64,000 bases of DNA from Lepidostoma basale (Eukaryota > Arthropoda > Insecta > Trichoptera > Lepidostomatidae): the NCBI GenBank assembly GCA_022606425.2, contig JAHDVF020001598.1, positions 416,001 to 480,000 on the forward strand, in the 5' to 3' direction. The notes beneath the pieces were generated by a model. The model worked only from the letters and a program-made list of their open reading frames with translations. It was not told the origin of the DNA and ran no database searches. Made by a program: the position numbers and the translations under genes. Positions within the stretch are counted from its first letter, which is position 1; each line of letters starts with the position of its first letter. Of this stretch, positions 1 through 64,000 are shown piece after piece.

Positions 1-134
1 TCATTTCAGTAATGATAATGCCATACAAAAATATTTAGATAGCATAACTAGTTGTTCCTTGGTTAAATTATTAGCTTAAGAGTAAATACATAAAAATTTT
101 AATGATTGTCGAGGATATTAAATAACTTACATAT

Positions 135-235
135 TTATTGTTTCTTGAACAATGGTGTAAAATTACATATTAAATCGAAATAAAGGCAATAGGGAAAGAA
201 GAGATTTCAGTAAAATCATTTGATTACCCATATTA
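135..235. repeat. HH-A and HH-B end fragments
   Basis: The stretch resembling 'gtttcttgaacaatgg' followed by 'tgtaaaatt' matches the outer end of HH-A copies elsewhere. The following 'agagatttcagtaaaatcat' matches sequence that borders HH-B copies near 31,740 and 37,970. Both are relics. The first 130 bases hold nothing recognisable. Confidence 0.5.
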
Positions 236-244
236 AATAAATAA

Positions 245-418
245 TAAGAATGAAAACGTTTGTTTTCATGAAGATTTTATATGAATGACACATTTCGCCT
301 GTCTAAGGCATTTTCGAATATCAAATGTTGATAATGCCTTAGACAGGCGAAACATGTCATTAATATAAAATATAATAAAACTTCTAGAAAACAGACGTTT
401 CAATTCGTATTAATTATG
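245..418. repeat. HH-A foldback repeat
   Basis: Two copies of HH-A meet head to head. Both outer ends carry the family box ('gaatgaaaacg' and its complement). Both inner parts carry 'gcctgtctaaggca' or its complement around a short loop near 317-327. On the plus strand the inner part has the hammerhead-like layout listed at 328-358. No coding capacity. Non-autonomous by inspection; assignment to Penelope-like repeats is inference. Confidence 0.75.
328..358 (+). ncRNA. hammerhead-like motif, HH-A type (degenerate)
   Basis: Layout: TTGATAA core, one spacer T, stem II GCCT/AGGC around a 5-nt loop, GAAAC, AT, GTC. Relative to the hammerhead core, C3 is T and G8 is A. I find no convincing stem I. 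It is probably an inactive descendant. The opposite strand at 288-316 has the same layout with GAAAT before GTGTC. Confidence 0.4.
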
Positions 419-441
419 ACGTACCTAATTTGGTATTCCTT

Positions 442-506
442 ATTCTCCGGTCTCAATCTAATGATTGGTCTGCAGCAAGGCGACGCATCTCCTCTTCCAC
501 TCCGCT
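442..506 (-). pseudogene. LINE-Q 3' end fragment
   Basis: On the minus strand this encodes the end of a non-LTR RT frame of the type EWKRR followed by DASPCCRP- or ALLQTNH-type frames. It matches the plus-strand copies at 47,580 and 50,700. Only about 65 bases remain. Confidence 0.65.
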
Positions 507-1860
507 GGTATTCCTAAGGAATAATTAATTTGTTAAATGATGTAATTAGCGAACGAAATCAAATATTTTCTTTTTATTAGTCAAACAATCAAAAGTTCAT
601 TAAGTTGATGGCATTCCGATCGAACTTCTGGGAAGGTTCGGACTAGTTCAACGGTGTTCTGTAGGCCTGTGACGGGGCCTGAACTGGCGGGCGGCTCTAG
701 GAATATAATGCCTTGCCCCACCCATCCAGGCCCAAATAACACGTTGCATTCCCAAATTGTGGTAATTCATTTATTTATACATTATTTAATGATGCATAAT
801 TGGCTCTTTGTATAATGAAGCTCCCCGTTGCCTGGTGTGGATATTTGTAAACTTATAAACAACCGCGCGTATAATTTTAATCACTCATAATGAATACCTT
901 CGTTAATTTGAATCGCGGTGTTTGCTTACTTTATGTGTGTATTTCCGATCCTACGCAAGGCGAGGTGAGATATTGGCGCGAGGCAGTGAGCACAGTCCGT
1001 GAGTAGTAACAATAAATCCGGACCCATTATTATAATGCAGAGATGAATCATCGAATATTACATCTGTCAGAAAACATTACTCGGTTTTCACTCGTCTATT
1101 CAATAGGAAACAATTGCACAAAACGTCGTTAGCCGTAATGGCCGACTGTTGGATGTTGCAATTTGCGTTTTGGCTCAAATTGTTATTGAATTATAAAAGT
1201 GTGTAAGTATTTTAAGTTGGGAACACCTTTATCGGTTAGCTTCAATCATTTTCTCAGACGGCAGACAATGTAATGACTATTAAACAAATTCTTTTGCATG
1301 TTAGAAACGAAATTTTTAAATTATTAAGCGGCTTATCTACAAACTACAAACACAGCCGAATTTAGGTATAATCTTATAGACGCTATTACGGGTGAAATAT
1401 AGCCGCACGATTAATCACTGCCGCGCTTGCAAGATCATCTCATAAGTGAATTATTTGCTTTGGCTGTAAAAGCCACTTTTACGAGTAAAAGTGGAATCGT
1501 TCAAACTTCTGGTCTAGTGCTAACTAACGAGGTAACGAGGCTCAGAGGACTGACAATACGGCCACTCCGCGTATAATGCAGTGAAAAGGGTACGAGCAAA
1601 CAGAAAAGCACTCCCATTCACACCTCTAACGACCTGTACAAGCGAGAAGTCTGTACAAACATTAGGTGTTCAACATTCCCATACACTCGACCATAAATAC
1701 ATTTGTCAGGTCCTTTTCATCTTTTGTTATTGTGTTTCACCGGCAAACCGACATTAGGAGTGATCTCCGCCGCTATAGACCGCCCCAGGATTCCAGCAAA
1801 ACGAAACTAAACGTAAAAAGGACATCTTCCAACCTTGGCGTGAACAGAGTGAAACTTTAA
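507..1860. other. apparently single-copy non-coding DNA
   Basis: No repeat family of the window is visible and the GC content is somewhat higher than around it. The only reading frame, 64 codons at 1666-1860, has no recognisable domain. It may be intronic or regulatory host DNA; nothing here decides that. Confidence 0.4.
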
Positions 1861-2399
1861 CTCACACCTTAAACACGACGATATCTTTATTTATACACAC
1901 CACCACGTTATAATCGTGCGGCAGTGAATAAAATAAATATTTATTCTACCGATTCAGAAGCAATATTTACTTCAAAAAAACAATTCCACAAAAAAAAATA
2001 TATACACATATTTTATTTCTTAAACAATGTTGTAAAATTCCATATAAAACATTTAACACGAAAAACGTATGTTTTTAATAAGTTTCTTCAACAATATTTA
2101 CAAAAAATTACTGCTTTTTTTGATTACTTTAAAAATATTAAAAACAATTCATCGATTAATCGATAATTGAATCATGTAGTGTCTTGTCCAGATGGACTTT
2201 GAATCCATTTTGAATATAAATAATTTTAGATTTTTTTTACATTCAATCAAATGAAATTATTAATTAACAAAAATAACGAAGGATTACTCATTTGAATAAA
2301 TAGAAAATAATACTTATCAGAATATTTTAGTTTTCTTTTCGCAGATTTCTGTTTAAACGCAATATTTGTTTAAAATCATTAATACTTAAGTTTTATTAT
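1861..2399. other. AT-rich DNA with an HH-A relic
   Basis: Strongly AT-rich. Positions 2015-2075 resemble the outer end of HH-A in reverse orientation ('tttcttaaacaatg' then 'aaaacgtatg'). The 80-codon frame at 1924-2166 lies across it and is not a gene. Confidence 0.45.
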
Positions 2400-2525
2400 A
2401 TTTTATGGAAACGACATGTTTCTCTTTACTAAATATCATCTGATTCCACATAACTTCTAAACAAAAAATAGACGTTTTCATTCGTATTAATTATTTAATG
2501 TGGTGTTTTATATCATTGTTCAAGA
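2400..2525. repeat. HH-A half copy
   Basis: Carries the 3' half of HH-A: 'gacatgttt', 'agacgttttcattcg', 'tattaattatttaatg' and the closing 'cattgttcaag'. The ribozyme-like stem II is lost. Confidence 0.6.
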
Positions 2526-2584
2526 TACAGTTTTTAAATAGTACATTGTTTTGGCCGACTATGATATTTTAACATTTTATAACT

Positions 2585-2792
2585 GTTAATTCAAAAACTT
2601 TGTTTTATATCACAATTGTATTTATTTTAATTTACGACAGCTGCTTCATCAACCAATGTTGACATCATCAGGTGTTACAGAAATATATATCAAATGTCAA
2701 ATTTTCGTAATTTTTTCGAATCTTCGAAAGTAAAGTAAAATAAATACAATTGTGATATAAAAAAATGTTTTTGAATTAAAAGTTATACAATT
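2585..2792. repeat. HH-C foldback repeat
   Basis: The arms 'cacaattgtattta' (about 2610) and 'aaatacaattgtgat' (about 2745) are complementary, with the flanking AAAAACTTTGTTT box also repeated inversely. The minus-strand motif at 2636-2681 has CTGATGA, stem II of GTCAAC type, GAAGC in place of GAAAC, and GTC. The single base change in GAAAC would be expected to damage a hammerhead. Confidence 0.65.
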
Positions 2793-2828
2793 TTTAACCC
2801 CTTTCGTTGCACAAATGTTTTGTGTATT

Positions 2829-3367
2829 GTTAACTTATAAATGGCAGTGCACAATGGTGTTCTTGTGCCGACCCTTATGTATGGAAGTGAAGCATGGAAC
2901 TGGCAAAAGAAGGATGAATGTATAATAAATGCAGTAGAAATTAGATTTCTTAGACGAATGTGTGGATACTCTGTGTATGATAGAGTGTCGAATGAAAATA
3001 TAATAAGTGAATGCGTTGCGAATGATGGTGTCATGAACAACATAATGAAAGGATCATTAAGATGGTTTGGACATATGGAAAGAATGAATGAAGAAAGAAT
3101 GGTAAAAAAAATTATATGTTAATGATGTAAATGGAACCAGAAACAGAGGAAACCGAGTAAAACGTAGCACGATCAAATAAATCAAATATTGAATGTCGGC
3201 CATGTGAGGAGTCAGAGAAATGGACGCGCGTGCATGACACGATGTATGAATGTTGAGGAAGCGAGAGAAATATGTCAGGAAAGAAAAGTGTGGCAGTCTA
3301 TTCTTTCTGCCTACCCCTTCGGGGAGACGGCGTGATGGTAAGTTAGTTAGTTAGTTAACTTATAAAT
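2829..3367 (+). mobile_element. LINE-K, 5'-truncated copy with target duplication
   Basis: A non-LTR retrotransposon 3' end. The 14-base sequence GTTAACTTATAAAT stands on both sides (2829-2842 and 3354-3367), so the insert is 2843-3353. The frame starts inside the RT C-terminal region and reads through YGSEAWNWQKKD and SLRWFGHMERMN. An extra A in a run near 3108 (eight A instead of seven in the copy at 49,830) shifts the frame, and the rest is read only in pieces. The ATG at 2841 is made by the junction and is not a genuine start. The element ends with GGGGAGACGGCGTGATGG and TTAG repeats. The truncation and tail are the marks of target-primed reverse transcription. No endonuclease or RT core remains. 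Confidence 0.9.
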
Positions 3368-3369
3368 AT

Positions 3370-3770
3370 GATTTTTTTATGTATTAATTTTTCGTAATGA
3401 TTCTTGCATCATTGGAGTGATATGTTAAAATTTTCCTCTTTGCTTAGTGGTATCAAACTGGTATGTCGGTTCAGCGGGCGCTGTAGCCCTGGTCGTGCCG
3501 GCGGGGAGGGGGGACGGCAATCATAAAGGTGTATAAATGGGATTAATAACCAGGTAACCGATTGTGAGGCGGCCGCCTTTGTGAGAGAAGCAATCCATCC
3601 TCCTACATCTGTGGGACTTGGGAAATCAAAAGCACCACCGACCGAATAATAATTAAATAAGTGATTAAAAAAGTACACGCACACTGCAAATTATTAAAAC
3701 CCGAAACCACTGTATGCATAATGGCTCATAATAATCAAAATGTGTAAATAAAATAAAACATTACTACTGT
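3370..3770. other. non-coding DNA without recognised repeat
   Basis: A moderately GC-rich island (3470-3620) in AT-rich surroundings. The 91-codon minus frame at 3409-3684 has no recognisable domain. I see no gene. Confidence 0.4.
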
Positions 3771-3845
3771 TAAAATTTAAAACTTAAAACACTGTTCAAT
3801 TTAAAACTTAAATCACAATTTCATTTTATTCACTGAGAGTGTCGC

Positions 3846-3881
3846 GACAGCTGTTTCGCCAAACGATGTTGGCATCATCAG
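3846..3881 (-). ncRNA. hammerhead ribozyme-like motif, HH-C type
   Basis: Read on the minus strand: CTGATGA, spacer T, stem II GCCAAC/GTTTGGC with loop ATC, GAAAC, AGCT, GTC. The core matches the hammerhead consensus and A-C/G-U of stem III can pair across the AGCT loop. Stem I is weak: G-C and another G-C around a mismatch. Good candidate by core, uncertain by stem I. Confidence 0.6.
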
Positions 3882-3906
3882 GTGTTACAACTGTTTATTG
3901 TTACAC

Positions 3907-3942
3907 CTGATGATGCCAACATCGGTTGGCGAAACAGGTGTA
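3907..3942 (+). ncRNA. hammerhead ribozyme-like motif, HH-C type
   Basis: CTGATGA, spacer T, stem II GCCAAC/GTTGGC with loop ATCG, GAAAC, AGGT, GTA. The site triplet is GTA instead of GTC, still of the NUH type. It can also fold as one long hairpin because ACACCTG before it complements CAGGTGT after it. Confidence 0.5.
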
Positions 3943-3989
3943 AAATAAAACAAAACAATGGAGTAAAATAAAACATTATTATTATTATT

Positions 3990-4505
3990 TTGTTAATCAA
4001 ATCAAATCAGTTTATTTCATCAATAGACATTACAAAATTAATTTTACAGGCATCTATTGAAAACAGGTAAAATAATATATAGAGATGGTTCGACATTAGG
4101 AAGACAAGATACTCTCCAGAATTAAGAGTATTTGTCTTCTGAACATACTTTCACTAATATGAAAGACGTCGATCTCCGAGGAGTCGGAGTCGGAGATATC
4201 TATCAGAGACAAAAAGCCGAACACCCTTCAGCACGGCCGAGTTCTCGGAATTTCCCCTGAGTAATCTAAAGAAATGGGTTATAAGATGCCCATCTCTTCG
4301 AAGCTGCAGAAAGTTGGTCCCAAGTATTCCCAAAAGAAATGCCGTGGGATAGAGTCACGGATAGCTACCATACTCCCCCATTTAGAGATACCACAGAATT
4401 TTTTTCTGAACCCTCTCCAGCATAACAGAATATCTCGCTTCGCGAGGACTCCATATCACAGAACCACTTTCGAGTTTGCTCCGAACCAATGCGTCGTATA
4501 GGACT
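3990..4505 (-). pseudogene. LINE-P, RT C-terminal fragment
   Basis: On the minus strand a broken frame reads LVRSKLESGSVIWSPREAR, then LERVQKKFCGI, the C-terminal region of Jockey/CR1-type reverse transcriptases. Further downstream comes the YLRQRQHR-like region (about 4190-4220). The 3' end is marked by the pentamer-like tail TTTGATTTGATT at 3995-4010. No RT core remains. The plus frame at 4274-4501 is its shadow. Related copies are at 17.1, 29.5, 36.8, 53.6 and 58.2 kb. Confidence 0.75.
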
Positions 4506-4722
4506 CTGAGCTCTTTACATCATTACAGCGCGAGCTAAATCGATGTAAATGGTATAGCTATATTTTTAACGTGTGATAGGTAGCTTATCTATCGCAATTT
4601 AATTGTTACATGAATTCTTCACCAGATCAACGACAGTGTGACAATCATACTGCCATCGCCGGGAATCGAACCCGAGACCTTCGGTGTGGCAATTAAAACA
4701 CTTACTACCCGGCCCCAAAGGT
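4506..4722 (-). repeat. SINE-J, tRNA-derived
   Basis: Minus-strand copy. A tRNA-like head with a B-box-like region (GGGTTCGATTCCCGGCGATG at about 4655-4674) lies at the high-coordinate end. The SINE body with 'gtgataggtagcttatctat' follows. The A-box part is damaged. Confidence 0.75.
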
Positions 4723-4754
4723 CGTCAATTATTTATTAAACGTGTTTTTATTAA

Positions 4755-4920
4755 CCAAACTAATTAATACGAATGAAAACGCCTGTTTTCTAGAAGTTTA
4801 ATTATAGTTTATGAATAATTAACAATTAAATATATAATTTTATAAGATAATAGTTTAATTATTTTGATATGGAGTTTCATACCATTGTTAAAGAAACAAT
4901 AAATTAATCAAACTCTTAAT
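4755..4920. repeat. HH-A fragments
   Basis: Two pieces: 'attaatacgaatgaaaacg' with 'tctagaagttt', and 'tatggagtttcataccattg' with 'aagaaacaataaat'. The ribozyme-like hairpin between them has been replaced by AT-rich sequence. Confidence 0.65.
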
Positions 4921-4934
4921 AAGGAATGTTATTT

Positions 4935-5105
4935 GTTCTGAAATGACGCTGGGCAGACCATGTCACTCGCAACCCTGACGATAGATCGACAAACGCCAAC
5001 TTCGCTAGTGTCCTAGAACTGTTACACGCGACCCAGGACAACCAAATTCGATGGCTAAAATAAAAAAAATGGAGTAACTAAATTAAAGAGACCGCCGGTA
5101 CGATA
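4935..5105 (+). pseudogene. LINE-M type 3' fragment
   Basis: Resembles the piece at 29,940-30,075 over 'gctgggcagaccatgtc', 'gacaaacg' and 'ttagtgtcctag'. It encodes WAGHV/WADHV-type remains of an RT C-terminus with stops. Too degraded for further calls. Confidence 0.55.
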
Positions 5106-5261
5106 TGGATGCGTGTTACCCAGTATCAAAATATTCACTTTTTAAATCACTGATATTTCAAGAATTCCTTAAAGAGATACAAACACTTAAAACGACAGTC
5201 GAATTCAAACAGACACACTCCAGCCCACGCTTCGTATTGTATCGGAAAGGATCGAGGAGAC

Positions 5262-5412
5262 TTGGACTTGGATATTCTGGCTTACAGAGGTTCAGCTCTA
5301 ATGGCTATTCCTCTTACGTCTGTAGGAAACATTGTTGGAATGCGATTTGGTAGTTGTTTATGATGGGGTTAAATGTATGGCCCGGAGTGTCCCTCCGAAA
5401 GAGAGCGAGGGG
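5262..5412 (+). repeat. interspersed repeat related to the hAT MITE interior
   Basis: About 125 bases recur nearly unchanged at 26,522-26,650: 'cttacagaggttcagctc', 'ggctattcctcttacgtctg', 'cccggagtgtccctccg'. The first part also resembles the interior of the MITE at 26,896-27,144. I see no terminal repeats on this copy. Confidence 0.55.
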
Positions 5413-6160
5413 GAGAGTGGACGTATTATTTGTATGTAAAAAAATAATAAACTTTTGGGTAGAGCAAAAGTTTGGGCATCCGCGGGAAGCAGAATAAGCT
5501 CGGTTATAAAATTATAGGTGTCCGGCAACATGTGTAGCGGCTAGCGGCCAGCGGCGCGGCTTTACACCCAGCCTGTACACAAAAACTCACCCGCCGAATT
5601 GATAAAGCGGTGTTATTACGAGAAAAAATATTTATTTTGATGGCGAGCCGTGAAACCTCTCCGGCCTAGCTCCGCGGGTCATTTATTTATTTTACTCCTT
5701 TATTAATAGGCACTATGACGAGTCCGAGGCGTGAACACAGACAATCAGGGCTAGCAGATGGCGGAAGAGCGCAGAAAGGTGTCTAAAACAAAAAAAATAT
5801 ATAACACATCGCAACTAATAATTTCACCCCCGATACCTTAATTAAACTGGCTATCAAAGTGTCGTAAACTGAGTTTTTTAAAAAGAAAATAGCTATTATT
5901 TATGTAGCGTTATTACTTCTATAAAACACGGTGTTCTCATTAGACGTATGGCATTTTTATGCCCGCCTCTGATGATGGTTGTTCTGACAGGGTTTTATGG
6001 TGCCAGAGTCCGCCATTTGTCGGTACATCTCTCATGAGTGGCTAACTACGGTGTTAATAAGAATAAAAAATGGACGTCGATGAAACGAGCTTGCAGGAAG
6101 CGGACGTTTTGGGGTTTTATCATACTTTGTGTCAATAACAACACAAAAAAAAACTATTAT
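5413..6160. other. non-coding DNA without recognised repeat
   Basis: Includes a GC-rich patch at 5530-5560 and a region near 5690-5780. The small overlapping frames at 6032-6238 show no domain. No gene seen. Confidence 0.4.
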
Positions 6161-6164
6161 CCAA

Positions 6165-6530
6165 TGCGAATGAAAACAACATTTGGAATGTATACAAATT
6201 CTAGTAGACAAATACTGGATTTCACCCATCGCGGATAAATTATTTTTATTTTATAAGGATTAATTGTATCTCAATAGAGACGAAGATGTAAATTGTTTTC
6301 TGGGAACAGAATGTGGTGGCCGAGGCGCTTACAGGACTTATGACCTGTCATTGGTTGGGTTGAGCGATCGCTTTATGTTTAACAACATTCCCCATTCCGC
6401 ATTTTTTCTTATGGCCACCACGACTGACAAATTTTTGGAACTTATATATATATGGTAGGATTCCACGCCTATCTTTACATATTTAAGTTCACTCTACGCT
6501 AGCATCATCTATTAAGATTGGAAAGCATTA
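6165..6530 (+). repeat. Rep-I dispersed repeat
   Basis: Unclassified repeat defined by 'ttgtatctcaatagagacg', 'acaggacttatgacctgtca', 'ttggttgggttgagcg' and 'tctgacaaatttttggaa', preceded by 'aatgtatacaaat' and 'agacaaatactggat'. It occurs at least ten times here, often as inverted pairs. No coding frame; no clear Pol III boxes. Confidence 0.7.
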
Positions 6531-6534
6531 AGCA

Positions 6535-6830
6535 GAAAGTCGAATGAAAACGTCTGTTTTTTAGAAGTTTTTTTTAAATTTACATGTGAATGACATGTTT
6601 CACCTGTCTAAGGCATTATAAAATGTTGATTTAGCAGTTTTTGATAATTTCAATAATTTCTAAACATTTGATAATGCCTTAGAAAGGCATTATCAAATGT
6701 TTTATTATATTTTATATATATTTTATCACATAAAATATAATAAAACTTCTAGAAAACTAACGTTTTCGTTCGTGTTGATAATTTAATATGGAGTTTTGCA
6801 TCATTGTTCAAGAAACAAAAAATAAATAAA
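6535..6830. repeat. HH-A foldback with enlarged centre
   Basis: Two HH-A arms in opposite orientation, from 'cgaatgaaaacgtctg' to 'caagaaacaaaaaat', around a longer centre (6620-6665). The inner right arm (6668-6700) has lost the GAAAC box, so the ribozyme-like motif is broken on that strand. The left arm keeps 'gacatgtttcacctgtctaa', read in reverse. Confidence 0.7.
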
Positions 6831-7136
6831 TAAATTACTAATTTTCCATCACGCCGTCTCTAAAAATTTATAAATTAACAGATATTCTATCCTAATATAC
6901 TTCTCTCGATTCCTGTACATTCATAGATCTTGTCATGCACGCACGTCGATTTCTCCGACTCCTCACGTGGCCGGTATTGAATATTTGATTGATTTGATCG
7001 TGCCAAGTTTCCTCGGTCATCCACTATTTCTAGTTCCATTGACATTGTAAATTCTGTATTCACTTCTTATATTTTCATTCTACACTCTATCATACACAGA
7101 TTTTCTACACGATCATCTGTGAGATCTCATTTCATT

Positions 7137-7372
7137 GACCGACCTTAGTGGCCGAGTGGTAGTAGCTCTGACTTCCATACCGAAGGTCCCGGGCTCGATT
7201 TCCGGCGATGGCAGTGTGATTGTCACACTGTCTTTGGTCTGGTGTAGAATTCACGTGACAATAAAATGGCGATAGATTGGCTACCTATCACATGTCACGA
7301 GAATCAGCATAATAGCTAAAAAAATAAAGTGTATACAGTAATTGGGTTGAAACGACCTGTGTATACATTAAA
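7137..7372 (+). repeat. SINE-J, tRNA-derived, best copy
   Basis: The tRNA-like head starts at 7141. TGGCCGAGTGG at 7149-7159 fits a Pol III A box and GGGCTCGATTTCC at 7191-7203 a B box, about 30 bases apart. The body contains 'tagaattcacgtgacaat' and 'ggctacctatcacatgtcac'. It has no RNA-gene function of its own; it would have been spread by a LINE, but which one is not shown. Confidence 0.85.
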
Positions 7373-7377
7373 AAAAA

Positions 7378-7512
7378 ATCGACCCGCGTGGATGACACGA
7401 TGTATGAATGTTGAGAAAGCGAGAGAAATATGTCAGGAAAGAAAAGTATGGCAGTCCATTCTTTCTGCCTACCCCTTCGGGGAGACGGCGTGATGATTAG
7501 TTAGTTAGTTAT
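7378..7512 (+). mobile_element. LINE-K 3' tail
   Basis: The last ~130 bases of LINE-K: ACMTRCMNV-type codons with damage, then the YPFGETA end and GATTAGTTAGTTAGTT. Truncated at 5'. Confidence 0.8.
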
Positions 7513-7620
7513 AATAATAATAATTAGTACTGCATTTATTCTACTTTCATCCTTTTTTTGGCAGTTCCATCCTGGGTCTTTCCATACAATAACAAGTCGG
7601 TACAAGAACAGCATTTAGCT

Positions 7621-8082
7621 GTGCCATTTGGATCTTTTGTCACATTGGACACTTTGCATAATTAAAAATGAGATTGATCCTACAGAGATTGACCGCCGCC
7701 GGTGAGCTGTTAGTGGACGTGCGGAAACAGTAACACCGTCCGCTATGGAGATTGCATAATGGACCAGGAATGCGATCTTTAGCGGCGAGATAGCATCAGG
7801 CAAATTGGCGGTTTTGTAGTTTTGGTAAACACAAAATTAATGGATTGCGGTTCGATGCCGTCTTGGCTATTAGACGAGAATTCATACATTTCAGACATAG
7901 GTAAAATAACCAAATGATTTCTAATTTATGAAGTGTAAAAACTTATATATCGATAAATAATAGCATGCATTAAAAATGGGATTGGTTTTTGGTTATTCGT
8001 TGATTGTATATGTATATAAATTATTTATATGTATATAAAATGTATAAATAATCAGAATGCCTCCCAACATATTTTTCTTCTT
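7621..8082. other. non-coding DNA without recognised repeat
   Basis: No family of this window is recognised. The 62-codon minus frame at 7615-7803 has no domain. Confidence 0.35.
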
Positions 8083-8267
8083 TAATTGTATCTCAATAGA
8101 GACGAAGACGCAAACTGAATATGGATGATCAAGGTGTTTACAGGACTTATGACCTGTCATTGGTTGGGTTAAGCGCACGCTTTATGTAATTACAACATTG
8201 TAAGTCCTGTAAACACCTTGATCATCCATATTCAGTTTGCGTCTTCGTCTCTATTGAGATACAATTA
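8083..8267. repeat. Rep-I perfect inverted pair
   Basis: Arms 8083-8149 and 8201-8267 are 67 bases each and complement each other without a mismatch by eye. They are the Rep-I start ('taattgtatctcaatagag' onward). The 51-base loop continues the left copy. Perfect identity suggests a recent event or a replication/assembly foldback. Confidence 0.8.
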
Positions 8268-8369
8268 AATTTGAATTGACCACCCTTTGGTGAAAATCCA
8301 GAATTTCGTATACAAGTATAAGTATACATTCACAAAAAAAATTAATTTCTTCTCTTCTTTTTTATTTCG

Positions 8370-8612
8370 TTTTGTATACAACAGGTCATTTGAACCCAAT
8401 TACTGTAAAAAATTTATTTTAGCTATTATATTGATTCTTATGACATGTGATAGGTAGCCTATCTATCGCCATTATATTGTCACGTGAAATCTACACCAGA
8501 CCAATGACAGTGTGACAATCACACTGCCATCGCCGGTAATCGAACCCGGGACCTTCGGTATGGAAGTCGAGAGTCGAGTAAGAGCTCTTACCACTCTATC
8601 ACGAAGGTCGAC
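8370..8612 (-). repeat. SINE-J, tRNA-derived
   Basis: Minus-strand copy with 'aggtagcctatctatcgcc', 'gacagtgtgacaatcacac' and the tRNA-like head (8528-8612) including the B-box region. A short duplication ('gagagtcgag') interrupts the head near 8570. Confidence 0.8.
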
Positions 8613-8617
8613 TGGTT

Positions 8618-8824
8618 CTTCTTCTTCTTCCTTGTTGTAGACCTATGTGGTCTATTTTCCAGAGTGTTGCTCTTCCTGTAAAGTACACTCCCAGCTGTCC
8701 TTCCATCTTTTAGGAGATCTTGCACGAGGATGAGTCCCATGAGGCTGATTATGTAGTGTAATATAGGGGAGTCTGGTGGTGTCCATTCTTTGAACATGAC
8801 CTACCACTCCCTTTTTTCTTATAA
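8618..8824 (-). pseudogene. LINE-N 3' end
   Basis: The minus strand reads VQRMDTTRLPYITLHNQPHG, then PKRWKDSWECTLQEEQHSGK. This is the C-terminus of an RTE-like endonuclease/RT polyprotein, as at 31,080-31,290. The end runs into an AAG repeat (8618-8635). Only the tail of the RT remains. Confidence 0.75.
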
Positions 8825-8878
8825 CATTCTGTCCATTCTTTCTGCCTACCCCTTCGAGGACGTGACGGTTAGTTAGTA
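8825..8878 (+). mobile_element. LINE-K 3' tail
   Basis: Fifty bases covering 'cattctttctgcctacccc', a shortened GTGACGG end and two TTAG units. A relic. Confidence 0.65.
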
Positions 8879-8892
8879 AATGTTTATTCACT

Positions 8893-9072
8893 TCTTCTTC
8901 AGCCTATTCCCGTTCACTCCTGGACAAAGGTTCACTCCATTTGCTCCATGCCCCTCTGTCATGGGCAGACTGCATCGGGGTTATGCAAACGTGACATTTC
9001 AGGTAATACTTCCACCGTAGTTGCGGTCACCCTGCACTTTTCATTGCGGTCCATGGAATCCATGTCAGCAGT
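8893..9072 (-). pseudogene. LINE-M 3' end
   Basis: The minus strand carries the last part of the LINE-M frame, including the stretch 'ccgcaactacggtggaag' and the terminal EWTGIG-like codons. It matches 25,020-25,170 on the plus strand and 63,140-63,320 on the minus strand. Confidence 0.7.
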
Positions 9073-9074
9073 CA

Positions 9075-9427
9075 AACAACAATTACAAGTATTATTCATA
9101 AGTATGGTAAACCATACCGAAGGTTTATAAAAACTGATATCACTATGCATTGCTTGTAATGTTTTGTGGGTTATAACTCAGAGGTAGGCAGCAATATTGT
9201 AGGTAATTATCGGGATGTTGAATGTTGATACAATAGGCAATCGCAGTGGAGAGTAATTTGATAGTGATTGATTGATCACAAAAAGTAATCAATTTTGAGT
9301 TAATAACTCGACACATAAGCATTCCAAAATATAATATATCAATACGTATACTAATATAAACAGCGATGGCTGTTTGTAGAATTCGTCCAACAATGCAATC
9401 AACACCAAATCAAATAATAATTACATA
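9075..9427. other. non-coding DNA without recognised repeat
   Basis: No frame or repeat family recognised. Confidence 0.35.
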
Positions 9428-9784
9428 AGAGAAAAATATGGACCGATATGGTCAGTAATGCAGGCGTGCTACAGAAAGCCAGAGCCAATAGAGAGCTGTA
9501 TCTAGTGTGAAAATTAGAAAGGTCTCATATTTGAGTGATGTGCTAAGGGGAGAAAAATACCACCTCCTTCGACTGATATTAATGGGTAAAGTGGAGGGAC
9601 GTCGGGGAGTTCGTAGAAGGCAGCTGTCCTGGCTGCGGAACATCTAAGAGTGGACAGGGATGACAAGAGTTCAGAACCTGTTCCAAGTGGCGCAGGATAA
9701 AGATGCCTTTGTTGCAGTGATCGCCGACGTTGGGGGGACCTGACATGGTACCGAAAGAAGAAGAAGAAGAAGACGAGATAAACA
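9428..9784 (+). pseudogene. LINE-L 3' end
   Basis: Broken frame of an RT C-terminus: VSNAGVLQKA-, VKIRKVSYLS-, LRGEKYHLLRLIL, RRGVRRRQLSWLRN, with a stop in the place of the usual NVREWTG. It ends at an AAG repeat (9763-9780). The same sequence at 53,450 is less damaged. The two are close enough to be one subfamily. Confidence 0.75.
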
Positions 9785-10140
9785 TACGAATCTACAAGTC
9801 ATGCGTACATCCTATAATTACTTTTTATGGAATAGAAACGAGAGTTGATATATCCGAAGACACTGATCCGTTGCGGAAACAACACTTCGAAACAGAGTAA
9901 AAAATTCAGAAAGTCGAAAGATCTGCAATGTGGAAGATGTCGTGCGATGGGGAAGACTGAAAAGACGCTACTGGAGAGATCATGTGGAATGAGCATGTTC
10001 TGAAAGAGTGATAAATATAGCCGCAAATAAAATACCAACAGGAAATCGACTTCCAGGAACACCACCCACAAGATGGCGAGACATTTCGACATCTATATTA
10101 CAGGAACAGGCTCAATAAAGAAGAAGAAGAAGAAGAAGAA
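9785..10140 (+). pseudogene. LINE-N 3' end
   Basis: Frame with damage: YKSCVHPIITFYGIETRVD, then KICNVEDVVRWGRLKRRYWR, NRLPGTPPTRWRD, then the AAG repeat at 10,122-10,140. Parallel to the better copy at 37,179. The short frame starting at 9785 joins directly to LINE-L's AAG tail, so one element likely inserted at the other's tail. Confidence 0.75.
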
Positions 10141-10395
10141 AAACTTATTAACGCATTAGTTCAGGTTTCGTTTCTAGACCGCTCTACGGTTACATGCAGA
10201 ACCATCCTGCCTTGATGCCAATGGGAAAACCAACATCATCGATAAATTCTGTCGTCTCAGATATGGCCTCACTCAAAAAATGAGTGATTTATGAAAAATT
10301 AAAAAAAACTGTTAATTTATTAATTAATTGTATTATATTCATATGTATTATATTTCACTGTATCTTGTATCTGTTGTTTTTATTTTATCACGTTT

Positions 10396-10850
10396 TATCT
10401 AACTAACTAACCATCACGCCGTCTCCCCGAAGGAGGTAGGCACAAAGAATTGACTCATTCCTTAAAATTTTCTCGCTTCCTTAAAATTCATACATCGTCT
10501 GAACCATCTTAATGATCGTTTCATTATTTTGTTCGTAACACCATCATTCGCACCGTATTCACTTCTTATATTTTCATTCGACACTCTATCATACACAGAG
10601 TATCAACACATTCGTCTAAGAGATCTCATTTCTACTGCATTTATTCTACTTTCATCCTTCTTTTTTCAGTTCCATGCTTCGCTTCCATACACAAGAGTCA
10701 GTAGAAGAACACCATTGTGCACTGCCATTTTAGCTTTTTTGGATAGGTTTTTGTTTGCGATGACAACTTTAAGTGCACCATTCACTTTGCTGCCTACCCC
10801 TAACCCTTCTTTCAATATCCCTTTAACTAACATTTAAGCCATTTTTCGGG
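10396..10850 (-). mobile_element. LINE-K 3' end with internal deletion
   Basis: Minus-strand copy starting with the TAAC tail and the complement of GACGGCGTGATGG. About 200 bases of the usual end are missing (jump near 10,500), after which the frame region GHMER to GNKVNGALKVVIANK is present. The plus frame at 10,529-10,837 is its shadow. Confidence 0.75.
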
Positions 10851-11428
10851 GGTAGCTCGTATAGTTATGTAGAGAGGATGGCTCAGTACACTGTTCTATC
10901 CTGAAATTCCTCATATGATTCATAAATATTTAGTGTCGATTTCTTAAAATAGTTTATGAAATCATCATAAAATAATAATTGGAGCCCAATTTTCATTCTC
11001 TAGGAAAACAGTGCTTTGTGAGTCATTATAAAAAATACGTATAAAGCACATAAAAAAAAACGTGAAAACGATTTAGTAAACATTACAGACAGTCACTGTA
11101 ACTTCCATCAGAAGATAAATTCTTCTTTATCTTCGTGTCTACTCTCGTGTGTTAATAATCTTTATACCAGTATTCTTTATACTATTAATGTCATTCTTTC
11201 TATAATATTCAATTTATTTATAATAGTGTCCTTCTACTTTAATAATCTACATACATACCTGTATTCTTATAGTGATCACAGTCTTAACTCGTCTTAGGCT
11301 TAATTTTAACCGTTACCTACTCAAAGTGTTCTTAGATTTAAGTTTTCTATCTGTATCAAAAAATATGTTTATTGGAATTTATTCCGTCTATAGTAAATAT
11401 ATAATTCAGTTTAGGAACCTTCTAAAAA
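10851..11428. other. AT-rich non-coding DNA
   Basis: No repeat family or reading frame recognised. Confidence 0.35.
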
Positions 11429-11429
11429 T

Positions 11430-12345
11430 TTAAATGGCCTCTATAATAATGCCACAATGTCCGTGCAAATCCAAAACCAGAAGACCTAACCTATTGAACT
11501 GAAACGGGGAGTCAGACAGGGGGACGTGATATCTCCGAAGCTGTTCACCTATTGAACGTGGCCTCAACATAAATGGTGAGTGCATTTCCCACCTTCGCTT
11601 TGCAGATGACATTGTCATCCTGGATGGCACTGTCATCGGAATCTGTGGGGAACTTGAAGGCATGCTTAATGAACTGAACACTGCATCCAGTCGAGTGGGT
11701 CTCGGGATGAGTTTGGACAAGACGAAAGTCATGTATAATGAACATGTCAATCCCGAAATCGGGTCGGCTTTCGAAGTGGTACAAGAATACACATATCTTG
11801 GCCAAATCATTCAATTAGGTAGAAACAATTTCGAGAAAGAAGCCGACCGAAGAATTCAGTTGGGTTGGGCGGCCTTTGGAAAACTACGTCATGTTCTCAC
11901 CTCTAAAATACCACAACGCCTCAAGACTAAAGTTTTCAACCAGTGCGTCTTGTCAGTCATGACGTACTGAGCCGAGACGTGGACACTGACGAAAGGTCTA
12001 GTCTACAGATTCAAGGTGGCCCAACGCGCCATGAAAAGAGCCATGCTTGGAATAACCTTGAGGGATAGATTTATAAACGAATTCATTCGTTAACAAACCA
12101 AGGTGACTGAGGTGGCTCTGAGGATGGGCGGGCTGAAGTGGCGATGGGCTGGCCATATCTGTCGGAGAGCCGACGGCCGATGGGGGAGACGGGTTCTGAA
12201 GTGGAGACCGCGTACAGGATTCCGCAAAGTTCGACGTCCCCCTGCCCGCCTGAAAAGTCATACATATCTGTAGTACTTATCCTATTTTCAAAATTGATAT
12301 TTTGTCTAAACGGATGGCAAGGTCTACATAAAGAAGAAGAATATA
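11430..12345 (+). pseudogene. LINE-M (RTE/BovB-like), internally deleted RT
   Basis: The broken frame begins with RT motif B, GVRQGDVISPKLF (about 11,500-11,540), then skips directly to HLRFADDIVIL with the FADD active-site box near 11,600. It continues EYTYLGQIIQL, AFGKLRHVLTSKIPQRLKTK, a stop in place of a codon before AETWTL (11,968), then QRAMKRAMLGITLRDRF, WRWAGHICRRADGRWG and WRPRTG. So the loop between motif B and C is deleted and at least two stops are present. The protein would have been the endonuclease/RT of a non-LTR element. The ORFs at 11,662 and 12,138 are pieces of it; those on the minus strand are shadows. A minus-strand relative stands at 43,890-44,290. Confidence 0.8.
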
Positions 12346-12369
12346 TATATATATCAGAAAAGAACAATT

Positions 12370-12428
12370 TGATGGTCCATCCTTTCTGCCAACGAAATAG
12401 TACGGCGTGATGGCTATAAGTTAGATTT
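12370..12428 (+). mobile_element. LINE-K 3' tail relic
   Basis: The sequence 'ccatcctttctgcc' followed by 'acggcgtgatggc' and 'aagttag' matches the LINE-K end with a small deletion in the GGGGAG part. Confidence 0.6.
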
Positions 12429-12818
12429 TTTTTCTTCTCAGTTGTGTTGGTCCGCGGGCCTGCAGTTGGCGTCCCCTGGCCGCAGACAGGTAGCCGGGGA
12501 GGCAATGCACGAGGAAGCGAGAAATTAATAACGATATCGCCTCACGTCATTAATTACCCGATCAATTTTATTATTGGTTCGATTCGGTTCGGACGCTTCG
12601 CCAGTTGATTTTTCTCATGAAATATGATGCCGGTTCTTACTCAGGTTCCTGCCTATATACACCACTGATGTGTACGTATAAATATGTGTTATTATATCAT
12701 TTCTTATCACGTATGTACATGCGTAATAAGTATTCCTTCGTATTAGAGGCAGATCCGTTTTTATCAATAAATAAATAAATATGTATATGTATATACTTCC
12801 AGTCTGTTCATTGAGTTG
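12429..12818. other. non-coding DNA without recognised repeat
   Basis: A GC-rich patch at 12,450-12,520 and AT-rich DNA beyond. The 140-codon minus frame at 12,083-12,505 lies partly over LINE-M and is not a gene. Confidence 0.35.
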
Positions 12819-12819
12819 A

Positions 12820-13140
12820 CTTTGAGTTGAGTTGAATAGACTGAAAGCATTTGAAATGTGGCTCTATCGCCGAAAGCTCAGAATTCCCTGGACAGACATG
12901 GTTACCAATACCGAAGTCCTGAGGCGAGCTAGAGTTGACAGGGAGTTGTTGTCAACTATCAACGTTCGGAAGATTTCAAATCTGGGTCATGTACTGCGTG
13001 GAGAAAAGTACCACATTCTTAAACTGATATTGGAGGAGAAAATTGAAGGACGCTACCGGTATCAGAAGTATGGAGGAGCTGTTCCGAGCGGCGCAGGACA
13101 GGGACAGGTTATCCGAGGAGATCGCCAACGTTGATTTCTG
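12820..13140 (+). pseudogene. LINE-L 3' end
   Basis: Frame at 12,832-13,134: NRLKAFEMWLYRRKLRIPW, NTEVLRRARVDRELLST, VLRGEKYHILKLILEEKIEG, then a deletion and a shift into AAQDRDRLSEEIANVD-like codons. This is the C-terminal region after the RT domain. No RT core. The leading Met is not a real start. Related copies: 32,315, 53,255 and 58,435. Confidence 0.8.
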
Positions 13141-13304
13141 AATTTCTTATTCAGTCACGGAGGCTTTTACCATTACTTCTACTTTCATCTTGTTGACGCG
13201 CAGGATTTGTTTAGTTCGAGCTATGTCAAATTTGGATTCTATTGGGTATGTTAAAGTATGTCTGACGTAGGTTTTGAGCTCCTCATTTTATTCTTGATGC
13301 TCAT

Positions 13305-13692
13305 ATGCTTTTTTTCCAGATGGTTTCCCTAAGACAGACAGAAATTCCCGAAAGACCGCGTTCAGCAGATGAATTGCTCTTCGCGGTTAGCCGTGTTCCT
13401 TACTCTACCTCGAAGAGCCTTTCCTGCTATCATCCTCAGCGTCCGCATTTCTTCCACCTGCACCTACCTTCATTCGTGTGGTATCCGCACGGGTATCGAT
13501 GCTATGTGTCATCTTGTATATTCTGACCTTACTGTCAGTTCTCATGTACTTGTTTTTCCACATGATCTCTTTGAGACAACTTGATACCGGCGAAGCCTTG
13601 TTGACTTGTCCCATTATTTCACTAACAAGATCATTTTGACTGAGCAGATCCACTTCCAGATATCTAAACTTTGTTAAAGATGAAAAAAAAAA
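13305..13692 (-). pseudogene. LINE-N middle fragment
   Basis: The minus frame (13,405-13,722) reads LVSEIMGQVNKASPVSSCLK, MWKNKYMRTDSKVRIYKM and IDTRADTTRMK. This is the part of the RT just upstream of the fragments at 9785 and 37,179, with the start of the next domain partly lost. The plus frames here are shadows. Confidence 0.7.
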
Positions 13693-13699
13693 AATTGTT

Positions 13700-13810
13700 G
13701 AAGATGAAAACTCAAGCATCAAGAGATTATCAGGAAGGCCTCCATAAAGATGGAGAGGACATCAACGTTATATACAGGTCATTTGACCTAAACTAAGAGG
13801 AAGAATAAAA
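13700..13810 (+). pseudogene. non-LTR element 3' end, LINE-N like
   Basis: Reads 'gattatcaggaaggcctcc' and 'agatggagaggacatc', then 'acaggtcatttgacct'. It resembles the GRPPKRWRD part and end of LINE-N (compare 59,375-59,482). Plus orientation, opposite to the neighbour at 13,305. Confidence 0.5.
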
Positions 13811-14282
13811 AGTTTAATTTATTTGAATTCATGTATTAATTTACTACAAAAGTGTCTTCATATTATTACTAATTGAAAAACTTCAATATTTTTTTGTTGC
13901 TAGGTAGATGAGTGGTTTCAGTAAATATTAATTGATTTTTTAGTTAATGGTTATTGGGAACATTTTGTTTATTAGCTAGCATTAGGTTACCTTATAGATG
14001 ATTGAAAATATTGTAAAATAATATGACAGAATGCTTATGTACCGGAGTTCAATAATCGTATATGTCCAATATATTGATTTCTATAGCCCTGCTTTGGTAT
14101 ACCCTTCCGTCGGCACTATTGATAGTCACAAGTCATAAGGCGCATAAAATCTAATTAATGTTTATTAGTGCTTATTAGTTATCGAATATTAGCTATTGGT
14201 CCCGTCATTTGTAATAAAATAAATCAGTGGCCTAAAGGTGAACGAACATAAGTTTTTTTTTTTGGTTTGCTTCAATGTCTAA
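13811..14282. other. AT-rich non-coding DNA
   Basis: No reading frame or repeat family recognised. Confidence 0.35.
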
Positions 14283-14322
14283 AAACTAACTAACTAACAA
14301 TCACGCCGTTTCCCCGAAGGGG
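14283..14322 (-). mobile_element. LINE-K 3' tail only
   Basis: Forty bases: TAAC repeats, complement of the GGCGTGATGG end and 'tttccccgaagggg'. An extreme 5' truncation. Confidence 0.75.
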
Positions 14323-14384
14323 TCTCTCTCTCTGGTTTCAATCCTAGGATTGGTTTGCAGCAATTTCCTCTATCTTTCTCTTCC

Positions 14385-15464
14385 ATCATCATCATCATCC
14401 TAAGCTCGACAGCCCTGGGTGGGCCTTGGCTGAATCCAGGAGCTTCCTCCATTCTTGTCTGTTTGATGCCCTTATTCTCCAATTTCTCACTTGCAACACC
14501 GATGCATCCGTGTTGACACTGTCCATCCATCGCATTTTGGGCCTTCCTGGTCTTCTACGTCCCTGTGGTACTGAGAGCGTGAGGCGTTTTGTAGGGTTGT
14601 CGTCGTCCATTCTGATTATGTGACCAGCCCATCTCAAGCGCCCTACTTTGATGGATCTGATCACATCGGGCTCTTTATAGATATCATATAGCTCTTGGTT
14701 ATATCGACGACGCCAACCATTGTGGTCTCTCACTGGGCCATATATTGTCCTAAGAACCCTTCTTTCAAATGCTGCGATGGACCTTTCAGTGTGTTTTGTC
14801 ATCACCCAGGTTTCAGAGGCATATGTGAGGACTGGTTTGATCAGGGTCTTGTACAATAGTGTTTTTGTGGTTCTTCGCAGTAATTTGGATCTTAACTGTT
14901 TTTGGAGAGCGTAGTAACATCGGTTTGCTGCCATTATCCTTCTGTCAATTTCTTCTCGGGTGTTATTATCACTGGTAACTGTTGAGCCTAAGTATGTAAA
15001 TGAATTAATTATTTCAAAGTTGTAATTTGCAGCTGAGAAAACCTGGGGGTATGGATATGTGGCATTAGAAGCAATCATCAATTTTGTTTTATCTTCATTT
15101 ATGACAAGTCCTATTATTTTTGCTTTTTCCTCCAATGCTACAAACGCTTCACGGGTAGCTTCAAGTGATCGTCCCACAATATCTATGTCATCTGCATAGG
15201 CGAGTAGCTGAACTGACTTGTAGAATATAGTGCCTCTGGTATCTATTTTTGAGTCCCGTATCACTTTTTCTAGAGCCACGTTAAATAGGAGACATGCCAA
15301 GGCATCTCCCTGTCGTAGGCCATTATATGTCTGGAATGGTTTTGAGAGGTCTTTGTCGATTCTTACTTTGGTTATGGTTGGGCTCATTGTTGCTCTTACA
15401 AGTCGTATCAGCTTATTTGGTATATTCAATTCGGACATTGCTTTATACAGTTCTATCTTTCTCT
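14385..15464 (-). pseudogene. RTE-like RT C-terminal half with flanking duplication
   Basis: The minus frame 15,438-14,395 gives 347 codons without a stop. It holds motif B (GLRQGDALACLLFNVALE, about residues 40-57), the YADD active-site box at residues 81-84, then NEDKTKLM, YLGSTV, the conserved YASETWVM and GRLRWAGHIIRMDDD, GRPKMRWMDSV, and the end HPGLSSLG. The 3' end is an ATG-type repeat (14,385-14,400). The 16-base TCTATCTTTCTCTTCC borders it at 14,369-14,384 and 15,465-15,480, so this is a 5'-truncated insertion with its target duplication. The first Met is internal to the original RT, so the thumb and C-terminus survive but the palm's first motif and the endonuclease do not. It is the longest undamaged RT stretch in the window. 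Not active. Confidence 0.88.
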
Positions 15465-15520
15465 TCTATCTTTCTCTTCCATTCTTCCCTATCTTACGCG
15501 GCTCTTTTGAAATCAGCATA

Positions 15521-15779
15521 TCGCACATCCTCTGTAAAACTGTCGTAACACAGAAAATGCTTGTTTTCAATGAAAATAATAAAAAATGTTGCTGTAATCT
15601 AATATATTTTATAATCCACGAATAGATTAATGAATTTCAAATACAATAATAACAATATACGCGTATTATTCATTATCATTACAACATAGTAGTTCATGTA
15701 AGGTAAAAAAAATATTAAAATGTGTTTATCTCAGAACTGCTTTTTTGTGTTGTGACAGTTTTTCAGAGGATGTGCGATT
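15521..15779. repeat. 37-bp inverted repeat around an AT-rich insert
   Basis: 15,521-15,557 complements 15,743-15,779 with about four mismatches. The middle 185 bases are AT-rich with no family signature. It interrupts LINE-Q. The arm sequence itself contains LINE-Q codons, so a foldback or a duplicated, inverted LINE-Q end is as likely as a transposon. Confidence 0.6.
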
Positions 15780-16191
15780 TGATGAGCAGCACACGTCCAC
15801 CAACAGGTCCTCCAGATACTTTCGCGTGGGCGTCCCCTAGAGTTGGTCCCCTCAGTCGTACCCTCCATTATGGCATGCAAGAGGCCTTCTTGTCGTATTA
15901 CATGGCCGGTCCAGTTTGCACGCCTTTCGGAAAAGGTCCTGAGCAGGTGCCTTCCTCCTTCGATTCTTTGGAGAACCTCCTCATTTGTAATGTGGTCTCT
16001 CCAGGAAATTCCTAATAGTCTTCTATAGAACCACATCTCAAAAGCCTCTAGTCTCCGTTTATCTCTTTTGGATAGGCACCATGTCTCGCAGCCGTACATC
16101 AAAATACTCCATACATAGGTCTTGATGAGGAGTATTCTCAGTTTTAGGTCTATATTATTCGAATCTATTATTTTCGACCTTTTATTAGACA

Positions 16192-16708
16192 GAATGGACG
16201 GCAACACTTTTCTTTCCCGACATATTTCTCTTGTTGCTCAACATTCATACATCGTGTCGTGCAAGCACGTCGATTTCTTCGACTCCTCGCGTGGCCGACA
16301 TTCAACATTTGATTTATTTGATCGTGCCACGTTTTCCTCGGTCTTCCTCTATCTCTAGTTCCATTTATATCGTTAACGCATATTTTTTTTAACATTATTT
16401 CTTCATTCATTCTTTCCATGTGTCCAAACCATCTTAATGATCCTTTCATTATTTTGTTCACAACACCATCATTCGCACCGCATTCACTTCTTATATTTTC
16501 ATTCGACACACAATCATACACAGCGTATCTACACATTCGTCTAAGAGATCTCATTTCTACTGCATTTTTTCTACTTTCATCCTTCTTTTGCTAGTTCCAT
16601 GCATCGCTTCCATACATAAGGGTCGGTACATGAATACCATTGTGCACTGCCATTTTAGCTTGTTTGGATAGGTTTTTGTTTGTGGTGACAACTTTAACTT
16701 CACTAGCA
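16192..16708 (-). mobile_element. LINE-K 3' half, tail missing
   Basis: The minus frame (16,554-16,168) reads LRRMCRYAVYDCVSNENIRS, SLRWFGHMERMNEE and GRPRKTWHDQINQML. It continues upstream into NKNLSKQAKMAVHNG and VPTLMYGSDAWN (16,839-16,591) with a shift between them. The usual last 60 bases and TTAG tail are absent and the junction with LINE-Q falls at about 16,191. Confidence 0.8.
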
Positions 16709-16721
16709 ATGTCTATTAACA

Positions 16722-16850
16722 TAATAATTAAATAAAACGATGTTTTTTTAACTGCTTCCACTTTTGTCTTTATTTCTATAGCGACCGGTTTCGCCCGGCT
16801 TCCTGGTATTGACAGACCAGTGTGTATTTCTTCCATCAAGAGTTTTTATT
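16722..16850 (-). repeat. HH-B half copy
   Basis: Contains the family start 'aaataaaacgatg', 'acttttgtctttatttc', then the hammerhead-like part at 16,783-16,815. One arm only; the mirror copy is missing. Confidence 0.7.
16783..16815 (-). ncRNA. hammerhead-like motif, HH-B type (damaged)
   Basis: On the minus strand: CTGTCAA, spacer, CCAG and its imperfect partner, GCGAAAC, CG, GTC. Core position 6 is T and position 8 is A, and stem II is partly mispaired. Probably inactive. Confidence 0.4.
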
Positions 16851-16854
16851 AAAA

Positions 16855-17045
16855 TCATTCAATTGTCTATTTACTGTGGCCTCTATTTATGTCACTTGTG
16901 CCATTTAATGTGATAGTTTCCTGTTGCTTTCCACATATTTGAATACAACAGGATATTTGAACCGAATTACTGTATCCAATTATTAAGCTATTTTTTCTCA
17001 CGACAAGTGATAGGTAGGTAGTCTATCGCCAATTTTTTGCCTCTT
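16855..17045 (-). repeat. SINE-J body fragment
   Basis: 'aattactgtatccaatta' and 'gtgataggtaggtagtctat' match the SINE body, and the preceding 'gttgctttccacatatttg' also matches sequence beyond the SINE at 52,805-52,850. The tRNA-like head is lost. Confidence 0.55.
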
Positions 17046-17075
17046 CTACATTCACACATTGATTATTTTCAATTT

Positions 17076-17705
17076 CAATTTCAATTTATTCAAAAAATTA
17101 TAAACATTACAGAATAACACATCCAAATCGTTTATAATCACAAAAATAAAAATAACAATTTAAAAAAACATATTTACAAATAATATAACAAGAAAACAAA
17201 TGAGAGTAAGTCAGAAAAAAGAAAAACAGAAGACAATTTAAAAAAAATATATATTTATTCGAGAACAGTTTGGTAAAGATTAACATTTTTGTACAATAAG
17301 TAGAGAAGCAAATAATAATTTAATACATAAGAGATAGATGCTTTCTGAGGGTAGCCTCACTATCGTGAAAAATGTCCACATCCGAAGAGATGCGGTTTAA
17401 TAGGATTATTGCCCTGCCCACGGGCATTACCTTAGGTAGATTGGTTCTACACAGTGGCAGGTGAAATAATCTATGTTGCCTTTGTCGCAGATAATTGTCG
17501 GGGACAAACAAAGTCAAGTCATTCAAAATATCAGAGTTATGTATTCGACCACGAATCAGTTGAAAAAAGTGAACACCCAGGTGGATGGTTCGTCTAATTT
17601 CCAATGATTGGTAGTCCAGCATACCCAGCAAGAAATCAGTTGGGTACAGCCAGGGATAGTAACCGTTCTCTTTAAGGTACAGAAAACGTAAGAATTTTTT
17701 CTGTA
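17076..17705 (-). pseudogene. LINE-P 3' end
   Basis: The minus frame from about 17,705 to 17,320 reads VQKKFLRFLYLKENGYY, LLGMLDYQSLEIRRTIH, LFVPDNYLRQRQHRLFH, and NLPKVMPVGRAIILLNRI. These are C-terminal signatures of Jockey/CR1-like RTs. The 3' end is a TTGAAA repeat (17,076-17,095), about 240 bases beyond the stop. The frame runs on into LINE-K at its 5' side, giving a chance fusion. Confidence 0.8.
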
Positions 17706-18055
17706 CCTTCTTTTGGTCATGCCATGTCTTCCTTGGCCTTCCTCGACATCTTTTTCCATTCACACTACTTGTACATATCGTTTTAATCATTATTTACTTA
17801 TCCATTCGTTCCGTGTGTCAAAACCATCTTAGTGACCCTTTCATAATTTTATTTATCACTCATTTATCCGTCTTACATTTCTATCGTACTTCATCATTTG
17901 ATATTCTATCACACATCCTTTTTTCTGACATTCTTCTTAGTGACCTCATTTCTACGGCATTTTTCTTACATTTTTCATCCTTCTCTGCCAACTCCAAGCT
18001 TCCATACATAAGGGTCGGCACTAGAACTCCATTGTGCACTTCAATCTTTGAAAAT
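17706..18055 (-). mobile_element. LINE-K fragment
   Basis: The minus strand carries TICTSSVNGKRCRGRPRKTW (17,710-17,780), then upstream the FDTERMDK-like region, SVYDRVS-like remains and the LMYGSLELAEKDEK-like end at about 17,990-18,040. This copy is more diverged from the main LINE-K group, closer to 38,443 and 63,650. Confidence 0.7.
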
Positions 18056-18077
18056 ACACGATTTACTTAATCTTACT

Positions 18078-18405
18078 GTCAAATGCCGCTCTCTGAACCA
18101 TGGCAGGTGAAAAGCCAATTAGAGAACAAGTCGCTAGGCGCAAATGGCAGTGGATCGGTCACACTCTGAGACGGAACCCAGCCTGCATCGCTCAGGGCGC
18201 ACTAGACTGGTCCCCTATGGGGGGAAAGAGAAAGCGAGGCAGACCTAGAGCCACCTGGAGAAGAGCCCTGCAGGACGAGGTTAAGGCAGCAGGCCTCAGT
18301 TGGGATGATGTTAAGCATCAGGCATGCGAAAGAGTCGGGTGGAGAAGATTCCTTGAGGCCCTATGCACCACGGAGGTGTGACAGGACAAAAAGAAGAAGA
18401 AGACT
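18078..18405 (+). pseudogene. LINE-O 3' end
   Basis: The frame at 18,100-18,381 reads REQVARRKWQWIGHTLRRNP, ALDWSPMGGKRKRGRPRATW and LQDEVKAAGLSWDDVK to ERVGWRRFLEALCTTEV. This is the C-terminal tail following an RT domain (GHTLRR and RGRPRATWRR are typical). It ends with an AAG repeat. Another copy lies at 45,350 and a minus-strand one at 33,820. The Met at 18,100 comes from NHGR-like codons (TMAGEKP) and is not a start. Confidence 0.8.
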
Positions 18406-18925
18406 TAATCTTACTAATTCATTATTATTCGTAGAATCAATTTCTTAATACGGTTAAAATTTGAAAAAATTACTTGGGCGGTTTTGCCTTTCGAGATGAC
18501 GTATAATACATCATCTTGTTTATACATAGCATTCGGATTAGGCGAGTAGGAGGAGGAATGTAAGATGAGATGAGATGAGATGAGGGAGATGGGAGGGGAG
18601 TAGCCCGGGGATAGCCCATTCATCAGCGGCTCCACAAAACACGAGTTATTAATGGTATTCCGCTATTAAACTCTCGACTGGAAGTGTTAAATGCGAAGAT
18701 TATTAAGAGAAACAAAGAGATCGGACCGACTCTCCGCTCTCCGAAGATCTAAGGAGATTAGAAGATGCCTAAACTGTGTTCAAAAATATTGATAGTTCTA
18801 TAAAAGGGGTGATGCTACATAATAAACACAATGTTCTTTTTAAAATCCCTTTAATTCATTCGCAATCATTTTTAAATATTATAATTATGAAATTGAAAAA
18901 CTTTGTTATTATTAATTTTTTTTCT
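18406..18925. other. non-coding DNA with a GATGA repeat
   Basis: About five units of 'gatga' at 18,565-18,590 next to a purine-rich stretch. No gene or repeat family. Confidence 0.5.
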
Positions 18926-18929
18926 TGTA

Positions 18930-19158
18930 TACAACAGGTCGCTTGAACCCAATTACTGTATACACATTATTTTTAGCTATTATATTGATGATTCACATGA
19001 CATGTGATAGGTAGCCAATCTATCGCCATTTTATTGTCACGTGAATTCTACACCTGACCAATGACAGTGTTACAATCACACTGCCATCGCCGGGAATCGA
19101 ACCCGGGACCTTCGGTATGGAAGTCAGAGCTCTTACTACTCTGCCACGAAGGTCGGTC
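18930..19158 (-). repeat. SINE-J, tRNA-derived, nearly complete
   Basis: Minus-strand copy: tRNA-like head at the high end (19,075-19,157) with the B box inside GGGTTCGATTCCCGG and the A-box part 'ccactctgccacgaagg' in complement. Body as at 7137. The cleanest minus copy. Confidence 0.85.
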
Positions 19159-19159
19159 A

Positions 19160-19335
19160 CTATTTAATAATAAATATTAAAATGCACGACATGTTTCGGA
19201 GGATACATCCATCTTCAGGTGTAAAAATATAATAAAAACTAAACAAAGAAAGACTAATATAAAAAAACGCATTTAAAATTCGATACAATTCAAATTTAAA
19301 AATTAACCTGTGGTTTTTGTTATAAGTAGGTACTA
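19160..19335 (-). repeat. HH-D copy
   Basis: Starts with the AT-rich 'actatttaataataaat', then the hammerhead-like part, then 'aaaaactaaacaaagaaag' and 'aaattcgatacaattc'. The same order recurs at 25,380 and 26,280. Confidence 0.75.
19188..19218 (-). ncRNA. hammerhead ribozyme-like motif, HH-D type
   Basis: Minus strand: CTGAAGA, spacer T, stem II with one mismatch (GGATG/CCTCC), loop TAT, GAAAC, AT, GTC. The bases after GTC (GTG) pair with CAC before the core, giving at least 3 bp of stem I. The core is fully consensus. Confidence 0.55.
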
Positions 19336-19464
19336 ACAATTATTTTTTAACGGTAAGAATTAATTTAACTATGCTAAGTATTGAGGTGAAAATTTAGGAA
19401 TTTATTATTATTACCTGTTTAAAAATAAATAAAAACTTTGTTATAAATATAACAATTGATTATA

Positions 19465-19552
19465 TTTTCTCGCGACAGCTGTTTCGCTAATCGATGATAG
19501 CATCGTCGGGTTTTACAATCAACTAGCGGAACAGCTGTCGCTTATTTATCGA
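19465..19552. repeat. HH-C foldback remnant
   Basis: Left arm on the minus strand (19,474-19,509): CCGACGA, T, stem II GCTA/TAGC, GAAAC, AGCT, GTC. The right arm keeps only 'agcggaacagctgtcgc' on the plus strand. Core position 4 is C. Confidence 0.5.
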
Positions 19553-19569
19553 CAGTCGCAACGTTTCAT

Positions 19570-20208
19570 TAATAACTATGGTGAAAATTTGGAGAAAGAA
19601 GATGAGTTCGTGTGTTTGTGTAGTATGTTTACAAAAGATGGGCGAGTGGAGAGGGATATTGAAAGAAGGGTTGGGGCAGGCAACAAAGTGAATGGTGCAC
19701 TTAAAGTTGTCGTCGCAAACAAAAACCTATCCAAAAAAGCGAAAATGGCAGTGCACAATGGTGTTCATGTACCAACCCTTATGTATGGAAGCGGAAGGAA
19801 GGATGAAAGTAGGATAAATGCAGTAGAAATGAGATCTCTTAGACGAATCTGTGTATGATAGAGTGTCGAATGAAAATATAAGATGATTTTATAAACAAAA
19901 TAATGAAAGGATCATTAAAATGGCTTGGACACACGGAAAGAATGAATGAAGGAAGAATGGTAAAAAAAATTATATGTTAACGATGTAAATGGAACTAGAA
20001 ATAGAGAAAGACCGAGGAAAACGTGTCACGATCAAATAAATCAAATATTGAATGTCACGTGAGGAGTCAGAGAAATCGACGCGCGTGCATGACACGATGT
20101 ATGAATTTTGAGGAATCGAGAGGAATATATCAGGAGAGAAAAGTGTGGCAGTTCATTATTTCTGCCTACCCCTTCGGGGAGACGGCGTGATGGCTAGTTA
20201 GTTAGTTT
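19570..20208 (+). mobile_element. LINE-K 3' half
   Basis: Frame at 19,589-19,858: FTKDGRVERDIERRVGAGN, LKVVVANKNLSKKAKMAVHN, VPTLMYGSG, then a small deletion removing EAWNWQ, and INAVEMRSLRR. A deletion removes part of the YSVYDRVS to SECGAN region. The rest appears in pieces (WLGHTERMNEGRMVKK) with the same extra A in the A-run as at 3108. It ends with the YPFGETA codons and TTAG repeats (20,190-20,208). Confidence 0.85.
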
Positions 20209-20656
20209 AATATAGATGAAAAATTATATTACGTATCAATATATCTAGGTATTGAATTAATTTTTTTTTTGGTAGAATATAGAGAGAAAATAGTTAGTTT
20301 GTCTGTCTTTAGAGAGATAAAAAAAACTTTTATCATCAGATTCAAATTGTAAAAGCCAAATATGACAGATTTTTTGTTACTTATCTGTGACGGTAATGAT
20401 TAACTTTGAACCAGGTTCAGATAAACGCCTATAATCATGTAGGCGCGCAATTCCTTTGTATTTCTTTCACTCCTATTCCAACATCATAGTCATTGTTTAC
20501 GGCTTGTTATATAAGACGCCTTTTACACCTATCACGTATAGACATGATCCTAATTAACCGTATCAAGCTGTAAAGTATTGGTCGAACCAAAGATGGGTTT
20601 AGTTAATATGAGGATCAGCCTGTCAAAGCTATTGAAAAGGAATACCAAAATAAAAC
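20209..20656. other. non-coding DNA without recognised repeat
   Basis: No reading frame or family recognised. Confidence 0.35.
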
Positions 20657-21195
20657 TAACTAACTAACCAACACGACGTCTCCCCGAAGGGGTAGGCAGA
20701 AATAATGGACTGCCACACTTTTCAACTTTTCAACTCAACATTCATACATCGCTCTGACTCCTCACGTGGCCGACATTTAATATTTGATTTATTTGATCGT
20801 GCCACGTTTTCCTCGGTCTTCCTCTATTTCTAGTTCCATTTACGTCGTTAACACATATATTTTTTAACATCCTTTCTTCATTCATTCTTTCCATGTGCCA
20901 AACCATCTTAACGATCCTTACATTATTTTGTTCATAACACTTTCATTCGCACCGCATTCACTTCTTATATTTGTATTTGACACTCTTTCATATACATATT
21001 TTCCATGCTTCACTTTCACACATAAGGGTCAGCATAAGAACACCATTATGCACTGCAATCTTAGCTTTTTTGGATAGGCTTTTGTTTGCGAAGACAACTT
21101 TAAGTGCACCATTTACTCTGTTGCCTGCCCCAACGCTTCTTTCAATATCCTTCTCCACTCCACCAACCTTTGTTAACATACTTTGTAAGGAATAC
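20657..21195 (-). mobile_element. LINE-K 3' half with deletions
   Basis: From the TAAC tail at 20,657 upstream to MLTKVGGVEKDIERSVGAGN and NGALKVVFANKSLSKKAK (frame 21,203-20,988). About 70 bases around the LRRMCGYS to INAVE region are missing near 21,000. Both deletions and stops make it inactive. Confidence 0.8.
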
Positions 21196-21284
21196 CAAAA
21201 CAATCATAATAAAAAAATAATGAATTAACAACACGATCGAAATTAGTATGTTTTACACAATTTTTAAAGAAGATAAAATAGTTT

Positions 21285-21405
21285 TGAACATATGCGTCTA
21301 TTTTCTAGTAAATTTATTGTAGTACATTTTATATGAATGATATATTTCCCTTAGATAAGGCCATTATGAAGTCTTATTATGGCGAAATATATTAAACTTT
21401 GATAC
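21285..21405. repeat. degenerate HH-A-like repeat
   Basis: 'gcgtctattttctag', 'tatgaatgatatatttc' and a weak mirror 'ttatggcgaaatata' follow the HH-A pattern with many changes. Confidence 0.45.
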
Positions 21406-21477
21406 GAAGCCATTACTTGATGGAATGACATATTTAAAAATAAAATTAAACACTTTTTAAAATAGTATAAACCAAAT

Positions 21478-21695
21478 TTTAATTGTATCTCAATAGAGAC
21501 GAAGACGTAAACTGGAAACTGAATATGGATGATCAAGGTGTTTACAGGACTTATGACCTGTCATTGGTTGGGTTAAGCGCACGCTTTATGTAATTACAAC
21601 ATTCCCCATTCCACCTTTGTTATTTGTGATCATGCATGACAAATTTTTGGAAGATGTATACATACTTCAAAATCCATATTTATCTTCACGTAGCA
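21478..21695 (+). repeat. Rep-I copy, 3'-shortened
   Basis: Starts at 'ttgtatctcaatagag', continues through 'acaggacttatgacctgtca' and stops after 'atgacaaatttttggaa'. The latter half of Rep-I is missing. Confidence 0.75.
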
Positions 21696-21700
21696 AAATA

Positions 21701-21830
21701 ACTTAGTATAAACCACTTTATTTGAGTTCGTAGTGCCAACCGGTTTCACTCTGTAGCGAGTCCCGAGGAAGCTCGCTACAGAGTGGCGAATGAAATGAAC
21801 TTACTCTAATAAAGTGGTTTATACTAAGTA
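21701..21830. repeat. HH-G foldback repeat
   Basis: Arms 'acttagtataaaccacttta' and its complement at the two ends, with a second inner palindrome 'ctgtagcgag' and 'ctcgctacag'. The minus strand has GTGAAAC, CG, GTT in the hammerhead-like place, and the 5' core is CCTCGGG, not recognisable as CUGANGA. Related by layout only. Confidence 0.55.
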
Positions 21831-21839
21831 AAAAAAGTA

Positions 21840-21984
21840 TTTAATTTTATGCGAATCACATATTCCTTTAAATTATTATAAAACTTATAGAAAACAGGCA
21901 TTTTCATTTATATCAAATATAGAAATTATAAACTTATTGAAAGGTAAGGCATAAACACTGTGGAATTCCATAGTTATACACTTA
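21840..21984. repeat. HH-A fragment, reverse and rearranged
   Basis: 'aaacttatagaaaacaggc' and 'attttcatttatatc' match one arm of HH-A. The rest is AT-rich. Confidence 0.45.
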
Positions 21985-22250
21985 GGTAATTGAAAATAAC
22001 TTTGTTTATTGTCCACAAATACCTCTATCTTCAGGTGTAAATATATAATAAAAACTATACAAAGAAGGACAAATATAAAAAAACGCATTAAAAATTCGAT
22101 ACAAAAATTAAAATTGTTATATCGAATTTTAAATTCATTTTTTATATTTATCTTTTTTTGTTAAGTTTTATTTATATGAACCTGAAGATGTCCTCCGAAA
22201 CATGTCTCGTTTTTTTATGTTTTGTGGATAATAAACAAAGTTATTTTCAT
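21985..22250. repeat. HH-D foldback repeat
   Basis: Left arm on the minus strand with 'cctctatcttcaggtgtaaa' and 'actatacaaagaagg'; right arm on the plus strand with 'cctgaagatg' and 'cataaacaaag'-like end. The right arm's motif (22,182-22,206) keeps CTGAAGATG, then TCCTCCGAAAC, AT, GTC, but has lost the 5' half of stem II and the loop. Confidence 0.65.
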
Positions 22251-22475
22251 TTTATTGTTTCTTGAACAATGATGTAAAACTCCACATTAAATAATTAATA
22301 CGAATGAAAACGTCAGTTAACTAGAAGTTTTATTATATTTTATGGGATGACATGTTTCATGACATTTGATAATGCCTTAGAAGGGCGAACATGTTATTCC
22401 CATAAAATATAATAAAACTTCTAGAAAACTGACGTTTTCATTCGTATTAATTAAACTTATTTTCAATTTCCTAAG
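22250..22475. repeat. HH-A foldback repeat
   Basis: Arms from 'gtttcttgaacaatgatg' through 'aacgtcagttaactagaag' to the mirrored 'aactgacgttttcattcg'. The centre is short ('catttgataatgccttag'). The inner motif on the plus strand lacks GAAAC (GCGAAC remains). Confidence 0.7.
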
Positions 22476-22479
22476 TGAA

Positions 22480-23092
22480 CACAATTTATAGTTTTATATC
22501 TTTGTTAAACAAATAATAAATATTTTTTGTCTGCAATTAAAAGAAAAAAGGCATAGAGGATAGATTAACGTAATTTTAATTCTGATTTACTTGTTTAAGA
22601 TTCTTATCAACCGTAGACCATAATAATATAATATAATAATAGGAAAAAGTCGAGCTGTTATTCCGTCAAGTATTTGTAATTGATTTCATTGTGCAATGTT
22701 TTCACCGACTTTGTATTCGATGCATATTACAATCATTAAAGATGATGAGATGCTTTCATTAATTAATTCATGTAACTTTTTCTATTCTGCAAAAACATTA
22801 ATTTTTTTCCAATGTTTAGTATATTTTTTCCTGACATCAAACAAAAGGTAAAAAATCTTTCACCACCGAGTGCCAGACGGATTATAAAGAAGAAGATATA
22901 TACAACCTCACGAAGTTGAAATAAATCTATTCATATAAGTAGAAAACATAATATTAATTCATAAACAGTTTATTTTCTCAATGAAACAAAATATTACACA
23001 AATATTTCTCGCACCTTCGCGTGAGAGATATCATTTGCACCATATTAATTCAATTATAATAATCATTATCTCATCATACGTAATACGTACGG
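22480..23092. other. AT-rich non-coding DNA
   Basis: No reading frame or repeat family recognised. Confidence 0.4.
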
Positions 23093-23094
23093 AT

Positions 23095-23228
23095 TGATTA
23101 ATATAAATAAAATGTCTGTTTTCAAAAAAAAATTATACTTTATGTGAATGGCATGTTTCGCAAGTCGAAAGCATTATAAAAATATAATTTGATTAGACAG
23201 GCGAATTTCATTCACATAAAATATTACA
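23095..23228. repeat. HH-A foldback, diverged
   Basis: 'aaatgtctgttttc', 'gaatggcatgtttcgc' and the mirror 'caggcgaatttcattcac' follow HH-A. It stops at the CR1-like element that begins at about 23,228. Confidence 0.55.
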
Positions 23229-23990
23229 TACAAAGCTTCTTGGTGTTGATCTTGACGCAAATCTTTCCCTAAAATCCCAAATTAATAACACGCTAGTTTC
23301 TTCCACCTAAGACGATTAAAATCCGTCAAAAGGAGTATTCCCCGTGACACTTTCAAAACTCTTGTAAATTCCTTAGTTGTGTCACAACTTGACTATAGTA
23401 ATGGAATTTATGCAAAAATTCCAAAACAACAAATGAACAAACTTCAATCTGCATTCAATTCAGCAGCAAGACTCATGAAAGGCATTTCAAAAAAGTGCCA
23501 TATAACACAACATCTCAAAGAACTTCACTGGCTTAAGAGTCCAGAAAGAATCCAGCATAAACTCTGCTGGACAGTCTTCAAAGCGCTACATGCAATGGCT
23601 CCAAATTATATATCTGAACTTTGTATAACGGAGAGCCTAAATACAAGAAAATCCACACTTCGCTCGGCGAACTCCTCGACAATAGGAAGATTAGTTGAGC
23701 CAAAGCGTTGCCCTAGAATTTCGGGGATCGAGCGTTTGCGGTAGCCGGTCCATCAGCTTGGAATAATCTTCCTTCACACCTCAGATGCATAAATGATCCG
23801 ACAGACTTCAGATCTAAGCTGAAAACCCATATTTTTCATAGTTCATACCCAATTTAAAAATGCATATTTTGTTCTATTATACCTTCTAATCGATCGCGAA
23901 TATCAATCAGATGCCGTGTTCACATTCAGATTTAAAACACGTCTTAATGCGCCCTTGAGGTGATTACATCACAAAAAACGGCGCTTTAAA
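23229..23990 (+). pseudogene. CR1/Rex-like RT C-terminal fragment
   Basis: The frame 23,379-23,744 reads LDYSNGIYAKIPKQQMNKLQ, NSAARLMKGI, HWLKSPERIQHKLCWTVFKA, LHAMAPNYISELC and LNTRKSTLRS. This is the SRLDYCN to HWLPV to FKALHGLAPxYL signature that follows the RT domain in CR1-like and related LINEs. After a frameshift it continues with FGDRAFAVAGPSAWN-like and LKTHIFH codons up to about 23,850. It has no RT motif. Preceding bases (23,240-23,370) include VKGVFPVTLSKLL-like codons in other frames. Confidence 0.8.
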
Positions 23991-24004
23991 AGTTAGCATA
24001 TTAT

Positions 24005-24112
24005 TATTATTACATATTAAAATTTCTAGAAAACAGACGTTTTCATTCGCATGAATTATTTAATATATAGATTTACTTAATTGTTCAAGAAACAATAAAT
24101 AAGAGTAAAAGT
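24005..24112. repeat. HH-A half copy
   Basis: 'tttctagaaaacagacg', 'tttcattcgcatgaatta' and 'ttgttcaagaaacaataaat': the outer arm only. Confidence 0.65.
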
Positions 24113-24644
24113 AATTTATTTGTTTTATAAATAAGTGTGGCATAAATGTGACAAGATACTAACATTGTTACTTAAGCGATATATTTTTTATTTGAATATT
24201 CGTGCTGTTACAAGCTCTCATCTGCTTTGGTCCAAATTTCACGTCTCAAATCGTAAGCATTTTAATAGAAACGTCTAATCGTATTGTATTTAATTTAAAA
24301 GGCAACACGCGAAACACAACAGACTTTTTTGTGCGTAGTGATTGTTTTCATTTCGGATTCCTGTCGATGTGGGCCGGTCCAGCCGAATGGTGGATGTGAG
24401 AAGAGACCCGGCGGCCCATTACCCACAAAGGGACCTATATTAGATTAGTATGCGGTGCGGTAATTACAGTTTACTCTGTTCCCTTTCACGGAGCAAATTG
24501 CTTCCATCCCACCCCGGGCTCCCGGACCCGGAATCCGACACCCGACACCGAGGATCGAAGACATATAATAACAACTTGGATCAAATAGCAAATTGGCATT
24601 CAAAAATAACCGCAATAGTATCCTTTGCCTATATATAATCTCCT
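24113..24644. other. apparently single-copy non-coding DNA
   Basis: A mixed GC region (24,360-24,570) not matching any repeat here. Frames of 62-65 codons have no domain. Possibly host intron or regulatory DNA. Confidence 0.4.
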
Positions 24645-25175
24645 ATATATATCCTAAAAAGAAGAATTGGACTAAGCTGGGCAGCTTTCGAAAACATGAG
24701 TTACATCCTTAAAAACCGGAAAATAACGATCAACCTGAAACGAAAAGTCTATGAAGCCTGCGTTCTGCCAGTTGGTACTTATGGTCTTGAAACTGTAACA
24801 TTTTCTAACCAAAGTGCCGAGAAACTACGAGTGACCCAAAGAGCCATGGAAAGAGACATGTTAGGAATAAGCCTAAGAGACAGAGTCAGAAACGATACGG
24901 TGAGAGAAAAAACAAAGGTCACTGACATCTCTAAAATGGCAATGGGCAGGTCACGTAGCCAGAAGCTCAGACGAAAAGTGGACAAGAAGACTGCTGACTT
25001 GGAGACCGTGGACAGCAAAGAGAAGTGCAGGGCGACCGCAACTACGGTGGAAGGATGATCTGAACAGAAACGTCGGAATAACCAGAATGCAGTGTGCACA
25101 GGACAGAGAGACATGGAAGCGAATGGAGGAGGCCTTTGTTCAGGAGTGAACCGGAATAGGAAGAAGAAGCGAAGA
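24645..25175 (+). pseudogene. LINE-M 3' half
   Basis: Frame 24,696-25,058: GLSWAAFENMSYILKNRKIT, KVYEACVLPVGTYGLETVTF, LRVTQRAMERDMLGISLRDR and REKTKVTDISKMAM, then a shift into GRWT-like and WRPW-like codons. After it come SAGRPQLRWKDDLNRNVGI-type remains and the end WTGIG near 25,150, then AAG repeats. It corresponds to the minus copy at 63,138-63,645. No RT core. Confidence 0.8.
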
Positions 25176-25324
25176 AGACATATATTCTCAGAAATTAATA
25201 TTTTGGTAGAGTCCGTTCATTTCGGGGAGAATACAGTGGAAACTCTTGTAACGAGAATACTTCGTTCCAGAATCTTACTCGTTATGTGAAACATTCGTTA
25301 AACGAAATATTTTTTTCCATATAA

Positions 25325-25510
25325 ATCAACGATGTACTTATAAAATTGAAAAACGTTTTGTTTACTATCCACAAAATATTTACAAAAATTAAAAAAACAT
25401 GACATGTTTCGGAGGATACCTCCATCTTCAGGTGTAAATATATAATAAAAACTAAACAAAGAAACACAAATATGAAAAACGCATTTAAAATTCGATACAA
25501 TAATTATTGA
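25325..25510 (-). repeat. HH-D copy
   Basis: 'ttgaaaaacg', 'ttgtttactatccacaaa', the hammerhead-like part, then 'aaaaactaaacaaagaaa' and 'aaaattcgatacaat'. One arm. Confidence 0.75.
25401..25431 (-). ncRNA. hammerhead ribozyme-like motif, HH-D type (best core)
   Basis: Minus strand: CTGAAGA, spacer T, perfect 5-bp stem II GGAGG/CCTCC with loop TAT, GAAAC, AT, GTC. The core is consensus. Three of the first four stem I positions can pair (the closing pair is A/C). A 2-nt stem III loop means cleavage would be expected mainly in a dimer, as with other short-stem-III hammerheads. Confidence 0.6.
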
Positions 25511-26222
25511 AAATTGGAGCTTGGAAGACTAAAAGTAGAAAGGGTATAAAAGGAGAAAGAAGTAAATGGAGGAATCTGATTATTAATGATGTTTTCTCCC
25601 AAATTCAGTTGTTATGAATATTATTATCTTTTTGAATGGCTTTTTACATCATTACATTGCGAGCCAAATAGATGTACCTAAAGGGTATATTTGGAATGAA
25701 ACCTTAATGTGCCAAAAATAAATTTTATTGTACCGAATTTTTCAATTAACTATCGCCGATTATATTAGCTACCTAACCAGATGATCAAACTATAGTAGCG
25801 AACTCTCGAAACCGGTCAGAACTATAATAAAATTAAAATAAGTAGATTCATACCTAATAACTAATAATGTTGCGGTCTATCCTTTCTGTTAACCCCTTTA
25901 GAAATGCAGCGAAATGATTAGTTAGTCAATTAATTAGTTATTTAGTGATTACCAATATCTAATCCACAAATATTAGATTATGGTAACATAACTTTTAAAA
26001 TGCACGTGATTGCATCAGCTTAACAGGTTTATCTAAGATAAGGCGTCCATCTCCAGCGGTCCATCACAGATCGCAGCCGTCCACCTTCACAGCATCTTCT
26101 CACACGTCTCGTGAAATGATACAAGATGACATGCTTTGTCTGAAGCTGTCTACATCATTCAATATTTATTTCTACCAGTGCTTGAAGTTGAAACATTATA
26201 ATAATGTATATATTTTAAAATA
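25511..26222. other. non-coding DNA with a LINE-K tail relic
   Basis: 25,868-25,925 resembles the LINE-K end ('ctatcctttctgttaacccc', 'tgattagttag'). At 25,775-25,812 a sequence ends 'ctcgaaaccggtcag', reminiscent of the GAAAC-CG-GTC end of HH motifs. No gene. Confidence 0.4.
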
Positions 26223-26224
26223 AT

Positions 26225-26440
26225 TCTGTTATTTACTTATGAATTTGAAAAACTTTGTTTAATCCACTATTTAATAAAAAATATTAAAAAACACAACATG
26301 TTTCGGAGGATACCTCCATCTTCAAGTATAAAAATATTATATAATAAAAACTAAACAAAGAAAGACTAATAAAAACCTATTTAAAATTCGATACAATAAT
26401 TCAAACAGAAAAATTAAACTGTGCTATTTGTTATAAGTAG
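26225..26440 (-). repeat. HH-D copy
   Basis: Same order as at 25,325, ending in 'aaattcgatacaataattc'. One arm. Confidence 0.75.
26295..26325 (-). ncRNA. hammerhead-like motif, HH-D type
   Basis: Minus strand: TTGAAGA, spacer T, GGAGG/CCTCC with loop TAT, GAAAC, AT, GTT. Core position 3 is T. The site triplet is GTT. Confidence 0.5.
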
Positions 26441-26521
26441 GTAGTAACATGTGTGAAAAAAAAACATTAAAAGTTAAAACCAATTACTGATTACGAAATT
26501 TCATTATTGGAACTTGAATCT

Positions 26522-26650
26522 TCTGGCTTACAGAGGTTCAGCTCTAATGGCTATTCCTCTTACGTCTGTACGAAACATTGTTGAAATGTGATTTGGTGGT
26601 TGTTTTATGATGGGGGTGGCCCGGAGTGTCCCTCCGAAAGAGGGCAAGGG
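26522..26650 (+). repeat. interspersed repeat, second copy
   Basis: Nearly the same as 5262-5412 from 'cttacagaggttcagctc' to 'ccctccgaaagag'. Identity over this length far from each other marks a dispersed repeat. Confidence 0.6.
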
Positions 26651-26887
26651 GGGATTTAGGGTTAAGGATAAAAATTTAACAACACCAAATTGTTCTCCTT
26701 TTATTTTCTACACTCTCATACAACAATAATCAGAAGAAACAAAATCAAAATAATCCAGAAACGTTCTCGGGCATACGCATCGTGCGTATTTAACAAATTT
26801 AGCCAATTAATCCAATTTAAACCTGTACATACCATTCCAAATTAGTTTATAAAGATAACAACATGTCTTGTGATACGTACATATCGG

Positions 26888-27152
26888 GGTGTGGGCAATG
26901 GCGGTACTCCCATAGAAGCCCAGAAGCCCGGATTGCGTAAGAAATTTTGAATCAAAACCTCTTCTAGCTTACAGAGGTTCAGCTCTTGTGGTTATTCCTC
27001 TAACGTCTGATGGGAACATTCTTGGAAGGCGATTTGGAGGGTTGATGGTTTATGCGGGGGCATAATTACTTAGATTTGGGGGGTTTGATTCAAAATTTCT
27101 TACGCAAGCCGAGCTTCTGGGCTTCTATGGGAGTACCGCCACTGGGTGTGGG
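26888..27152. mobile_element. hAT-type MITE with exact 8-bp target duplication
   Basis: The element is 26,896-27,144 (249 bases). Its two ends are inverted repeats of about 60 bases with four mismatches; they begin CAATGGCGGTACTCC and, in complement, CAGTGGCGGTACTCC. GGTGTGGG stands directly outside each end (26,888-26,895 and 27,145-27,152). CAGTGGCG-type ends with 8-bp duplications are the mark of the hAT superfamily. The 130-base centre is non-coding and shares 'cttacagaggttcagctc' with the repeats at 5262 and 26,522. It must have been moved by a transposase made elsewhere. Confidence 0.9.
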
Positions 27153-27179
27153 ATCCATCCTCTAGTATACCGAATTACA

Positions 27180-27485
27180 TTCGAAGAGAATCTAAGTTTG
27201 CTAAGTTTGCTTAATAAACACAAATCTTCATAGATGGCGTTAGTATGTAGATTGTATAAACTTCCCCGTAAAGAGTAGTCTTGGAGATTAACATATATAC
27301 AACTTCCGAAAAAGTTTGTCAGACATGGTGATCATAAGTAGGAAGGTGGAATGGGGAATGTTGTATTACATAAAGCGTGCGCTTAACCCAACCAATGACA
27401 GGTCATAAGTCCTGTAAATACCTTGATCAACCATATTCTGTTCCCAATTTGCATCTTCGTCTCTATTGAGATACAATTAATTCTA
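27180..27485 (-). repeat. Rep-I copy
   Basis: Minus strand. From 'gagatacaattaa' complement at 27,480 back to 'cactaacgccatctatgaag' complement at 27,230, with the first half well kept and the last quarter missing. Confidence 0.75.
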
Positions 27486-27858
27486 GAATCTAAGTATTCC
27501 TCTTTGGCTCTCTTGTATTCAAACTATTCTCGTACCTTTCTTGATGACGTCCGGTTTTGCCTATTTATATTATGATTTCCACACGAAGCACTGGGAGGCT
27601 CCTCCGCAGAAGGTAACGACTATTGACAGCCAAGAGCGCAGAGCAAACCGTTTATTTTAGTATATTTATTTTCTGCCCCGGCTGCACAATGCGAACCTCT
27701 TTATTGTGTGATTGGATACCATCTATACTCGGAGCGGTCCATTTGTGTAGGGAATTAGCTCTCAAACGTGAATCGTATTAATGTTTGCAACATAATTAAT
27801 TTGTTATGCAGGGGTTACCAACTTAAATACATTTAAACATAATTTTAAAACATTTTAC
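27486..27858. other. non-coding DNA without recognised repeat
   Basis: No reading frame or family recognised. Somewhat GC-richer at 27,580-27,690. Confidence 0.35.
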
Positions 27859-27859
27859 T

Positions 27860-27940
27860 AGTTTTTATAACACTACATTGTTGTCAAACCAATCAGTTTT
27901 GCTCCCACTGGAGCTTCGTCAGGATTAAAAAACAAACTGA
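27860..27940 (-). repeat. HH-H copy
   Basis: 'ataacactacattgttgtc' followed by the hammerhead-like part. The same family at 63,805 has TTATTATTTTCAACAACC before it. Confidence 0.55.
27891..27922 (-). ncRNA. hammerhead-like motif, HH-H type
   Basis: Minus strand: CTGACGA, spacer A, stem II GCTCC/GGAGC with loop AGTG, AAAAC, TG, ATT. The core start is consensus but GAAAC is AAAAC. Stem I is supported: GGTT after the site pairs with AATC before the core (with one G-T). Confidence 0.5.
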
Positions 27941-28302
27941 AGTTATTCTATCTATCTTTTGTGATGGCTGTTTATCATATACGATTATATTTTTAATTTT
28001 ATCAGTACGAAAACTTTCATATGCAGTTTACACCATTATTTAATTTTTCTATATAAATTATGTCTTTTCTATTGTGCGGTTGACTTCATTTGCAGCAAGA
28101 AAAAAATACAATTAATTTAATATTATCTTAGTAAAGTAAATAGGTTTATAAGATACAATCATACATGAGCTGCAAATGCAGTCTTCCATATTTCTGAACC
28201 AATTTTTTTTAGACTGTAAATGTAGTCATTCGTAGGTTTAGGGGTTAATAACAATAAATATACTCGAATGATTTTACTGAAATCTACTGATAAAAGTTCA
28301 TT
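27941..28302. other. AT-rich non-coding DNA
   Basis: No reading frame or family recognised, apart from an HH-B border-like piece ('atgattttactgaaatc') at 28,268. Confidence 0.35.
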
Positions 28303-28304
28303 TT

Positions 28305-28502
28305 AAATAATTATATAAATCGATGTTTTTTTTAACTACTTCCACATTTGTCTTTATTTCGACAGCGACTAGTTTTGCCAGGCTCGCTGGCATCGAGAAC
28401 TAGTCGTTAATGTCCAGTCTGTCAATGTCAGCGATCCTGGTGAAACCGGTCGCTGTCGAAATATAGTCAAAAGTGGAAATGGTTAAAAAAAATCGTTTTA
28501 TT
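28305..28502. repeat. HH-B foldback with a motif on each arm
   Basis: Left arm (minus): 'cgatg', 'acttccacatttgtcttta', then the motif at 28,367-28,400 with CTCGATG start and GCAAAAC-TA-GTC. Right arm (plus): motif 28,419-28,451 with CTGTCAA, stem, GTGAAAC, CG, GTC, then 'aaaaatcgttttatt'. Both cores are altered. Confidence 0.65.
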
Positions 28503-28965
28503 TAAGGATTAATTGTATCTCAATAGAGACGAAGATGCAAATTGGAAACAGAATATGGTGATCGAGGTGTTTACAGGACTTATGACCTGCCATTGGTCGG
28601 GTTAGGCGCATGCTTTATGTAATAAAACATTCCCCATTCCACCTTTTCTTATGACCACTATGTCTGACAAATTATTGGAAGTTGTATATATGTTAATCTG
28701 TAACACCACACTTCACATGGTAGTTTCAATCTACACACTAGCGCCATCTATGAAGATTGGATTTTAAGCATTAAGCAGAAAATCTTTTTATTAACGCAAT
28801 GTGAAAGGTTGCCGCCATTATCGTATTGCTAGATAACGCCTGGAGATGTCACTCTAATTTGTATGCTATAACTTGGACTAGTTTTTGTTCCTACAACATT
28901 TTGAATGTATCCAGTATTCGTCTACAAGTATTTGTATACATTCAAAATATCGTTTAATTTAATTG
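28502..28965 (+). repeat. Rep-I copy, longest
   Basis: Complete from 'ggattaattgtatctcaat' to 'tttgtatacattcaaaat', about 460 bases. Internal landmarks: 'tctgacaaattattggaag', 'ctagcgccatctatgaag', 'aacgcctggagatgtcac'. No coding frame. No terminal inverted repeats beyond a short ATTTTGAATGTAT at 28,900 that mirrors the last bases. Confidence 0.75.
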
Positions 28966-29504
28966 TTATTTAATAAATATACTTGCATAGTGAAAACCTT
29001 TCCAAATAAACTCGACTGTCGTGTCGGCAAACGCGTCTTTGAGATACGGGATACCGCGAAAGATATAGATCAAATTATGAAGCTTATAGAAGCGACGTCA
29101 GCTTTATTTGTGTGAGTTAGTGGGAGTGGACCAGCGGAATGATTCCGCAGTAACGCAGTGAAAGATAAATAAAGTGAAATCCATTAGAAAGACGGCCGTG
29201 ATGGACAAAGATTAGAGCATATTTTTGTTAATGAATTAAAGATGCGAGAGATAGAGGTGTTGAGAGAATGGTGTGAAATATCAGGCGAGAAGGCGGAGGG
29301 CGAGGAGCGAAAATCCACAGCTTTGGTGTCGGAAGTAGTCAATCATTTCAGTTCGTGCCACTATCGGCACGATGTGCTCTCTGGCCTGAGAACTGACTCC
29401 ATTCACCTAGAACCGTCTGAATATCATCGGAGCAGTGCGGTACCCTAACTTCTCATTTTTAAAATCATCATCACATCACAAAGATCACAAACATTATGCT
29501 TCAA
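28966..29504. other. apparently single-copy non-coding DNA
   Basis: Mixed composition with short frames (29,242-29,448, 68 codons, no domain). No family signature. Confidence 0.4.
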
Positions 29505-29850
29505 CCTAAGCCGTCTACAATCTCATAATTACATAATAATTATAATTTTTTAAAGTAGCATTTAAAAAGATATAAAGACTACGCATCAGAGATAACAATC
29601 ATAACATTGATATTGCATCCCTGGCGACCCGATTAAGCAATGAAATTGCTCTACCCACAGGCATAATCATTGGCAGGTTGGTTTTGTGGAAATCGACAAA
29701 ATAAATGGTTTGGGTTGAGTTGCGTTTAGAAAAATGGACCATAAATCCACGAACTCCCGTAAACCTTAATGGAAGGTGTTCGGTTTTAACTGAAGGGTTT
29801 GAAATGATAATATTGTCTAAGATAAGCGTCAATATATTAGGAATAGTCTA
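29505..29850 (-). pseudogene. LINE-P 3' end
   Basis: The minus frame 29,832-29,599 ends TNLPMIMPVGRAISLLNRVA, close to NLPKVMPVGRAIILLNRI at 17.4 kb. The middle is altered. Only the last 80 codons and the untranslated end remain. Confidence 0.7.
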
Positions 29851-30078
29851 AAGAGCTATGAAAAGAGCAATGTTGGCGATCAGTATATTGGACAGGTTGG
29901 TAAACACCACTATTAGAGCCAGAACAAGAGTGTCGGACATCATCGGAAGAGTGGCAGCGCTAAAATGGCGCTGAGCAGGCCGTCTCGCTTGTAACTGACA
30001 ATAGATGGACAAAACGCTTCCTTTGTTAGTGTCCTAGGGGGACAATATTAAAGAGACTGCCGGTACAACATTCTTCTC
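29851..30078 (+). pseudogene. LINE-M-like fragment
   Basis: 'agctatgaaaagagcaatg' encodes RAMKRAMLAISILDRLVN, then RARTRVSDII and a stop in the WRWAGR-like region. Same family as 4935-5105. Damaged. Confidence 0.65.
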
Positions 30079-30833
30079 TAAGTGCCGTCTCCTCTGTGAA
30101 TTTTGGCGATCATCAGGGATATTTCCACCTTATTGACTGTGGCCCTGAACAGCGGTGCGGTGTTAAAGTCGATTCATAAACCGAAGAGCTATTGCTTATG
30201 TGCTAGTACGGTGGTCTTTCTTGGAATCTGATTGGTTGTGTCCGGTTAGGTACGTCAAATGTCAGTATGTACTTAGACGCGATGCTGAACTTACGCGTTT
30301 GGCGGCTCATATACTCAGTGATTCGAAAAATACTCGCTTTGCAGGAGTGTTTTTAAATGTTATTTTTATTATTGATTAATCGCAAATTTACCATGTCGAA
30401 ATTAGAAAAAGGAAAGCCACTTTCGGGTCAGTTTAAATACATAATACAGAAAGAAAATTTATAATAACTAGTAATAATATCCTTTAAATAACATTTTTGG
30501 TAAAAAAATAAATATCATGTTTATTTATTTCAATGTTTGAATATATGATTGAAATATTTTTTGATTTTCCAATCATAAAAAAATTAAATAAAAATAGCGT
30601 TTAGATTTTTTATAAAGACACTGTCACTCATACTATTGCAAACGATCTCCCTGTAGTGAACGGACTATACTTCCGAACCATTGTCTTAAATTGTACAGCC
30701 AAGAGATTCTTCTCCGACCTGGTCCTTTACTTCCTGGTATTTTTTCCCTGAATTTACAGTTATAGTAGTTGATATTTTTCTCCTCTCATTACGTGACCAA
30801 AGTATTGCACACTTTAAAAAGGAAATTGCAATA
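30079..30833. other. non-coding DNA, one possible short exon-like frame
   Basis: No repeat of the window is recognised at 30,100-30,480. A 23-codon frame begins at 30,392 (MSKLEKGKPLSGQFKY). It may be chance, or a remnant of a DNA-transposon N-terminus. The rest is AT-rich. Confidence 0.3.
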
Positions 30834-30834
30834 C

Positions 30835-30896
30835 ATTGATAAGCGTTATTTATTGTTCCTAAAACAATAATGTAAAACTCCATATTAAACAGTTAA
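30835..30896. repeat. HH-A end fragment
   Basis: 'attgttcctaaaacaataatg' and 'actccatattaaac' match the outer end of HH-A in reverse. Confidence 0.55.
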
Positions 30897-31290
30897 TACC
30901 ATTGAAAACATATAGCATTATCAAATAGAAGAGCAATAATAACATATGGCGTCGAAGCAAGGGCAGACACAGCAAGGACCAAACAAGTTTTGAGACCAAG
31001 ACGTTGAGGGATCGCGTTAGGAACACCAGAATAAGAGAGATATGTGAGGTTGAGGATATTATAAGATGGAGCAGACAGCGAAAAAGGGACTGGTACGGTT
31101 ATGTTCAAAGGATGGACACCACCAGACTCCCATATATTGCATTGCATAATCAACCTCATGGGACTCGTCCTCGTGGAAGACCTCATAAAATATGGAAGGA
31201 CAGCAGGGAATCTACCTCACAGGAGGAGCAACACTATGGAGAACGGACCACATATGGTAGGTCTACAATAAGAAAAAAGAAGAAGAAGAA
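30897..31290 (+). pseudogene. LINE-N 3' end
   Basis: Frame 31,004-31,297: MRDRVRNTRIREICEVEDI, RQRKRDWYGYVQRMDTTRLP, HNQPHGTRPRGRPHKIWKD, ending in an AAG repeat (31,270-31,291). In another frame upstream comes ITYGVEARADTARTKQ, where a small deletion shifts the frame (near 30,985). This is the tail of an RTE-like RT. Confidence 0.8.
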
Positions 31291-31386
31291 GGAATAGAAG
31301 AGCGTTGGCTAGGAACGACAGGCATGGAAGCAGATGGAAGAGGCTTACGTCCAGAAGTGGACAGAAACAAGCTGATGATGATGAAG
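31291..31386 (+). pseudogene. LINE-M 3' tip
   Basis: Another frame reads AWKQMEEAYVQKWTE-type codons ('gcatggaagcagatgg', 'aggcttacgtccagaag'), the last 25 codons of LINE-M, then ATG repeats. Confidence 0.6.
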
Positions 31387-31521
31387 ATACAATGGTACAC
31401 AATGAAATAAAAGTACACAATGAATTAAAGACGCCCTTATATTCCTTACTAATTACTATTATAAACACTAAATAAAACGATGTTTTTTAACTACTTCCAC
31501 TTTTGTCTTTATTTAGACAGC

Positions 31522-31554
31522 GACCGGTTTCGCCAGGCTCGCTGGCATCGACAG
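31522..31554 (-). ncRNA. hammerhead-like motif, HH-B type
   Basis: Mirror of the motif at 31,627 on the minus strand with the same core, CTGTCGA, stem II GCCAG/CTGGC, GAAAC, CG, GTC. Confidence 0.5.
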
Positions 31555-31626
31555 ACTGGTCTAATAATAAAAATTAAAAGACTAATAATAAAAATTAAAA
31601 CCCATTGTATTAAACACGAGACCAGT

Positions 31627-31659
31627 CTGTCGATGCCAGCGAGCCTGGCGAAACCGGTC
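31627..31659 (+). ncRNA. hammerhead-like motif, HH-B type
   Basis: CTGTCGA, spacer T, perfect stem II GCCAG/CTGGC with loop CGAGC, GAAAC, CG, GTC. Four stem I pairs are possible: GCTG after the site with CAGT before the core (one G-T). Core position 6 is T instead of A, so catalysis is doubtful unless the alignment is off by one. Confidence 0.55.
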
Positions 31660-31719
31660 GCTGTCTAAATAAAGACAAAAGTGGAAGTAGTTAAAAAACA
31701 TCGTTTTATTTAATTATTA

Positions 31720-32312
31720 TTTAAAATGAACTTCTATCAAGAGATTTCAGTAAAATCATTTGATTATATTATAAACACATTTATTGTATAATACAATATT
31801 TAGTTTTCTTTCTTTTAAGTTAAAAATAAATAATTATTACTTATAAGCATTATTAAATATTTACATTACGCCACTGACAAATCATAAGCTTAACAAAAAA
31901 TAGTATTAAAAGACATTTATAGGTGAGCGTTGATTGATATCAAAGGTACCGCTGATACAAACTATAAGATTCTTATTTGTTTTGCTTTATCTGCTTTTAG
32001 ATCTAAGTTTAATGTGCTTAAGATGTGATAGAGTAAAGCTACTTATGTATTATATGATCAGGCAACAATCTTATACTTTTGTGTTATTGATACACGAAGC
32101 TTATATGCATACAAAGAGATAAGCAAAAGAAACAAGGAATTGAATTTAAATTTGGAACATATTGTAAAAACATATTTTTTGTTGTTTCGATATATTTTCG
32201 TCGGTTCTTGAGTCAATATATTATTAACAAACATGTTTCTTTCGTATTTGCCATCACTTTGTGTTGTGGATTCACATTTTATTAAACATTTAAAAACATT
32301 GCATATTTTTTT
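31720..32312. other. AT-rich non-coding DNA
   Basis: An HH-B border piece at 31,740-31,765 ('gagatttcagtaaaatcat'). No gene. Confidence 0.4.
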
Positions 32313-32314
32313 TT

Positions 32315-32875
32315 TTAGAAATTTAAATACCTCGGCAGCATACTAATGCAAATCTCTTGACCCAGATGTAGAGATAAAATACAGAATCGAGGCAGCAAGA
32401 GCTACATTTAATGAATGAAATCACTCTTCTGAAATGATAACATTAATTTGAAACTCCGCCAGAATGGTTGTATGCATGTGAAACGTGGACCTTAAAAGTG
32501 AACTCAATTAACAGACTGGAAGCATTTGAAATGTGGCTCTATCACCGAATGCTCAGAATTTCCTCGACAGACATGATGATTACCAGTACCGAAGTTCCGA
32601 GGCGAGCTAGAGTTGACAGGGAGCTGTTGTCAACTATCAAGGTTAGGAAGATTTCACATTTGGATCATGTATTGTGTGGGGAAAAATACCACCTTCTTCA
32701 ACTGATATTGGAAAGGAAAATTGAGGGAAGCCGAAGGCCAGGTAGGAGGCAGGTGTCCTGTCTGCGAAACGTGAGAGAGTGAACCGGCATCCGAAGTGTG
32801 GAGGAGCTGTTCTAAGGTTTGCCTAGGTGATCAACAACGTTGGAGGGACCCTACAGGGCACTTGAAGAAGATTAA
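32315..32875 (+). pseudogene. LINE-L 3' half
   Basis: 'aaatacctcggcagcatac' encodes KYLGSIL (32,320). Then come ACETWTLKVNSINRLEAFEM and FEMWLYHRMLRISSTDM (frame 32,468-32,782), RRARVDRELLSTIKVRKISH, VLCGEKYHLLQLILERKIEG, and a shifted VREWTGIRSVEELF-like end near 32,800. Contains stops and one frameshift after RNVRE. The best overview of the LINE-L C-terminal region. Confidence 0.8.
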
Positions 32876-32914
32876 ATTTACACTTTGAACGTATTTAACA
32901 CTTCCTTATGTAAG

Positions 32915-33012
32915 GAAGTGAATCTTCGAGCTGGTACAAGAATGATGAAAGTAAGATAAATGCGGTAGAAATGAGATCACTTTACAAAACGAACTACGAT
33001 AGAATAAAAATT
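32915..33012 (+). mobile_element. LINE-K relic
   Basis: 'aagtgaatcttcgagctgg' and 'gatgaaagtaagataaatg', 'gtagaaatgagatc' correspond to SEAW and DESKINAVEMRS. Surrounding sequence is lost. Confidence 0.6.
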
Positions 33013-33039
33013 GTTGTGAATAGAAAATTCAAAATTTTG

Positions 33040-33125
33040 TTCATTGAAAAAGGTTGAGTCAGAACCAAAACATGCCTGAAAAGTGAAATAAAGTGTTGTA
33101 AAAATACGAAGTGTAGTTATATAAT
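33040..33125 (+). repeat. HH-F relic
   Basis: 'cattgaaaaaggttgagtc' and 'agaaccaaaacatgcctg', then 'aataaagtgttgt', in the HH-F order. GAAAC has become AAAAC and GTC is GCC: an inactive copy. Confidence 0.6.
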
Positions 33126-33254
33126 ATTTATTCAAATGATGTAAAATTCCATATTAGAATAATTAGACGGGTTTCGACGTTTTAAAGAAAAATATTCTAT
33201 CCTCGAAGATAAGCGTTCCTGCGCTCCGAAAAAATTCAAAGACAAAGAATTGCA

Positions 33255-33368
33255 AGCAGTGTGATGGATGTTGGCATCATCAGGTGTTACAATAAACTGG
33301 TTAAGTCTATTTATTGTAGCAGCTGTCGCGACACTCTCAGTGAATAAAAAAAAATTATGATATTGTAA
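33255..33368. repeat. HH-C relics
   Basis: 'gatgttggcatcatcaggtg' (minus) and 'agcagctgtcgcgacactc' (plus) are HH-C pieces with the middles deleted. Confidence 0.55.
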
Positions 33369-33490
33369 CAGTGTTTTAAATTTTAGCAGTAATAAAGATA
33401 TTCTTTATTAGCTTTTTTAAATAAAGTTTCAAATATAAAAAATAAAAAAAACAGCGAGATCTTATTTGTAACCCTAATATAATAATAATA

Positions 33491-33688
33491 AAAAAACTAA
33501 CTAACCATCACGCCGTCTCCCCGAGAGGGTAGGCAGAAAGAATAAACTGCCACACTTCTATCGATGCGGCACTCCATACTTCTCTTTTCGCCCCCGCAAG
33601 AGACGCGGTGTGATGGGTTGCGAACCTCATAGCAAACCAATAGGCATCTCCCGCGCACATTTCGATCGTCCAACGTCTATAAAATAAA
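33491..33688 (-). repeat. SINE-KS: short element with LINE-K 3' end
   Basis: Minus orientation. The low end is the LINE-K tail (TAAC repeat, complement of GGGGAGACGGCGTGATGG, then 'gtaggcagaaagaat'). The rest is an unrelated 130-base head with 'gcggcactccat', 'cttttcgcccccgc' and, in complement, GGTTCGCAACCC, which resembles a Pol III B box. The same head plus tail occurs at 35,308 and 47,036. The shared LINE end suggests mobilisation by LINE-K. Confidence 0.75.
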
Positions 33689-33819
33689 TCTTAAACAAAT
33701 TATATAAAATACAATGATATAAAATAAAATAACAAATAAAAATAAATGATATAAATAATAAAAATGTAATATGTCTTTAAACTATTATATACTCGTATAT
33801 ACAATTTCATAACTACTCT

Positions 33820-33962
33820 TCTTTTTTTTTTTGTCCTGTCACATTTCCGTGGTGCATAGGGCCTCAAGGAACCTTCTCCACCCGACTCTATCGTCATCTA
33901 TGCCTAACATCATCCCAAGTGAGGCCTGCCGCCTTAACCTCGTCCTGCAGGGTTCTTCTGAT
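33820..33962 (-). pseudogene. LINE-O 3' end
   Basis: Minus strand: complement of the codons RTLQDEVKAAGLTWDDV, RVGWRRFLEALCTTE and the end CTGTCACAGG-like flank. Same as 18,290-18,385. Confidence 0.75.
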
Positions 33963-34448
33963 ATAATAACATTTCTAGAAAACAGACGTTTTAATTTTTA
34001 TTAACAAAAATATTATTAAATTAAACTATTCAAGATATTCGATTCAAGTTACATCAAAAGAATATGTTTCCTTGTGGTCTTTATAATCGAAAGCAGAACT
34101 AGGATTACCACCAATAATACGGGTATATCTGTGGCACTCAAACACACCTGAGATTTAATCCATTTATACACCTGCTCATTGGCTTTGTATACGTACTGAC
34201 TGAGCCGAACAATTCCTACACAAAGGGGTTCACTCGTACCTTTGTTGGTTATTTAGAAAAGATCTTAAATGGAATACTGTAAATAGAAAGATTTTTTTAA
34301 AGGGGAATCCTTCGAGTTACAAAATTATATACATATTTTCAATATAATCTCATTTATAGTTAATTGATATAAATGAAAAACGCCTGTTTTCACGACGTTG
34401 TTTTTACTTTTTATATGAATGGCATGTTTCAATGGTTAAATTATATAT
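33963..34448. other. non-coding DNA with HH-A pieces
   Basis: 'atttctagaaaacagacg' at 33,970 and 'tgaatggcatgtttc' at 34,415 are HH-A pieces. Between them I see no known repeat or gene. Confidence 0.4.
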
Positions 34449-34450
34449 GT

Positions 34451-34724
34451 TTTTTTGAGAGGTTTGGTTTTCAAACTAACACCATTGTTTTTACAGACTG
34501 TCAATTTGATAGTTGATAGTTGATTTGTAGTCAGTACGTTTTGCCATTTTACACAATAGCTCGGAAAAGTTGTCGAAAATTAGACTTCACGATTGTGCAT
34601 ATCACGATTGATCATGTTTAAACAATAATGGCATAAAACTATCTATTTAATAAAGCCAATATCATAGACATAAACATTATTTGAATGTGTTTTATTTCAT
34701 GTTGAATTTGTATACCTCTTAAAA
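34451..34724 (+). mobile_element. Tc1-like MITE, copy 1
   Basis: Begins TTTTTTGAGAGGTTTGG and ends TACCTCTTAAAA, an imperfect short inverted end. The left 110 bases match the non-coding start and the right part the coding end of the longer element at 42,604-43,080. The junction between them lies near 34,555: the whole transposase centre is missing and only 'aaaagttgtcgaaaattag' onward, equal to VVENxTSRL, is kept. Inactive. Confidence 0.75.
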
Positions 34725-34758
34725 GTATACGCTTTATGTAATAATGTGTATAAGGGTG

Positions 34759-35060
34759 TTTTTTTAGAGGTATACATATTAAAAATGAAAAAAAGGACAT
34801 TAAAATAATGTTAATGCCTATGATATTGACTTTATTTAATAGATAATTTTATGCCATTATTGTTTAAATATGATTTCGGGCATATGAACGCCACGTCTAG
34901 CTCGAATGAAACGCAATCGTGAAGTCCGATTTTCGACAACTTTATCGAGCAATTTGGTGAAATGGCAAAACGTACGGACTACAAATCAACTGTCAACTGT
35001 CAAATTGATAGTCTGTAGAAACAACGTTGCTAGTTTAAAAACCAAACCTCTAAAAAAAAC
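34759..35060 (-). mobile_element. Tc1-like MITE, copy 2
   Basis: Opposite orientation to copy 1. The minus strand reads KVVENRTSRLRFIRARRGVH, then MPEIIFKQ and a stop, the C-terminus of a Tc1/mariner-type transposase, directly joined to the 5' untranslated end ('gcaaaacgtacggactac' in complement). Same deletion as copy 1, so both come from one internally deleted progenitor. Confidence 0.8.
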
Positions 35061-35109
35061 ACGCTATACTTTTGAAATAACATGAACCAAAGATGCCAGT
35101 GTAGGTACA

Positions 35110-35305
35110 ATGGGGTTATAGTGCCAACCCTTATTTATGAAAGTGAAGCTTAGAGTTGACAGAAAAAGATGTACTATAGTATACCTTATGAAGAAGTAAG
35201 AAAGGAATGTAAGGCGGACGAATGCATCCTTAATGAAATTAAGAATGGGTCATTAAGATGTTTTGGACAAATGGAACGAATGGTTGAGAGAAGAATGGTT
35301 AAAAT
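35110..35305 (+). mobile_element. LINE-K, diverged fragment
   Basis: Pieces of VPTLIYESEA, RKECKADECILNEIKNGSLR, CFGQMERMVERRMVK. Closest to the subfamily at 35,838. Ends at a short AT-rich join to the next element. Confidence 0.7.
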
Positions 35306-35307
35306 AT

Positions 35308-35502
35308 ATACAAAAACTAACTAACTAACCATCACGCCGTCTCCCCGAACGGGTAGGCAGAAAGAATGGACTGTCACACTTTAACCGATGCGGCACTCCA
35401 TCCTTATCTTTTCGCCCCCGCGAGAGACGCGATGTGATGGGTTGCGAACCTCATAGCCACCAATAGGCATCTCCCGCGCACACTTCGACCGTCTAAAATA
35501 TA
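35308..35502 (-). repeat. SINE-KS copy 2
   Basis: As at 33,491, with 'taactaactaactaacc' tail, 'gtaggcagaaagaatgg' and 'cttttcgcccccgcg', ending 'gcgcacacttcgaccg'. About 190 bases, slightly better preserved. Confidence 0.8.
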
Positions 35503-35529
35503 TACATATATAGTTCATATAAAACAATA

Positions 35530-35752
35530 TAACCAACACGCCGTCTGCATGACGGGGTAAGCAGAAAGAGTGGACCGCCACACTATTGTTTCCTGACACA
35601 CTTCTCTCGCTTCTTCAAATTCATACATCGTGTTATGCACACACATCGATTTTCCGACTCCTCGTGTGGCGGACATTTAACATTTGATTGTGATACGCTT
35701 TTTCCAGTCTTCCTCTATTTTTTTCTCTTTACATCGTTAACATTTGAATTAC
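35530..35752 (-). mobile_element. LINE-K 3' fragment
   Basis: 'aacacgccgtctg', 'gacggggtaagcagaaag', then the complement of ARSRKIDVCA-type codons and ERGRL-like remains. Opposite orientation to the neighbour at 35,838. Confidence 0.7.
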
Positions 35753-35837
35753 GTATATTGCCGTTACCATTCTTTTTTCATTTTTCTATGTAGGTATCCA
35801 TCTTTCTTTATTTTGTTCCTATGTTATAGTTATAGAA

Positions 35838-36240
35838 AAAATGCAGTAGAGATGAGGTCCCTAAGACGTATGTGTAGTAGAACGATATACGACAGAATCT
35901 CAAATGCTGATATAAGAAAGGAATGTAAAGCGAAAGAAGGTATTATGAACAAAATTATGAAAGGATCGCTGCGTTGGTTCGGACATATGGAACGCATGGA
36001 TGGAGAAAGCATGGTTAAAAAAGTATACGTTAATGATGTAAATGGAGTACGGAATCGAGGCAGACCGAGTAAAACATGGCATGACCAAATTAATCAAAAT
36101 TTAAAGGTTGGTCATGTTAAAAGTCGGAAGAATCGACGTGCGTGTATGAATGTGGAGGAATCTAGAAAGGTGTGCCAGGATAGAGTAGTGTGGCGGTCCA
36201 TTCTCTCTGCTTATCCCTACGGGGAAACGGCGTGATGGTT
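35838..36240 (+). mobile_element. LINE-K, undamaged C-terminal frame
   Basis: Frame from about 35,838 to 36,235 without a stop: NAVEMRSLRRMC, YDRISNADIRKECKAKEGIM, KGSLRWFGHMERMDGESMVK, GRPSKTWHDQINQNLKVGH, RKVCQDRVVWRSILSAYPYG, then ETA and stop. This is the region after the RT domain. It lacks the TTAG tail. A subfamily distinct from that at 49 kb (KEG for AND; VCQDR for ICQER). The leading Met at 35,744 belongs to flanking AT-rich DNA. Confidence 0.8.
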
Positions 36241-36334
36241 TATTTTTGTTGTTGTTATGTTAAAGAATATGTCTTAGAACAAAATCTTAGTTGATTTTTT
36301 TCTCTTATTTTATAGTATGCATTCGACAATCATA

Positions 36335-36425
36335 TTCAAATCTAAGAGATCTCATTTATACTACATTTATTCTACTTTCATCCTTCTTCAACCAGTTCCA
36401 TGCTTCACTTCCGTACATCGTGTAT
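36335..36425 (-). mobile_element. LINE-K fragment
   Basis: 'ctaagagatctcatt', 'tttattctactttcatcc' and 'agttccatgcttcacttc': the complement of SEAWNWLKKDESRINVV-like codons. Confidence 0.65.
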
Positions 36426-36836
36426 TATATAATGCTGGTTACTTAAAAATCAATCATAAATGCTTTAACCTTATCAAAACCACGAGAAGACGTGTGCTAA
36501 TTACAGTAATCTTTTTTTCTTATCGCTGTGGACGAGTGTAGGTTTTTTAAATGTCACTATTTGATGACAACTTGCGTTACTTTGAAGTCCTGAAACACAA
36601 GATTTCAATCAGATTATCCGACGTTAACATGGAACATGTCAGATGTTGGCAAACCTAATTTAACTTCTCTTAACGTGTCTCGATTGCTAGACCTTAACAG
36701 AGACAGAGACGGCATCAGAACATTGAATTCTGATTTTTAAGACATTGCTCAATCTATAATAATTTCTTATCATTTTATGTGTAAATAATTTTTTCAAAAA
36801 TATTTAATTTAAATAATAATGAAATCGAATCTACAA
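36426..36836. other. non-coding DNA without recognised repeat
   Basis: No reading frame or family recognised. Confidence 0.35.
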
Positions 36837-36837
36837 G

Positions 36838-37178
36838 ACTGGTTGGTCTTTTTCTTCCCGATAGATATCTCCGACAGCGACAGCACAGATAGTTTTACCT
36901 ACCGGCCGCCAGAACCATTCTGCCTCTGGTGACACCGGTGGGAAGATCAATTAGTCTGCTGAACGCGGTCTCCTCGGAGATCGACGTCTTTCATGTTAGT
37001 GAAAGTACGTTCAGGGGACAAATATTCTTGACTTTGGAAAGTATCTTGTCTTCCTAATGTCGAACCATCACTAATGCGTTCCTGGTTAAAAATTCCTGTA
37101 CTCAATAGATGCCTTAAACATTTATGCTGTTTGTAATGTCATTTGAGTAAATAAACTGATTTGATTTGATTTGATTTG
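36838..37178 (+). pseudogene. LINE-P 3' end
   Basis: 'tagatatctccgacagcg' onward, encoding DRYLRQRQHR-like codons, PPEPFCL and RSTSFMLVKVRS, then an untranslated end with 'aaataaactgatttgattt' and TTGAT repeats (37,152-37,178). Same as 53,640. Confidence 0.75.
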
Positions 37179-37575
37179 ATTGAAGACATGCGCACGTCCT
37201 ATAATGACATATGGAATAGAAACGAGAGCTGACACCATCAGAACAAAAAGTCTCCTAAGAACCACAGAAATGAAGACTCTCCGATCCGTTGCGGGAACGA
37301 CAATCCGAGACAGAATAAGAAATTCTGAAATAAGAAAGATCTGCAATGTAGAAGATGTCGTGCGATGGGGAAGACTGAGAAGACGCTACTGGAGAGATCA
37401 TGTGGAAATAGCATATTCTGAAAGAGTAATAAATATAGCCGCAAATAAAGTACCAACAGGAAATCGACCTGCAGGAAGACCACCTAAAAGATGGCGAGAC
37501 AGTTGGACATATACATCCCAGGAACAGGATCCAAAAAATAACAGGACACAGTCGTAAATAAAGCGGAAGAAGAAG
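37179..37575 (+). pseudogene. LINE-N 3' half, open frame
   Basis: Frame 37,180-37,557, 125 codons: PIMTYGIETRADTIRTKSLL, TTEMKTLRSVAGTTIRDRIR, KICNVEDVVRWGRLRRRYWR, VPTGNRPAGRPPKRWRDSW, then YTSQEQDPKNN. This is the connection and C-terminal tail of an RTE-like RT. The RT core is absent. It joins the LINE-P tail directly. Ends with an AAG repeat (37,565-37,580). Confidence 0.8.
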
Positions 37576-37589
37576 AAGAATGAAATAAA

Positions 37590-37765
37590 ATGATAATTTA
37601 TACGAATGAAAACGTTTGTCATCATTTGATAATGCCTATGACAGACTAAATATGTCATTCCCATAAATGATAGTAAATCTTCTAAAAAACAGACGTTTTC
37701 ATTTGTATTAATTATTTAATATGGAGTTTAACACCATTGTTCAAGAAATAATCAATAAAAAAAAC
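37590..37765. repeat. HH-A foldback, partial
   Basis: 'atacgaatgaaaacg', 'tttgataatgcctatgacag', a changed GCGAAAC region ('actaaatatgtcat'), then 'aaacagacgttttc' and 'caccattgttcaagaaat'. Confidence 0.65.
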
Positions 37766-37962
37766 ATGTTTTTTTAATAACTATGTAATTATGGTTTTGA
37801 CCGGTTTCGCCAAGCTTGGTTACATCGACAGACTACTGACAGATAACCTGTCTGTTGATGTCAATCAGCCTGGCGAAACTGATCGCTGTCGAAACAAAGA
37901 CAGAAGTGGGTTTAGTTATTAAAAAAAAACATCGTTTTATCTCTTTAATATTTAAAATGAAC
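37765..37962. repeat. HH-B foldback
   Basis: Arms with 'gaccggtttcgcc' (minus, motif 37,799-37,831: CTGTCGA, TAACC-like stem, GGCGAAAC, CG, GTC) and plus motif 37,852-37,884 (CTGTTGA, TGTC, GGCGAAAC, TG, ATC), then 'aaaaaacatcgttttat'. Cores altered, stem II partly mispaired. Confidence 0.65.
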
Positions 37963-38440
37963 TTCCATGAAGAGATTTTAATAAAATCATAAGGTTAATT
38001 AATTGAAATGCGGCTATTATATTGCAATTAATTAATTTATTTATCGGAACAACTATTTCGCCAAGATATAGCCTTTACAGTAGCTGGCTCATTAGATTGG
38101 AACAGTTTCCCCTCAAATTTCCCTTATTGTCATGTAATTCCTATTATATAAATAAAAACTTCCAGAAAATATTCGTATTGCAAAAGCTATTGCAATATTG
38201 CAATAGCAAGATGATAAATGCTACTTTCATGTAATACACAATAATATGAATTCTATAAAATACATGTTAAAATTTTTAATACTCTATAGTGATTATGGAA
38301 AATTAATTATTTGAAGTTAAGATACAATGTGTTTATTGATTTTGGATAAACATAACACTGCGTTAACACTGAAAATCCATAACGATGATTTATATTATAT
38401 TTTGTAGGCTTATCTTAATTTTCGGGAGAAAAATATAAAT
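37963..38440. other. AT-rich non-coding DNA
   Basis: No gene. 'gaacaactatttcgccaag' at 38,047 hints at another HH-type remnant on the minus strand, without a core. Confidence 0.35.
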
Positions 38441-38442
38441 TC

Positions 38443-38752
38443 TAACTAACTAACTAACTAACCATCACGCCATTTCCCAGGAGGGGTAGGCAGAGAGGAT
38501 GGATCGCCACACTGGCCTGTCCTGGCATACCTCTCGGGCTTCCTCTACATTCATACATCGTACCATGCACGCACGTCGATTGTTCCGACTTCGAATGTGG
38601 CCACCTTTTAGTTATTGATTAATTTGGTCATGCCATGTTTTCCTCGGTCGTTCTCAGCTTCTTTTCCCACTCACGTTGCTTGTGTACAACTTTTTAACCA
38701 TTCTACTCTCAACCATTCGTTCCATATGTCCGAACCATCTAAGGGAAATTAT
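38443..38752 (-). mobile_element. LINE-K, diverged 3' fragment
   Basis: TAAC repeat, 'catcacgccatttccc', 'ggtaggcagagaggatgg', then the complement of EEAREVCQDRP, RACMVRCMNVE and RTTEEN(M)AW-like codons up to LRWFGHMERMVE-like at 38,740. The subfamily resembles 17,706 and 58,848. Confidence 0.75.
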
Positions 38753-38754
38753 TT

Positions 38755-38875
38755 AAATTCACATCGTTTATTTTGTTCTCCCGATGATGAAGGAGTAAAA
38801 AGCCTTCGAAACAAGTCGAGAAAAATATACTCAACACTGAAAAAAACAGTGTTTTATTTCATTAAAAAAATGTGT
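38755..38875 (+). repeat. HH-E copy
   Basis: 'tttattttgttctc', the motif, then 'gagaaaaatatactcaacac' and 'aaaaaaacagtgttttattt'. The same box follows the motif of the mirror-oriented copy at 56,270. Confidence 0.75.
38781..38817 (+). ncRNA. hammerhead ribozyme-like motif, HH-E type
   Basis: CCGATGA, spacer T, stem II GAAGG/CCTTC with a 9-base loop, GAAAC, AA, GTC. Stem I is well supported: GAGAA after the site pairs with TTCTC before the core, 5 bp. Core position 4 is C instead of U in both HH-E copies. Confidence 0.6.
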
Positions 38876-38879
38876 TTAT

Positions 38880-39292
38880 TATTTAAAATGTGCGTTTAGT
38901 AATTTCTTTCAAGGGCTTCCTCATATATCTGGCATCTAAATATCCTGTGCGATAGATCAACATAATAGATATTTAATTATGCTTAAGCATCGAATGCACA
39001 GGTAGAGAGGAGACAGGATATCGAGGAGATACGAGGGTCTGGCAGCCCTTGATATTTATGCAAATGGATGATCGCCCCACACCTCGCGGCGTGAAGTCTT
39101 TTTTACCAAAGGCAACTCGCCGCCCCGTCCGGGGTAAATGGTGTCCCTGCGGTCACTTTGGGGTTCCTACTTCTATGACTATTGTATTGTACAATTGTTC
39201 CAAACAGGGTTGATACACTCAAAAAAATTAAATACAGATTCTAATTAATAAAAAAATATTCATCAATAATATAATAAAGATCTAAAAAAAAA
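38880..39292. other. apparently single-copy non-coding DNA
   Basis: Includes a GC-richer part at 39,000-39,170. No frame or family. Confidence 0.4.
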
Positions 39293-39294
39293 TA

Positions 39295-39738
39295 TTTATC
39301 CGCAATGGGTAAAATCCAGTATTTGTCTACAAGAATTTGTAAACATTCAGAATGTTGTATAAAATAACTGGTCCAAGTAGGCATAAAAATTGGAGAGACA
39401 TCTCCAGGCGTAATCTAGTACTGTTTGATTTGCAGAGACTTTCACAGTGCATTAATAAAGATTTTCTGCTTAAGGCTTCTCAATCTTAATAGATGACGCT
39501 AGTGTAGAGTGAACTAAAATGTGTAAAGATAAGTGCGGGATTCTAGCATATATACGAGTACAAGTTCCAAAAAAATATCAGGTGTGGTGGTCATAAGAAG
39601 GGCGGAATAGGAAATGTTCAACCCAACCAATGACAGGTCATAAGTCCTGTAAGCGCCCCGGCCACCACATTCTGTTCTCAGAAACACAATTTACATCTTC
39701 GTCTCTATTGAGATACAATTAATCCTTATAATAAAGAT
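39295..39738 (-). repeat. Rep-I, nearly complete
   Basis: Minus strand from 'gagatacaattaatcc' (39,710-39,726) back to 'aaatccagtatttgtctac' (39,312). All internal landmarks are present. Confidence 0.75.
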
Positions 39739-39810
39739 CTTCTTCTTCTTTTTTTAAAATAAATATAACTGCAATTAGTATTTTTACAACACTTTATTAC
39801 ACTTTTCACA

Positions 39811-39843
39811 TACATATTTCGGTTATGACATAACCTTTTTCAG
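39811..39843 (-). ncRNA. hammerhead-like motif, HH-F type
   Basis: Minus strand: CTGAAAA, spacer A, stem II GGTTAT/ATAACC with loop GTC, GAAAT, AT, GTA. Stem I pairs TGTG with TACA (one G-T). Core position 8 is A; GAAAC is GAAAT but A-T still allows a stem III pair. Confidence 0.5.
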
Positions 39844-40214
39844 TGTATAAAATTTTAACAATAAAATAAAACAGAGTGATAACTGATATACTAAAAAGGG
39901 TGGAGTTATGTATAAAGGTGGAGGGGATATAAATAGAATTGATGATGGGGGAGAGATAATGGAAACATTTCGAACATGGGAATTGAAGTTAAATTTAATT
40001 TTAAAAAAAAAAGGAATTAAAAAAGTAATGAAAATAAAATATGATATAAAAAAAAAATTAAAGTTAAATTCAATTCCCATGTTTGAAATGTTCCCGTTAT
40101 CTCTCCCTTCTTCTCAATCCTAATTATACCCTCTCCACCTTGATACATAACTCCACAAATTTTTATTGTATAAGTGATCACTCTGTTTTATTTCTATTGT
40201 TAAAACTTTGTACA

Positions 40215-40246
40215 TTGAAAAGGTTTTGTCATAACCGAAACATGTC
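40215..40246 (+). ncRNA. hammerhead-like motif, HH-F type
   Basis: TTGAAAA, stem II GGTTTT/ATAACC (one mismatch) with loop GTC, GAAAC, AT, GTC. Stem I pairs TGTG with TACA. Core position 3 is U and 8 is A. Confidence 0.5.
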
Positions 40247-40554
40247 TGTGAAAAATGTAATAAAGTGTTGTTTATTCAAATACGAATCCACAACACAAAG
40301 TAAAGAGGAATATAGAAGAAATTAACATTCTTCATTCAGTTCCTATTGATGATAATGTTAATTTTATTTATACAACATTTTATAGGTAAGAGTAACCTCT
40401 GCTTATACGAAAATGGATAATATTGAGTGAGAAATGTTTTATTTTGGTTCACTTAAGGGTTAAGGATCATCTTTATACTTTGATATTGAACTGGTATTTT
40501 AATTTTCGCTATATTTACCTTTATTTTATGTTGTGAATTCACACTTTGTATTTT

Positions 40555-40690
40555 TCGATTTCCAGACATGTTTCGGATGAGATATAACCTTTTTCGATGT
40601 AGAATTTTATCATTATCATATTTTTAAAAAATTGCATCGAAAAAGGCTCGATCACAATCGAAATGTCTGCAAATCGAAAAATAACATGTT
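40555..40690. repeat. HH-F small foldback
   Basis: Minus 'gacatgtttcgg' with 'ataacctttttcgatg' and, on the plus strand, 'catcgaaaaaggctcg', 'aatcgaaatgtctgc'. Stem II of the right arm is degenerate. Confidence 0.6.
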
Positions 40691-41033
40691 ACATAACATG
40701 TAACATAATAAGTGGTGCTATTTTTCTACAAATGAAATTTTAGTAACCTGTTTCGTAAAATATTATGCACAAAATATCAATTATACCTATAGAGTATTGA
40801 GATTGATATTGAAAACCCTTATTCTACAGGGGTGGAGAATGGTATTTATGAATGGGACCCGACGGGGGGTGGCGGCACGGCGCTCACATTGACTAAACTA
40901 TTTTCTTTTTCTCACACTTTAGTAATTATTATTAACAATAGCTGTTACGGTTTTAACAAAGTGGACGGATTTCGGTTTGTTTAGGAAGATGATAATTTAT
41001 TACAAAATATACATTAGAGATTTCATTGATTTT
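40691..41033. other. non-coding DNA without recognised repeat
   Basis: No reading frame or family recognised. Confidence 0.35.
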
Positions 41034-41034
41034 C

Positions 41035-41520
41035 TAACTAACTAACCATCCCACAGTCTCCTCGAAGGGGTAGGCAGAAATAATCTACTGCTACATTTTT
41101 TTCCTGACATATTTCTCTCGCTTCCTAAACATTCATACATACATCGTGTCATGCACGCGCGTCAATTTCTCTGACTCCTCACATGGCCGACATTCAATAT
41201 TTGATTGGTTTGATCGTGCCACGTTTTCCTCGGTCTTCCTCTATTTCTGGTTCCATTTACATCGTTAACATATATTTTTTTTACCATTCTTTCTTCATTT
41301 ATTCTATACATATGTCCAAACCATCTTAATGATCCTCTCATTATTTTGTTCAATACAGCATCATTCGCACCGCATTCACTTTTTATATTTTCATTCGACA
41401 CTCTATCATACACAGAGTATCCTCACATTCGTCTAAGAGATCTCATTTCTACTGCATTTATTCTACTTTCATCCTTCTTTTGCCAGTTCCAAGCGTCGCT
41501 TCCATACAAGGGTCGGTAGA
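41035..41520 (-). mobile_element. LINE-K 3' half
   Basis: From TAAC repeats (41,035) to the complement of the KDESRINAVEMR region (41,440-41,500). The frame 41,413-41,162 reads YDRVSNENIKSECGANDAVL, RGSLRWFGHMYRINEERMVK, GRPRKTWHDQTNQILNVGHV. A mutation in the R of RRACMTRCM ends the frame early. Confidence 0.85.
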
Positions 41521-41524
41521 TAAA

Positions 41525-41745
41525 CAATTAATTAACAATATAAAAAGCGCAAAATGATAACATCAAAAATATTAGATATTGGTATACAAAGCATTTTCGA
41601 CGAATGATCGCGAGAGAACCGGCATCTCTTACCTCATTTGGCAATTCATTATATAACTTTTCCTTTATAGAAAACACTTTTCTCTGTACTTTCAAGTCTG
41701 GGTCTCTGGATCCGGAATCTATTACACCAGTAGGAGTATCCACAC
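41525..41745 (-). pseudogene. CR1/Jockey-like C-terminal fragment
   Basis: The minus frame 41,743-41,528 contains KVFSIKEKLYNELPNEVRDA, then GSLAIIRRKCF. The LYNxLPxEIR..SLxxFRxK pattern is the usual C-terminus of CR1/Jockey-type RT proteins. It sits inside LINE-K sequence (which resumes at 41,745), so it is an insertion. Confidence 0.7.
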
Positions 41746-42092
41746 ATTCGTCTTAAATATCTTATTTCATGATTTTAATTGTATCTCAATAGAGACGAAG
41801 ATGCAAATTGGAAACTGAATATGGTTGATCAAGGTGTTTACAGGACTTATGACCTGTCATTGGTTGGGTTAAGCGCACGCTTTATGTAATTTCAACATTC
41901 CCCTTTCCACATTTCTTTATGACTATGTCTGACAAATTTTTGGAAGTTGTATATACGAGTATGTTAAAGTCCTACACCAGATTTCACATAGTATTCGTAT
42001 ACAAGTATATGTATACATTCAAAAAAATATCTTATTTCTACTGCATTTATTCCACTTTCATCCTTCTTTTGCAGTTCCATGCGTTTAGAGGG
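41745..42092 (-). mobile_element. LINE-K piece with a Rep-I inside
   Basis: LINE-K 'atccacacattcgtctt' at 41,737-41,755, then Rep-I (plus, 41,772-42,030), then LINE-K again from 'atcttatttctactgcattt' to 'gcagttccatgcg'. 'atatcttattt' occurs on both sides of Rep-I (41,758 and 42,027), which looks like a target duplication. Confidence 0.7.
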
Positions 42093-42600
42093 TAGGAAAT
42101 CTTACTTCCGTTAATATTTAAGATATGAAGCATCTTTAGTCTAGCTATGGAAGTTGAATCATATACGTGCATGAGTTTGCCGCCTTCAGCGTGTCATACA
42201 ACTGGTTTACTGTTAATATTTTCAATCGGCCAGCTGACATTCAAATTAGATTTCCGCTTATAAAAGGTGTTAATCTATTCTCTGTCTCAATTAATTTCGC
42301 AATAAATAAGCGTCCCCCCCCCCCCACCCCGTACCGCCGCTGTCGCCGTAAATTCAATTCCCTAATGCCTTTGGAATTTTATTTACCGATCCGTCTGGCC
42401 AGAATTAAATACGGCATAAATAAAAAAACAACATAATAACACTATTAAACACCGTCCCGAACAAATAAATATGGTTTGGGTGCGGTGACCACGCGACACG
42501 AAATCATAACACAATATACTCGTATGTATTATGTAAAGAATTTTAAACACTGTTTAATCTTTTTTATTTATTAAATATTTACACAAAATAAAAATATAGG
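42093..42600. other. non-coding DNA with a 12-base C run
   Basis: The run at 42,314-42,325 is followed by CCCCG-rich DNA. The 89-codon frame at 42,167-42,436 crosses it and has no domain. Confidence 0.4.
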
Positions 42601-42603
42601 CTG

Positions 42604-43080
42604 ATTTTTAGAGGTATACAATACATATTCAAAATGAAAAAAAAAACATGAAAATAATATTAATGTCTATGATATTGGCTTTATTTAATAGATAATTTTA
42701 TGCTTTTATTGCTGAAATATGATTTCAGACATATGAGCGCCACGGCTAGCTCGAATGAAGCGCAATCGTGAAGTCCAATTTTCGACAATTGTCGTCTTTG
42801 TGGATGCGTATCCACTAGAGGGTACGTGGTGCGAAAACGATCCATGGTATTCCGAATAACTTGCTCGGATGGACGATTATGTCGACCGTAAAATGGACGT
42901 AGTGCACGATAAGTTTGGCTACCGAACCATGATTTTCAAAATAAATTTGCACAATTTGCAAGCGCAGTTCTGACGTCAGTCTGTTCATGGTAAAATGGCA
43001 AAACGTACTTATTATAAATCAACTGTCAACTGTCAAATTGACAATATTGCCAGTTTAATAACCAAACCTCTTTTAAAAAA
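42604..43080 (-). mobile_element. Tc1-like element, internally deleted transposase
   Basis: Same ends as the MITEs at 34.5-35.1 kb. On the minus strand the frame starts at 42,987-42,989: MNRLTSELRLQIVQIYFENH, GSV. After a one-base shift come RPFYGRHNRPSEQVIRNT and DRFRTTYPLVDTHPQ. This is the helix-turn-helix N-terminus of a Tc1/mariner-superfamily transposase. It then jumps straight to ENWTSRLRFIRASRGAHMSE, IIFQQ and a stop at 42,706-42,708. The catalytic DDE/D region is missing, so it is inactive. Known families of this type carry about 340 residues; roughly 100 remain here. Confidence 0.8.
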
Positions 43081-43189
43081 CACCTTTTATTATAAGCTAC
43101 ATGACTCAGAGATAACCTCCTCCACCCCCAACTGATTTTTAAGGACAAATTTAAATTTGTTTATTTTTTCTATAATAATTATGTAAAAC

Positions 43190-43690
43190 TCCATACTAAA
43201 TTATTAATACTTATGAAAACGTCTGTTTTATGGAAGTTTTATTATTGTTTACGGGAATGACAAGTCTCGCCTTTTTAAAGCATCTTGAAATTTGACAAAA
43301 GACATTTTGCAATAACTGCTTTTGAAGCTATTCCCTATTTGCATTATATAGTATATTTTGTTAATTAATAAGAATGAAAACGTATGTTTTCTAAAATTTT
43401 TTATGATAATGACATGTTTCGCATTTTTAAGGCATCTTAAAATTTTACATAAAACGTTTGGGAATAACTGCTTCTAAAGCTCCATTCATTGTTTGCTTTA
43501 TATTTTTTTTAATTATTGATATGAATGATAAAGTATTTTTTATAAATGTTTTAATATAGTTTATGGGAATGACATATTTCAAAATATAAAAAAAGCTTCG
43601 AGCAAACAGTCGTTTTCATTCATATCATACATTTTATATACCTAGTTTTAAGTTCTATATCATTGGTCAAGAAATAAAAAAATAATTTAA
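43190..43690. repeat. HH-A tandem units (period about 161)
   Basis: 'ttattaatacttatgaaaacg' at 43,201 and 'ttaattaataagaatgaaaa' at 43,361 begin two consecutive units, each with 'aatgacaagtctcgcc' or 'aatgacatgtttcgca', 'aaggcatctt', and 'taactgcttctaaagct'. A third, changed unit and a reversed arm follow (43,510-43,640). On the minus strand the second unit has AAGATGCC, TGCGAAAC, AT, GTC. Confidence 0.65.
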
Positions 43691-43769
43691 AATACGTCTA
43701 TATTTATTTTTAATTATTTGACTTAATGTCATTATTTATAAAATTCTTAAATGAATTTAAATTTACACC

Positions 43770-44420
43770 ACGAATAATAAATACGAATGAAAACGTTTGT
43801 TTTCAAGAAGTTTTATTATATTTTTATGTGAATGACATGTTTCGCCTATCTAAGGCATTTGATAATGCCTTAATCAGGGGAAACGTGTCATCATCATCAG
43901 CCGTCTGTCATCCACTGCTGAATGTAGGCCTCTCCCAAAGCCCACCACCTCCCCCTATCCATTGCCGCTCCTATCCATTCATGTCCAGCAATCCTCTTCA
44001 GATCGTCGGTCCAGCGGGCAGGGGGACGTCCAACTCTACGGAATCCTGTACGCGGTCTCCACTCCAGAACCCGTCTTCACCATCGGCTGCCGGTTCTCCG
44101 ACATATATGGCCAGCCCACCGCCACTTCAGTCCGCCTATCCGTAGAGCCATCTCAGTCACCTTGGTTTGTTGTCGAATAAATTCGTTTCTAAATCTGTCC
44201 CTCAAGGTTATTCCAAGCATGGCTCTTTCCATGGCGCGCTGGGCAACCTTAAATCTGTAGACTAGACCTGTCAAAAAGAGAAACCTGACTAGACCTGTCG
44301 TGTAGGGAAACGTGTCATTCACATAAAACATAATAAAACTTCTAGAAAACAGACGATTTTATTCGTATTAATTATTTATACGGAGTTATACGAATACATC
44401 ATTGTTCAAGAAACAATGAA
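43770..44420. repeat. HH-A foldback split by a LINE-M insertion
   Basis: Left arm and centre at 43,775-43,890 ('cgaatgaaaacgtttg', 'gcctatctaaggc', 'gataatgcctt', 'ggggaaacgtgtcat'); right arm at 44,300-44,420 ('gggaaacgtgtcattcacat', 'aaacagacgattttattcg'). The sequence 'ggggaaacgtgtcat' / 'agggaaacgtgtcattc' occurs on both sides of the LINE-M insert, consistent with a target duplication of about 12-15 bases. Confidence 0.7.
43890..44292 (-). pseudogene. LINE-M 3' end
   Basis: Minus strand, from the 5' side: FLTGLVYRFKVAQRAMERAM, LGITLRDRFRNEFIRQQTKV, TEMALRIGGLKWRWAGHICR, RTGSRW, then WRPRTGFRRVG, PPARWTDDLK-like codons and the 3' end with a TGATGATG repeat (43,890-43,900). Joined by a frame change after 44,077. 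It is the close relative of 12,000-12,345. Confidence 0.85.
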
Positions 44421-44862
44421 TTAATAATTCGAATATAATATTATGATCGTAGAGTTTGATGACCAAATCTACAGTAATGTACAGTCACTCCATACGTGGG
44501 GTGCCCGGGGGGCGAGGGCGCGGGCGCGGCCCCGCGGGGGTCGCCTTTTGAAGTGTGCCGCCCCCTTTGTGAGGAATTTCTTGGAGAAAAATTACTTTGT
44601 GTAATTTAAAAGGTGTGATAGTGATTTGTAGGAGCGCCGCGGGACGCAAGCGACCCCCAGATGAAGAAAAAATCTGTTTATTATTGTCCTCGGAGGCCCG
44701 GGACAGCGCCAAGAATGGGGCTTGTTGGTTGAGCCAAATTATATTTATTCTGAATCCAAAGTTATGGACTCTACCAACAATGCTTCCCTCTCGATAAAAT
44801 TCGTGTTTTATTTGCATTGCAGCGTAACGGATCATTTGTTTTGACACAATTTCGGTGTTTTT
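44421..44862. other. GC-rich non-coding island
   Basis: 44,490-44,570 is very GC-rich (G runs, 'gcgggcgcggccccgcgg'). A second patch lies at 44,630-44,720. The 190-codon minus frame at 44,485-45,057 combines this island with LINE-K antisense and is not a gene. No repeat relation found. Confidence 0.45.
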
Positions 44863-44864
44863 TT

Positions 44865-45340
44865 TAAGTGAAGCATGGAACTGGCAAAAGCAGGATGAAA
44901 GTAGAATAAATGCAGTAGAAATGAGATCTCTAAGACGAATGTGTGGCAAATCTGTATATGATAGAGTGACAAATGCAAGTATACGAAGTGAATGTGGTGC
45001 GAATGAAAATGTTATGAACAAAATAAGGAAAGGGTCATTAAGATGGTTTGGACACATGGAAAGAATGAGTGAAGACAGAATGGTAAAGAAGGTATATGTA
45101 AACCGCGTGAACGGAGCTAGAAATAGAGGAAGGCCGAGGAAAACGTGGCACGATCAAATCAATCAAATATTGAATGTCGGTCACGTGAGGAGTCGGAAAA
45201 ATCGACGTGCGTGCATGACAAGATGTATGAATGTAGAGGATCGAGAGACGTATGTCAGAACAGAACAGTGTGGCGTTCCATTCTTTCTGCCTACCCCTCC
45301 GGGGAGACGGCGTGATGGTAAGTTAGTTATTTAGTTAGTT
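44865..45340 (+). mobile_element. LINE-K, open C-terminal frame
   Basis: Frame 44,870-45,334 runs without a stop: SEAWNWQKQDESRINAVEMR, GKSVYDRVTNASIRSECGAN, KGSLRWFGHMERMSEDRMVK, GRPRKTWHDQINQILNVGHV. Near 45,235 a small change (VEDRETYVRTEQCG for VEEAREICQERKVW) shows a deletion and compensating shift, so the last 25 codons are off-frame. It ends with TTAG repeats (45,318-45,343). 5'-truncated at SEAW. Confidence 0.85.
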
Positions 45341-45349
45341 AGTAACTAG

Positions 45350-45690
45350 TTGCAACCCGGTGTCAAATGCCGCTCTCTGGACTATGGCAGGCGAAAAGCC
45401 AATTAGAGAACAGGTCGCTAGACGCAAATGGTAGTGGATCGGTCATAATCTGAGACGGAACCCAGCCTGCATCGCTCAGGGTGCACTAGACTGGTCCCCT
45501 ATGGGGAGAAAGAGAAAGCGAGGCAGACCTAGAGCCACCTGGAGAAGAACCCTGCAGGACGAGGTTAAGGCGGCAGGCCTCACTTGGAATGATGTTAGGC
45601 ATCAGGCATGCGATAGAGTCGGGTGGAGAAGGTTCCTTGAGGCCCTATGCACCACGGAGGTGTGACAGGACAAAAAGAAGAAGAAGAAGA
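45350..45690 (+). pseudogene. LINE-O 3' end
   Basis: The same product as at 18,078, reading QVARRKW, then a stop in place of the next residue, then WIGHNLRRNPACIAQGALDW, KRKRGRPRATWRRTLQDEVK and VGWRRFLEALCTTEV, closing in AAG repeats (45,677-45,690). One nonsense change. Confidence 0.8.
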
Positions 45691-45872
45691 GAGTTGCAAC
45701 CCGGACACATTTCGGAGATCGGGCTTTCGCAATGGCAGGTCTGTCCACACGGAATATTCTCCCTGCACGCCTCAGATGTATCGACAATCAGACTAATTTA
45801 AAATCTCACATAAAAACCACCTTTTCAAAATATTGCTTAAAGTATAAACAACTATTATCTGTTCATTTATTT
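45691..45872 (+). pseudogene. CR1-like C-terminal fragment
   Basis: In frame: RTHFGDRAFAMAGLSTRNIL, PARLRCIDNQTNLKSHIKTT and FSKYCLK. This is the FGDRAFAxAxPxxWNxLP..LRCxxxxxxFKxxLKTHLF pattern at the C-terminus of CR1/Rex-like RTs, as at 23,710-23,860. Confidence 0.75.
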
Positions 45873-45879
45873 TTTACAA

Positions 45880-46292
45880 CACTTTGAATGTATACAAATA
45901 CTTGTAGACGAACGACGTTCGTCTACAAGTATTTGTATACATTTAAAATGTTGTAAAAAAACAAAAAACTGGTCAAAATTATAGCATATACGAGTAGATT
46001 GGAGTGACATCTCCAGGCGGTTTCTAGCAATGCGGTAAATGGCGGTAGCCTTTCACATTGCGTTAAAAAGATCTTCTGCTTAGTGCTTAAAATACAATCT
46101 TCATAGATGGCGTTAGTGTGTAGATTGAATATACTACCATGTAAAGGGTGGTGTTGGAGATTAACATATATACAACTTCCAAAAATTTGTCAGACATGGT
46201 GGTCATAAGAAAGGTGAAATGGGGAATGTTGCCATTACATAAAGCGTGCGTTCAATCCAACCAATGACAGATCATAAGTCCTGGAAACTCAT
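45880..46292 (-). repeat. Rep-I with palindromic end
   Basis: Minus copy of Rep-I. Its outer end (45,880-45,960) is a near-perfect palindrome centred at 45,917: 'ttgtatacatt' and 'aatgtatacaaatac' arms. The first part of Rep-I ('ttgtatctcaat') is missing; it ends at 'aatgacagatcataagtcct'. Confidence 0.7.
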
Positions 46293-47032
46293 AAAACTCG
46301 TATTAAATGAAAACGTCTGTTTCAACTTTTATAGCTGGAAGGCTTCACAGAACTTTGAACTCCCAGATTTCCCTTTACCTCTTTGGTGGTATTCCGGGGG
46401 GACGGTAGCCAATAGGAATCTGATACTCCACAACGTGTGGGATTCTGGAGGGATCCATCCTCTGCACGTGCGCATTTCATTATTATATTCCAATGATATC
46501 TTCCACCTAGTTGATTTCGCTTCCAGGTAAAGACGCTATTTCTTTATACTTAATTAAGAATTGTGAATATTAAGCGAATGACGATTAATTCTAGGCGATT
46601 CTTAAGCGATCTCACATGGCAGTCTATAATTATTACCCCGTATCCTGTATGTAAAACATTAAAATTAATTTGCGGGGAGTTTATTGTTTGAGTCGAATAA
46701 TTTCGTAGAGTTTACCTTCGGCCGCTTCTTCGCCTGGTACCCCCCATAAAGCGAGCTTTATTATGTAATTTAACGAAATTCAATTAAAGAGCAGGTCGCT
46801 TACCAAATCTTAATTGAAATGAACACGACATTACGGCCGAAATTCAATTTGGTAGCTGCGTGCGTAATGTGCACTTTATAATGAATTCAAGATCTACTGA
46901 TGAAATAGCCTAAACGCTGGACGTAAACTGGCTTCTCTGTGTGTGCATGAATCAATGTATCCAATTAATTTTATGTGCATACTTTAAATATGATACCCAC
47001 ATATGTAAATTAGATAAAAAAACACATTACCA
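46293..47032. other. non-coding DNA, mostly single-copy
   Basis: An HH-A piece at 46,300-46,325 ('gaaaacgtctgtttc'). The region 46,660-46,920 is of mixed composition and looks unique. No domain in any frame. Confidence 0.4.
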
Positions 47033-47035
47033 ATT

Positions 47036-47165
47036 TTACTAACTAACTAACTAACCATCACGCCGTCTCCCCGAAAGGGTAGGCAGAATGAATGGACTGT
47101 CACACTTTTACTGATGCGGCACTCCATCCTTCTCTTTTCGCTCCGCGGGAGACGCGGTGTGACTG
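47036..47165 (-). repeat. SINE-KS copy 3, truncated head
   Basis: TAAC repeats, 'cgtctccccgaaagggtagg', 'gatgcggcactccatcc', 'cttttcgctccgcggg', then broken before the B-box-like part. Confidence 0.75.
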
Positions 47166-47271
47166 TTTTCTAGATATTTTTATTACGATTAATATTTGTT
47201 ACTATTATATGTCAATTTGAACAATTTCTTTGAAATAATTTTAAATCATATTAAATTGTATCAAAGAATAC

Positions 47272-47502
47272 TACCATGTAAAGGGTGGTGTTGGAGATTA
47301 ACATATATACAACTTCCAAAAATTTGTCAGATATGGTGGTCATAAGAAAAAATAAGGTGGAATGGGGAATGTTGTATTACATAAAGCGTGCGCTTAACCC
47401 AACCAATGACAGGTCAGAAATCCTGTAAACACCTTGATCAACCATATTCTGTTTCCAATTTGCATCTTCGTCTCCATTGAGATACAATTGATTCTTGAAA
47501 TT
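47272..47502 (-). repeat. Rep-I copy
   Basis: Minus strand; landmarks 'aacttccaaaaatttgtcag', 'aaagcgtgcgcttaaccc' and 'gagatacaattgattc'. The second half of the repeat is missing. Confidence 0.75.
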
Positions 47503-47579
47503 ATTCAAAATGACATTGGAACAAATACATATAAAGGTTTGAAAAATCTCCAAAAATTTACATTTGATACTCGTATACT

Positions 47580-47708
47580 CGTATAGATATGGGCTGCACC
47601 TCTTATGCGGAGTTGAAGAGAGTTGCCGAGGACCGAGCCGAGTGGAAGAGGAGATGCGTCGCCTTGATGCAGACCAATCATTAGATTGAGACCGGAGAAG
47701 AAGAAGAT
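47580..47708 (+). pseudogene. LINE-Q 3' end
   Basis: 'atatgggctgcacctcttat' encodes DMGCTSYAELKRVAEDRAEW, KRRCVALMQTNH and a stop, then AAG repeats. A little over 40 codons. Confidence 0.75.
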
Positions 47709-47709
47709 A

Positions 47710-47808
47710 TATTATTATAACACCTGACGATGTCAACATAGGTTGACGAAACAGCTGTCGCGTAAAATAAAAATACAATTGTGATACATAAAACAAAGTT
47801 TTTTTAAT
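47710..47808 (+). repeat. HH-C single arm
   Basis: Motif at 47,724-47,759, then 'taaaaatacaattgtgatac' and 'aaacaaagttttttta' downstream. Confidence 0.75.
47724..47759 (+). ncRNA. hammerhead ribozyme-like motif, HH-C type
   Basis: CTGACGA, spacer T, perfect 6-bp stem II GTCAAC/GTTGAC with loop ATAG, GAAAC, AGCT, GTC. Core consensus at all conserved places. Stem I: G-C at the first and third positions, mismatch between. Confidence 0.65.
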
Positions 47809-47809
47809 G

Positions 47810-48262
47810 ATTAATTGTATCTTAATAGAGATGAAGGTGTAAATTATTTGGAAACAGAATAAGGTAGTCGAGGCGTTTACAGGACTTATGACTTGTCATT
47901 GATTGGGTTAAGCGATCACTTTATGTTTAACAACATTCACCATTCCCCCCTTCTTACGACACCACGTCTGCCAAATTTTTGGAACTTGTATATATGCTAA
48001 TATTTTTAATAACTTCACTGTTGGTAGGTCAACCTACACTAGCGCCATCTATTAAGATAATTTGTAAGCATTAAGCAGAAATCATTTATTAATGCAACGT
48101 GAAAGGCTTTTACTCAATTATCACATTGCTAGACAACGCCTAAGTTGAAACTCCAATTTTTATGCTTTTAAATTGTACCAGTTTTTTATACAATTTGTTT
48201 TTGTGTATACGAATACTTGTAGACAAATACTGGATTTTTACCCATTGCAGGTTAATCATTTT
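47810..48262 (+). repeat. Rep-I copy, nearly complete
   Basis: From 'gattaattgtatcttaatag' to 'tactggatttttacccattg'. It meets a minus copy at about 48,265. Confidence 0.75.
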
Positions 48263-48582
48263 TCAGGATTAATTGTATCTCATAAAAATGATTAAAAATC
48301 CAGTATTTGTCTACAAGTATTTGTATACACAAAAACAAATTGTATAAAAAACTGGTACAAGTTAAAAGCATAAAAATTGGAGTATCACTCCAGGCGTTGT
48401 TTAGCAATGTCATAATTGCTTAAAAGCTTTTCACATTGCATTTATAAAGATATCTGCTTAATGCTTACAAATTATCTTAATGAGATACAACTAATCCTTA
48501 AAAATTATTACCCCCCAATAGATAAAAATCCAGTATTTGTCTACAAGTGTTTGTGTACATAATAACCAAGTTTTTTTTTAAT
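48263..48582 (-). repeat. Rep-I copy, mirrored to the previous
   Basis: 'aaatccagtatttgtctac' to 'taagcattaagcagat'-like, in complement, then a jump to 'gagatacaactaatcc' and a further partial start ('aaatccagtatttgtctac' at 48,526). The first 130 bases mirror 48,130-48,250 closely. Confidence 0.7.
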
Positions 48583-49118
48583 TTAACAGTTTATAATGTT
48601 AAAGTATCATTGTGTTTCGGCCAAAACAATGGACTATTTAGTTAGATATCTGTTATTATGTTTAATAATTCAAGTAAAACTAATTCTATTCACTGCCGAA
48701 TATTTGTATTATATAACAAATCAAAGCTGGCATACAATGTGTGTTTGTTTTGCGTGTTATTGTATCATGGCAGTAGGAATGCGCCCCCGTGGATGAGTTA
48801 TGGGTCCTGTACCATTAGGTCCCCTGGGTCCTCGGGACCCGGTAACTGTGGGAACCAGGCGCTAGGAACATCAAAGAGACCACAGTGTTAAATACACCTG
48901 TAAAATGATAATTTGTACTCTTTGGTGAAAGGCGAAATTGTTGAATACATTTTTTGTCAATGTTTTTTTTTTGCAGCGGGATGGATCAAAGCCATTCAGA
49001 GCACGGGACAAGTGGAACGGAAAAATGTTAAATTGATACATATTATTGTGTTTTATATGCGATTCACGAATATGAAACATACATTTAAATGTTTGTATAT
49101 ATATTTTTTTATATTTGT
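48583..49118. other. non-coding DNA without recognised repeat
   Basis: 48,780-48,870 is GC-rich and rich in GGTCC/GGACC. One frame would read as a few Gly-Pro pairs, too short to mean anything. The rest is AT-rich. Confidence 0.35.
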
Positions 49119-49119
49119 A

Positions 49120-50090
49120 TAATGTATTGTCCCCGTGGTTATTTAATCTATATATGGACAAATGTATGAAAGAGCTGAAAGGGTTGGATGTAGGTGCCAA
49201 AATGAGCGGAGTGTCAGTAAGCTGTCTCTTGTATGCGGATGACGCTGTCCTTCTTGCAGACAACGAGCATGAACTACAAGTCCTGGTGAATTGTATGTAT
49301 GAGGTATGCATGCGAAATGATCTGATGATGAATGTTAATAAGTCCAAGGTAATGATTTTTGAAAAGGAAGAAACCACGACAGTCTGCAACATTAGCGTGA
49401 ATGGTGAAAATTTGGAGCAAGTAGTTGAGTTCGTGTATTTAGGTAGTATGTTTACAAGAGATGGGCGAGTGGAGAGGGATATTGAAAGAAGGGTTGGGGC
49501 AGGCAACAAAGTGAATGGTGCACTTAAAGTTGTCATCGCAAACAAAAACCTATCCAAAAAAGCTAGAATGGCAGTGCACAATGGTGTTCTTCTACCGACC
49601 CTTATGTATGGAAGCGAAGCATGGAACTGGCAAAAGAAGGATGAAAGTAGAATAAATGCAGTAGAAATGAGATCTCTTAGACGAATGTGTGGATACTCTG
49701 TGTATGATAGAGTGTCGAATGAAAATATAAGAAGTGAATGCGGTGCGAATGATGGTGTCATGAACAAAATAATGAAAGGATCATTAAGATGGTTTGGACA
49801 TATGGAAAGAATGAATGAAGAAAGAATGGTAAAAAAATTATATGTTAATGATGTAAATGGAACCAGAAATAGAGGAAGACCGAGGAAAACGTGGCACGAT
49901 CAAATAAATCAAATATTGAATGTCGGCCATGTGAGGAGTCAGAGAAATCGACGCGCGTGCATGACACGATTTATGAATGTTGAGGAAGCGAGAGAAATAT
50001 GTCAGGAAAGAAAGGTGTGGCAGTCCATTCTTTATGTCTACCCCTTCGGGGAGACGGCGTGATGGTTAGTTAGTTAGTTAGTTAGTTAAT
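49120..50090 (+). pseudogene. LINE-K, longest copy: RT palm to C-terminus
   Basis: A 315-codon frame (49,115-50,062) without a stop. After three non-element codons it enters the RT at VLSPWLFNLYMDKCMKELKG (end of motif B). The active-site box YADD is at residues 40-43 (CLLYADDAVLLAD), then NVNKSKVMIFEKEE, VYLGSMFTRDGRVERDIE, LKVVIANKNLSKKARMAVHN, LMYGSEAWNWQKKDESR, SLRWFGHMERMNEERMVK, GRPRKTWHDQINQILNVGHV and YPFGETA. The 3' end has six TTAG units (50,064-50,089). The protein would copy element RNA into DNA at the target nick in the nucleus. Fingers, the first palm motif and endonuclease are lost to 5' truncation near 49,122, so it cannot be active. The 298-codon minus frame is a shadow. It is the reference copy for the family. 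Confidence 0.9.
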
Positions 50091-50538
50091 AGAAAGGTAG
50101 CTTTATCCTTCCAGTAAGGAATAAAATATTGGCAGTCATTTTAAATTCGGTTTCAAATTAATCTATGCCGAAAGTTTTAACTAGATTCTATAATGTGTAG
50201 GGATTATTTACGACTACCTTCCACCTAAAATCGGCCAGTTTCGTGTGGGTGTAATATTGTTAGGCTTCGTTGTGATTTATTTTAAAAGTCTCACTTGCTA
50301 ATGAAAATTATCAGTAAAAAATTACCCGACTGACACGCGTGGGGTGTTCACATATATTGGAATGATTTGTGACTATTTATATTAAAGAATAATTACATTA
50401 ACAAATAGACACCAGGACCGGATATATATAACGAGTTCGCGTGATCTATAAAACAGGGTGTCATTGTTTACAGTTTTATCAAATATACAAACAACGTCAT
50501 AATTCATTTCTATAGATATGACATTAATTAAGAGGTTC
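50091..50538. other. non-coding DNA without recognised repeat
   Basis: No reading frame or family recognised. Confidence 0.35.
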
Positions 50539-50539
50539 T

Positions 50540-50815
50540 CAACAGAGTTGAATAGAATAGGCACGTGTTGAACACATGGATTGGTCATGTGTTGCGATAC
50601 GAATGTTTCCTGCACACTAGTGTTGGAGGGAATGGTCGAGGCATCGATTGGCAGAGAACGACTTCGTCAGGAGTACCTAGACTAGATTTGCCGAGATATG
50701 GGCTGCACCTCTTATGCGGAGTTGAAGAGAGTTGCCAAGGACCGAGCGGAGTGGAAGAGGAGATGCGTCGCCTTGCTGCAGACCAATCATTAGATTGAGA
50801 CCGGAGAAGAAGATA
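50540..50815 (+). pseudogene. LINE-Q 3' end
   Basis: RTNTWIGHVLRYECFLHT, then damage, then a region equal to IGRERLRQEYLDQICRDM, GCTSYAELKRVAKDRAEW, KRRCVALLQTNH and stop, with an AAG end (50,803-50,812). The middle is spread over three frames. Complements 16,190-14,323 in family order. Confidence 0.75.
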
Positions 50816-51032
50816 TGCCATTTTAAATGAAGTATTATTATATTAGTTTCGCCATGTAAAACATTTACATTTGATACTGCCCTAGCGTAACGTGTCTGCT
50901 TCTTCCACTTGTTTTAGGTATTTTGGCTTGTTACTCTCAGCGTCAAGTTCTCTCTTCATGCATTCATCTATTTGGAGGTCCTCTTTGGGGTCTTCTTCGT
51001 TCAGGTAAGCTGTCTTTTATTGTTTGTATATC

Positions 51033-51390
51033 TCTTAATTGTTTGTTTGTATAGCCGCTCACATGGTGGTCAGAGGAAACGCTTTAAGAACTCCCTTAAA
51101 GGAAACCTACAAAAGACTAACATCGACTGTGATTGCTGGGAAAAGACTGCAGAAGACAGACCTAGGTGGAGAACATCAGTACATAAAGGCATGCAAGACT
51201 TTGAAGCGCAGCGCAAAGAGGAGAAGGAAGAATGAGAGACTACTGGGAGACTGTGACGGCTCCATTACAAGCGCCTTCCCCTGCCCCAGATGCCCCAGAA
51301 TCTGTGGGTCCAGGATCGGGCTCTTCAGTCACATGCAGACCCACAACCGTGAAGGGCAGTCTTCTTCGGACACGAGGGACAGCCGATGAT
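51033..51390 (+). pseudogene. LINE-R C-terminus with a C2H2 finger
   Basis: The 116-codon frame 51,039-51,389 contains RGNALRTPLKETYKRLTSTV, RRRKNERLLGD and FPCPRCPRICGSRIGLFSHM, then QTH. The Cys/His spacing is C-x2-C-x12-H-x3-H, a classical zinc finger. A single such finger with the CGSRIGLxSHxRTH pattern is a known C-terminal feature of some LINE RT proteins. No RT domain upstream here. The Met is not a supported start. It could instead be a captured host finger, but the short unflanked frame argues for the LINE end. Confidence 0.65.
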
Positions 51391-52168
51391 GACCCCTAAT
51401 TCTGTTATTCTAATCACATGTTCATCCCAGAACCGTATTATTTACCGTCTTAGGGACGGAAAAGAATAAGGTTCCCTATGTACGCAATATGCTCGACTTT
51501 GCATATCGTTTTATTCTTCTTCTATCAGTCAGGTCTCCTCTTCTTATTAATGTAATCTACTTCCTATTATTGTTTATCGTCTTTAATTTATTATGTTTCA
51601 TCGTTTTTGACTCTATATTATGTGTAATTGTTCCTTCTAATTACTGTTTATTATTATTATATTTTCCACCTTTAATATTTTCTCCTATAAATGGTAACTA
51701 ACCGTTATTTTAATTTACTTTAATTAGGTACCTAACTCAACTCCAGCAAGAACTTCAAAATTATATCAAAGAAATTATTCAAATTGACATAGGAACAAAT
51801 ACGCATAAAGGTTAAAAAAATCACGAAAATTTGACATTTGATATACTCGTATTATTATAATTCGTATTTTTTAAATTTAACAGTTTATAATATTTATTTT
51901 TAAGATTTACTTCATTGCTCAAGAAATAAATGGGATATTTTGTTTTGGGCGCCAATTCTTTTAGGTACAACCCTGTAAATACCACGTTCCTGACTCACTT
52001 GAAGTAAATCATGTAATCGTATTGGGGGCGCGATTAATTAAGACAATACTCTCAGCTTCAAGTATTGCGTAATATACTTTTCCTCTATTAAGCAAATATT
52101 AATCACGTATCTTGATTGTGTTCATAAATAAAATAAATCATCGGAACGTTTTACGTTAAACGAATTAA
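51391..52168. other. AT-rich non-coding DNA
   Basis: 51,480-51,700 is very T-rich. The last part (51,740-51,860) resembles 59,740-59,830 in complement ('gaattcttcaaaattatat' type), so some is repeated. Confidence 0.4.
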
Positions 52169-52639
52169 CATTAGACCAGTGGTCGGCAAACTCATTAATT
52201 AATTGAGCTAAGTTCCAGAAGCACAACCATTTAAATTTATTTTAAAAGCAGACTTCCTTTGAAGATCCCTGTGATTTTAAAGAGCTTTAAAACAAGGCCT
52301 ACAAAATAAAACTAGATTTTACATTGTAATAATTTTAATTGAAAACAATCGTGTAAAAATCGCTATATCCACGACTGCCATACCGAAGGTCCCCAAACAC
52401 ATTTGTCCATACAAACGTGACACGGCGTATTTCCATACTTTTTGTCACTAGTCTATTGTTTCGACTACAACGGGTTTTAAGTATTCTATTAATTTCGTCA
52501 TATAAGTCACCCAATTAATAGTGTTCTAGTATAACTTTATTATTTCATACTTTCTATATTACTAAACTGTTTTAGTAACCCTTCCGTAATATTATTAAAG
52601 ACGCATTTATCCGTTTTTATATTCTAATCTAATATCAAC

Positions 52640-52812
52640 AATATTCGATTCCGGGCGATGCCCAAAAAAAATCTCACGCTGTCTTTGATTTGGTAGAATT
52701 CACGTGACAATAAAAATACAGATAACCTAGCTACCTATCACAAGCCATGAGAATAAAAAAATGTATACATTAATTAGGTTTGGATAAACTTTACGTAACA
52801 ATAGTATACAAA
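52640..52812 (+). repeat. SINE-J fragment
   Basis: 'cgggcgatg', 'ctcacgctgtctttgattt', 'agaattcacgtgacaataaa', 'agctacctatcacaagccat'. The A box is lost. Inside the hAT-like element. Confidence 0.65.
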
Positions 52813-52864
52813 TATGTGGAAAGCAACGGGAAACTAGCACATTAAATTTCAACGTGTATTATTC

Positions 52865-52985
52865 CTATAATCGTAACATGCACTTAAACTTCACTTTCTT
52901 GGGCGATGTTGAATGCCGCCATTCCATGCTCTTGTTTCTGGTGTAACGTATGCCACCCATGTTTTATCTCCTGTGACAATTACGT
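52865..52985 (-). pseudogene. mariner-type transposase fragment
   Basis: The minus strand reads IVTGDKTWVAYVTPETRAWN, then GGIQHRPRK. This is the (V/I)TGDETWV..YxPETK motif with the first catalytic Asp of mariner transposases. About 40 codons with no neighbours; different from the DEKW-type mariner at 55 kb. Confidence 0.65.
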
Positions 52986-53254
52986 TTAAATAGTTGTCAC
53001 CTTTCCAATAAAAATAATTGTAATTTTAACATGCCCTTCGCGGAAGAGCCCCGCTCGAGTAGCCAAAGGGCCACATTTGGCACGCGGGCCACAGTTTGCC
53101 GACCTCTGCGTTTCACAATTGGGAGTGAAAAAAAATCTAATTAAATGCCGACTTGAAATATGTACCGGTGTCGGTGAGGCGTTGATAATCTTATCTTTTT
53201 CTTTGCACACGCGCGTTGATCTCTGCAAAAAATAATACTTATATTTGAAATAAA

Positions 53255-54112
53255 ATTCAGAATTGAAGTTGCACGAGCAGCTCGTGCAATTAATAAAATG
53301 AGAACCCTCTTTTACAACAATAATCTCAACTTGAAACTCCGACGAACAATGATTAAATGTTATTTATGGTATATTCTACTATATGGCTGCGAAACTTGGA
53401 CTCTAATAGTGAATGTAATGAACCAGTTGGAGGCGTTCGAGATGTGGATATACCGCAGAATGCTCCGTATACCATGGACCGATAGAGTCAGTAATGCAAA
53501 CGTACTACAGAGAGTTAGACCCGATAGAGGGCTGTTGTCAAGTGTGAAAATTAGAACGGTCTTATATTTGAGTCATGTGCTAAGGGGAGAAAAATACCAC
53601 CTCCTTTGAGTGATATTAATTTTTTAGATTAATTAGGGGATACTTCGAGAACTCGGCCGTACTGGAGGGTGTTCGGCTTTTTGTCCCCGATAGATATCTC
53701 CGACAGCGACAGCACAGATTGTTTTACCTACCGGCCGCCAGAACCAATCTGCCTCTGGTGACACCGGGGGGAAGAGCAATTAGTCGGAGATCGACATCTT
53801 TCATGTTAGTGAAAGTACGTTCGGAAGGCAAATACTCTCAATTCTGGAGAGTATCCTGTCTTCCTAATGTTGAACTATCTCTGATGCGTTTCTGGTAGTA
53901 TACTATACATAATATATTATTTTACCTGTTCTCAATAGATGCCTTAAAAATAAAATTTGTAATGTCTGTTGATGAAATAAACTGATTTGATTTGATTTGA
54001 GTTGATTTGATTTAATGGGTAAAGTGGAGGGACGTCGGGGAATTGGTAGAAGACAGCTGTCCTGGCTGCGGAACATAAACGAGTGGACAGAAATTACAAG
54101 AACCTATTCTTT
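53255..54112 (+). pseudogene. LINE-L 3' half, split by LINE-P
   Basis: Frame 53,298-53,609: RTMIKCYLWYILLYGCETWT, NVMNQLEAFEMWIYRRMLRI, VSNANVLQRVRPDRGLLSS, HVLRGEKYHLL. It is cut at 53,630 and resumes at 54,010 with MGKVEGRRGIGRRQLSWLRN and INEWTEIT. The joined order matches 9428-9784, which has no insert. The last part of the family is missing. Confidence 0.85.
53631..54008 (+). pseudogene. LINE-P 3' end inside LINE-L
   Basis: 'tgttcggctttttgtcccc' onward encodes GVRLFVPDRYLRQRQHR-like codons, TDCFTYRPPEPICLW-like and RSTSFMLVKVRSEGKYSQFW-like, then 'aataaactgatttgatttg' and TTGAT repeats. It interrupts LINE-L at GATATTAAT, which the undivided copy at 9,580 shows as continuous. A short TTAAT or AAT repeat at both borders would be the target duplication. 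Confidence 0.8.
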
Positions 54113-54205
54113 CCAACATTTGATAAAGCCTTAGAAAAGCGAAACATATATTTCCCATAAATTATTATAAAACTTTCAGAAAACAGACGTTTTCATCATC
54201 TTTTT
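54113..54205. repeat. HH-A half copy
   Basis: 'acatttgataaagcc', 'agaaaagcgaaacat' and 'cagaaaacagacgttttcat'. Core TTGATAA, GAAAC, AT, ATA. One arm. Confidence 0.6.
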
Positions 54206-54245
54206 CTCCTTTTTCTAGGTCTGATAACCTCTTGTTGGTTGCATC

Positions 54246-54259
54246 GCCCCCCCCCCCCC
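54246..54259. repeat. C homopolymer run
   Basis: About 13 C in a row next to 'actgcactgcac'. Length may be uncertain in assembly. Confidence 0.7.
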
Positions 54260-54308
54260 ACTGCACTGCACTTTGTTTTTTCACCACTATGCGGTTATTT
54301 TAATTGCC

Positions 54309-54340
54309 GACTAGTTTCGCTTGTACCCAAGCATCCTCAC
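54309..54340 (-). ncRNA. hammerhead-like motif, singleton type
   Basis: Minus strand: GTGAGGA, spacer T, perfect stem II GCTTG/CAAGC with loop GGTA, GAAAC, TA, GTC. Core position 3 is G. Stem I has two G-T pairs only. No other copy in the window, so it represents a further family or a lone fragment; a LINE-K tail follows at once. Confidence 0.5.
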
Positions 54341-54344
54341 AATG

Positions 54345-54440
54345 TATGAAATAGGTCAGGAAAGAAAAGTGTGGCAGTTCATTCTTTCTGCCTATCTCTT
54401 CGAAGAAATGGCGTGATGGTAAGTCAGTTAGTTAGTTAAT
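54345..54440 (+). mobile_element. LINE-K 3' tail
   Basis: 'atgaaataggtcaggaaag', 'gtgtggcagttcattctttc', altered 'ctcttcgaagaaatggcg' and TTAG/TTAGT repeats. About 95 bases. Confidence 0.8.
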
Positions 54441-54936
54441 AATATAAATTACGATAGGTACCTACCTAATTATCATTTTAATAAGTAGGTTAATTATTTT
54501 TAAATTATTTGTTAAAAATACGGTACTAAGCTGTTAAATTCGTATATTATTACATTTTTAATTACGGGATAAAATTTCAAAACTGGTTTCCAGGAAGCGA
54601 AAATAAAAAATAAAATTATGCTGAATTATAAATGAAGTGCCATTAATGATACGCTTCATTTCTTCGCAATAATTGAATTAAGAATGCGGCCACAGTCCTC
54701 GGTTTCAATTATTATTATATGCCTCTCACAAAAGAAAATTAATTTAAATATTTAAAATATCACGCGACACGGCGACGTCACGTGCCGCCCCCTAAAGCCA
54801 CCCCATACTACCCCCCCCCCCCTATTCACTTTACACCCCCAGTATCCCTGAATCATCAAAAAGTGACTTTTATATTATGATGAAAAGTATTTAAATTTTC
54901 GCGAATGCATTGGCGGGGTAATATGTTTTATATAAT
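54441..54936. other. non-coding DNA with a 12-base C run
   Basis: The C run lies at 54,811-54,822 in GC-rich DNA; the rest is AT-rich. No frame or family. Confidence 0.4.
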
Positions 54937-54940
54937 ATTA

Positions 54941-56217
54941 GGTCCTTACATATGAAATTGGCGTTTTGCCGTAATGGCAACTTTGATCTCAAATATCTTC
55001 TCTTTGGTTAGGAATTCCAAATTCAAATTTATACAGCTATTTACTCAAGTATTTGTGTTTCGAAAATTATAATTCATTTGTTTTTTCCTCAATTGTTTTT
55101 TTTTCTTTGCGTCACTCAGTTTACAAAATGGAAAACTTGAAATATCGCGTTATTTACGAGTACGAGTTCCACCGTGGCACCAGTGCTGCAGAAACGGCTC
55201 GAAGGATTAATGATGTGTATGGCGACGGTGCCGCAAAAGAAAACACAGTGCGTTTTTGGTTCCAACGTTTTCGTTCTGGAAATTTCGACCTGCAGAACAA
55301 GCCCCGTGGACGGCCGGAGACCAAAGTTGATAATGAAGAATTGAAGGCTATTGTGGAAGCGGATCCATCGCAAACCACGTCCGAGTTAGCTGCAGGCTGC
55401 GGTGTTAGTGATAAAACTGTTTTAATCCACTTGAAGCAAATTGGGAAGGTGAAAAAGCTTGAAAGGTGGGTACCTCACGATTTGATTGAAGCAAATCAAC
55501 AAACGCGCGTTGACTGCTGCGTTGCATTACTCAACCGGCACAATAATGAAGGGATTTTGAATCGAATCATTACCTGTGATGAAAAGTGGATCCTGTATGA
55601 TAATCGGAAGCGCTCATCGCAATGGCTGAACCCTGCCGAACCAGCCAAACCATGCCCCAAGCGAAAATTGACTCCAAAAAAGTTACTTGTGAGCGTTTGG
55701 TGGACTAGTGCTGGTGTCGTTCACTACAGCTTTCTTAAATCTGGCCAGACGATTACGGCAGATGTCTATTGTCAGCAACTGCAAACCATGATGGAAAAGC
55801 TAGCTGCTAAACAACCGAGGCTGGTTAATCGCTCTAGGCCACTGCTGCTTCATGATAACGCTAGACCACACACTGCACAACAGACGGCTATCAAATTAGA
55901 AGAGCTTCAATTGGAATGTCTAAGACATCCACCGTACTCTCCGGACCTTGCCCCAACAGATTACTATTTTTTCGAAATTTGGATAACTTCTTGCAAGGGA
56001 AAAAATTCAACTCCGATGGGGCAGTCCAAACCGACTTCAAAGATTTTATTGATTCCCGTCCGAATGGTTTTTTTAGTAAAGGGATCGATGAACTACCTAT
56101 GAGATGGCAAAAGTGCATAGATAGCAATGGTACATACTTTGATTAAATAAATATATTATATTAAAAAAAAATCAACTTTATGTTCCTCCCATACAAAACG
56201 CCAATTTCATATGTAAG
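54941..56217 (+). mobile_element. mariner-type DNA transposon, nearly complete
   Basis: Perfect 24-base terminal inverted repeats: 54,945-54,968 (CTTACATATGAAATTGGCGT plus TTTG) and 56,194-56,217 in complement. Outside the left copy stands TTAGGTC; outside the right copy the expected partner (GACCTAA) is not seen, so the last bases or the TA duplication have changed. Between them lies one transposase gene on the plus strand (55,128-56,146). Total length near 1.28 kb is the normal size for mariner. One frameshift makes it non-autonomous. The exact repeats and single lesion indicate recent arrival compared with everything else here. Confidence 0.93.
55128..56146 (+). pseudogene. mariner transposase with one frameshift
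   Basis: A transposase that would cut and paste the element in the nucleus. The start is taken as ATG at 55,128 (MENLKYRVIYEYEFHRG); the upstream Met at 55,053 adds 25 residues not seen in the family. Order: first helix-turn-helix (about 10-50, FHRGTSAAETARRIND), second helix-turn-helix (about 75-105), WVPHDL at 114-119, catalytic Asp at 151 (ITCDEKWILYDN), 243 (LLHDNARPH) and 278 (APTDYYFF). Thirty-four residues lie between the last two, the DD34D pattern of mariners. After FF (about 55,974) one base is missing. The remaining codons (RNLDNFLQGKKF, RPNGFFSKGIDELPMRWQKC, SNGTYFD) continue in the next frame to 56,146. Total about 340 residues, the family's normal length. Confidence 0.93.
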
Positions 56218-56269
56218 CATTTTTAAATAACGAAAATGTATATTTTTATTACAAATTTGACGAATTTTT

Positions 56270-56422
56270 ATGAAATAAAACGCTGTTTTTACCGCTTTTG
56301 AGTTTATTTTTCTCGACATGTTTCGAAGGCTTACACCTTCATCATCGGAAGAATGATATAAACCGTTTATAAAAAATGGAAAAAACAGTGTTTTAATTCA
56401 TAAAAATTCTTCATTATGGTAT
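56270..56422 (-). repeat. HH-E copy
   Basis: 'gaaataaaacgctgttttta', 'ttttctcgacatgtttcg', then 'atcggaagaatgatataaac' and a mirrored 'aaaaaacagtgttttaattc'. One motif, listed next. Confidence 0.75.
56315..56348 (-). ncRNA. hammerhead ribozyme-like motif, HH-E type
   Basis: Minus strand: CCGATGA, spacer T, perfect stem II GAAGG/CCTTC with loop TGTAAG, GAAAC, AT, GTC. Stem I: GAGAA after the site pairs with TTCTT before the core, 5 bp with one G-T. Compared with 38,781, the base change in the stem (C to T) keeps pairing. Core position 4 is C. Confidence 0.6.
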
Positions 56423-56579
56423 TCCACAGTGTTAACGCATTAAGTTTATCTAAAATTATTACAATTTTATTTGTAAGCTGTTAAATTAAAAAAAAATTGT
56501 TTTATGTATCACAATTGTATTTTTCTTTTATGTTGACATGAGGTGTTACAATATTATATAATATTAAATATTATATAAT

Positions 56580-56835
56580 AAAAAAATTATATGTTAATGA
56601 TGTAAATGGAACCAGAAATAGAGGAAGACCGAGGAAAACGTGGCACGATCAAATAAATCAAATATTGAATGTCGGCCATGTGAGGAGTCAGAGAAATCGA
56701 CGCGCGTGCATGACACGATGTATGAATGTTGAGGAAGCGAGAGAAATATATCAGGAAAGAAAGGCGTGGCAGTCCATTATTTCTGCCTACCCCTTCGGAG
56801 AGACGGCGTGATGGTTAGTTAGTTAGTTAGTTTTT
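56580..56835 (+). mobile_element. LINE-K 3' end
   Basis: From KKLYVNDVNGTRNRGRPRKT through WHDQINQILNVGHV and RRACMTRCMNVEEAREIYQE to YPFGETA (one G-to-A, 'ggagagac') and TTAG repeats (56,816-56,832). No stop or shift in 75 codons. Very close to 49,835-50,089. Confidence 0.85.
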
Positions 56836-56852
56836 ATATATTATTTTAATAT

Positions 56853-56888
56853 CTGATGATGTCAACATAGGTTGACGAAACAGCTGTC
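56853..56888 (+). ncRNA. hammerhead ribozyme-like motif, HH-C type (best overall core)
   Basis: CTGATGA, spacer T, perfect 6-bp stem II GTCAAC/GTTGAC with loop ATAG, GAAAC, AGCT loop closed by A-C/G-T pairs, GTC. All conserved core bases are present. Stem I before the core is ATAT and after the site GCGA, so stem I is nearly absent in this copy. Confidence 0.6.
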
Positions 56889-57004
56889 GCGAAAAATGAA
56901 AATACAATTGTGATACATGAAACGAAGTTTTTTTAATGTATGTTAATGTATCATAGTGTTTCGGCCAAACTGCAAATTTATTTAGTTAAACCACATATAG
57001 GAGA

Positions 57005-57037
57005 CTAAAAGATGGCAGCGAGTTGCCGAAACCGGTC
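57005..57037 (+). ncRNA. hammerhead-like motif, degenerate
   Basis: CTAAAAGA, spacer T, stem II GGCA/TGCC with loop GCGAGT, GAAAC, CG, GTC. The core start is not consensus. The sequence before it ('taaaccacatataggagac') resembles HH-G. Confidence 0.4.
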
Positions 57038-57224
57038 AAAACCGTAAACTTGAGTAGAATTTAACCAAATAAATACTACGAGTATAAAGAAAATTATCAG
57101 TATTTACAATGAATTACCATGATATTTAAAATAAAAACATTAAAGCATTTCTAGTTTTAACTTTTACGAAATGTTATTTTTCTTAGAAATAAATGCAAAA
57201 GAACTTTTATTTATGGGAATGACT

Positions 57225-57310
57225 CGTTTCGCCTATCTTCTTTATAAAAATATTGTAACAAATGATGATGTCATCATAAGTTGACGAAACAGCTGTCGCG
57301 AAAAAAAAAT
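57225..57310 (+). repeat. HH-C arm next to an HH-A piece
   Basis: 'gaatgactcgtttcgcctat' is an HH-A piece. At 57,262-57,297: ATGATGA, T, GTCATC with changed partner GTTGAC, GAAAC, AGCT, GTC. Stem II has two mismatches. Confidence 0.6.
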
Positions 57311-57319
57311 TGTTAAACC

Positions 57320-58188
57320 ATAAAATTAGCGTTTTATAATTTAGCAGTTAATAAATGTAAAATAATATTTTTATGTTCTTATTGGGGTCCTGGTATAAGT
57401 CTTGTAGCAAGGACTTGAAGTCTTGAAGACTTGAATTACTTATAATGTTTTCTTTCAAGAAAAAATTGTTTAAATATTTATTTTATATGTACAAAACTAA
57501 CAAAACACCGATGGGAGGCTTCTGTGTCCGAAACATGTTTGTATTTTAATTTAAAAAATATATATACTCGTATAGTGTTAGTGATGTTTACAAAGTAATT
57601 AACATTGTTCAATTAATTCGTAATACAAAGTAATGGCGAATATAGAAGAAACATTTTATGGTTTGATTCGTCCCTCCTTATTTCCTGTTAAATACAACAA
57701 TTAATTAATTTTTCAATTACAAAAATGTATTTCTACAAGTCATCATAAATCATAAATAATTACTTGGTATTGCAAATAGTTACTCTTGTGTTTATATCAA
57801 CATAAAACTCTATAAAAAATTATCAACTAAATGATACATTTCCTAACTGCTTATGTCAATACATCTAAAAGGTGCTTCCGCTAGCGATAATTAAATAGCC
57901 TGAGGGGTGTGATAAATAATTGAAGGGGAAGAAATAAACAGAATCAACACGAAAGCAATTATATAATTATTTTATCTCACGTAAAACAACTGCTGCCGAT
58001 GAGGCAGTTGGCATAACTAACAGACGACTTGGAGCCTTTACCTACTGGGACCGGGCTGACCCTGAATAGATAATAAATTAGATTAGAATGTTTGAAAATA
58101 GAACACAACATGTAATGTTTTTTTCATCTTCTAATAGCCCGCCTAAGGGCCTAAGCTTTTCATAATTGTTCCTTTATTCTTCTTATAG
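57320..58188. other. AT-rich non-coding DNA
   Basis: At 57,510-57,540 'cgatgggaggcttctg' and 'tccgaaacatgtttg' recall HH-D without a proper stem. No gene. A GC-richer piece at 57,990-58,070. Confidence 0.4.
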
Positions 58189-58189
58189 A

Positions 58190-58352
58190 TCTTAAGTCTG
58201 TTCCTCTTAAGATCTTTAGATTTCTCCGACAGCGACAGCAGATTGTTTTACCTACCGGCCACCAGAACCAATCTGCCTCTAGAGACACCGGTGGGAAGAG
58301 CAATTAGTCTGCTGAACGCAGTCTCCTCGGAGATCGACGTCTTTCATTTCAA
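58190..58352 (+). pseudogene. LINE-P fragment
   Basis: 'tctccgacagcgacagcag', 'cctaccggccaccagaacca', 'ctgctgaacgcagtctcctc' match 36,860-37,000. Internal; no tail. Confidence 0.7.
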
Positions 58353-58434
58353 AATTTATTATTAAAAAATATATTAGTAATTACTTCGAAGTTAGAACAC
58401 TACATAAATAATAAGGAAGAAAACATAAGTCTTC

Positions 58435-58832
58435 TTCTTCTTCCTTCAAGTGCCCTGTCGGGTTCCCCCAACGTTGGCGACAGGACATTTGTCTCCTACC
58501 GGGACCTCGGCCTCCCCTTAACTTTCCCCTCCAATATCAGTTGGAGAAGGTGGTACTTTTCCCCACGCAGTAGGTATATGACCCAGATGTGAAATTTTCC
58601 GAACCTTGATAGTTGATAACAGTTCCTTGTCAACTCTAGCTCGCCTCAGGACTTCAGTATTGGTAACCATGTCTTTCCAGGGAATTCTGAGCATTCGGCG
58701 ATGGTGCTACATTTTAAATGCTTCCAGTTTGCTCATTGAGTTGACATTCAAGATCCACGTTTCACACCCATACAATAAAACAGACCACACATCTGTAAGA
58801 ATTTATAATACAATGTTTTAGTGCGACAATTT
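58435..58832 (-). pseudogene. LINE-L 3' end
   Basis: Minus strand from 'tgtgtggtctgttttattg' (TDVWSVLLYGCETWI-like) through VNSMSKLEAFKM, LRIPWKDMVTNTEVLRRA, RVDKELLSTIKVRKISHLGH, RGKKYHLLQLILEGKVKGRP to the 3' AAG repeat (58,435-58,445). The deletion that removed RRQVSW is evident. The plus frame at 58,606 is a shadow. Confidence 0.8.
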
Positions 58833-58847
58833 ATTTATGGGAACAAA

Positions 58848-59058
58848 CTTACTAACTAACCTTCACATCGTTTCTCTGGAGGGGTACACAGAGAGGATGG
58901 ATAGCCATTCTGATCTGTCCTATCACACCTCGGTTAGTTTCCTCAACCTACATCGTAACATACACGCTCGTCCATTTTTCTGCCTGCCTCGAATGTGGCC
59001 GCCTTTTAGTATTTGGTTGAATTCTTCGTGCCATGATATCCTCATTTTATATTTACTA
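58848..59058 (-). mobile_element. LINE-K, diverged 3' end
   Basis: 'cttactaactaacc', 'catcgtttctctggagggg', 'acacagagaggatggatagc', then complement of ACMLRCR-, RQKNGRACML-like and WHEEFNQILKGGH-like codons. Subfamily of 38,443. Confidence 0.7.
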
Positions 59059-59372
59059 ACATACATTCAATGGGCCACAACAACATTAACTAAACAACAA
59101 AAAATCCCGTTAAATGTTACCGCAAAACCACTTTTTTAAATGTGGAATAAGTCCATTCTTAATAATCATTAGTAAAATAAAATACTTCTGATGAATTCGT
59201 CAAATTACATTATTACTTGGAAATTATGTTCGTCAGGCAACATTATATTTGAGAATAAGCTCAAATGCGAACATGCGCATTGGAAGTTCGCCATCTTTGC
59301 GCCAATTAATTTTTCGAAGCAAATATAGCTTCTTGAACATTATTAATAATTAATAATTAATATGAAATAGCC
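59059..59372. other. non-coding DNA without recognised repeat
   Basis: No reading frame or family recognised. Confidence 0.35.
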
Positions 59373-59374
59373 GA

Positions 59375-59485
59375 GACAATCTACCGGAGGGTACCCGAAA
59401 ATATGGCAAGATAGTTGGCGATTCACTTCCTCAGAGGACATAGATGCAACCAATAGCAGGTCATCAGACCTATAAGAAGAAGAAT
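59375..59485 (+). pseudogene. LINE-N-like 3' tip
   Basis: 'ctaccggagggtacccg' and 'aagatagttggcgattcac', then 'gatgcaaccaatagcaggtc' encode PTGGYPKIWQDSWRFTSSED-like codons. It ends in AAG repeats (59,478-59,486). Confidence 0.6.
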
Positions 59486-59489
59486 ATGA

Positions 59490-59592
59490 AAGAAAACGTC
59501 AGTTTTCTAGAAGTTTTATTATATTTTTTGGGGATTAAAAGTTTTGTCTTGATAAGATTCTATCAAATTATTTGTCATTTGTTTTGGCCGAA
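59490..59592. repeat. HH-A fragment
   Basis: 'aaaacgtcagttttctagaa', 'gttttattatatttt', then a changed 'aaaagttttgtcttgataag'. One arm. Confidence 0.55.
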
Positions 59593-59735
59593 ACACTACG
59601 ATACTTTAACATTATAACCTGTTAAATTAAAAAAAACTTTGTTTTATGTGTCACAATTTGTATTTCTTATTTTTTGCGACAGCTGTTTCGTCAACCTATG
59701 TTGACATCATCAATCAAATGTTAAATTTTCGTGAT
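59592..59735 (-). repeat. HH-C arm
   Basis: 'tttggccgaaacactacg', 'aaaaaaactttgttttatg' and the motif on the minus strand at 59,678-59,713: TTGATGA, T, GTCAAC/GTTGAC with loop ATAG, GAAAC, AGCT, GTC. Core position 3 is T, otherwise consensus. Confidence 0.65.
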
Positions 59736-59939
59736 TTTACGAACCTTTATGTGTATTTGTTCCTATGTCAGTTTGAAGAATTTCTTTGATATAATATAAT
59801 TTTGAAGTTCTTGCTGGAGTTGAGTTAGGTACCTATTTTTTTTAATTAAAAGAACGGTTAGTTACTATTTATAGGAGAAAATATTAAAGGTGGAAAATAT
59901 AATAATAAAAAATAATAAAAAGTATGATAATAATCACCA

Positions 59940-60085
59940 TTTTATCAAATGTTTAATTCGCACACGAAGGCATTATCAAATGTCAAAATTAAACATTTGA
60001 TAATGCCTTCGTGTGAGAAACATTTAATTCCTATTAAATATAATAAAACTTCGAGAATACAATCGTTTTCGTTAATATTAATTAT
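59940..60085. repeat. HH-A foldback
   Basis: 'aaatgtttaattcgcacacg', 'aaggcattatcaaatgtc' mirrored by 'catttgataatgccttcg'. The right arm continues 'cttcgagaatacaatcg'. The motif is TTGATAA, GCCTTCGTGTGAG-like, GAAAC, AT, TTA: site triplet changed. Confidence 0.65.
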
Positions 60086-60089
60086 AAAA

Positions 60090-60562
60090 ACAATATATAA
60101 AATAAAAATACTGGCCATACCTTACCGACGATATTTTGAATGTCCTTTTACGTTTCGGGCAACCACTCTAAACTTGATCGCATATAATCATCAACGGATT
60201 CGTAGACGTTAATTATCAGTATTCCAAAAAATATTTCTTCGAATATTTAATGGATTACGCGCGCATCTAAATTTTGGAATTTAAATCAAAGTATTAAATT
60301 TTGTTATGCTTATTTTTTATTCTAAAATCGTCTATTAAAAATCACAAAGCCCGCAAACGGTCCCGAATAGCGTAGCCAATCTGGTTCCAAATATGTTTTG
60401 TGTGTACCACTGTGCGCCTGTGCGGGCATCCCATAAGCATTCTTGGCGAATAAAAATATTGTTTCATTCTGCTGTCGGTGTCGACCCATTCCACTGCGGC
60501 CTGCACCCACCCCCACCCTGACAGGACCGAACCTAGGAAAAAGTATCGCCTATATAAAATAC
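60090..60562. other. non-coding DNA without recognised repeat
   Basis: A GC-richer part at 60,440-60,540. Frames of 64-91 codons here have no domain. Confidence 0.35.
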
Positions 60563-60564
60563 GT

Positions 60565-60988
60565 AACAACATTTTGAATGTATACAAATACTTGTAGACT
60601 GGATTTTGTTCCCCCATTGCGGGCTATCAAATCAAGGATTAATTTTATCTCAATAGAGGCGAAGATGCAAACTGGAAACTGAATATGGTGATCGAGTTGT
60701 TTACAGGACTTATGACCTGTCATTGGTTGGGTTGAGCGCACGCTTTATGTAATTACAACATTCCCCTTTCCACCTTTCTTATGACCATCATGTCTGACAA
60801 ATTTTTGGAAGTTGTATATATGTTAATATCCAACACCACAATTCATATGTCAGTTTCAATGTGCCATCTATGAAGATTAGATTTAAGCATTAAGCAGAAG
60901 ATCTTTATAACGCAATGTGAAAGGCTACTGCCTATTAACGCACTGCTAGATAACGCCTGGAAATGTCACTCCAATTTATTTCCAAATT
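60565..60988 (+). repeat. Rep-I copy
   Basis: From 'acattttgaatgtatac' and 'aatacttgtagactggat' through all landmarks to 'taacgcctggaaatgtcac'. One of the most complete copies. Confidence 0.75.
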
Positions 60989-61078
60989 TGTCAGACATGG
61001 TGGTCATAAGAAATGTGGAATGGGGAATGTTGTAATTACATAAAGCGTGCGCTTAACCCAACTAATGACAAAACATAC
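60989..61078 (-). repeat. Rep-I fragment, mirrored
   Basis: 'ccaaatttgtcagacatgg', 'gaatggggaatgttgtaatt', 'aaagcgtgcgcttaaccc' on the minus strand. Directly adjoins the plus copy. Confidence 0.7.
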
Positions 61079-61462
61079 GTAACATGTACTTTTTTTTTAC
61101 TTTTATTATTGTTGCCCTGCGTTTTAATTATCAGGGCGGTGTGGACATGTTTAATTTGTGATTCTACGAAGTAATATGGCTTTATTATTAGGGGGGCAGA
61201 GATGGCAAAAAGAAGTAAAAAGTTGAGAGGGTTGAGGTGAAAGAGTAATGAATAAAAATAAGAGTAAAAATAACAGAAGTGGAGCTCCTATCTGTGAGAT
61301 TCTATGGACTAGCTAATAAGCATCCCGACATTTGCCTCACAACTGAGGGAACCATGGAAAACCTCAGTCGGGACGCGACGTACCTACCGCGAAAAAAACA
61401 CATGTCAGTTATTTGTTTGCCTCTCGCAACCGATCCACCACCTTGGTTGCGATGTCAACGAA
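61079..61462. other. non-coding DNA without recognised repeat
   Basis: The 67-codon frame at 61,279-61,482 has no domain. No family. Confidence 0.35.
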
Positions 61463-61464
61463 TC

Positions 61465-61596
61465 ACGTCTTGTCGAGTGTGAAAATTAGAAAGGTCTTAT
61501 ATTTGAGTGATGTGCTAAGGAGAGAAAAATACCACCTCATTCGACTGATATTAATGGGTAAAGTATACGTCAGGGATTTGGTAAAAGGCATATAAA
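61465..61596 (+). pseudogene. LINE-L fragment
   Basis: SSVKIRKVLYLSDVLRREKY, then HLIRLILMGKV. About 40 codons, the same part as 9500-9600. Confidence 0.75.
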
Positions 61597-61928
61597 AACA
61601 TTATCAAATATCTGAGAAACTAATTAATACGAACGAAAACGTATGTTTTCTAGAAGTTTTACTATAGTTTACATGAATGGCAGTTTTCGCATTTTCTAAG
61701 GCGTAATCAATTATCCGAGTAACTAATTAATACGAATGAAAACGTAATTTTTCTAGAAGTTTTATTTATGTTTATAGGACTGATAATTTTCGCCTTTCTA
61801 AGGCATAATCAAATGTCTGAGTAAGTAATTAATACGAATGAAAACGTATGTTATCTACAAGTTTTATTTCAGTTTAGAGGAATGTCAATTTTCGCATGTC
61901 TAAGGCATTATCACATGTCTTAACCGCC
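61597..61928. repeat. HH-A tandem array, three units of 102-103 bp
   Basis: Unit starts ('taattaatacgaa') at 61,621, 61,724 and 61,826, preceded by the end of another unit. Each unit contains 'aaaacgta', 'tctagaagtttta'-like, 'ttttcgc', 'ctaaggc' and 'aatcaa'. On the minus strand every unit ends in a GCGAAAA-type hairpin matching the HH-A motif position. Mutations differ between units, so the array is not new. Confidence 0.75.
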
Positions 61929-61929
61929 C

Positions 61930-62262
61930 TACCCTCAGGTAATTTTCCGAGAAACGTGAAATTTTTTTTTTTTTTTATTTATAAAATTTAATTAAATATA
62001 TATATATTTTTTTTAAATTACGAAACGTCAAATACTCGGCCACACTCTTCGCCTGCCCCTTGAAAAACTATCATATTTATGAAGACTTGTACTCAAGTGT
62101 TGTTGGCACACGCGCGTATCCCTAACAGTTTGTACATTTTAGGTACATTACTTTTTCTCAAGCGCGTACGTGATACGGGATAGCGCAGAATGGTACAGTC
62201 AAAGTGAACGTATCACGTACGTTCAAATACGTAGGGTGGTTAAAACACAAATTTAATATAAT
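61930..62262. other. non-coding DNA with a T run
   Basis: A run of about 17 T at 61,960-61,977. 'cgcgtacgtgatacg' and 'gaacgtatcacgtacg' (62,165-62,224) form a weak palindrome. No gene. Confidence 0.4.
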
Positions 62263-62348
62263 AATACTTCTAGAAAACATACGTTTTCATTCGTATTAAT
62301 TATTAAATATAGAGTTTAACCTCGTAATTCTAGAAACAATAAATGGTC
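62262..62348. repeat. HH-A half copy
   Basis: 'acttctagaaaacatacg', 'tttcattcgtattaatta', 'tagaaacaataaat'. Confidence 0.65.
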
Positions 62349-62935
62349 TGAGTTTGTATTTAAGCTCGTGAGTAAGTACTTAAGCTTTTGAAAAAGTACT
62401 TAAAATATTCGTAGATGACGTTTTTTTGCACTTGAAAGGCACCCATCTATGGGTGTAAGGGATTTTTGAGCCGGCCCTGGCGTAGCAGCCCTAATGGCTG
62501 TCGGCTATTTGTTATTCACAAGGAAAACAGCACCGTAAGCATCTTTTTAATGAAATTAGAAGTTTTCACACTTTGCGAGGGGAATTTTAAAAACTTTCGC
62601 CGTGCCCCTAATGGAATATTCGCTTTCGTGTATGTTTTTTTCCACCCGATATTCTCTTTTCTTGTGGTTTCTTTATTAGCGAATATTTCGTCGATGATTT
62701 ATGGTATTTTTTCTCGGCCCCTATTGTTGGGTGTTTATTATCCGCTGAGAGGCCGCGAGGATCCTTTGTACGCGAACTTTTAAAATTAATCATAAGTTTT
62801 ACATTTAATTTGAATCAACAACGGCCCGCTATTGTGCTGCGACCAGACCTAAGTGGCTCTGATCCATAATATACACTCCAACATTAGTATGAAAGGTTGC
62901 ACACGAGGCGATCTATACGTTAGTTATTAATAACG
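62349..62935. other. apparently single-copy non-coding DNA
   Basis: Contains a 105-codon plus frame (62,466-62,783) with one hydrophobic stretch but no recognisable domain or support as a gene. No repeat relation. Confidence 0.35.
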
Positions 62936-63010
62936 AAAATATAAACAAATATACACGAATGAAAACATCTGTTTTCCAGAAGTATTTTTTTATATTTTTT
63001 TTATATGGGA
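62936..63010. repeat. HH-A fragment
   Basis: 'cgaatgaaaacatctg', 'ttttccagaagtatttt', and 'tatatgggagttgc'. One arm. Confidence 0.55.
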
Positions 63011-63137
63011 GTTGCATTATTATTTACCTTGCTTATGATATACAAGGTTTATATTTCATCAAGTGGATTTTTCTGCATTAATTTTTATCTGTAAAATTTA
63101 TCTAAAAGTGTTGGGAGCTGGAAGGATATACTTCTTC

Positions 63138-63648
63138 TTCTCTTATTCTTCCTCAGCCTATTCCCGTCCACTCCTGGACAAAGGCCTCCTCCACTCGCTT
63201 CCATGTAACTCTGTATTGTGCAGACTGCATCCAGGTTATTCCGACGTGTCTGTTCAGATCATCCTTCCACCGTAGTTGCGGTCGCCTTGTACTTCTCTTT
63301 ACCGTCCTCGGTCTCTTGTCAATTTTTCATCTGAGCTTCTGGCTACGTGACCTGCCTATTGCCATTTTAGTGTCGCCACCCGGTAGATGATGTCAGTGAC
63401 CTTTGTTTTTTCTCTCACCGTATCGATTTCTGACTCTGTCTCTTAGGCTTATTCCTAACATGGCTCTTTCAATGGCTCTTTGGGTCACTCGTAGTTTCTC
63501 GGCACATTGCTTGGACAATGTTATAGTTTCAAGACCATAAGTACCAACTGGCAGAACGCAGGCTTCATAGACTCTTCGTTTCAGGTTGATCGGTATTTTC
63601 CGGTTTTTAGGGATGTAACCCATGTTTCCGAAAGCTGCCCAGCTTAAT
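63138..63648 (-). pseudogene. LINE-M 3' half
   Basis: The minus frame 63,623-63,393 reads GYIPKNRKIPINLKRRVYEA, CVLPVGTYGLETITLSKQCA, KLRVTQRAIERAMLGISLRD. Then, after shifts, VTDIIYRVATLKW-like, AGHVARSSDEKLTRDRGR-like, RATATTVEG and the 3' end EEAFVQEWTGIG-like with AAG repeats (63,130-63,150). No RT core. Mirror of 24,645. Confidence 0.8.
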
Positions 63649-63649
63649 T

Positions 63650-63802
63650 CTTCTCAGTGATCTCATTTCTACGGTATTTATCCTACTTCCATCATTTTTT
63701 TCCCATCTCCAAGCTTCATTTCCAAACATAAGGGTTGGCACTAGAACTTCATTATATACTGCCATCTTTGTTTTAGTTGAAATATTTATATTTGCAGTGA
63801 TG
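63650..63802 (-). mobile_element. LINE-K, diverged fragment
   Basis: The minus frame 63,807-63,655 reads NINISTKTKMAVYNEVLVPT, LMFGNEAWRWEKNDGSRINT, VEMRSLRR. Related to the 17,706/38,443 subfamily. It ends at SLRR, where LINE-M joins. Confidence 0.75.
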
Positions 63803-63804
63803 AC

Positions 63805-63880
63805 TTTATTATTTTCAACAACCAACCGGTTTCGCTCCCGCCGAAGCTTCGGCAGGGTTACAAAAGACACGTGGTGCAGT
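63805..63880 (-). repeat. HH-H copy
   Basis: 'tttattattttcaacaacc', then the motif, then 'gggttacaaaag'. One arm. Confidence 0.65.
63825..63856 (-). ncRNA. hammerhead ribozyme-like motif, HH-H type (best stem I)
   Basis: Minus strand: CTGCCGA, spacer A, stem II GCTTC/GGAGC (one G-T) with loop GGCG, GAAAC, CG, GTT. Stem I pairs GGTTGT after the site with GTAACC-type bases before the core, five to six pairs. Core position 6 is C; the sister copy at 27,891 has A there but a changed GAAAC, so the family consensus fits the hammerhead at both places. Confidence 0.6.
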
Positions 63881-64000
63881 GATAGCATTGCAGACTCCTG
63901 TAAAATGTGTAAAAATGACATAGGTTATTTTGCCATAAGGGTACGGAATTGTATCGCCCTAATGCAAATGGAATCCACATATTGCACAATACTTCCGACA
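63881..64000. other. window end, nothing recognised
   Basis: No frame or family seen. Confidence 0.3.

Follow-up and report, generated by a model that had tools for sequence, protein, structure and literature searches.

Introduction

Penelope-like elements (PLEs) reportedly carry minimal type I hammerhead ribozymes, a class attributed to Cervera and de la Pena in 2014 and to Lunse, Weinberg and Breaker in 2017. A 2020 review calls the activity and in vivo role of PLE hammerheads "a mystery" and raises the possibility that the motifs cut as dimers (PMC7761336). A double hammerhead is described for newt, viroid and PLE motifs in sources that include this review and PMC7229834. Rotifer PLEs are reported to have inverted pLTRs, an optional 31-bp tail and copies that lie mostly head-to-head, an arrangement attributed by the authors to self-priming on an antisense template (PMC3846280). 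In the experiments described for Anolis, the PLE enzyme extends both DNA strands from one internal RNA site, insertion proceeds in vitro with a mutant hammerhead, and the hammerhead cuts only with protein added (PMC11167929). Metazoan non-LTR retrozymes are given as reaching more than 120,000 motifs per genome, in the axolotl (PMC7229834).

Here we analyse a 64-kb stretch of DNA from Lepidostoma basale (C720:416001-480000 of the 769-Mb genome), called the window throughout, in which a preliminary description had noticed many hammerhead-like motifs. Our results support reading them as retroelement-derived hammerhead-like RNA motifs.

Results

Hammerhead-like sites exceed chance expectation

We scanned the window for the hammerhead layout (core, stem II, GAAAC, a short loop and GUH) and found 16 sites when no more than one mismatch in the core was allowed. 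The same scan gave a mean of 0.13 sites and a maximum of one per dinucleotide shuffle (n=60), and the reversed window sequence gave zero. The preliminary description had proposed this comparison with shuffled sequence, and equal rates, which it had said would speak against it, were absent. Sites with a consensus core numbered five in the window and none in the 60 shuffles. Across the 769-Mb genome, a strict pattern for one family of motifs, family A below, matched 4637 times, with a few sites counted twice, and the reversed pattern matched nowhere. A short motif in an A/T-rich genome might appear by chance or as a compositional artefact; against the shuffle and reversed-sequence controls, including the reversed family-A pattern, that explanation retains practically no probability. 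The observation in the window is real and well above chance.

Five places had been named as carrying fully consensus cores, and the layout is present at each: 56853-56888 (+), 47724-47759 (+), 3881-3846 (-), 25431-25401 (-) and 19218-19188 (-). All five have CTGANGA, GAAAC and GTC, which bears out that part of the claim, but none is the textbook consensus, each having one extra base after CTGANGA; the motif at 19188-19218 (-) additionally has one stem II mismatch.

Searching the window with Rfam 15 returned no hammerhead family, either at gathering score or when the E limit was relaxed to 10, which gave 22 matches. This silence suggests that current counts of such ribozymes in insect genomes may be too low. 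Several microRNA matches among the low-scoring Rfam hits coincide with inverted repeats. A 91-nt near-perfect palindrome at 45870-45960 attracts Rfam microRNA matches below gathering scores.

Motif searches were also run on viral contigs, where four patterns gave zero matches and two gave 14 and 7, which we took as chance. Eighteen of these 21 matches have at most three consecutive stem II pairs, the first of which is fixed by the pattern; two (L108 and L115) have four, and one (L114) has five, three of them Watson-Crick. Thirteen window motifs measured in the same way have four to six.

A covariance model and covariation of the helices

A covariance model, R1, was built from alignment A2, which comprises 12 copies from six families (A, C, D, E, F and G) aligned without structure. 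With filters off and an E limit of 10, R1 matched the window 47 times; 25 of these matches, the 12 seeds of the model included, scored above 18.4 bits, and default filters recovered 24 of the 25. The line at 18.4 bits is the best R1 score, under default filters, in 557 kb of bacterial DNA taken from 71 of the 107 loci (107 bacterial matches) found by a 16-base-pattern scan of prokaryote genomes, a control that is biased towards matches because every locus in it contains CGAAACAGCTGTCGCG.

We then fitted 45 R1 matches, 24 from the window and 21 from 200 kb of the same genome, to the structure (alignment A5). In A5, 87.6% of cells are paired and the covariation score is 0.617; shuffles give 63.0% and 0.191. 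Two-sided changes occur in all four stem I pairs and in five of the six stem II pairs, and the signal is lost when partners are shifted by one to three columns. The number of pairs with two-sided changes is 10 versus 9.3 in shuffles, 188 of 500 of which match 10; the support from A5 lies in the paired cells and the covariation score, not in this count. By helix, pairing reaches 79.8% of cells in helix I, 90.9% in helix II and 96.4% in helix III. The smaller A2 gave 88.8% of cells paired versus 67.1% in shuffles and a covariation of 0.636 versus 0.207, with one of its 13 pairs misplaced. Stem I takes the forms ACAC/GUGU in family E, UGCC/GGCA in family G and UUCUU/GAGAA in family D, and is weak in several family-A copies. 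That loops and stems vary between families while pairing is retained, as the preliminary description had stated, is shown by the covariation of helices I and II.

Eight families of motifs share the window

Grouped by sequence, the motifs form eight clear families, A to H. At least nine had been claimed; beyond the eight there are one or two weak candidates with odd cores, at 57009-57037 (+; 19.9 bits), maybe a ninth family, and at 57502-57545 (+; 13.2 bits), maybe a tenth, so that the figure of nine was about right.

Family A includes the motifs at 56853-56888 (+), with core CTGATGA, an extra T, a 6-bp stem II, helix III ACAGCTGT and GTC (52.7 bits), and at 47724-47759 (+), with core CTGACGA (55.9 bits). 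R1 also matched family-A copies at 57262-57297 (+; core ATGATGA), 19474-19509 (-; CCGACGA), 59678-59713 (-; TTGATGA) and 3846-3881 (-). The last is the left arm of a head-to-head pair whose right arm, at 3907-3942 (+), ends in GTA, not GTC. A decayed family-A copy lies at 2630-2677 (-; 33.2 bits). Family B is found at 328-358 (+), with core TTGATAA (C3U with G8A), helix III ACATGT and a score of 18.4 bits that equals the best bacterial control, and at 43405-43447 (-; 20.0 bits). A three-copy tandem array at 61599-61920 has a 102-nt unit that matches family B, with a decayed motif inside.

In family C, a head-to-head remnant of a type-1 PLE at 31460-31784 contains motifs at 31522-31554 (-) and 31627-31659 (+), both with core CTGTCGA (A6U) and helix III ACCGGT; its pieces are 96-99% identical to the termini of the L177 PLE described below, the piece at 31621-31784 matching the L177 3' end at 96%. 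Two further head-to-head pairs lie at 28361-28451 (28361-28404 on the minus and 28419-28451 on the plus strand) and at 37793-37890 (37793-37837, minus; 37846-37890, plus), the latter scoring 12.7 and 16.9 bits, below the 18.4-bit line, and placed by likeness. A single family-C motif lies at 16777-16821 (-; 23.1 bits).

Both family-D motifs have core CCGATGA: the one at 38781-38817 (+) has a 5-bp stem I and helix III ACAAGT, and the one at 56315-56348 (-), with helix III ACATGT, retains helices I and II in its minimum-energy fold, in which three core bases are also paired. Family E is found at 25401-25431 (-; core CTGAAGA, helix III ACATGT), 26295-26325 (-; an R1 match), 19188-19218 (-; 38.5 bits) and, decayed, at 22176-22212 (+; 17.8 bits, below the control line). 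Directly downstream of the 19218-19188 motif, on the same strand, is a tRNA-like sequence (19153-19082; Rfam tRNA, 29.5 bits). Family F occupies 63824-63855 (-; core CTGCCGA, extra base A, helix III ACCGGT) and 27885-27928 (-; CTGACGA; 22.6 bits), family G 54309-54340 (-; GTGAGGA, helix III ACTAGT), and family H 40209-40252 (+; TTGAAAA, C3U with G8A) and 39805-39849 (-; CTGAAAA, extra base A; 19.4 bits). An open frame at 54987-56102 (+), with Mos1-like HTH and Transposase_1 domains, is a mariner transposase copy. A dispersed repeat beginning (AAGGA)TTAATTGTATCTCAATAGAGACGAAGATG is present at 28505, 39728 and 47800 and in locus L129. Of the 11 window copies inspected, 3 follow hammerhead tails of families C, H and A, either directly or at a distance of up to about 80 nt, so that the junction is a recurrent one.

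An extra U or A follows A9

The window motifs lack the textbook type I feature of a stem II that begins directly after A9. One extra U or A stands between A9 and G10.1 in all eight families, a few single copies excepted. With up to one core mismatch allowed, the layout could be placed 26 times in the window and the 200 kb; of these placements, 24 have exactly one base at this position (T, or U, in 20 and A in 4), one has two, one has three, and none has zero. In the A5 alignment, 35 of the 45 rows have T here and the other 10 have A, and the model seeds lean the same way. Single window copies placed with none or two extra bases are those at 40209, 43859 and 44285; the copy at 40209 is without the extra base because one A is missing in it. 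The pair that follows remains G10.1-C11.1, with G in 44 and C in 40 of the 45 rows of A5.

The plus-strand hammerhead of chrysanthemum chlorotic mottle viroid (CChMVd) is reported to cleave with an extra residue at the same place, between A9 and G10.1. With its natural extra A, trans-cleavage is given as moderately slower; changing A to U makes it 3-4-fold faster, whereas a C or G in its place impairs cleavage strongly (PMC3705267). The near-uniform U/A insertion in the window fits the tolerance that this mutational work on a viroid hammerhead describes.

The cores themselves range from consensus to altered. In families A, E, F and G there are copies with a consensus core, family D has U4C, and family C, which sits on a PLE with a long open ORF, has A6U. 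Family B has C3U with G8A, TTGATAA appearing in 9 and CTGANGA in none of its 19 listed matches, a search whose pattern leaned that way; the same double change is found in three of the five listed family-H copies. The C3-G8 columns of A5 hold 30 C-G and 4 U-G pairs, 7 unpaired cells and 2 gaps. There is no U3-A8 cell in A5, where the sole family-H row (40209) is gapped at that column and few family-B rows score above threshold. According to published work, some natural hammerheads have U3-A8, and in vitro activity is on record for ribozymes built with this pair (PMC3088659). Judged from the sequences, the core changes of families B, C and H could weaken or abolish cleavage.

Palindromic helix III and ends at the predicted cleavage site

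Helix III is self-complementary in 36 of the 45 A5 rows, mainly as ACCGGT, ACATGT, ACAGCTGT and ACTAGT. The motifs share this self-complementary helix of one or two pairs with minimal PLE hammerheads, and its mostly palindromic form is what dimeric hammerheads would be expected to have. When seven motifs were folded as dimers by energy, two stem II hairpins joined by an 8-bp palindrome were obtained only for the motif at 47718. The dimer fold of the motif at 25395 retained both stem II hairpins with a longer stretch paired, and the other motifs favoured different pairings.

Counting only the exact site, with no shift, eight family-A copies genome-wide start immediately after GTC. A local check of family-B 5' ends found three starts exactly at the cleavage site among 59 matches, and four at -10. 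Thus, 5' ends at the predicted cleavage site are suggestive, not established.

Motifs of three families lie downstream of PLE open reading frames

A GIY-YIG search of the genome, in which 150 of 541 candidates were scored, gave at least 62 matches, and 24 loci were taken for inspection. We left out L178 and L179, whose stretches were too short to judge, the ambiguous L188, and L189 and L190, leaving 19 usable PLE loci. A same-strand R1 match follows GIY-YIG in 15 of these (L177, L180-L185, L191-L194 and L197-L200), with about one of 19 expected by chance from the background of 22 matches per 200 kb on both strands; L186, L187, L195 and L196 have no such match. The weakest of the linked loci, L200, has a family-E-like match of 17.2 bits, below the 18.4-bit line, and a stronger family-A match further on. 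The open frames of L189 (G000:C102) and L190 (G000:C729), which we take to be bacterial-type UvrC, indicate that those contigs contain bacterial DNA, which may stem from a symbiont or from contamination; neither of these two loci has an R1 match after GIY-YIG.

The linkage with family C is seen in L177. Its 758-aa open frame encodes a reverse transcriptase domain (RVT_1, E 1.4e-13 at 302-478) followed by a GIY-YIG endonuclease (E 6.6e-5 at 651-734) in a single ORF, as in PLEs, and lies between two inverted family-C motifs within 634-nt inverted repeats of 95% identity. Among the best 120 of 1341 relatives of this ORF, those with organism names come from insects (Phthorimaea, Euphydryas, Schistocerca and Diabrotica). 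Three GIY-YIG types pair with three motif families: C (L177, L192 and L193), E (L180, L181 and L194 among others) and F (L185 only). Within the window, a remnant of a type-2 PLE ORF C-terminus at 25507-25608 (-; 34 aa, 76% identical, E 3.4e-11) lies upstream of the family-E motif at 25431 and ends 75 nt before it.

For families A, B, D, G and H, the 19 loci show no tie to a PLE ORF, so that a PLE origin for those five rests on likeness; L183, L193 and L200 do hold lone matches to A or D, but these have the look of separate insertions. The preliminary description had pointed to PLEs and retrozymes as known homes of hammerheads. The first is borne out by the RT/GIY-YIG ORF linkage of C, E and F and by the PLE ORF end in the window, and the second becomes a rival reading, which we weigh below. 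Taken as sequences, the motifs are very probably putative minimal type I hammerheads, or decayed or altered descendants of such, that derive from the pLTRs of several PLE families and from short derivatives of these.

Head-to-head copies predominate

We compared the orientation of neighbouring copies. Among the 98 family-A matches listed of 4637, a set from which two double listings of one site had been removed, 15 pairs lie within 300 bp: 13 are head-to-head, 2 tandem and none tail-to-tail. The window has 12 neighbour pairs at most 450 bp apart, five of mixed family or including a doubtful site and seven within a single family. Five of these seven, including the four closest, are head-to-head, one is tandem (family B) and one tail-to-tail (family H). 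Loci L178 and L179 are also laid out head-to-head, with the GIY-YIG ORF ends facing outward. Judged by eye, families A and C each have two kinds of 3' end, the longer extending about 45 nt beyond the short one. The PLE traits of inverted or direct pLTRs, head-to-head copies and an optional tail are thus all present.

Many copies are palindromic, with matching arms around a short spacer, as would also be seen if these were foldback DNA transposons of MITE-like kind whose terminal inverted repeats hold hammerhead-like hairpins by accident. An accident of this sort is hard to square with stems I and II that covary around a conserved hammerhead core across families, the RT/GIY-YIG ORF linkage makes it unlikely for C, E and F, and a head-to-head structure is on record for PLEs in the rotifer account (PMC3846280). 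We consider a foldback origin very unlikely.

Some family-A copies are in tandem at 157- or 137-bp spacing, and at the tandem junction in L137 the long 3' end runs straight into the 5' start. Such copies could instead belong to non-autonomous elements that resemble retrozymes and follow a life cycle of their own, the short palindromic copies then not being truncated PLEs: a tandem transcript would be cleaved by its hammerheads to give a small circular RNA, which a PLE would reverse transcribe. Family A is the best candidate for this cycle, with its 4637 strict matches, its tandem copies including the direct 3'-to-5' junction and no PLE ORF tied to it, and PLEs are named as strong candidate movers of retrozymes (PMC7229834). 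Only 2 of the 15 close pairs are tandem, however, against 13 that are head-to-head, and helix III is of the minimal PLE kind. We regard a separate retrozyme-like cycle as possible, if unlikely, and prefer derivation from PLEs.

The sequence downstream of the motifs often contains a small hairpin. Of 31 copies, which are not independent of one another, 17 have AAC(N3-4)GTT in the 60 nt that follow the motif, compared with 6.1% of background windows. It lies 22-49 nt past the motif, as AAC(N3-4)GUU in RNA, in part of the copies of families A-E, whereas none of the six F, G and H copies has it in that 60-nt stretch.

R1 matches above 18.4 bits numbered 22 in twenty arbitrary, non-random 10-kb stretches (200 kb) of the same genome, which extrapolates to about 85,000 genome-wide (Poisson range about 53,000-128,000). 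With 25 in 64 kb, the window is about 3.5 times denser than these stretches and is therefore rich but not unique.

Discussion

The features above suggest how the copies may have arisen. Two RNA copies would pair via the palindromic helix III to form a double hammerhead and be cut after GUC. The PLE protein would nick AT-rich DNA and begin reverse transcription near the downstream hairpin, a starting point proposed here by analogy with the stem loop of the Anolis element (PMC11167929). Priming from both DNA ends would produce head-to-head, 5'-truncated inserts, of which most window sites, from several PLE families, would be short leftovers. Two-strand extension would also be expected to yield head-to-head inserts, and we infer that it is a better explanation here than self-priming.

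A bolder version of the PLE origin is that these motifs form a PLE hammerhead lineage with a fixed extra U or A in at least eight families, the fold being kept in some despite the A6 change (family C, L177), and serving the PLE reverse transcriptase as a signal for protein binding or priming, so that cleavage would be optional. We offer this as speculation and find it doubtful. The eight coexisting families, with both consensus and altered cores and three of them tied to an ORF, are a natural panel for asking whether cleavage, dimerisation or the fold alone is retained.

The kind of motif is already known; what is unusual is the density, the number of coexisting families and how nearly uniform the U/A insertion is. 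Also notable is that family C combines an altered core with a long open PLE ORF. The window motifs resemble the minimal type I hammerheads of PLEs in their very short helix III, mostly palindromic here, and in their position beside a PLE ORF; they may be set apart by the extra U/A seen in all eight families, a few single copies excepted. They resemble the CChMVd plus hammerhead in having one extra residue at A9/G10.1, the window motifs showing U and A only. That hammerhead is from a viroid and its inserted base is A, whereas the window motifs mostly have U, and a common origin is not implied (PMC3705267).

Metazoan non-LTR retrozymes, as described in PMC7229834, likewise hold type I hammerheads within small repeats, but their motifs are mostly canonical and their units, of about 170-400 nt, are tandem instead of head-to-head. 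The endonuclease-bearing Penelope of Adineta vaga (PMC3846280) and the Anolis element PAc (PMC11167929) share with the elements studied here an ORF with RT and GIY-YIG, terminal repeats and an optional tail, which the short and long 3' ends of families A and C resemble. In the Adineta vaga Penelope the terminal repeats are inverted and copies are mostly head-to-head, as here (PMC3846280). As far as the cited accounts go, the Adineta vaga and Anolis papers each concern one or few families, whereas at least eight hammerhead families occur here in one window.
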